Part shown: positions 1 to 24,746 of the stretch, one piece after another
How the letters are laid out: the number at the start of each line of letters is the position of its first letter
Position numbering within the stretch: position 1 is the stretch's first letter
From: a virus
Reading direction: 5' to 3' (one strand)
IMG/VR virus record: IMGVR_UViG_3300044628_000609
Coordinates: 1-24,746 of that record
Length of the DNA: 24,746 nt
Notes under the pieces: model-generated
What the model saw: the letters and a program-made list of their open reading frames with translations, nothing else
The model's database searches: none
Told to the model about the DNA's origin: nothing
Program-made: the position numbers and the translations under genes

Positions 1-61
1 TAACCTTGCCAATCCTCGCCCCGCCATGCCGCGCCTTGCCGAGCCATGCCCCGCCTTGCCG

Positions 62-106
62 CGAACAATACTTACTACGACTTATTCACCCGCAGTAAGC
101 AAAACC
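62..106 (-). repeat. 45-bp hairpin element, copy 1
   Basis: This copy is identical over all 45 bp to the one at 1172-1216. In the minus-strand RNA sense, CTTACTGCG pairs with CGTAGTAAG over 9 bp with one G-U wobble, around an 11-nt loop (stem arms at 91-99 and 71-79). It sits exactly in phase between two pentamer tracts. Confidence 0.88.
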
Positions 107-167
107 CTGCCTCGCCAAGCCCTGCCGTGCCTCGCCGCGCCCTGCCCTGCCCTGCCTTGCCTTGCCT

Positions 168-212
168 CGAACAATACTCACTACGACTTATTCACCCGCA
201 GTAAGCAAAACC
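168..212 (-). repeat. 45-bp hairpin element, copy 2
   Basis: Same element with one base change from copy 1 (T to C on the plus strand at position 179). In minus-strand RNA the change turns a U-A pair into a U-G wobble, so the stem survives. On the plus strand the same change would give a C-A mismatch. Confidence 0.87.
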
Positions 213-243
213 TTGCCTCGCCATGCCGCGCCATGCCCTGCCA

Positions 244-804
244 CTATGCCATTTCTATTTCAGTTCTGAACCCACCGTACAGCGGCCTATACGTTCCTAG
301 CCCAATCATGCCGCAGAAGTCAAAACATTGTTTCATTACTTCCCAAGTGAGATCTAAAGTCGATACAAACTCAACATCGAAAAACACTTCCCAAGGAGTA
401 TCTAAGCAAGGTCTTTCTTTCGGATTAGGAATAGCAGTTCCGCTTTTATTGAGTCTGGCTACGTGAAATTGCTTCGTGAAATGCTTTTCAAAATCATCTT
501 TTGCGATCTTCTTTCCGTCCTTTAAAATCAGAGGATAAGGTTGCACTATGTTCAGTGAGTTGTTGATACTCATTCCGATTGACTTAGCCTTCTTCCCGAA
601 AAACATCTTTGCGACAGACTTCGTGTTTTCTGCTGACAGTGCCGAGTAAATGTTAATCTGCGGCATCACAGCGAAACCTTCTTTCGACCAGTAGACTTTT
701 TCTATCAGTTCCAATTTCGAGTCGTTCGTCCCCCCGTACCGATCGAACAAGAGAGGTTTGGTACCGATGAATCTGACACTCGCCTTTTTCAAACTTGCTG
801 ACAT
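244..804 (-). CDS. Phage protein ending in a GLG-YRP-GGF motif (RAMP-like family suspected)
   Basis: 186 residues. The N-terminus reads VRFIGTKPLLF and the C-terminus GMIGLGTYRPLYGGF. This pairing of an early G..PLL strand with a late GxGxYRP..GGF strand is what I recall from a widespread phage family of unknown function, often near replication or recombination genes and suspected to adopt a RAMP-like fold. The assignment is from memory of the pattern, and no function is proven. The ATG at 804 has an AAAGG about 9 nt upstream and gives the expected family N-terminus, so I prefer it even though the gene then overlaps the end of the GIY-YIG gene by 152 nt. The TAG stop runs straight into the pentamer array. 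Confidence 0.75.
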   Translation of the reverse strand: MSASLKKASVRFIGTKPLLFDRYGGTNDSKLELIEKVYWSKEGFAVMPQINIYSALSAENTKSVAKMFFGKKAKSIGMSINNSLNIVQPYPLILKDGKKIAKDDFEKHFTKQFHVARLNKSGTAIPNPKERPCLDTPWEVFFDVEFVSTLDLTWEVMKQCFDFCGMIGLGTYRPLYGGFRTEIEMA

Positions 805-1063
805 TTTCTATAACCTTTTTCAATAGCGTGTCATCCAACCTAAACCACTCGTTTCCAGCTTCCGCTTGATACTCTCGGTATTGTTGATGAACCCACGACT
901 CCACAAACTCACTACTAAAATCCTTTAACGCAAAGGAAGCAGTGAGCGTTAACTTCCGACCGTTTCCAGTCTGCAATTGAGACATCCTTTTCATTACAGA
1001 CACATTCGTAATCCCGATTTTATAAAGCCCTGATCCATCAGAAATAATGTAAACCTGATTCAT
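653..1063 (-). CDS. GIY-YIG nuclease-type protein (T5orf172/Mug113-like)
   Basis: 136 residues. The first 94 form a compact GIY-YIG domain of the T5orf172 type: VYII at the N-terminus, GLYKIGIT as the YIG strand, an Arg in MKRMSQLQTGN, then ESWVHQQY and NEWFRL supplying the family's His and Glu region. Such proteins are small DNA nucleases or DNA-binding modules in phages. ATG at 1063 has AAGGA 9-10 nt upstream; a longer frame running up into the pentamer repeat is rejected. Beyond residue 94 the protein runs for about 42 residues through the next gene in another frame. That tail is rich in Arg and Asp and unlike the domain, so either the genes truly overlap or the original stop was lost. It lies between repeat arrays A and B. 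Confidence 0.82.
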   Translation of the reverse strand: MNQVYIISDGSGLYKIGITNVSVMKRMSQLQTGNGRKLTLTASFALKDFSSEFVESWVHQQYREYQAEAGNEWFRLDDTLLKKVIENVSKFEKGECQIHRYQTSLVRSVRGDERLEIGTDRKSLLVERRFRCDAAD

Positions 1064-1171
1064 GTCATATATCCTTGTAAAAACATTGCCTTGCCTCGCC
1101 TCGCCTGGCCCAGCCACGCCGTGCCGCGCCTGGCCGAGCCATGCCCCGCCTCGACACGCCGAGCCCTGCCG

Positions 1172-1216
1172 CGAACAATACTTACTACGACTTATTCACC
1201 CGCAGTAAGCAAAACC
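1172..1216 (-). repeat. 45-bp hairpin element, copy 3
   Basis: Identical in all 45 bp to the copy at 62-106, more than 1 kb away, although the pentamers on either side differ. Stem arms lie at 1181-1189 and 1201-1209. Confidence 0.88.
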
Positions 1217-1297
1217 CTGCCTTGCCACGCCACGCCACGCCGAGCCACGCCACGCCGAGCCACGCCAGGCCGAGCCATGCCCCGCCTCGCCATGCCG

Positions 1298-1340
1298 CGA
1301 ACAATACTTACTACGACTTATTCACCCGCAACGTGAAACC
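1298..1340 (-). repeat. 45-bp hairpin element, copy 4 (degraded)
   Basis: The first 33 bp match the other copies, but the second stem arm and the tail have changed and two bases are missing. Only about 5 of the 9 stem pairs can still form, so this copy looks decayed. Confidence 0.8.
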
Positions 1341-1404
1341 TCGCCGAACCCTGCCTTGCCGCGACACGCCATACCCCGCCGCGCCAAGCCGAACCTTGCC
1401 GCAA

Positions 1405-1563
1405 CTACTTCGCAACCTTGCTGCACAACTCAATCACTTCCAACACTGTGTCATCCTTCACTATGTAGCCAGCTCGTCGCATCAGGCAGACGACCTCGAC
1501 CGAAAGACGTATTGCCTCCATGTTTTGATTTGTGGTAGTGTTTTGTTCTGTTGTCGTGCTCAC
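1405..1563 (-). CDS. Small conserved-looking protein, 52 residues
   Basis: A short frame starting with GTG that overlaps the stop of the preceding gene as GTGA. It encodes 52 residues: a Thr/Gln/Asn-rich start, then a helical part (MEAIRLSVEVVCLMRRAG) and a C-terminal helix ending CSKVAK. The start is supported by the overlap rather than by a clear Shine-Dalgarno site, and ATG at codon 15 is a possible shorter start with a GGAGG overlapping it. It is the third gene of an overlapping trio (2125-1405). I do not recognise a family; a small phage regulatory or accessory protein is likely. Its stop is followed directly by repeat array B. Confidence 0.62.
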   Translation of the reverse strand: MSTTTEQNTTTNQNMEAIRLSVEVVCLMRRAGYIVKDDTVLEVIELCSKVAK

Positions 1564-1865
1564 TCAATTACCTCGTAAATCTGTACCGTCCTACCTGTTA
1601 CTTTGCATGCACGAGTCCCGATGACTCGCACTAAACCTAAAGCCTCGCACTCGCTAGCGCGCTTCCGTACCGACTGTGCGTAATGATTGTTTTCAAACTG
1701 CTCGACCGCTTCATTCGCCGTGCATGGTCCGTGCTCTCTGACTTGATGCACGAAGACTAGACGCAAGCCTGTGACAACTAGCTTCGTGTCGATCGCTGAT
1801 TCGCGGCTCGTTGCGGGATCGCAGGAGCGTGCGTAGGCGAATAGAGGGAGATCGGTGTAGCTCAT
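1560..1865 (-). CDS. Winged-helix DNA-binding protein (phage accessory)
   Basis: 101 residues. The start at 1865 overlaps the stop of the gene before it as ATGA. Upstream in-frame Met codons give a Gln/Asp-rich leader inside the neighbouring gene and are rejected. The layout matches small phage winged-helix proteins: DPATSRESA near residue 17, a helix, then a TANEAVEQF helix-turn-helix, RKRASECEALGLVRVIG as recognition helix plus wing, and a final beta strand (TVQIYEV). It probably binds DNA, but its target is not visible. It is the middle gene of the trio driven by the promoter at 2183-2211. The family call is from overall pattern. Confidence 0.72.
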   Translation of the reverse strand: MSYTDLPLFAYARSCDPATSRESAIDTKLVVTGLRLVFVHQVREHGPCTANEAVEQFENNHYAQSVRKRASECEALGLVRVIGTRACKVTGRTVQIYEVIE

Positions 1866-2125
1866 GACGCACGCACCATCTTTCTGTGTATCTTGCGTAT
1901 CGCTATTCGTGTCCAACCATTCCAATTACCAGAGTCGTCAAACTTCGATTGATCGAGCTGTGCTTCGTACTCACCGCCAGTCATCCTGGCGTCCATCGCA
2001 AGCTCCGCCTCTTGAATTGTGGAGTAAGTCGCTACGCTGTCCGACCAACCATGAGGACCGCCAACTCGAATCTTTCGAACGCGAAACGGATGAGTCCGTG
2101 GGTTCCACTTGCTCTTTTTTTCCAT
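1862..2125 (-). CDS. Small phage protein of unknown function, 87 residues
   Basis: ATG at 2125 follows AAGGA by about 6 nt, a good ribosome site. The protein is basic at both ends (MEKKSKWNPRTHPFRVRKIR and IAIRKIHRKMVRAS), with a middle segment GGPHGWSDSVATYSTIQEAELAMDAR that looks like a strand-turn-helix of a small alpha/beta domain. No family recognised. It is the first gene after an operator-controlled promoter, and its stop overlaps the winged-helix gene as ATGA, so the two are probably translated together. Confidence 0.68.
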   Translation of the reverse strand: MEKKSKWNPRTHPFRVRKIRVGGPHGWSDSVATYSTIQEAELAMDARMTGGEYEAQLDQSKFDDSGNWNGWTRIAIRKIHRKMVRAS

Positions 2126-2182
2126 GTGCTGTCCTTTACCAATCCTGGCAATCTAGAAGCCGCTAGTTTGTTCATCGCGAAT

Positions 2183-2211
2183 ACTTTACGCGTTACTGCG
2201 TAAACATGCAA
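2183..2211 (-). promoter_or_regulatory. Promoter P1 for the 2125-1405 genes
   Basis: TTGCAT (2206-2211) and TAAAGT (2183-2188) are separated by 17 bp on the minus strand. Transcription would begin near 2175, about 50 nt before the ATG at 2125. The match is moderate on its own. Support comes from the palindromic operator that overlaps the -10 box. Confidence 0.5.
2185..2204. promoter_or_regulatory. Operator O1 (20-bp palindrome)
   Basis: TTTACGC and GCGTAAA are perfect 7-bp half-sites separated by 6 bp. The site covers most of the -10 box and spacer of P1, so a bound protein would block RNA polymerase. A related copy lies at 2441-2460. Confidence 0.65.
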
Positions 2212-2221
2212 TAGGGGTTAC

Positions 2222-2434
2222 CTAGTTTTTTTGCACTTTTCTTGGACGGCCTGTTTTCGCTGGAGTTCTTGCGACTTTCTCCGCTGCTTTGAATTCGATA
2301 GCCCAGCAGTTTCCAAACTTTTTGGCGACCAATTTTTGGCCGTCAATCAAATGCCGAACGTGACCGTTGGAGCATCCGATTATTTCTGCAGCCTCTTTTA
2401 CCGTAATCCAGTTTTTGTCTATTTTTGCAATCAT
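2222..2434 (-). CDS. Excisionase/MerR-like helix-turn-helix protein
   Basis: 70 residues. WITVKEAAEIIGCSNGHVRHLIDGQKLVAKKFGNCWAI is the typical single-domain helix-turn-helix plus wing of the excisionase (HTH_17) family, which reads a first helix at residues 11-19 and a recognition helix at 22-31. A basic tail (ARTPAKTGRPRKVQKN) carries an AT-hook-like GRPRK. It likely binds DNA as a regulator or excision factor. It is bracketed by operators O1 and O2, which makes autoregulation or control by the XRE-type neighbour plausible. The start codon lies only 6 nt past a -10 box, and GGAG sits just one nt from the ATG, so translation may be leaderless. Confidence 0.85.
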   Translation of the reverse strand: MIAKIDKNWITVKEAAEIIGCSNGHVRHLIDGQKLVAKKFGNCWAIEFKAAEKVARTPAKTGRPRKVQKN

Positions 2435-2440
2435 GCTCCA

Positions 2441-2460
2441 ATTATGCTTGACTGCGTAAA
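2441..2460. promoter_or_regulatory. Operator O2 (imperfect copy of O1)
   Basis: On the plus strand ATTATGC and GCGTAAA flank a 6-bp spacer. One half is identical to O1 and the other matches in 5 of 7 bases, with the same spacing. The 11-bp string ACTGCGTAAAC is shared exactly with 2195-2205. The site coincides with the -10 box of P2. Confidence 0.6.
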
Positions 2461-2469
2461 CTAAATCAA
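2441..2469 (-). promoter_or_regulatory. Promoter P2 for the excisionase-like gene
   Basis: TTGATT (2464-2469) and CATAAT (2441-2446) are 17 bp apart. The predicted start of transcription falls on or next to the A of the ATG at 2434, giving a leaderless mRNA as with the lambda maintenance promoter. Confidence 0.55.
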
Positions 2470-2472
2470 GAA

Positions 2473-2688
2473 CTACTTCCTCTTCCTCACCCGCAAATCC
2501 AACCCCAGCACATCGCAGATCTTAGAAACATGCTGCGTCCCAAGATGGCAACGTTTTGCAATATACCGCTTGACCGTCTCTTCTGTCGGCGAGCCGTTGA
2601 GTAGTTTGGCTATTGCGTAAGCGGTTAAGCCTTGGGACTCGGCAGCGTTGGCTACCGAGTCGCGTATCCAATCGTTTGGTTCGGTCAT
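2473..2688 (-). CDS. XRE/Cro-like helix-turn-helix regulator
   Basis: 71 residues. WIRDSVANAAESQGLTAYAIAKLLNG followed by SPTEETVKRYIAKRC and VSKICDVLGLDLRV matches the five-helix HTH_3/Cro fold, with the helix-turn-helix at about residues 21-42 and a basic RVRKRK tail. It is likely a phage repressor or Cro-type protein, and a candidate ligand for O1 and O2. ATG at 2688 has GGAAG about 6 nt upstream and overlaps the previous stop as ATGA. A longer upstream frame gives a Cys/His-rich leader that belongs to the preceding gene and is rejected. Confidence 0.82.
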   Translation of the reverse strand: MTEPNDWIRDSVANAAESQGLTAYAIAKLLNGSPTEETVKRYIAKRCHLGTQHVSKICDVLGLDLRVRKRK

Positions 2689-2831
2689 GACAACTTCCAA
2701 GGGCCAACTACACGAACAATGCAAGCATCTGGCATGTCTTCCAGAATCTTTGCAATTGCTTGCTCCTCTGTTTCGCACCGGACGTTTTTGGTGCCTTCAA
2801 TTCCGTTTACTGTGTATGTGACTTCAAACAT
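2685..2831 (-). CDS. Small protein of 48 residues between two phage genes
   Basis: A short but well-supported gene. The ATG at 2831 follows a strong GGAGG with 7-nt spacing, 2 nt after the stop of the preceding gene, and its TGA overlaps the ATG of the XRE regulator. The protein reads as beta-beta-alpha-beta: MFEVTYTVNGIEG, then KNVRC, a helix EEQAIAKILEDMP, then ACIVRVVGPWKL. The pattern resembles small phage proteins in which a single helix packs on a sheet. Function unknown. Confidence 0.78.
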   Translation of the reverse strand: MFEVTYTVNGIEGTKNVRCETEEQAIAKILEDMPDACIVRVVGPWKLS

Positions 2832-2833
2832 AA

Positions 2834-3238
2834 TTATGCCTCCACGTTTGGTTCGCAAACAGATCGCAAAACATCGGCTGCTATACTTCTTTCAATAAAG
2901 AAACCTGCTTTCTGGACTTGCATAATCAGCTTTGTAACGATAGGTGATTCGTCTTCTATTTCGTCCGTCACAAGGTCTTTAGCAAGCGAACACGCGTAGT
3001 CCAGAGGAAGGTATTCGCAGAACATTTCCGCTGTCTCAATATTGTCGCAAAACGTACTACGCGACTCTTCACAGATTGGGTGGCTATAAATGAGTTCTTC
3101 AAACAATTCAAAAACCTCGATTTCACCGTCTGGCTTCGTCAAAAGAAACCATCCGTTTGAGCATTCACTGCCGTTCACTACTTCCGTTCCGTCAGTAATC
3201 GAAATGCTGTAGTTTTTTCCTTTAAATCTCTTATCCAT
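2834..3238 (-). CDS. Phage protein of unknown function, 134 residues
   Basis: Acidic protein with no recognised family. It opens with basic beta strands (MDKRFKGKNYSISITDGTEV, then GWFLLTKPDGEIEVFEL), continues through a Cys-containing helical middle (TAEMFCEYLPLDYACSLAKDLV) and ends with a helix FIERSIAADVLRSVCEP. GGAG lies 8 nt before the ATG at 3238. That ribosome site is the closing arm of a nested stem in the leader at 3247-3330, so its translation may be switched. Confidence 0.72.
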   Translation of the reverse strand: MDKRFKGKNYSISITDGTEVVNGSECSNGWFLLTKPDGEIEVFELFEELIYSHPICEESRSTFCDNIETAEMFCEYLPLDYACSLAKDLVTDEIEDESPIVTKLIMQVQKAGFFIERSIAADVLRSVCEPNVEA

Positions 3239-3246
3239 TTCTCAAT

Positions 3247-3330
3247 CTCCAAGGCTCGAAACCGTCTAGGCGGGCCTTGCGGCTAAATTTACTCAGACGG
3301 CCTAAGCCGTTTCGCTGGAGTCTCGCCAGC
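3247..3330 (-). promoter_or_regulatory. Structured leader that can hide a Shine-Dalgarno site
   Basis: In minus-strand RNA the 5' arm CTCCA (3316-3320) can pair with TGGAG (3247-3251), the ribosome site of the gene starting at 3238. CGAAAC (3309-3314) pairs with GTTTCG (3257-3262), and CGTCT (3295-3299) with AGACG (3263-3267), making one nested stem. An alternative hairpin pairs GCTGG (3326-3330) with CCAGC (3314-3318), which would take the CTCCA arm away and free the ribosome site. A second local hairpin, ACGGC-TTAG-GCCGT (3297-3310), also competes. This is anti-anti-SD, anti-SD, SD order. No known riboswitch class recognised. Confidence 0.5.
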
Positions 3331-3346
3331 TCGTCAGTGAGTTAGC

Positions 3347-3613
3347 CTACCTTGCGATTTCGACCGCGTGTTCAATCATGCTGCGTATTGCTGATGTTTT
3401 GTACTTTGCCAACGCCTCTGCGACGTTGTCGAATTGTTTTCCCATTCCTCTCCATGCTCTGTTAGAAGCGTTCTGAACAACTACGCGGATGTAGTTGCTG
3501 CTACCTCGAACGATCACAACCAAGGCTGAATGCTTTTCGCATGTCATGTCAACATATGTGTAGGCGTTTCCGAAAGCGACTTGATTTGTTACTTCGTTTA
3601 CTTGAATCGTCAT
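3347..3613 (-). CDS. Phage protein of unknown function, 88 residues
   Basis: No family recognised. The first half is beta-strand rich (QVAFGNAYTYVDMTCEKHSALVV, then NYIRVVVQNASNRAW), and the second half is a helical pair (FDNVAEALAKYKTSAIRSMIEHAVEIA). ATG at 3613 follows AAGGAA by about 8 nt. It is the first gene behind the strong promoter at 3655-3683, which makes it the leading gene of the regulatory block. Confidence 0.72.
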   Translation of the reverse strand: MTIQVNEVTNQVAFGNAYTYVDMTCEKHSALVVIVRGSSNYIRVVVQNASNRAWRGMGKQFDNVAEALAKYKTSAIRSMIEHAVEIAR

Positions 3614-3654
3614 TGTTCGTTTCCTTGTTTGCGTTGCTGCCGTCTGATGTAGTT

Positions 3655-3683
3655 ACTATACCGTATCGGCGTCCGGTAGTCAA
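3655..3683 (-). promoter_or_regulatory. Strong sigma70-type promoter
   Basis: TTGACT (3678-3683), an exact 17-bp spacer and TATAGT (3655-3660), reading leftwards. The expected start is near 3648, giving a leader of about 35 nt before the ATG at 3613. It is the best promoter match I see in the window. It separates the virion genes, which end at 3732, from the small regulatory genes. A 15-bp AT-rich palindrome (TTTTTG-TTA-CAAAAA, 3712-3726) lies just upstream. Confidence 0.78.
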
Positions 3684-3731
3684 CAGCATGAGGAAAAGAT
3701 TTTCGGAATTATTTTTGTAACAAAAACTAGC

Positions 3732-3974
3732 CTATTTTCGTTTCAAGATGTGGAGCTCTTTGATCGTTTTTCTCAGGATCGAATACTGATGTCGGTTGAA
3801 ACCGTTTGCGTCGTCTGTAGAAGCGTCCTCTGGCTCCCAACAATCGATTACGTAGTTGAGTCGAGTCTTTGCAGCTAGACGACCGAAGACGCGAAATGAG
3901 AGTGTTTGTGGGCCCTCAGCGTGGTCGAGGAAGACGACTTCGATCACGTCTCCAATGTTTGGTTTTGCGATCAT
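3732..3974 (-). CDS. Small phage protein, 80 residues
   Basis: Starts with an ATGA overlap on the stop of the metallophosphoesterase gene, so it is translationally coupled to it. IGDVIEVVFLDHAEG and LSFRVFGRLAAKTRLNYVIDCWEP suggest a small beta-barrel (SH3/OB-like) domain, followed by a basic helix ILRKTIKELHILKRK. No family recognised. It is the last gene of the late transcription unit before the promoter at 3655-3683. Confidence 0.7.
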   Translation of the reverse strand: MIAKPNIGDVIEVVFLDHAEGPQTLSFRVFGRLAAKTRLNYVIDCWEPEDASTDDANGFNRHQYSILRKTIKELHILKRK

Positions 3975-4978
3975 GATTTTCGCACCGTTCCATCTTTGGC
4001 TATTCGCATATTGGAAACATCGAACGAACCATCTTTAGCGACCTCCACAAATGCGCATCCGTGATTCCACTTGTTGGTTCTTCTGTAAGATGGAGTTAAT
4101 CCACACAAGCATCCGACCGACCAAACAAAAGTTTCGGCATGCATCAAATCACTGTCCGCATGGCTGCTTGTTTGATGTGAGTGACCTACCAAAACAGTGT
4201 GGTTAGTCCTGAGAAAGGCACCTCTAGCCGGATTGACTGGAGAGAAGAAAGACGAGCTCCCAAATTCGTGGCCATGCAGGATCGGTAGTTTTCCTGCCAT
4301 GATTATTCGCTGATCTGCAACGTACTCAATTCCAAACTTCGCAAGCTCGACAAGCTGCGGAAGTTGCACGTTGGCTAGATCATAAATCTCCGGTGCTCTA
4401 TTCCAAATGAAGTGATCCCATCGCTCTTCGTGGTTTCCGGCCTTCATGATGATTCGCTTTTTTGGAAACTCAGAACGAAGCCATTCTAGGCTTGCTTTGA
4501 TCACCTTTAACTCTTCGCTAAACCGTCGCTTGGATGGATCTCTCTGCCATCGTGATACCTGGTAGAAGTCGCACCAATCTCCATTGATTAAAATAACGTC
4601 TGGGTTTCTTTTTTTGAGATCAGCTACACCGGATTCTAAAGCCAATGGAACGTGATACGGTATGTGAGCATCCGAAAGAATACCAACGTCGATGTCGCTA
4701 CCTAAATCAAATACTTCCCATTCGTCTTCAAAGCTAGGAGGGCATTTCGGCTTCGTCCCAGCGTGACCTTTCGGCCTAGGTTGTGTCGCTTGCCGCTTGC
4801 TTCTCTTACCATGAGCACCGCGTATCATTCGAATAAAACCTCTCGCCTGCTCTGCACTAGAGAAGCATTCGGGGTGATCGGTGCGGAGTTTCTTTGCCAA
4901 TCCTAAATTGGAGTGGTCTGGATACTTCGCGCATAACTCTTCGGCCAGGATTCTAGCTGCTGTTTTCGGTGGGGTCAT
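3971..4978 (-). CDS. Metallophosphoesterase (calcineurin-like)
   Basis: 335 residues. All five metal-site blocks of the calcineurin-like superfamily are present in order: D103-x-H105 in SDAH, GD134-xx-D137, GN182-H183-E, H235-x-H237 and GH266-x-H268. It should hydrolyse a phosphomono- or diester with two bound metals; the substrate is not visible. About 60 residues of helical, basic sequence precede the catalytic domain (LAEELCAKYP to RGAHGKRSKR), which may be a DNA-binding or targeting part, then a Pro/Lys linker. AAGGA lies about 10 nt before the ATG at 4978. Location next to glycosyltransferases allows a role in sugar-phosphate metabolism, or it may process nucleic acid ends or cyclic nucleotides. 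Confidence 0.88.
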   Translation of the reverse strand: MTPPKTAARILAEELCAKYPDHSNLGLAKKLRTDHPECFSSAEQARGFIRMIRGAHGKRSKRQATQPRPKGHAGTKPKCPPSFEDEWEVFDLGSDIDVGILSDAHIPYHVPLALESGVADLKKRNPDVILINGDWCDFYQVSRWQRDPSKRRFSEELKVIKASLEWLRSEFPKKRIIMKAGNHEERWDHFIWNRAPEIYDLANVQLPQLVELAKFGIEYVADQRIIMAGKLPILHGHEFGSSSFFSPVNPARGAFLRTNHTVLVGHSHQTSSHADSDLMHAETFVWSVGCLCGLTPSYRRTNKWNHGCAFVEVAKDGSFDVSNMRIAKDGTVRKS

Positions 4979-4984
4979 TGTTGT

Positions 4985-6163
4985 TCATTCCTTTTGCGGG
5001 TTCCGGCTTTTTGCAAACTCACACAGCTCTATGATTGTTCCAACTCGAAGCGAACCGTGACCGTTAGAAATGTGCAGATACGGACTTGGTTCCGTTAGGT
5101 TTTTCATTGCCATCAATCGAGGATCTAAAGACCATTGCTGGCTGTCGATCATCAACACCGATGGATGGCTGCGACAGTGCAATAGCTCATCTAAAGCATT
5201 TTCCTCGCAGCAATACCGATTAGCCCAATGCTTCATTTTTAGAATCTCTTGGAGAATCTTTTTGTTGTTCTGATTGTTTTTCAACAACCAGTGACTTGTG
5301 TTTGGTCCGCCGTTGGGATGGAAAGCGTTGCGGACTCCCCCAAGAATCATTTCAAAACACGAATGGCAATGCTTATGTTGTGACTCAGTAAAATCAGTTA
5401 CAACGAAATCAGCATCGAACCAGCAGATCCAAGGTTTGTCGGTCAAGTCCATTGCGTCTAAGATTGCAAAAACTTTCATCCACGGACCAACATAGCCAGG
5501 AACAAAGTGATCTCCGTGCCTGTACTCATACCCCCAGTATTGGCAGTAGGCAGAATGATTTTCGATAACATGCTGCCTAGCTCCCCATTGTTGATGGCTG
5601 TCCGACAGTACTAGGATGTCTTCAGGTTTTGCAGTTTGCGATTTGATCGTCCACCAATCCTGGAAGTCAACGCTATGGTAAATTGCTTGCTGATTGTTTT
5701 TAGCCCACAAATCCACCGCATCTTTAACCCGCATCCATAACGGCCAACAATGCTCGTGTGAGTAATCGTGACCGGCAAGGATTCCATTCGCTGAAACTGC
5801 TGGCCACCACGCATGTAGCTCCTTCGACACATGCGTGAACGAGTGTTCATCATCCAAGTACACCCAATCGAAATACTGTGCGGGTGTTTGCTTTGCTTCA
5901 GATAAAGAATCATTCCGCACTACGTTGTAAGGTGGAGATGAAAACTTTTGAGATACACGATCGAATCGTTCTTCAGTGTGCTGGTAGAAATCTGTTTCGA
6001 TGTTTTGCCATCTATCTACCATGCGATACTCCGCCGCTGTTGGCCAAATACCTAAAGCATGTTCTGAGAAGTCACCTTCCAGAATACCAACCTCGACACC
6101 TCGTCCTTTAGGAGATAGCACGTTTGCGAGGTAAAGCGAGTCTCCGCGAAATTCTGCGTACAT
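4985..6163 (-). CDS. Methyltransferase-glycosyltransferase fusion
   Basis: 392 residues in two parts. Residues 1-175 look like a class I SAM methyltransferase of the Methyltransf_24 type: VEVGILEGDF (23-32) as motif I, then DWVYLDDEHSF (99-109) and GHDY (131-134). Residues 180-390 resemble GMA12/MNN10-type (GT34-like) galactosyltransferases: QHVIENHSAYCQYWGYEY, WMKVFAILDAM, the metal-binding W-F-D250-A-D252 and a late EENALDELL helix. The start overlaps the previous stop as TAATG. The protein probably adds and methylates a sugar on a virion or host glycan. The domain calls are from motifs; sugar and acceptor are unknown. Confidence 0.8.
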   Translation of the reverse strand: MYAEFRGDSLYLANVLSPKGRGVEVGILEGDFSEHALGIWPTAAEYRMVDRWQNIETDFYQHTEERFDRVSQKFSSPPYNVVRNDSLSEAKQTPAQYFDWVYLDDEHSFTHVSKELHAWWPAVSANGILAGHDYSHEHCWPLWMRVKDAVDLWAKNNQQAIYHSVDFQDWWTIKSQTAKPEDILVLSDSHQQWGARQHVIENHSAYCQYWGYEYRHGDHFVPGYVGPWMKVFAILDAMDLTDKPWICWFDADFVVTDFTESQHKHCHSCFEMILGGVRNAFHPNGGPNTSHWLLKNNQNNKKILQEILKMKHWANRYCCEENALDELLHCRSHPSVLMIDSQQWSLDPRLMAMKNLTEPSPYLHISNGHGSLRVGTIIELCEFAKSRNPQKE

Positions 6164-7137
6164 TACACTTTGTCTTTCAGGTATTCGGAAATGTCTTCGA
6201 TCTCAATGATATTCGGACAGGCTTTTGCTAAATCCTCTTTCTTTATTCGTGGATGGTAGCAGCAAGGAATCGCGTCCATCTTGCCTCTCACAATCTCCGA
6301 CCGCACCCAGTTGTACCACTGATAAATAGCAGGGACGGGATTAGCGAACTTGGAAGCATTCGACAAACCCATATCGTATCCGTGAGCATCGAGACTTCTG
6401 CCGCAATATAGATGTTGCCTTGCTGCCTTTAGCGGTCCAGATGGACCACGATAGTAAGCACAAACAGGGTTGTCGTAAAGTTTATGCTTCAACGCCAAAT
6501 CGACTGGATCAGTAAAGAACGTGATCGGTTCAACCCGGCCAGAGATGTTGGAGCTACAACCCATTTGGCCGACAATCCACTTGGGAGGACAGAACACTTT
6601 GCTTTCTGGATCTTCGTGCCACCGTCCCAAGTGGTGATCGATGTGCTCTGTGTTGTGGTACGGCAGATTACTAACGTGCTGGTAGATTGGCAGCATCCCA
6701 AGACTCGATACGGCAAAGCAATGAGTTCTATTTACGTTGTAGGGACGGTAAACGTTTTCCGATATTTTCAACGGTGGGTGTGATCTCTCATGGACTAATT
6801 GACCACCTAGATAAATCTGTTGCCAATCGTCTGGCAATTCGTCGTAGAATGTTTTCAGTTGATCCATAAAGTTGGGACCAAATTTTGCATCGTCCTCAAA
6901 TACAAGATAGGAACTAATGCCGTTATTCAAACAGTGCTCTAGAATCGATTGATGACTTCGCATACAACCCCATGCACCGTTTCCAGCACACCATATATCT
7001 GGAGGCTGGCAAGTATCACCGTGAACGGCTTTCCAGACTTCGATCTCTGGGAAAAATAGTTTCGCTTGATTGAGAAACGTCGTTAGTCGATCGTGTCTAA
7101 AGTCTAAGGAAATAACGAATACCTTTTCAAACATCAT
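6163..7137 (-). CDS. Family 25-type glycosyltransferase
   Basis: 324 residues counting from ATG at 7137 (a second ATG follows at 7134). The N-terminus MFEKVFVISLDFRHDR and the segment GAWGCMRSHQSILEHC...YLVFEDDA are hallmarks of glycosyltransferase family 25, which includes the LPS galactosyltransferases. E81-D82-D83 is the likely metal and sugar-nucleotide site. A long C-terminal half with PYHNTEHIDHHLGRW replaces the usual short end. AAAGGGG precedes the start, and the gene overlaps the previous one by about 10 nt. It likely modifies virion proteins or host surface glycans together with the next gene. Confidence 0.86.
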   Translation of the reverse strand: MMFEKVFVISLDFRHDRLTTFLNQAKLFFPEIEVWKAVHGDTCQPPDIWCAGNGAWGCMRSHQSILEHCLNNGISSYLVFEDDAKFGPNFMDQLKTFYDELPDDWQQIYLGGQLVHERSHPPLKISENVYRPYNVNRTHCFAVSSLGMLPIYQHVSNLPYHNTEHIDHHLGRWHEDPESKVFCPPKWIVGQMGCSSNISGRVEPITFFTDPVDLALKHKLYDNPVCAYYRGPSGPLKAARQHLYCGRSLDAHGYDMGLSNASKFANPVPAIYQWYNWVRSEIVRGKMDAIPCCYHPRIKKEDLAKACPNIIEIEDISEYLKDKV

Positions 7138-7630
7138 TGCCCCTTTGTGATGACCAAAAAGCAAAAGCGTCGTCTAGACTCATGATCTTCTGACCTAGCT
7201 TTGCGTTGACTGCGTTCTTTAGTTTCCACTTCCAATTGAAAGATAATGGAAACGCTGGTGGATTGTTTTTCTTCCAATCAAGGTAAAACCTTTTGCATTT
7301 CCCACCGCATCGGTAGTTTGGGATTCGAGACTCCCAGTATTCAAGTTGTGATTGGCTTTCGATCGTCAGAAACAACTCACGCCACAAAGCTGGACCTAGT
7401 TCCGTGACTTGTGTTTTCGTTTTTGTTCCAGGTATCAACAACTCTAGTATTTTCTGCCTGTCTTTTTCGTTCGCATGATGAAAAGCCAGACCATACACGA
7501 CTTTGTTTTCTTGCTGTGGCTTGCTTTCTTTATTGCACTGTTCACACGCTGCGAATGGTACTGTTATCTCTTTACCAGTTAAGCGATTAACTAACTCGCA
7601 CTGATTCTTTTGAAGGTGTTTACAGATCAT
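7127..7630 (-). CDS. Cys-containing protein of unknown function
   Basis: 167 residues. The ATG at 7630 overlaps the stop of the poly-serine gene as ATGA; an earlier in-frame Met at 7642 lies inside that gene. Paired cysteines (ICKHL, CEQC, CGGKC) suggest a bound metal. The C-terminal WKWKLKNAVNAKLGQKI...DDAFAFW resembles an HNxVN-type helix seen in some phage and planctomycete proteins placed beside glycosyltransferases, though the His is Lys here. Function not known. Tight coupling on both sides ties it to the poly-serine protein and to glycosylation. Confidence 0.7.
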   Translation of the reverse strand: MICKHLQKNQCELVNRLTGKEITVPFAACEQCNKESKPQQENKVVYGLAFHHANEKDRQKILELLIPGTKTKTQVTELGPALWRELFLTIESQSQLEYWESRIPNYRCGGKCKRFYLDWKKNNPPAFPLSFNWKWKLKNAVNAKLGQKIMSLDDAFAFWSSQRGNDV

Positions 7631-8034
7631 GCTGGAACGCAATCCTCAGAAACTAAAGTCCATTCAGTTCCGTTCCAAAGATATGTACACGTGCACTCTT
7701 CGATAGGTATATTGTCTTCGTCAGTTATGATACAGACTTGGACGACAACTTCTCCAGGGAAAGATCCTGGAATTCCTGGGGTGTTTTCTAAACAGCATCC
7801 TCCAAATACAGGAGCACTTGAACTACTGGAAGAGCTACTGGAAGAGCTACTGGAACTGCTCGACGAACTGCTCGACGAAGAGCTAGACGAACTCGATGAC
7901 GAACTCGATGACGAACTTGACGATGACGAACTGCTAGACGAACTAGAGCTAAGTGACGAACTAGACGAAGAACTACTCGATGGAGAACTGCTGGAACTAT
8001 CACAGCAACACGCTATAGACGCAGGAAGAGGCAC
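7627..8034 (-). CDS. Poly-serine virion or appendage protein
   Basis: 135 residues, starting with GTG at 8034 behind GGAGG, and just after the previous TAA. Residues 13-73 are 59 serines interrupted by one Pro and one Leu. The run begins after CCC and ends before APVFGGCC; four more Cys follow in a 62-residue C-terminal domain (VVVQVCIITDEDN, then CTCTYLWNGTEWTL). All six Ser codons are mixed along the run, so the amino acid rather than a DNA repeat is being kept. A flexible, possibly O-glycosylated stalk is a reasonable reading given the downstream glycosyltransferases. The acidic plus-strand frame over it is a shadow. Confidence 0.82.
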   Translation of the reverse strand: MPLPASIACCCDSSSSSPSSSSSSSSSLSSSSSSSSSSSSSSSSSSSSSSSSSSSSSSSSSSSSSSSSSSSSSAPVFGGCCLENTPGIPGSFPGEVVVQVCIITDEDNIPIEECTCTYLWNGTEWTLVSEDCVPA

Positions 8035-8877
8035 TTAGCACGTTCCTCCCTCAGTCCACGTTCCTCCGCTTTGTAAATCACAAGCTGCCTCTGTCATGAT
8101 TGCACAGACGCTACCAGATTCAGGATCGTAGTAGTTGCATGCACCAAGCGGCTCAGACGGTGGCGAGTCTGGAGGACATGAGTATTCTTGTTGTAGTGGT
8201 ATCCAGCGTCCGCCATCTTGCTCGACACGAACGACTGCACCAAGTGCTCCGTAGTCCCATTTGTACAGATTGACGACCCATTGACTACCTGTCGGCAAAA
8301 CTCCGTCTAGTGCTTTTGTCGGTGTCACCCAAAAGCCACCTACAACACCATCGTAGCCGAGTGTTAAAGTCCCTAGCCAGTTGCGACGGCTTGCCATTCC
8401 TCCGCCGCCAAACGACATGGAAAGATAGCAACCGTTCGTTACAACATCCGTTGGCCCAAGGTAGATCAATCCAATACCAGACGAAACATTGAACGAGCCG
8501 TTTGTCCAACCGATGGAGTTTCCTGCGCTGAAGCTACTTCCGTCTGTCGTAGCAGTAAAAACAGGACCATCTTGTGCGGTTCCGTACTCGCCGTTTGCAA
8601 CTGCAAAAGGTCCGTTGAACAACGGAACAAAAGCACCGCTGGCACTGACTGGACGACCGACAGTAACGTAGGTAAAGACACCTGATTCAAACGTGCCAGT
8701 CGGTTGCAGGATCGCATACGGTGGAATCGTAAAGCCTGAATCGTTTCGGAAAAATATCGGTGTCGGCGGAGTTACCGTGTCAGTCGATTGTGAATCTGGC
8801 AAGCGTTCCCACCAGCGGACGAGCTCAATTAGCTTGTCTGCGAACGCTGGCTTTAGAACGCTGTAAGTTTCGGACAT
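8035..8877 (-). CDS. Tail-associated protein with Cys-rich C-terminal module
   Basis: 280 residues. A short helix (FADKLIELVRWWERL) is followed by a long beta-rich Gly/Ser/Thr region typical of distal tail or fibre proteins. From about residue 230 there is a separate module with six Cys (SCPPD, GACNYYDPE, SVCAIM, AACDLQSGGTW, GGTC). I recall repeats of this type from secreted and surface proteins of Planctomycetes. It lies between the tail proteins and the poly-serine gene. Function not known; attachment or appendage is likely. The C-terminal Cys may pair with those of the next protein (inference). Confidence 0.72.
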   Translation of the reverse strand: MSETYSVLKPAFADKLIELVRWWERLPDSQSTDTVTPPTPIFFRNDSGFTIPPYAILQPTGTFESGVFTYVTVGRPVSASGAFVPLFNGPFAVANGEYGTAQDGPVFTATTDGSSFSAGNSIGWTNGSFNVSSGIGLIYLGPTDVVTNGCYLSMSFGGGGMASRRNWLGTLTLGYDGVVGGFWVTPTKALDGVLPTGSQWVVNLYKWDYGALGAVVRVEQDGGRWIPLQQEYSCPPDSPPSEPLGACNYYDPESGSVCAIMTEAACDLQSGGTWTEGGTC

Positions 8878-8879
8878 GA

Positions 8880-9293
8880 TTAGATTGCAACGCCTACGGC
8901 ACTGAATAGCGTGATGATCGTGCTAGTCGTGTTTGCGGTGCCAATCAAACAAGGAAAGTCACCTGTGGTCAAATCTTCGACTGGACAGATTGCTCCCTTC
9001 GTTGCACTTACGGTGTACGTTTTACCACGCACTAAAGTCGCACCAAGGTTAAGCGTTAAGCCTGCACCTTCTGCAAACACAGAGTACCCGTTTGTAGAGG
9101 CTGGAGTCAGGAAGATACCAACAGCACCAGCTACGACAGCAGATACGTTTGCGTCCGCTTGATAGTACTTTCCATCAGAGGTTAGCAAGTAGCCGGGTTG
9201 CCCTTGCGTGACTGCTTCACCGACCTGTACCACTCTGACCCGTCCAGGCCCTGCCATTGCGACGTTCGCGGGGGTTTGACTTAAATTTGCCAT
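8880..9293 (-). CDS. Beta-rich decoration-like tail protein (DUF2190-like)
   Basis: 137 residues. The start at 9293 makes a TAATG overlap with the previous gene; an earlier Met lies inside that gene and is rejected. The sequence GATLVRGKTYTVSATKGAICPVEDL and the even spread of Gly/Ala/Thr/Val strands resemble small capsid or tail decoration domains such as DUF2190. The window carries another protein of this style at 15712-16089, in the head module. Its position after the tape measure points to the tail. Assignment by general pattern only. Confidence 0.6.
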   Translation of the reverse strand: MANLSQTPANVAMAGPGRVRVVQVGEAVTQGQPGYLLTSDGKYYQADANVSAVVAGAVGIFLTPASTNGYSVFAEGAGLTLNLGATLVRGKTYTVSATKGAICPVEDLTTGDFPCLIGTANTTSTIITLFSAVGVAI

Positions 9294-10216
9294 TAGATTA
9301 ATCCTAGTGCGTTGTAAGGTAATGAACCGTATAGTTTCGTTTCGATCCAATACGGTGTTGGTGTTGTTCCTGCCGGTGTTTTAATTTGTCGTCCGCTAGC
9401 GTTGAGATACTGCGGAGTAGTCGTCACGTGATTGTTATCGTCTGTGACTTCCACAAGCTTTCCAGCGCTGTCCCGTTGCTTTAGGCCCATGCTGACGTAT
9501 CGAGCGTACCAAGCTTTATCCGGTGTCGTGTTGTACGGAAATCTAAATTGAAAGACACCCGTAACGGTCCAGTAGCCAAAGGATGGCTCGTTTCCACCTG
9601 CGGATTGCGTGATAACGTTCTGTGCTGACAACTTCATCAGTTTACAGGTGCCTGGTGGCCAACCTAGGAACGTGTCGGAGTTTACCGATCTCCTGTAGAC
9701 TGCTTGCGTGTAGGTGTTGAATACCAAGAAGTTGCGCGTTACCGTCAGCAACTGATCGGAGAACAAAGCTTTAACACCTTTTACGGGTTGCCCTGCGGTG
9801 TTGGTGATCGGATCTCCGTCGAAGTCAACGTCGATGTCTTCTGAGGTTTCCACATCGTCCCATGTGATGCGTGGAGGTGCGTAGAGTGGAGACGTAGGAT
9901 TCGATGGCTCGCTGCCTCCGCTCGTTTGTGCGATGCCTCCAATCTCTCCACGGTATTCAATTGTGGCCAGCCAGAATATCGGAGACACTCGCTGGAGTTG
10001 CGCACCCTCTGCGACAACGAACGGGAATCCTGGGTAGGGTTGAGCCACTCCAGGCAATCCGGCCTGCGTGTAAACGTCAAGCTCGCCCGCGTCTGCGGAA
10101 GTCGTGATCTGGTACGTCTCGGAGAAAGTGACTTCAAGCTTGCGGAAGTTCTCGGATGTCGTTGCGTTGGAAGACTGGTTCGACCACATCTTGATAGCTG
10201 GATTGACTGTTGGCAT
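9293..10216 (-). CDS. Distal tail protein of unknown family
   Basis: 307 residues. The gene begins directly after the tape measure stop (TAAATG), with GGAGGT about 10 nt upstream. It is beta-rich with aromatic strands (FGYWTVTGVFQFRFPYN, then KAWYARYVSMGLKQRD), no signal peptide, and ends WIETKLYGSLPYNALGLI. In siphophages this slot holds the distal tail protein or baseplate hub, so a tail-tip role is likely. I do not recognise a named family. Confidence 0.65.
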   Translation of the reverse strand: MPTVNPAIKMWSNQSSNATTSENFRKLEVTFSETYQITTSADAGELDVYTQAGLPGVAQPYPGFPFVVAEGAQLQRVSPIFWLATIEYRGEIGGIAQTSGGSEPSNPTSPLYAPPRITWDDVETSEDIDVDFDGDPITNTAGQPVKGVKALFSDQLLTVTRNFLVFNTYTQAVYRRSVNSDTFLGWPPGTCKLMKLSAQNVITQSAGGNEPSFGYWTVTGVFQFRFPYNTTPDKAWYARYVSMGLKQRDSAGKLVEVTDDNNHVTTTPQYLNASGRQIKTPAGTTPTPYWIETKLYGSLPYNALGLI

Positions 10217-11596
10217 TTAACCGACTACCTCCAATCGCACATCTTTGACGTTGACTGGTCGTGGCTTTGTGTTTTCACGCAACGACTCCAATAGTTTCTT
10301 TTGTTCTTCCTGAAGTCGGGTTTGCTTCTCAGCTTCCTTTTCCAGTCGCTCGTTTGGATTTGACATTGGACCGCGAGTTAGGAAACGAGACTGGAAAGCC
10401 TCTTGCGGCTGCATCAGAGTTTTGTTGACTTCCTCTCGGTTCTGTTTGTCTTTTTCTAGCTTGCTGATTCGTTCGGATTCCGCGGCAAGTCGTTCCGCTT
10501 CGGTTTGTGCTACACCTTGCTGGACGAGGCTGAATACCTTCGCCGCTTCGGTGCCTTTATTGAGCAGGACAAGACGCTCTTGGTTCTTCGTGTTCTCGTT
10601 AGCGATGAGATCGATGATGCGCTTGCGGTTTGCTTCTTCCTCTTTGATCTTTTGTTCTTTTTCTTGTGCGGCTTTCTTGTCGGCTTCGACGAGTTGCTTT
10701 TGTGCCTCGATCTGCTTTAGCAAATCCGCAGCCACGCCAACGTCTGCACCAACTGCGGTCTTCTGTGCTTCGAGTTCAAAACGCTGGTCTCCGATTGCTT
10801 TTTCAAGTGCAAGTTGTTCTCGCAACGAATCTATAAAATCTTTTGACTTGTTTTCTTTTTGCTTTGCTTCTCTTTCCGTTTCAATGCCAAGAATGCGCTC
10901 TACTTCCTTCGCTTGCTCTTGAAGTGCTTTCAGTCGTTCGCGATCGTTCTTGGCCTCTTCTTCGGCCATCTTCGCGAATCCTTTTCTGTCTCCAGTTATT
11001 TGCCAAGCTTCTCCCCATTCCTTGGCTGCTTTTTCGCTTTGCTTCGCTTGTTGTTCAACGCCGACTAAGTTTGTTTTTAACTCAGCAAGCAAATCCTGGT
11101 ATGCTGCTTTCTTTTCCTCTGGATCTCTAATCAGTTCGATATCTACCGTCTTGTCGTCGAAACGAAGTTGATTTACAGAAGCGATTGCCTGTTTGAGTTC
11201 GTTGGCTCGCTCGGTAGCTTTCTCAATCTCCTTGTTCCACTTCTCCACTTGGAAGATTGCGTTCCCGATTGCGTTACCGATAGAAAAAGCAATAGCACCA
11301 GCAGCAGCGACTAGACCAGCTTTGAACGCAAGAGCACCCGCACCACCAGCTTTCGATACTTCGGAAAACTGACTAACCTTTTCTGTTAGTCCTGCGAATT
11401 GGCTTGCGAATCCAGCTATCTCCGAGCCACCAAGTAAGCCCGCTATAGAACCAAGAAACTCCGTAGACTTCTTTGCTTTGTCGCCAACGCTCTTAATGTT
11501 CTTAACGTTCTGTTCGATCTTCTGCGACGCCTGAGCGATCTTGGCAGACGCCAAATCCTCGGCTTCAATCAGGATTTTTACGCTTTCACTCGCCAT
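10217..11596 (-). CDS. Tail tape measure protein (short)
   Basis: 459 residues. The signs of a tape measure are the location after the G/GT chaperone pair, a hydrophobic Ala/Gly segment at about residues 83-115 (AGGAGALAFKAGLVAAAGAI), and long charged coiled-coil stretches from 115 to 450 rich in Glu, Lys, Gln and Ala. Tape measures span the tail at roughly 0.15 nm per residue, so a tail of about 70 nm would be expected (inference). It overlaps the T frame by 11 nt. No peptidase domain is visible. Confidence 0.82.
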   Translation of the reverse strand: MASESVKILIEAEDLASAKIAQASQKIEQNVKNIKSVGDKAKKSTEFLGSIAGLLGGSEIAGFASQFAGLTEKVSQFSEVSKAGGAGALAFKAGLVAAAGAIAFSIGNAIGNAIFQVEKWNKEIEKATERANELKQAIASVNQLRFDDKTVDIELIRDPEEKKAAYQDLLAELKTNLVGVEQQAKQSEKAAKEWGEAWQITGDRKGFAKMAEEEAKNDRERLKALQEQAKEVERILGIETEREAKQKENKSKDFIDSLREQLALEKAIGDQRFELEAQKTAVGADVGVAADLLKQIEAQKQLVEADKKAAQEKEQKIKEEEANRKRIIDLIANENTKNQERLVLLNKGTEAAKVFSLVQQGVAQTEAERLAAESERISKLEKDKQNREEVNKTLMQPQEAFQSRFLTRGPMSNPNERLEKEAEKQTRLQEEQKKLLESLRENTKPRPVNVKDVRLEVVG

Positions 11597-11912
11597 CTGA
11601 TTTCGCCCTTAATTGTGCTTCGTCGGATCGGAGGAAAGAGACGGCATCGAGGAACCAAGCCGACTGGTCAAGAGCACCACCAGCAATAGGTGGCATGCCT
11701 TTTTCAAACAAGTCAGCAAGACGAGCAACGTAGGCAACATCCCCGCATTGCACGTTAGGACAGCCAACGACATCGAGAGAGCCATCGCTACACTGATCGC
11801 ATCCGTTGCCGTTGCAAGTTGGGCACTCGACTGTAATTGGTTCACTCTCAGTACCTTTATCCTTGCATGTCTTGATTGTGCAGTTGCGACAGAGCAAGCC
11901 CTGTCGAATCAT
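11586..11912 (-). CDS. T frame of the tail chaperone, made as a -1 frameshift fusion
   Basis: 108 residues from its own ATG at 11912, but the frame is open back to the slippery run, so the likely product is a 232-residue GT fusion: 118 residues of G, then KLRLAA, then this frame. Nine Cys fall in the first 57 residues (C8, C11, C16, C30, C33, C38, C41, C51, C56), including CPTCNGNGCDQC, a DnaJ-like zinc-binding pattern. The second half is helical. In lambda the GT fusion recruits tail tube subunits to the tape measure. A Cys-rich, metal-binding T domain is unusual among the ones I know. Confidence 0.75.
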   Translation of the reverse strand: MIRQGLLCRNCTIKTCKDKGTESEPITVECPTCNGNGCDQCSDGSLDVVGCPNVQCGDVAYVARLADLFEKGMPPIAGGALDQSAWFLDAVSFLRSDEAQLRAKSDGE

Positions 11913-11923
11913 TGCCGCTAGTC

Positions 11924-11942
11924 TTAGCTTTTTTTTTCTTCG
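11924..11942 (-). promoter_or_regulatory. Programmed -1 frameshift site
   Basis: On the minus strand nine A (11929-11937) follow G. In the G frame this reads GAA AAA AAA AGC TAA, so the heptamer A AAA AAA is in the correct phase to slip back by one. After the slip the ribosome reads AAG CTA AGA CTA GCG GCA and then the ATG of the T frame, with no stop in between. The stop of G lies at 11924-11926. Confidence 0.85.
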
Positions 11943-12283
11943 TGCTGAACTGCTTGGTTGTACGCAACCTTGCGAAGTAGTTCTCGCGCTTCGTTAAAGC
12001 TCAGGATGTCTTCGATTGCTTCGCGGCTGAACTGATGGCTCCCCATGTTTCTCCAGCCGACCATGACTTTACAAAGCATGGTGATCGTAATTTCGAACAT
12101 TTCGTTTACAGTCAGCGATTCGTTGGCTGCGTCTGTTGCTGCATCGAGTACGCGTAACACTTCTCGCTGTCCTCGCATGGATTGCGATCTGACGAGGAAT
12201 GTCGGTTGTGACTCCTTGGGTTTGTCTTTGTCGCAATCGAGTACGATCGGAAAAGACTGATCCGGTTCTAGGAAAACTGGCAT
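11924..12283 (-). CDS. Tail assembly chaperone, G part
   Basis: 119 residues, between the tail tube and tape measure genes, where lambda carries G. The start makes a TAATG overlap with the tube gene. The N-terminus is strand-rich and the rest helical (EVLRVLDAATDAANESLTVNEMFEITITML). It ends in EEKKS, encoded by a run of nine A just before the stop; this run is the frameshift site. Assignment is by position plus the slippery site, as this family diverges strongly. Confidence 0.8.
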   Translation of the reverse strand: MPVFLEPDQSFPIVLDCDKDKPKESQPTFLVRSQSMRGQREVLRVLDAATDAANESLTVNEMFEITITMLCKVMVGWRNMGSHQFSREAIEDILSFNEARELLRKVAYNQAVQHEEKKS

Positions 12284-13218
12284 TAGGTAGCTGCGGTAAA
12301 CGTAAGAGAAATTTCTTGGTCAATGTTGCTTCCGTTTCGGTTGCATTGCCATGTGATTTCGTCAGTGATGAGCATGTTTCGATCTGCTTCCGTGATTGAA
12401 ATGATTTGAGCCTTTGGTGCGGAGAACGTCGCGACTGAATTTGTTGGACCGTCTAGCCCCCAAGTCAAAACGTCTTCCGTCATGGCAAGATGCTGACCGA
12501 ATCTGTCTTGTGTTGCTACAAGTTTCGATTCTGGATTGCCTGTGACGGTAACTACTCGATTCGTAATCATTGCGTGATCGTAGCCTGAGACAGTTGACGC
12601 ACACTCTTTCATAATGATCGTGTTGCCCGAATCGAGAGTCAGGTTTTCCAGACACAATGCAGTTCCTGCCCATGTCGTTGTAGAGGATGCGTAACGCAAT
12701 CCCTTAGCCGTTGGATATATCGGGGCAATACCTAAAGTTCCGTCTGATGGTGGCTGCCATAATCCTTGAAAGTCAAAGTTAAAAACGGCTGTTCGTCCAG
12801 TCGGGGTGTTCATCGTGAACGTACCAGCACATCCAGCCATGCTTTTGACAACTCCGTCTTGATAAATTGCCATAGATAACGTCTTGACGTTCGATCCTGG
12901 CACTTCCGTTCGTGGCGTGAATACTTGTCCAGACTTTACCCAGCCGCATGCTGGCAAGAACGTATCGGCCCACGCTGGTTCGGTTGCAGTGCCGTCCCAA
13001 GAGAAGTCTACCGAGAACGTGATGCGTCCTTTGTACCCACCAACAACAGAATTGAGCATCCCGAAACCGCCTTGAGCCTCGCGGGACTCTAACTCGATTT
13101 CTTGCTGTGCGATGAGGTTGTAGACATTGAATTGAGTGCTTGCGAGAAATAAATCCAATGTGCCTGGTGTTGCTTCAATCTTTGCGGCCAATACTCGTTT
13201 GCGTTTCAATAGTGTCAT
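12283..13218 (-). CDS. Major tail (tube) protein
   Basis: 311 residues. The N-terminus LLKRKRVLAAKIEATPGT is typical of siphophage tail tube proteins, which begin with this type of segment before a beta-sandwich. GGYKGRITFSVDFSW and the late LITDEITWQCNRNGSNIDQEISLTF supply the expected strands. Position just before the G/GT pair and after the neck genes agrees. ATGA overlap at the start with the tail completion gene. Confidence 0.85.
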   Translation of the reverse strand: MTLLKRKRVLAAKIEATPGTLDLFLASTQFNVYNLIAQQEIELESREAQGGFGMLNSVVGGYKGRITFSVDFSWDGTATEPAWADTFLPACGWVKSGQVFTPRTEVPGSNVKTLSMAIYQDGVVKSMAGCAGTFTMNTPTGRTAVFNFDFQGLWQPPSDGTLGIAPIYPTAKGLRYASSTTTWAGTALCLENLTLDSGNTIIMKECASTVSGYDHAMITNRVVTVTGNPESKLVATQDRFGQHLAMTEDVLTWGLDGPTNSVATFSAPKAQIISITEADRNMLITDEITWQCNRNGSNIDQEISLTFTAAT

Positions 13219-13787
13219 TTCTGTTTGCCTTTCAATTGGCCTTTAGCTTTTAAGGTTAAGAATCTGATTCGCTCATTGATCTGCTTGGGCAGTTGGTCGC
13301 GAGCTGTATCTAGAGCTAGGTCTGTGACACCTGCGGATTGGTAGTAATTGCTTGGTGCTGGACCTTTTTGTTGTGCGAGTGGTCCGCGTGGCTTGCTTGA
13401 TCGTTCGTAAACGTTGCCGCGATACCTATTAACGATGAACGCTCCAGGTAAATTCCCGCGTCCTTTATCTGGCCCTGACTTTTTATACGTCACGCCTTTT
13501 TTTGTTTGCTTGGCTCCGAAGTACCGCAAAGGAATCGGATAGCCTTTTATCATCAGGATCTCAGAAGTCAGATTCGCAACGTCGGACTTCTTGCTTACTG
13601 CAATTGCTTTCTTCAGCACCTTCACAGGCACAGGAATAACGCTTTTCAACTTGCGTGCTGCTTTGATTTTGACTTGACTTGCCGTCTTGTTGACGGCAAC
13701 GTTTAACTCACGCTTGATGTTTGCACCGAGGCTTTCAATCGTCTTTCTGACTGCGGCTAGCGATTGCGAATCGATGTTGATTTTCAT
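13215..13787 (-). CDS. Tail completion protein (minor tail protein Z-like)
   Basis: 190 residues, very basic; lambda Z is nearly the same length. It reads as an N-terminal helical part (LAAVRKTIESLGANIKREL), then PIPLRYFGAKQTKKGVTYK, then GAFIVNRYRGNVYERSSKPRGPLAQQKGP. This matches the prophage minor tail protein Z pattern of strand IPL, ARQTKKGV and AFI-x-GRVF-R. It likely acts at the head-tail joint. Confidence 0.8.
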   Translation of the reverse strand: MKINIDSQSLAAVRKTIESLGANIKRELNVAVNKTASQVKIKAARKLKSVIPVPVKVLKKAIAVSKKSDVANLTSEILMIKGYPIPLRYFGAKQTKKGVTYKKSGPDKGRGNLPGAFIVNRYRGNVYERSSKPRGPLAQQKGPAPSNYYQSAGVTDLALDTARDQLPKQINERIRFLTLKAKGQLKGKQK

Positions 13788-13788
13788 C

Positions 13789-14286
13789 TCACGCCCTCAC
13801 GTTGTAAGGGTTGTTCTCGTCCTGCCTGTGAGTGACAGACAGAGACACAATCACACCGTTATGGCTTTCCGATTCTTCAAACGAACGGACCTCTATAATG
13901 TCAGAGATGATTGCGTTACTTGCGAACGTGTACCACATGCTGGGGTCGGTGGCTTCAGTCGTGATCGCTTTGATAATCTGAGCACCGCGATCGTTTTCGA
14001 TGGACTCGTACTCTTTGCTGCAAAAGTCGCTAGTGCGAACGAAACCGCACAATTCGAACGTGGTGTCGAATGCCATTGCTGGTGGATTACCTGGACAGCT
14101 TAACGATTCGTTCTTTGTCGAATCGCCTTGCTTGACAAGTATTAACCTATCTTCCGGTGTCCAAGTTGCGTTGCGATTTGGCCGTATAACACTTGTCACA
14201 TTGAATGCATAGCCGTTTGCAATCTTGATTTGCTCAAGCCTGCTGACAATCTCTCTAGCTATGGATTCGATGACTGTGTAAGCCAT
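13789..14286 (-). CDS. Probable tail terminator (gpU-like)
   Basis: 165 residues: an N-terminal helix (IESIAREIVSRLEQIKIANGY), then alternating strands (FDTTFELCGFVRTSD) and a long helix (IENDRGAQIIKAITTEA), ending with a strand (NGVIVSLSVTHRQDENNPY). This helix-strand layout and the closing strand fit tail terminators, which cap the tail tube. The call rests on that and on its position between connector and tail tube genes. Confidence 0.62.
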   Translation of the reverse strand: MAYTVIESIAREIVSRLEQIKIANGYAFNVTSVIRPNRNATWTPEDRLILVKQGDSTKNESLSCPGNPPAMAFDTTFELCGFVRTSDFCSKEYESIENDRGAQIIKAITTEATDPSMWYTFASNAIISDIIEVRSFEESESHNGVIVSLSVTHRQDENNPYNVRA

Positions 14287-14631
14287 TTATTGCACCAGCA
14301 AACGTAGAAAACCATTAGCGTCCGATAACAGTTGAACAATGGAACGAAGTGAAGTATCACCACCACTTCGTAACGCAATTAGCAGCTTGTCGCCGCCGGT
14401 GTCTAACTCATCTGCCGTAATCCCATCGCTTGCGTTTTTGACACGAACGACAAGAGCATTTACCAGCACTTCACCCACTTCGGAAGCAATTGACAACGGA
14501 TCTCGAATCACCAAAACTTCGATGGCTCTAGACTCTCCATTGCAAGGAAAGTATTCCGCTGACTCGCCAAACTGCCGCACTAAATTTGGTACGACAGTCC
14601 TGCGTAAGTGCTGCTCGAAGCGGGTTGGCAT
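14287..14631 (-). CDS. Head-tail connector (gpFII-like position)
   Basis: 114 residues, directly downstream of the capsid gene and close to lambda FII in length. It opens with LRRTVVPNLVRQFGESAEYFP and then strand-rich IEVLVIRDP and VNALVVRVKNASDGITADEL, a pattern shared with FII/ATP-binding-sugar-transporter-like phage proteins. It probably joins the head to the tail. Start ATG 14631 lies 2 nt past the capsid stop. Confidence 0.68.
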   Translation of the reverse strand: MPTRFEQHLRRTVVPNLVRQFGESAEYFPCNGESRAIEVLVIRDPLSIASEVGEVLVNALVVRVKNASDGITADELDTGGDKLLIALRSGGDTSLRSIVQLLSDANGFLRLLVQ

Positions 14632-14633
14632 TA

Positions 14634-15611
14634 CTAGGCGATCTTCAGCAAGTGACCAGCCTGTGCGTACAGAATCACCTCGTCCACGTCGTGGCGAACT
14701 CGGATGATATTTGCTCGCACTACTTCGTCACGGTAGCTTTCAATCGCACCGTCAATGCTCGAACCGTCAGCACCCCAATGGAATGTTCTTCCAATGCATG
14801 GCTCACGGAAATCGCTGGATGTTGCGACTCGGCAAACCATTGCGTAGGTGCTTGACCAGATTTGCCCAACCGAAGCCGATTGACCTTCCTTGGCACTGTT
14901 GATGCTTCCACCTGCTACGATGATGTAGTCAAGGTCAAACGCCTGAGCCAGCATCTGCAAAGTAACATCGCTTGCCAGGTTACGATCGCCAGCACCGCTT
15001 GAAGCAATCCGGTCGATAACTTCAGGAGTGTTGCGAAGATTGCGGAAAACCTTCTTGTTGATAACAAGAGCGTTAGGCCACAATCCAGAACCGTCGTAAA
15101 CCTTTTGCACTGCTGCTTCGACGTTTGTCAAAGGCTTAGCAGTAGCAATAGTTGCCCAAGGGACGCTGGACACGTCCGTCGTTAGAGCGGAACCTGTCCA
15201 AGTGGAGGTGTTGAAAATAGCATCAGCAACTCGTTTTTCAGCGTTAGCCAAAACGGAGTTGTATGCCCTTTGAGAAGCGACCGTTTCCGCATCGAAATAT
15301 TCTGCATACATCTTTGCTTCGCGATCGTCGATTGGCTCTTCTGCTCCGTGCTCTTCGCAGGAGTAAGTCGAGTCGTCGAAAGTGAAATTGCCGCGAGCGT
15401 ACCCGCTACCTGGAGCACGCTTTGTATCGCGCTGCTGCAATAATTGTTCAAGAGGAATCTTTCCAAAGTTTCCTGCTTGCGAAGCTACGTCAACGGTCGT
15501 TAAAACCTTCCGTGCGATGTAGCCAGCCTTTTCTGCTTCAAGATCGAACGCTTCGAAACTTGCCGCTAAGTCTGGTCTTAGTGTTGCTAAACTTGTAACT
15601 GATGTTGGCAT
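14634..15611 (-). CDS. Major capsid protein
   Basis: 325 residues. N-terminal helix with LRPDLAASFEAFDLEAEKAGYIARKVL, then a GNFGKIPLEQLLQQRDTKRAPGSG loop and a long spine helix region (VASQRAYNSVLANAEKRVADAIF). The C-terminal DEVVRANIIRVRHDVDEVILYAQAGHLL gives the A-domain strands of an HK97-fold capsid subunit of the gpE type. AAAGG stands about 8 nt before the ATG at 15611. It follows the decoration and scaffold genes and is preceded by a structured leader. Confidence 0.9.
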   Translation of the reverse strand: MPTSVTSLATLRPDLAASFEAFDLEAEKAGYIARKVLTTVDVASQAGNFGKIPLEQLLQQRDTKRAPGSGYARGNFTFDDSTYSCEEHGAEEPIDDREAKMYAEYFDAETVASQRAYNSVLANAEKRVADAIFNTSTWTGSALTTDVSSVPWATIATAKPLTNVEAAVQKVYDGSGLWPNALVINKKVFRNLRNTPEVIDRIASSGAGDRNLASDVTLQMLAQAFDLDYIIVAGGSINSAKEGQSASVGQIWSSTYAMVCRVATSSDFREPCIGRTFHWGADGSSIDGAIESYRDEVVRANIIRVRHDVDEVILYAQAGHLLKIA

Positions 15612-15624
15612 TTGCTTTACCTTT

Positions 15625-15706
15625 CCCCAGGCAAAACAAACTACTGATTAAAAGTGACCGGGCTTTGCTGGTAGCTACTCCAACGCCGCCCAAGTCACGC
15701 CTGGGG
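15625..15706 (-). promoter_or_regulatory. Long leader hairpin before the capsid gene
   Basis: CCCCAGGC (15699-15706) and GCCTGGGG (15625-15632) are a perfect 8-bp inverted pair at the ends of the gap between the decoration and capsid genes. Inside, GTGAC pairs with GTCAC and GGGC with GCCC, closing near GTAGCTAC. A 21-nt AT-rich bulge lies on one side. The 3' arm ends next to the AAAGG ribosome site. It could protect or tune the capsid mRNA, or be a processing site. No T-run follows, so it is unlikely to be a simple terminator. Confidence 0.6.
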
Positions 15707-15711
15707 TTTGG

Positions 15712-16089
15712 TTACGCTGCGGTGTCGCCGTGAGCGTTGTAAAGTACTTCAATAATGTCACCGTCTGCGGTTGCCGCTTCGAGTGCTGTGCCGATTTGAA
15801 AAGCAGTTGTGGCGGCTGTGTCTTGAACTTTACCGTCAGATTCTGTGTACAGAGTTGCGCCTGCTGCAAGAGCTTCAATAGCGATCATCTTATGAGTGCC
15901 CGTCGCAGTTCTTAGCCGAACGCTAATAACGTCACCGCTTACTGCGGGTTCCATTGCGGTTCCGATATCCTTAACCGCAAGTCCTGCTTCCGTGATCGTG
16001 CCACCGCTGCCGAGTGTTACGCGTGCGTATTGCTTGATCGTTCCCGCTGCGGTGAACGCTTTTGTGTTGCTGTCAACGTATTGACTCAT
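15712..16089 (-). CDS. Capsid decoration/stabilising protein (DUF2190-like)
   Basis: 125 residues, almost all beta: GTIKQYARVTLGSGG, EAGLAVKDIGTAM, GDVISVRLRTATGTHKMIA, GATLYTESDGKV, IGTALEAATADGDIIEVLYN. These features are typical of DUF2190-type capsid decoration proteins. It lies between protease/scaffold and capsid genes as lambda D does. AAGGA is about 7 nt before the ATG at 16089. Confidence 0.85.
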   Translation of the reverse strand: MSQYVDSNTKAFTAAGTIKQYARVTLGSGGTITEAGLAVKDIGTAMEPAVSGDVISVRLRTATGTHKMIAIEALAAGATLYTESDGKVQDTAATTAFQIGTALEAATADGDIIEVLYNAHGDTAA

Positions 16090-16124
16090 TTTCTATTCCT
16101 TTAACTTTAAAGTTGTTGTTTGGT

Positions 16125-16580
16125 TTAGCAGTTGACTTCAGCAAGCATTTGCTCGCGTAGTCCTGGGTTTTCTTTGTTGACTGCGACGACTGCTTTGCTC
16201 TTAGCGTAGCCGGAAGCAACTTTGGCTTGAATCAAATCGGACCATCGAGCCTTTGCCGAAACACCGCCTACAGACTTTGCCTTTGCGACTGGAGCCACGC
16301 CAGACTTAGCTTTAACTACAGGCTCCTCAACAGGCATCTCTGGCTCAACTTCTACTTCAACAGCAGCCTTGGCCTTCATCGCTGCCATCTCTGTTTCAAG
16401 TGCAGAGATTCGAGCCATGAGGGAATCGTTTTCGGCCATCGTTTCTTCGACTGCTGTGGCAGCAACTTGCGGCATAGGCATTTGCTGCTCCATGCACTTC
16501 ACAATGAAATCGGCTTTCGCCTTTGGGAATGCTCGCTTGATTTCTTGAATCGTCGCGGCAACGGGTTGCGAATCGCTCAT
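16125..16580 (-). CDS. Nested scaffold protein from an internal start
   Basis: In-frame ATG at 16580 (codon 202 of the protease gene) with AAGGAG 7 nt upstream, as strong a ribosome site as any in the window. The product would be 151 residues: IKRAFPKAKADFIVKCMEQQM, a coiled coil (MAENDSLMARISALETEMAAMKAKA), a Val/Glu/Pro linker and a basic C-terminus that would bind the capsid protein. This mirrors lambda, where Nu3 is made from inside C. Confidence 0.78.
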   Translation of the reverse strand: MSDSQPVAATIQEIKRAFPKAKADFIVKCMEQQMPMPQVAATAVEETMAENDSLMARISALETEMAAMKAKAAVEVEVEPEMPVEEPVVKAKSGVAPVAKAKSVGGVSAKARWSDLIQAKVASGYAKSKAVVAVNKENPGLREQMLAEVNC

Positions 16581-17183
16581 GGTATTTCTCCTTTGTAGCG
16601 GTTCCTTGTTGCCATCAACGTCTGCTTCGAACAACGAAGCAAACACACGTTGCGGCATGTTTCGTTTACGTGCGAACGCTGTGGCTCGCACTGGTTTATT
16701 AGCGATTGAGTTGACTAGACCAAACGCTAAAGCTTCTTGAGCGTTGAAGAATGTTTCGTTCTTCATAACGCTCAAAATGTCGTCTGCACTCTTGCCAGTT
16801 TTCTCAGTGTAGGCACCAACCATTGACTCTTTAAGTTTCGCTAGAAGCATTGCATTCTTTGCGTGTTCTGCATCGTCACCCTCGGTTACTGACCAGGGGT
16901 TGTGAATCATCAAATAGCCGTTGCTGGCAATCTCAACTTGATCGAATGCCATAGCGACATAAGAAGCAATCGAGAACGCTGCGGACTCAATCACGCATTG
17001 TTTCTGCCCTGTGTAGTTTTTGAAAGCGTCGTACATTGCGAAGCCTTCGAATACTTCGCCGCCTTCACTGTGGATTCGTACCGTAATCGGCTTCATCGGA
17101 TCGCAATTAGCTAGGAAGCTGCGAACATCCATTGCGGTTGTTCCTTCGCTTCCGATCTCTCCGATTGTGATCTCGTTAGACAT
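16125..17183 (-). CDS. Head maturation protease (ClpP-type) fused to scaffold region
   Basis: 352 residues. The protease part covers about residues 1-165: IHSEGGEVFEGFAMYDAF, the nucleophile S74 in SIASYVAMA, H94 in MIHNPW and the TFFNAQEALAFGLVNSI segment. The acid of the usual Ser-His-Asp triad falls on E143 here. Residues 202-352 form a coiled coil plus Lys-rich tail, the typical scaffold part, which can also be made alone from an internal start at 16580. Starts 8 nt inside the portal end. It cleaves scaffold and capsid N-termini in related phages. Confidence 0.88.
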   Translation of the reverse strand: MSNEITIGEIGSEGTTAMDVRSFLANCDPMKPITVRIHSEGGEVFEGFAMYDAFKNYTGQKQCVIESAAFSIASYVAMAFDQVEIASNGYLMIHNPWSVTEGDDAEHAKNAMLLAKLKESMVGAYTEKTGKSADDILSVMKNETFFNAQEALAFGLVNSIANKPVRATAFARKRNMPQRVFASLFEADVDGNKEPLQRRNTMSDSQPVAATIQEIKRAFPKAKADFIVKCMEQQMPMPQVAATAVEETMAENDSLMARISALETEMAAMKAKAAVEVEVEPEMPVEEPVVKAKSGVAPVAKAKSVGGVSAKARWSDLIQAKVASGYAKSKAVVAVNKENPGLREQMLAEVNC

Positions 17184-18954
17184 CTGCGAGCACCTCCGGT
17201 GTTTCTACAGCACCATCCATTGCGTCTGCGATCAATGCGTTTACGCTGGTTTCGGTCAGACCGATACCACCTAGAAAAACTCGTGCTGCGGCCTCGCTTG
17301 TTTGACCGCTTGCAAGCTCCTGCAAAATTTTCTGAATAGCCTTGCGATTGCGATTCCATTGCAATGTGCTGATACCAGCAAACTCACCTGTCGGTACTGG
17401 TTCGCCAGACTCCGATGCTGCACTAGCTGCCTGCGACTCCATCAACGCTGGATCTTGTAGAGATATCGTCTGTCCTGCTGGCATGACCAACGGCATGAGA
17501 TCACGCCAATTAATCGGTGGGCTTGTTGGGTTAGACTTGTTGAACTCATCAGCCTTTTTTGCGGCCTTGTCGATTGCGTAGAAGTTATCTTCGACAATCT
17601 CGTCCGCTGTCTCTTCCCAGTCACCACCGCGTGCATTGTGCAGCCTTCGTGGGCTTGTGAGTGCGTTGCGAAGCTGCGTTGCATCACCTTCTGCGTCTGC
17701 GACTGGCTCTATGTAGCTCCAGGTTGGTAAGTTCCAGTTATGGCTGTAGATCTTTACCTTTGGTTTCTGTGACCAATTGCGAATCTCTTTGTCGTCCTCG
17801 ATTAGACGAGATAACCACCATTCATAGCCAGGCTTGTGGAGTCGTCGTACTAGATTCAACTGATCGGCAACGAACCCTTTTCGTGCTTCGTCTACAGCAC
17901 CACGCCACCCGCTGAAGTTTGTTTCGCTGCCATCCATCAGAACCAAGCAAAGAGGCAAACCGAAGTTGACTCCAAGGACTTGCAGGATTAATTTGACCTG
18001 ATCGAAGTACCCGCTATTGGGAACGTTTGGAGAAAACCCTTCTAACTCTTCACCAGGGTTGCCTATGATCTCCATGCCAGGGCTAACGCCTTCAATTTGA
18101 CGAGTTCCCGCTGGAGTTGTTTCAATCGAGGATTCTCCGTATCCTGCCATTTGCATCGCTGGAGTCAAACCTTGCTTTCGGAAGATAGCGAAACACGACA
18201 CGACTTGCTGCTGTACTAGCTTTGCAAAATTGATATCTTCTAACATGCCTGCGTATGCAAAGACGGGTGCTAATTGCGTAACACCTCTGGTTTGCAAAAC
18301 TCTCTTGGGGTTGTAGACATGGAAAACTTGCCGTCTTCCGTTGGAATCTCTAACGTCAATTGGATTTGACTGACCCTTGGTTCCAAATTCGTCTAACTCT
18401 TCTAGTACGTGGTACTGCGTCCTTTTCCCAAATCTGTCTGTTGTGACTCCCAGAAAAGTATCTTGCGTGGTTGTTTTTGTTTGAATCGAATGAGACTCAA
18501 TAACCTGAAACGAACCTTCCTCGGTTCCAGTAACAACGATATCGCCATCGATTGATTCGGCTCTAGCACAGTAGCGTTCGATTTCGGCCCAGGTAGATTC
18601 TCCTGCGATGTCGCATTGTTCTGGATCGTTTGCGTACTCGTTCCATCGGTTCCATAGTTCCAAATCCAGACCTTTATCTCCAGTCTTCGGATCTAGCTTG
18701 AAACCGCTTTGGACGATGTTATCTACTCTGCGATCGGCAAGGATACCTATTACAGCATCGTTGCGATCCATGTCGCGAGCTTGTTCGATTGCGTCGTAAT
18801 ACTTGGACTCGCTGCGGAAGTGGTAATCAGGACCGCTCCCTTGTGGTGCTACTCCGGTTCTGCGTCGAACGAACCGACTCGACCGACTCATTTCATAGTC
18901 AGCACGGATGTCGTCAAACGTAGACTGAAGACTCTTTGGACCTCTCTTTATCAC
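17176..18954 (-). CDS. Portal protein (lambda gpB type)
   Basis: 592 residues. Key lambda-portal segments are present: RDMDRNDAVIGILADRRVDNIV (60-81), VFHVYNPKRVLQTRGVTQLAPVFAY (210-234), helix with EDINFAKLVQQQVVSCFAIF, and NFSGWRGAVDEARKGF (346-361). The portal ring is the DNA channel of the capsid and the docking site for terminase. It overlaps the gene before it by 4 nt (ATGA). Residues after 500 are Gln/Glu/Ala rich and may be a flexible tail. Confidence 0.9.
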   Translation of the reverse strand: MIKRGPKSLQSTFDDIRADYEMSRSSRFVRRRTGVAPQGSGPDYHFRSESKYYDAIEQARDMDRNDAVIGILADRRVDNIVQSGFKLDPKTGDKGLDLELWNRWNEYANDPEQCDIAGESTWAEIERYCARAESIDGDIVVTGTEEGSFQVIESHSIQTKTTTQDTFLGVTTDRFGKRTQYHVLEELDEFGTKGQSNPIDVRDSNGRRQVFHVYNPKRVLQTRGVTQLAPVFAYAGMLEDINFAKLVQQQVVSCFAIFRKQGLTPAMQMAGYGESSIETTPAGTRQIEGVSPGMEIIGNPGEELEGFSPNVPNSGYFDQVKLILQVLGVNFGLPLCLVLMDGSETNFSGWRGAVDEARKGFVADQLNLVRRLHKPGYEWWLSRLIEDDKEIRNWSQKPKVKIYSHNWNLPTWSYIEPVADAEGDATQLRNALTSPRRLHNARGGDWEETADEIVEDNFYAIDKAAKKADEFNKSNPTSPPINWRDLMPLVMPAGQTISLQDPALMESQAASAASESGEPVPTGEFAGISTLQWNRNRKAIQKILQELASGQTSEAAARVFLGGIGLTETSVNALIADAMDGAVETPEVLADV

Positions 18955-19247
18955 CGGAATCCTCCAGAGACAGAAAGGAATCGAACGGAACTGCCAGAGT
19001 TTGTACGATTCGCAGACACGAACGCACGAGCCCGATTAAGCAAGTTCTCGATTTGCGTTGCGCTGATCGCCATCGACGAGCCTTGGTCAGACTGGCTCTG
19101 TGGTGTCAGGATAAAGTATTGAGTTGCCGCAGTAACAAACGAAGCTGCTTTCGAAACGGATTGAGCCGCTTCAAAGTCTGCGTTGTCTAGAAGAGTGTCG
19201 ATGACTTCATCGATTGTTGGTGCTGGCATGCAAAAACGATATGCCAT
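18951..19247 (-). CDS. Small protein at the gpW position
   Basis: 98 residues between terminase and portal, where lambda has the head-completion protein W. Two helical parts, IDEVIDTLLDNADFEAAQSVSKAASFVTAA and SATQIENLLNRARAFVSANR, and a short strand end. AGGTG precedes the ATG at 19247; a second Met at codon 7 is possible. A 7-bp perfect hairpin (ACCGTTT/AAACGGT, 19263-19282) sits just upstream. Similarity to W is positional only. Confidence 0.66.
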   Translation of the reverse strand: MAYRFCMPAPTIDEVIDTLLDNADFEAAQSVSKAASFVTAATQYFILTPQSQSDQGSSMAISATQIENLLNRARAFVSANRTNSGSSVRFLSVSGGFR

Positions 19248-19292
19248 AGCACCTATTTTGTTACCGTTTGCGGAAAAACGGTTTTGCCGATT

Positions 19293-19559
19293 CTACAGGT
19301 TCTCCAGTAGCCACTTGATCGCATCCTGACCATTCGCTACTTCCTTGCCGTTCTTCAGCTTTGCGTAGCGTGCCTGCAATCCAAACTGCAGATAACGTAA
19401 TGTCTTTTTTTGGTTAGAATCCAGACGGCAATCAACTCGCTCACTGTAGTATCCGTCGAAGATGTTTTGCAGCAAAGGAACTTCCAGATACGACACGACA
19501 ACAAACGGATCGTCTTTTGGTTCCGGTGTCTGCGTGTACGATTCGATCGGTACTGTCAC
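19293..19559 (-). CDS. Small protein following the terminase gene
   Basis: 88 residues from GTG at 19559, which overlaps the terminase stop as GTGA. LDSNQKKTLRYLQFGLQARYAKLKNGKEVANGQDAIKWLLENL is a convincing helical domain at the C-terminus, and YLEVPLLQNIFDGYYSERVDCRL precedes it. A longer version from ATG 19739 (148 residues) would run 184 nt inside the terminase nuclease end; its extra N-terminus is Ser/Arg/Gln low complexity and looks like a shadow, so I prefer GTG. Function unknown. Confidence 0.62.
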   Translation of the reverse strand: MTVPIESYTQTPEPKDDPFVVVSYLEVPLLQNIFDGYYSERVDCRLDSNQKKTLRYLQFGLQARYAKLKNGKEVANGQDAIKWLLENL

Positions 19560-21715
19560 CGCTGGCTCGCTAGAAACGGACGACCATATTGGTCCGTGAA
19601 CGGTTTCGGTTCTGGCTTGCGAATCTGCTGTCGGATCGGTTGCTGCCGAGGTATCACCTTGATTCCCATGCAAGCTGCCGCGCAAATCGCTAGAGCTGTC
19701 GCGTCTAGCTTGTGATTGTTTCGACTTTTCACGACCCATTTTTTTTGTAATCCTTTCCCTTCGATAAATACCTCCTGCCGTTCCTCCGCGCAAATCTGCT
19801 GAGCGTATTGCAAGTGCTCTTTCGGATCTTTCGTACTCCATACCGATAAACTCCCGTCGTTGAATGTGTGGGCTTCGTCGAATGTGTTCGTTGCGAAGCG
19901 TTGCTGAACTTCCGATTTCCATTTGTGTGCGTTTACGTGGTACAACCACAGACGCTGCTCCAATTGAAAATCCGCTCTGCACTCGTCGAAGAATCGACGC
20001 TTCTCAGAACTCTCTCCGGTGTAGTTCATGCGGCCATCGTCGTGGCCTTTCGAAGCTACGAATGGTGCACCTGTTTGACGGACAAACTCGTAGACAGCGT
20101 TCGTAAAATCTCCTGAGTCTACAAAGCCGAACTCTGGTCGGTTCTGTGCTAGTGCGTACCGTCTTAGCTCGTGGAGTGCTCGTAGGATCGCTATCTCTGT
20201 CGCTTCGTCGCTGCTACGTGTGTCGGTGCCTATGACGCTCCATTCTCCGTAGTCGATAACGTGTCCGACGCAATTGCCGTGGAAAGCGATCTTCACCCAG
20301 TCGAGTTTGTACTTGCCAACGTCGCAACCAAAGAACACTCGCGAGCCTGCGGGTACTTCGGCGTGTGCTAAACCGCTCATGCGAGAAGCGACTGTTCCAG
20401 GTAGTAAACCTAGTCCTTCCGGTTCTTCCTCTTCCGCTGGTTCGTTTTGGAGCTCTGCCAAGACACGATCTAATCCCCAGTCTGATACTCTGTTGTAGAA
20501 CGCTTGAAGTGCGTCGAGCTCTAACTGGTTGCCGTTCTCATCTAATTCCGAAACGAACCTATGAGGATTCGTGACGACAGCACCGAGATTCATCGCTTCA
20601 TAGTTGTCTCGGTAGAACTGCGTAGCTAGCTTGCCGTCTTTGTCACCTTCCGATTGTGCCTTTTTACGAAGTGCAATGTACTCGTCCCACAAGTCTTCAC
20701 GTTCAGGCCAGCTTGATAAGATGCCGTATCGATCACCTGCAAATGTAGGTTTGTGCTGTCTGGATGTGACTCGATACGAATAGCATTTTCGATTCTGAAT
20801 AGTAGTTAGGACGACTCGGCTGATTCGTTTGTTTGGACCTGCTAAGCCCGCAACGTCGCTGTCGATCATGTCCTCAATATCTTCGTGTCGATTCGTTGGT
20901 GAAAACGCAACGTCTCTCGTTTCTGGATCATCGATGATTGCCAAGTCAGGCCTGTCCTCGTCGTCGCCTTCACCTCGAATTGCCGCATCGAGTCCGAAGT
21001 AGACACATAGCTTGCCACCGAACGGCGAGCCAGGCACAAACGGTAGCCGGATCTTTTCTTGACTCCAAATGATGTCGGTCTTGTGTCCGTCAACGTGTTG
21101 CTTCGCTGCACGCTGTGGTGCACCGTCTAGTGCTTTAACGCAAGCTGTTATCTCTGGAAAGTCTGCGAAGAACTCAGGGAACTTGCGTTCGTTGCTGAAC
21201 TTTGTCTTGCATTGCTTGAACAACTTTGATGCTTTCTTTGTTGTCTGTGCAATAAAGACAGGGAACCTAATCGGAGTTGCAACAAGTGCATAAGCGACCA
21301 TGCCGATCGTTACTTGACTCTTGCCGTCACCTCTAGGTGCTGCTACCGCTTTATCTCCACCACTGAAACAGCGTTCGTAAATCGCGTCTATCATTGCCAA
21401 GTGATGCGTTGCAAACGGATTGTAAAAGATTAAACTGAAGTAAGTCCGCAGGAACCGTTCTGGATCGGCTAAGCACTTTTCACGACGAACGATGTCCGCA
21501 ATCTTTGGAATGATTACGCGTGCAGACTCGCTGCGTGCTTCGCGCTTGCGTTCGATGTCGCGGCTAGATTCACTTTGCCGCCTTGACGGTACATCCCTCA
21601 ACGCTACCAACGCCGCTATCTGTTTTTGCTGATCCATCAACGATAAGACGCGGGTCAATTCCAAGGTCGGAAGCGATGCGAGATAACTCACTGTCTCTGG
21701 CTGTAAGCTGACCAT
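19556..21715 (-). CDS. terL: Terminase large subunit
   Basis: 719 residues, the packaging motor. ATPase: Walker A AAPRGDGKS (125-133) and Walker B DLAIIDDPE (257-265). Nuclease: FFGCD465VG, FVD533SGD536 and NHKLD671ATA give the acidic cluster of the RNase H-like domain. ATG 21715 has AAGG 6 nt upstream; it overlaps the preceding gene by 146 nt, and a start at 21637 (codon 27) cannot be excluded. It sits one gene before the gpW-position protein, as in lambda. Confidence 0.9.
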   Translation of the reverse strand: MVSLQPETVSYLASLPTLELTRVLSLMDQQKQIAALVALRDVPSRRQSESSRDIERKREARSESARVIIPKIADIVRREKCLADPERFLRTYFSLIFYNPFATHHLAMIDAIYERCFSGGDKAVAAPRGDGKSQVTIGMVAYALVATPIRFPVFIAQTTKKASKLFKQCKTKFSNERKFPEFFADFPEITACVKALDGAPQRAAKQHVDGHKTDIIWSQEKIRLPFVPGSPFGGKLCVYFGLDAAIRGEGDDEDRPDLAIIDDPETRDVAFSPTNRHEDIEDMIDSDVAGLAGPNKRISRVVLTTIQNRKCYSYRVTSRQHKPTFAGDRYGILSSWPEREDLWDEYIALRKKAQSEGDKDGKLATQFYRDNYEAMNLGAVVTNPHRFVSELDENGNQLELDALQAFYNRVSDWGLDRVLAELQNEPAEEEEPEGLGLLPGTVASRMSGLAHAEVPAGSRVFFGCDVGKYKLDWVKIAFHGNCVGHVIDYGEWSVIGTDTRSSDEATEIAILRALHELRRYALAQNRPEFGFVDSGDFTNAVYEFVRQTGAPFVASKGHDDGRMNYTGESSEKRRFFDECRADFQLEQRLWLYHVNAHKWKSEVQQRFATNTFDEAHTFNDGSLSVWSTKDPKEHLQYAQQICAEERQEVFIEGKGLQKKWVVKSRNNHKLDATALAICAAACMGIKVIPRQQPIRQQIRKPEPKPFTDQYGRPFLASQR

Positions 21716-21905
21716 CTATAACCTTGTGTTCGTCCTTTTGGTTCATCGACTCCATTAACGCTGCAATACCCAAAGCTCTTAATTGAACTCTAGGATCTGG
21801 ATCGCTCATCAACTCATTGATTTCTCTTGCAGCCTTTTCCGTATCGATGTTGAATCTTCGCCGCACGGCCATCTCCAAAAGCTGCAAATCCCCCCTGACC
21901 CCCAT
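21570..21905 (-). CDS. Possible small terminase or packaging accessory protein
   Basis: 111 residues just upstream of the large terminase. The N-terminal helices (LQLLEMAVRRRFNIDTEKAAREINELMSD, then DPRVQLRALGIAALMESMNQKD) look like a HEAT-like or coiled pair. The usual small terminase helix-turn-helix is not clear; the call is by position. ATG at 21905 lacks a clear ribosome site; ATG at 21872 is an alternative with GGAG directly in front. The 21906-22006 gap upstream holds no supported gene. Confidence 0.55.
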   Translation of the reverse strand: MGVRGDLQLLEMAVRRRFNIDTEKAAREINELMSDPDPRVQLRALGIAALMESMNQKDEHKVIDGQLTARDSELSRIASDLGIDPRLIVDGSAKTDSGVGSVEGCTVKAAK

Positions 21906-22006
21906 GATTTTTCAATCTATTTGACGGACTGTGTGTTTAGTTTTCGAGGCCTTCGGTCGCGATTGGTATTGATTGATGCATGGAAGTACCTTTTGGCATG
22001 GGGGGG

Positions 22007-24574
22007 CTAATACAGCACATTGACCGTTCCTGCTGAATTCTTATAAACGAGTTTCGATTGTGTAGTCGAGTAGTAGATAGTTGAATTTGGTGCGGACCCA
22101 TCAGCTATAGATCCAACTCCAACTGATCCTCGAATCGTTACGTCTCCGCGAACTCCATCAATGACAACATCATCGTTTAAGACTGGAGTCACAACATTAG
22201 AAGCAGCACGAAACGCAAGCCTAGACTGAACCAGATCGGAAGTTTGTGATCTGGCTAGTATTTCACCGATAGCGTAGGCACCATCCGATGAGTACATCTT
22301 CATGCCAGCGACGACCGGAGAAGCAAGAGATCCGCCCCCTGTCGCATTCATCGTTAATACACCATTGATTAGTGATCCATTTCCTAACCCGATAGTCAGT
22401 AACCGAGTACCAGAAATCGTATCTATCTTTTGGTTGATTCCATGCCGCTGTCTAGTTGATCCCGACAACCAATCATAAGCTCCGTCGTAAATGTTCCCAT
22501 CAATAATGTTATCGAACCAAGAAGTTCGAAGCCAGGTTACACACCCGACAACCTTATTGTTTTTGATTTGCCCTGCAATCAATGTCGGAGTCGTATCGGT
22601 GTCAACTCCCACAGCACGTATTCCGACAACGCTCGCGCTACTGGCCGAGTATATTTGGTTGTCTGTGATCTCAGTGCCCGACAAGGTACAATCGATGCCA
22701 AAACGGTTTCCAGCAATCACAGGGATTGTTATCTGGTTTCGGCTTATCGAATTTCTCCACGGTGAACCTGGAGTATTGTCCAGCGTTTTTACAGATGTTT
22801 TGAATCCGACGATTCTGTTTTCGTCGCATCGCAACGCTAGAGGATTGGCAGCAAATCCGTAGAGATAAACACCAAACTCCAGAGATGCTGACGCGGTTGA
22901 TTCGTTTTCAATGCTGTTATCGATAACATCGCATTCGTACCCGACTAGCAATGCAGTATCAACACCGAGGCTGTGCCAGTATCCGCTGGTGCGATTTGTT
23001 TGATAGGTAGAGTTGAATCGAAAGGTATTGTGACCAATCAAGCTATCGACTAGCCCGACTGCTCGAATTGCTGTGTTGACAAAAACATTTCCGGTGATCC
23101 GAACCCCGATGTTTGTTGGTACGTCACCTGCCCCGCCTATCGTAAGGTTTCCGCAATCCTGAAACTGATTATCAACTACAATCGGGCCATCTAGCGCTGT
23201 TGTTCTATTCGCATCAAACGCAATCCCTTTACAGTCTTTTGCCCTACATCTGGTAATAGAAAGCAAATTGGAAACAGCAGAAACAATGTATCCGTTGTTA
23301 GTATCCTCCAGCACGCAGTCATCGAAACCAACATGCTGCGTGTTCTGCGATTGTGTATAAACACCTAACTCAGTGCTGTGTCCGTTTTCTGCTGCTGTGG
23401 ATCTACAGACGTTTTCAAAATAACAACTATTGATCCATACTCCTCCCGGTTCGTAATCGGCTAAATTGGCTGCACTACCGTGTATACATGACCCCCAGAC
23501 GTTATTGAAGTAACAGTCTGTAAACCACGCACGTGTAGCGATGGTAAAGCATTCACTTGGTTGGTTGATTATCAAGCAACCATTTACCCTGAAGTTTTGC
23601 AGACGACTAGAAAACACACCTAGATTATTTACGGTCCACGAGCGAGAGATAGCGTTTTGGGATTCGTTTCCGTCGAAAGTCACGTTATCCAGGTAGACGT
23701 TGCAATCCACATTTGCGTCGATTGCACCGGAATAGCTTAACTGGTCTGCAATTTGGAACACGCTAGCCCCAGATGATTTTGCTACCTGGATCGCTTGGTT
23801 CAACGTGATGACGTTTCCGACAATGTTTGTAATCGAAAAATTGGTTGAATCGTTTGTAGCTAGGTCTGCATAAGCTGTTCCGCTAGCAATTTGGACGTAC
23901 ATGCCGATACGGAAGCCAGCCGCACTTGTGACCGTTATCGATGTCGCTGAAACTGAAGCATTAGCCGCTAAGGTAGTGCGGACAAGCTGTGCTCGTTTAA
24001 TCGTTCCGCCTGTTATCGTGCACCCTTTTCCAATCGCAACCGTCTCGCCAATGTATGTTTTTTCTCGTTGTAGATGTACCTTCCCTCCGTTATTGAGTTG
24101 AGACAAAGCTCGACTGATAGCGTCCGTATCGCTGAAAATTGAATCGACTCCTAAACGATAAAACTCTGGGACTGCATTGGTTTTGTCCCATTGACGAACG
24201 TATTTATCGCCCGCGGTATTAGCGATCACGCATCCTCCGTCTATAGTTGCCGTGTTGTCTTTTACAAAAACTCCACCAACCCAATTACGCGTCAAACCTC
24301 GTACATCAGCAATAACTGTTGAATCACTCGGAACGGTGTATGATCCAGAAGATATAGAGACGACGGCTTGCGAAACAGCAGAAAGGAATTGAGAGTAAGT
24401 TAAAGTGGAGTCATCCGCATACGCCAACGTATTCCAAGCCGTCACCCCATCCCCGACCTTGATCTGCTTCGTCGTACTGTCGTAGCCGATTTCCCCGTCC
24501 GCAAGTATCGGATTAGCTGCACTCCACTGTGCAGAGCTACCTCGTCGTGATTGGATTGTATCTTTCACTGGCAT
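22007..24574 (-). CDS. Tail spike with beta-helix (receptor binding)
   Basis: 855 residues from ATG 24574, which lies 25 nt after the previous stop; the frame upstream of it overlaps that gene and is rejected. Residues 1-55 (IQSRRGSSAQW, NPILADGEIGYDSTTKQIKVGDGVTAWNTL) form the GDGxTxW head found on many tail fibres and linked to Mtd-type proteins. From about 140 (DTDAISRALSQLNNGGKVHL) a pectate-lyase-like right-handed beta-helix runs for about 500 residues with short NxIxxN-type turns. The C-terminal 100 residues (IYYSTTQSKLVYKNSAGTVNVLY) are beta-rich and probably trimerise it. It likely binds and may cleave a host surface polysaccharide. Confidence 0.86.
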   Translation of the reverse strand: MPVKDTIQSRRGSSAQWSAANPILADGEIGYDSTTKQIKVGDGVTAWNTLAYADDSTLTYSQFLSAVSQAVVSISSGSYTVPSDSTVIADVRGLTRNWVGGVFVKDNTATIDGGCVIANTAGDKYVRQWDKTNAVPEFYRLGVDSIFSDTDAISRALSQLNNGGKVHLQREKTYIGETVAIGKGCTITGGTIKRAQLVRTTLAANASVSATSITVTSAAGFRIGMYVQIASGTAYADLATNDSTNFSITNIVGNVITLNQAIQVAKSSGASVFQIADQLSYSGAIDANVDCNVYLDNVTFDGNESQNAISRSWTVNNLGVFSSRLQNFRVNGCLIINQPSECFTIATRAWFTDCYFNNVWGSCIHGSAANLADYEPGGVWINSCYFENVCRSTAAENGHSTELGVYTQSQNTQHVGFDDCVLEDTNNGYIVSAVSNLLSITRCRAKDCKGIAFDANRTTALDGPIVVDNQFQDCGNLTIGGAGDVPTNIGVRITGNVFVNTAIRAVGLVDSLIGHNTFRFNSTYQTNRTSGYWHSLGVDTALLVGYECDVIDNSIENESTASASLEFGVYLYGFAANPLALRCDENRIVGFKTSVKTLDNTPGSPWRNSISRNQITIPVIAGNRFGIDCTLSGTEITDNQIYSASSASVVGIRAVGVDTDTTPTLIAGQIKNNKVVGCVTWLRTSWFDNIIDGNIYDGAYDWLSGSTRQRHGINQKIDTISGTRLLTIGLGNGSLINGVLTMNATGGGSLASPVVAGMKMYSSDGAYAIGEILARSQTSDLVQSRLAFRAASNVVTPVLNDDVVIDGVRGDVTIRGSVGVGSIADGSAPNSTIYYSTTQSKLVYKNSAGTVNVLY

Positions 24575-24599
24575 GGTTTTACCTGACTTAGTGTGATCA

Positions 24600-24746
24600 T
24601 CATTCCCAAATACCTCCAACCTTAACGAACGGTGTTGCACTCTTCCAAGTGCCAGTTACCTTCACAAAAGCCATCGCATCTTTCCACTCACCCGCAACCT
24701 TCAGCCTGAAGCCACCCAGAGCAACATTGCCACTCTGCAAAGTTGC
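24600..24746 (-). CDS. C-terminal end of a tail protein (cut by the window edge)
   Basis: 48 residues and a stop, with the 5' end outside the window. Two successive copies of a W-K-x-A-x-x-F-V-K-V-x-G-x-W unit occur (GEWKDAMAFVKVTGTWK, then SATPFVKVGGIWE), the typical short repeated end of phage tail or tip-fibre proteins. It ends 25 nt before the tail spike start, so both are likely in one transcript. Confidence 0.72.
   Translation of the reverse strand, partial: ATLQSGNVALGGFRLKVAGEWKDAMAFVKVTGTWKSATPFVKVGGIWE

What the first reader, a model, noticed from the sequence alone, without database searches (positions are those of the whole stretch)
1..1403. Two composite arrays of NNGCC pentamers and a conserved 45-bp hairpin
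Direct count: pentamer tracts of 11, 12 and 6 units (array A) and 17, 16 and 12 units (array B), all in phase, with a 45-bp hairpin element between tracts. Copies 1 and 3 of the element are identical although they lie about 1.1 kb apart, while the pentamers around them keep only GCC and vary at the first two bases. A period of 5 bp is half a helical turn, so GCC cores would alternate on two faces of the DNA. That fits a filament-forming or centromere-like protein array, or an RNA with regularly spaced GGC. I know of no named element with this form in phages.
Basis: partly seen in the sequence, partly recalled or inferred. Interest (0 to 1): 0.78.

Follow-up and report, generated by a model that had tools for sequence, protein, structure and literature searches.

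The report
Phage guide-RNA arrays with Cas7-like protein
The five-letter repeats are very probably guide-RNA genes of a phage-borne VIPR system, a recently described RNA-guided DNA-binding relative of CRISPR, here with a predicted nuclease gene that overlaps the gene for the Cas7-like protein.

Summary
The repeats are real. On the minus strand they read (GGC-NN)n: 6 tracts of 6-17 units, four of them followed 3' by a copy of a 43-45-nt element, of which three copies form a stable hairpin. The 845 bp between the arrays identifies the element. Gene 244-804(-) encodes a 186-aa protein of phrog_4652, the family that includes the protein I identify, by position, as the Vipr of phage SUSP1. Its model (pLDDT 93) matches CRISPR Cas7/Csm3 (Z 12.8). 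This is a VIPR locus as described in PMC13142463: GGY/NN vrRNA guides with 3' tails beside a single-RRM RAMP gene. Of 121 IMG/VR loci found by the pentamer alone, 87 have vipr within 1.5 kb, 85 on the GGC strand; 0 of 44 control loci do. New here: a GIY-YIG (T5orf172/MUG113) gene lies directly upstream in 48 of 56 loci of this Vipr clade, always in the same frame, running 140-311 nt into vipr. A near-identical phage keeps one guide, identical to A1 as far as the window shows it, but lacks vipr. Expression was not testable; no natural target was found. The published supplement was out of reach, so the variant may already be one of its types.

The parts
1..61 (-). vrRNA guide tract A1, at least 11 units (AA GG AT TC AA GC AT GG GA TT AA), cut by the contig end
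   Evidence: the near-identical phage L005 carries the same tract with identical NN, followed by an AGTAAAG-AAGA-CTTTACT hairpin
62..106 (-). vrRNA tail 1 (3' tail of A2), hairpin
   Evidence: -16.3 kcal/mol, z -4.8
107..167 (-). vrRNA guide tract A2, 12 units
168..212 (-). vrRNA tail 2 (3' tail of A3), hairpin; one base differs from tail 1 and keeps the pair (U-A to U-G)
   Evidence: -16.4 kcal/mol, z -4.5
213..242 (-). short vrRNA guide tract A3, 6 units, starts at the vipr stop codon
244..804 (-). vipr gene: 186-aa single-RRM RAMP protein (phrog_4652, Cas7/Csm3 fold, C-terminal G-loop GLGTYRPLYGGF)
   Evidence: phrog_4652 E 1.2e-10; leave-clade-out HMM E 1.5e-11; AF2 pLDDT 93.4; Csm3 Z 12.8
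653..1063 (-). GIY-YIG (T5orf172/MUG113) gene, candidate vap; its last about 150 nt overlap vipr in another frame
   Evidence: MUG113 E 1.2e-14, T5orf172 E 2.2e-10; Slx1-like GIY-YIG fold Z 7.6; 48 of 56 clade loci
653..804 (-). two-frame overlap of the GIY-YIG gene and vipr
   Evidence: same relative frame in 48/48 loci, overlap 140-311 nt
1082..1171 (-). vrRNA guide tract B1, 17 units; no hairpin tail, runs into the leader of the GIY-YIG gene
1172..1216 (-). vrRNA tail 3 (3' tail of B2), hairpin, identical to tail 1
   Evidence: -16.3 kcal/mol
1217..1296 (-). vrRNA guide tract B2, 16 units
1298..1340 (-). altered tail 4 (3' tail of B3), 5' arm of the stem replaced, no stable hairpin
   Evidence: z 0.2
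1341..1402 (-). vrRNA guide tract B3, 12 units

Best explanation
Positions 1-1403 are a VIPR locus of a tailed phage. The minus strand encodes several guide RNAs (vrRNAs). Each is a tract of GGY-NN pentamers, and most carry a 3' tail, here usually a 12-bp hairpin. The gene 244-804 encodes the Vipr protein, a small Cas7-like RAMP. By analogy with SUSP1 VIPR, Vipr subunits line up along the vrRNA, the GGY triplets are held by the protein, and the exposed NN pairs read double-stranded DNA with one skipped base per step, so that the complex sits on and silences a gene of a competing phage or satellite. The GIY-YIG gene directly upstream probably supplies an accessory function (a vap), possibly nicking or cutting at the bound site. 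Shown here: repeats, tail structure, protein family and fold, gene arrangement, strand and co-occurrence across many phages. Inferred: expression, RNP formation, the decoding rule, the targets, and any nuclease activity.
For: Repeat format: 70 of 73 cores are GGY and NN is variable. Tails: three hairpins with z about -4.7. Protein: phrog_4652 E 1.2e-10; the SUSP1 gene I take to be vipr hits the same family at 1.4e-96 and its locus has the layout the paper gives; leave-clade-out HMM E 1.5e-11; AF2 model pLDDT 93.4, all 50 best PDB entries shown are CRISPR RAMP/effector subunits, Z 12.8, 161 of 186 residues. Linkage: of 121 loci found by the pentamer alone, 87 have a Vipr gene within 1.5 kb and in 85 the GGC strand is the coding strand; 0 of 44 control loci. 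Converse: of 56 loci (55 found by Vipr protein alone, plus the window), 54 have tracts, none on the opposite strand. GIY-YIG. Phage context: terminase, portal, Clp protease. Published system: PMC13142463.
Against: No expression data. Core searches of IMG/VR for tracts A1, B1, B3, A2, B2 and of GTDB genomes for A2, under the 1-nt skip rule, gave no match that extends beyond chance. 34 of the 121 array loci have no recognised Vipr in the stretch held (some are contig ends, others may be other Vipr types or coincidences). Two of six tracts are atypical (A3 only 6 units, B1 without a hairpin tail), and tail 4 lacks its stem. The catalytic competence of the GIY-YIG protein is untested.
Confidence: 0.92

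Rival explanations
1. The pentamer arrays are a DNA-level binding platform (iteron, centromere or packaging site) for a filament- or ring-forming protein; the neighbouring RAMP gene is incidental.
For: Tandem short repeats in phage intergenic regions are often protein-binding sites (general knowledge).
Against: The NN positions are hypervariable while tails differ between phages; each hairpin shifts the repeat register, so there is no helical phasing across tracts; GGC is on the vipr coding strand in 85 of 87 loci; tails fold as RNA, and in L203 two tails keep the stem with different base pairs.
Confidence: 0.04
2. The GIY-YIG gene is a selfish homing endonuclease that has inserted into or beside a VIPR locus, and is not part of the system.
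For: GIY-YIG genes are common phage homing endonucleases (general knowledge); 8 of 56 clade loci lack one; L005 lacks the whole cassette.
Against: Found at the same place, in the same relative frame, in 48 of 56 loci of diverse phages; its frame stays open a mean 238 nt into vipr against 82 in synonymous-codon shuffles and a median of 66 nt in other Vipr clades, which a recent insertion would not give. Loci are not independent of each other.
Confidence: 0.2
3. The locus is a decaying remnant: vrRNAs are no longer expressed and the arrays persist by repeat duplication.
For: Tail 4 is damaged, A3 is short, B2 has an internal 15-bp repeat; L005 keeps guides without vipr.
Against: The vipr frame is intact with all seven invariant family residues and a confident RAMP model; A1 is identical in L005 over the part the window holds, and in L172 a Vipr 67% identical to the window's keeps four long tracts.
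Confidence: 0.12

Closest known systems
VIPR (Viral Interference Programmable Repeat) systems, PMC13142463; reference systems Escherichia phage SUSP1 and Pseudomonas fulva prophage (type II)
   Same: GGY/NN tandem repeats of about 9-16 units with 3' tail; small single-RRM RAMP of phrog_4652; guides on both sides of the genes; carried by a phage
   Different: Vipr is a far relative (about 20% identity to most rows outside its clade) in a distinct clade; the accessory gene is GIY-YIG, upstream and overlapping vipr, whereas SUSP1 has a phrog_5926 protein downstream; the tail is a plain hairpin of another sequence
CRISPR-Cas Cas7/Csm3 RAMP subunits (types III and VII)
   Same: Fold, G-loop position, expected filament on a guide RNA (Z 12.8)
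   Different: No cas operon, no CRISPR repeat-spacer array; guide information is spread over pentamers
T5orf172/MUG113 GIY-YIG proteins, Slx1 fold (also PADLOC candidate PDC-S57, E 4.6e-8)
   Same: Domain and conserved V-Y, K-I-G, R, E, H, E-W-F residues
   Different: Here coupled to vipr with a long out-of-frame overlap

Membership tests
VIPR system | Vipr protein: RAMP with RRM core, G-loop and thumb, without second RRM | tested here: met
   phrog_4652 shared with the SUSP1 protein; Cas7/Csm3 fold over 161 of 186 residues; invariant G165, G168, R173, G177 and nearly invariant G170 in the C-terminal loop region. Thumb not inspected separately.
VIPR system | vrRNA repeat tracts of 9-16 YNNGG units with conserved GGY and variable NN | tested here: met
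   Tracts of 17, 16, 12, 12, at least 11 and 6 units; 70 of 73 cores GGY
VIPR system | Invariable structured 3' tail after the repeat tract | tested here: met
   Hairpin tails after B2, A3, A2 (z about -4.7); tail after B3 altered, none after B1; A1 followed by another hairpin in L005
VIPR system | vipr flanked by intergenic vrRNA regions | tested here: met
   Arrays at 1-242 and 1082-1402 on either side of the gene pair
VIPR system | Accessory (vap) gene in the locus | tested here: inconclusive
   GIY-YIG gene at the expected place and conserved; whether it is one of the published vap1-6 could not be checked (supplement not available)
VIPR system | Small RNAs of about 100 nt expressed and co-purifying with Vipr | not testable with these tools
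   needs RNA data
VIPR system | Targets recognised with the 1-nt skip rule, natural targets in competing elements | tested here: inconclusive
   No extended target found; NN use in 256 tracts is codon-like (purine at first base 68%, TA at 0.55 of expectation), which is weak support
CRISPR-Cas array | Identical repeats of 20-50 bp separated by unique spacers, with cas genes | tested here: not met
   Pentamer units, no cas operon recognised in the part of the window examined; only the RAMP fold is shared
Hammerhead-interspersed VIPR array | Hammerhead ribozymes between tracts | tested here: not met
   No Rfam match in 1-2500 at E up to 1, nor ribozymes in 15 related loci

The most novel reading that the evidence does not exclude
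A clade of phage-borne VIPR systems carries a GIY-YIG nuclease-like accessory encoded in a two-frame overlap with vipr, so that guide-directed binding may be coupled to cutting inside phage-versus-phage conflict; the published main text reports predicted nucleases only in VIPR types enriched in host defence islands. Near-identical phages gain and lose the vipr-GIY cassette by recombination between guide arrays, leaving guides that may use another element's Vipr.
Probability: 0.4. Interest if true: 0.75.

Novelty: new variant of a known kind. Interest (0 to 1): 0.62.

Why it matters
VIPR is the proposed ancestor of CRISPR and only a few systems have been studied. This locus belongs to a clade that is nearly absent from sequenced cultured phages (at most 1 weak hit among 50,697 records for three queries) but common in environmental phages (55 contigs). 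A phage VIPR paired with a GIY-YIG protein would bear on how a silencing complex became a cutting one. The near-identical phage L005, which keeps the A1 guide (identical over the part seen in the window) but lacks vipr, gives a natural comparison for what the cassette does.

Tried and rejected
Simple tandem repeat, host dispersed repeat or assembly accident: rejected by the vipr linkage. Protein-coding explanation (pentamers read as AWHGMARQG-like peptides): the frames are open by composition, and the tracts lie between genes. TRAP-type (NAG-NN) RNA ring binding and parS/iteron readings were considered and dropped once the RAMP gene was recognised. TIGR-Tas considered from memory only; no Nop-like gene was seen. 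BLAST of the region against phages gave only 44-bp matches in mycobacteriophages, one of which (Quico) proved to carry a Vipr homologue. Host search: the terminase query found no relative in GTDB genomes, so the host is unknown. Target search: no convincing hit; the best A2 match (L227, Chloroflexi MAG, 21 of 24) is what chance gives after 20 fixed positions. A whole-set scan of 235 tracts against 2 Mb showed no difference between skip rules. The idea of a programmed frameshift fusing GIY-YIG to Vipr is not supported beyond the overlap itself: vipr has its own start and, in most loci, a stop just upstream in its frame. SUSP1 Vipr and the window protein share only 44 aligned residues by BLASTP (E 3e-4); the profile and fold carry the homology.

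Full report
WHAT IS IN THE SEQUENCE. The window is a 24,746-base virus record with terminase, lambda-type portal and Clp-type protease genes on the minus strand. Region 1-1403 holds two groups of pentamer tracts. Read on the minus strand, the direction of the genes, they are (GGC-NN)n: B3 12 units, B2 16, B1 17, then two genes, then A3 6, A2 12, A1 at least 11 before the contig ends. Cores are 67 GGC, 3 GGT, 2 GTC and 1 GGA. The longest perfect run, 16 units, compares with at most 4 in 2,000 shuffles. Copies 1 and 3 of the 45-bp element are identical; copies 1-3 fold as a hairpin (z -4.5 to -4.8, 0 of 200 shuffles), copy 4 has lost the 5' arm.

THE GENES BETWEEN THE ARRAYS. Window 244-804(-) encodes 186 aa with no Pfam match but a match to phrog_4652 (E 1.2e-10). 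With an alignment of 54 sequences its AlphaFold2 model has mean pLDDT 93.4. The 50 best PDB entries by Foldseek and by VIA-align are all CRISPR effector subunits, mostly Csm3/Cas7 RAMPs (best Z 12.8, 161 residues, rmsd 3.7). Seven residues are invariant across the family, among them G165, G168 and R173 of the C-terminal glycine-rich loop region. Window 653-1063(-) is a T5orf172/MUG113 protein (E 2.2e-10 and 1.2e-14); its model, of modest quality (pLDDT 69), matches Slx1 and other GIY-YIG nucleases (Z up to 7.6), and the residues V6-Y7, K17-I18-G19, R28, E57, H61 and E74-W75-F76 are invariant in five relatives.

LINKAGE. Of 121 loci examined, 87 have a phrog_4652-type gene within 1.5 kb (median gap 70 bp), and in 85 of 87 the GGC strand is its coding strand. 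None of 44 loci fetched for other reasons has one. In the reverse direction, 55 loci were found by the protein alone; with the window that makes 56, of which 54 have tracts, all on the gene strand; the other two start at or near a contig end. Array and gene therefore belong together. Some of these loci are near-duplicates, so the counts are not fully independent.

WHAT IT IS. The full-text search led to PMC13142463 (bioRxiv 2026), which describes VIPR: a small ancestral RAMP (Vipr), vrRNAs of 9-16 YNNGG repeats with an invariable structured 3' tail, and a vap gene, mostly in phages; the complex binds double-stranded DNA by the NN dinucleotides with one skipped base and represses competing elements. 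The SUSP1 locus in our records has the layout that paper gives. I take its gene 28474-29061 to be vipr because of that layout (one intergenic stretch upstream, one further gene and a second intergenic stretch downstream); it hits phrog_4652 at 1.4e-96. A profile built without the window's whole clade still finds the window protein at 1.5e-11. Membership is therefore tested on sequence family, fold, repeat format, tail and arrangement; expression and target rule are not testable or inconclusive here.

WHAT IS DIFFERENT. In the tree the window Vipr falls in a 12-row clade with full support (100/100) on a long branch, far from SUSP1. Within it, the window and L041, L020, L076, L109 carry the GIY-YIG gene immediately upstream of vipr. 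In the enlarged set 48 of 56 loci have it, all 48 in the same relative frame, with the GIY-YIG frame running 140-311 nt into vipr. The frame stays open for a mean of 238 nt, against 82 in synonymous-codon shuffles and a median of 66 nt in other Vipr clades. Synonymous codons are also more conserved in the overlap (0.55 against 0.38), although clade members without GIY-YIG show a weaker difference in the same direction (0.42 against 0.32). The overlap therefore looks maintained, but the proof is indirect. PMC13142463 states that predicted nucleases occur only in types III and V, which are enriched in host defence islands; a phage-borne clade with a GIY-YIG gene would not fit that sentence, but the supplement was not available and the GIY-YIG gene may be one of its vap families.

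NATURAL COMPARISON. L005 comes from a phage that is 99.6% identical to the window over 4.7 kb (window 4950-9656). At the VIPR site it has a single short array: one different tract, the same hairpin, and A1 identical to the window's as far as the window shows it. No Vipr was found anywhere in its 43.6-kb contig, while the same search found it in two control contigs. This fits deletion of the cassette by recombination between arrays, or its later arrival in the window lineage; the contig may be incomplete. L005 also shows what follows A1: a perfect AGTAAAG-AAGA-CTTTACT hairpin, which supports the 3'-tail reading.

TARGETS. The NN strings of the window guides were searched with the 1-nt skip rule using cores of 8-10 units in IMG/VR (A1, B1, B3, A2, B2) and GTDB genomes (A2). 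Matches were few and did not extend beyond the searched core more than chance. The host is unknown, so the competing element may simply not be sampled. Across 256 tracts the NN pairs have codon-like use (68% purine at the first base, TA at 0.55 of expectation), in line with, but not proof of, the published statement that skipped bases fall on wobble positions.

VERDICT. A VIPR locus: probability about 0.92. Acting as an RNA-guided DNA-binding complex against competing elements: about 0.75, by analogy. GIY-YIG gene as a functional part of the system: about 0.7. The core of the finding is a known kind of system as of 2026; the overlapping GIY-YIG gene makes it a variant worth a specialist's attention.

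Noticed in passing
L005:5998-6160; window 1-1403: Near-identical phage with guides but no vipr or GIY-YIG gene: an orphan vrRNA array, or the scar of cassette loss.
   Followed up: partly
L093:1787-2557, L048:10981-11763, L068:10867-11664, L042:1113-1943; window 3971-4978: Calcineurin-like phosphoesterases, or proteins that look like them by eye, lie beside vipr in the sister subclade without GIY-YIG (Pfam match only for L093); the window has one 3 kb away. Possible alternative accessory gene.
   Followed up: partly
L088:1651-2139 (-), L075, L102, L077: A phrog_15946-type protein (tested for L088 only) with a conserved R-x-x-LLRSI...K/RY pattern lies between arrays next to vipr in other clades: a candidate vap.
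   Followed up: no
L009, L021, L064, L094, L120: Small winged-helix-looking proteins (L/DxVTYEEI...NSRHYIYRANKEL) sit between arrays in several loci; no Pfam or PHROG match for the one tested (L064).
   Followed up: no
L203:4600-4780: Two consecutive tails keep the same stem with different base pairs (CTGCA/TGCAG against CGGCGC/GCGCCG), which speaks for RNA structure of the tails.
   Followed up: partly
Mycobacterium phage Quico (L126) and Gordonia/Mycobacterium relatives: Many Mycobacterium and Gordonia phages carry Vipr homologues annotated as hypothetical proteins; Quico also has a pentamer tract that matched the window.
   Followed up: no
window 653-1063: The GIY-YIG protein also matches PADLOC candidate defence family PDC-S57 (E 4.6e-8).
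   Followed up: no
window 7627-8034: Polyserine-rich low-complexity ORF opposite an acidic repeat frame, beside glycosyltransferase-like genes at 4985-7164.
   Followed up: no
L191:7187-8497: Six tRNA genes near a vipr locus without GIY-YIG.
   Followed up: no
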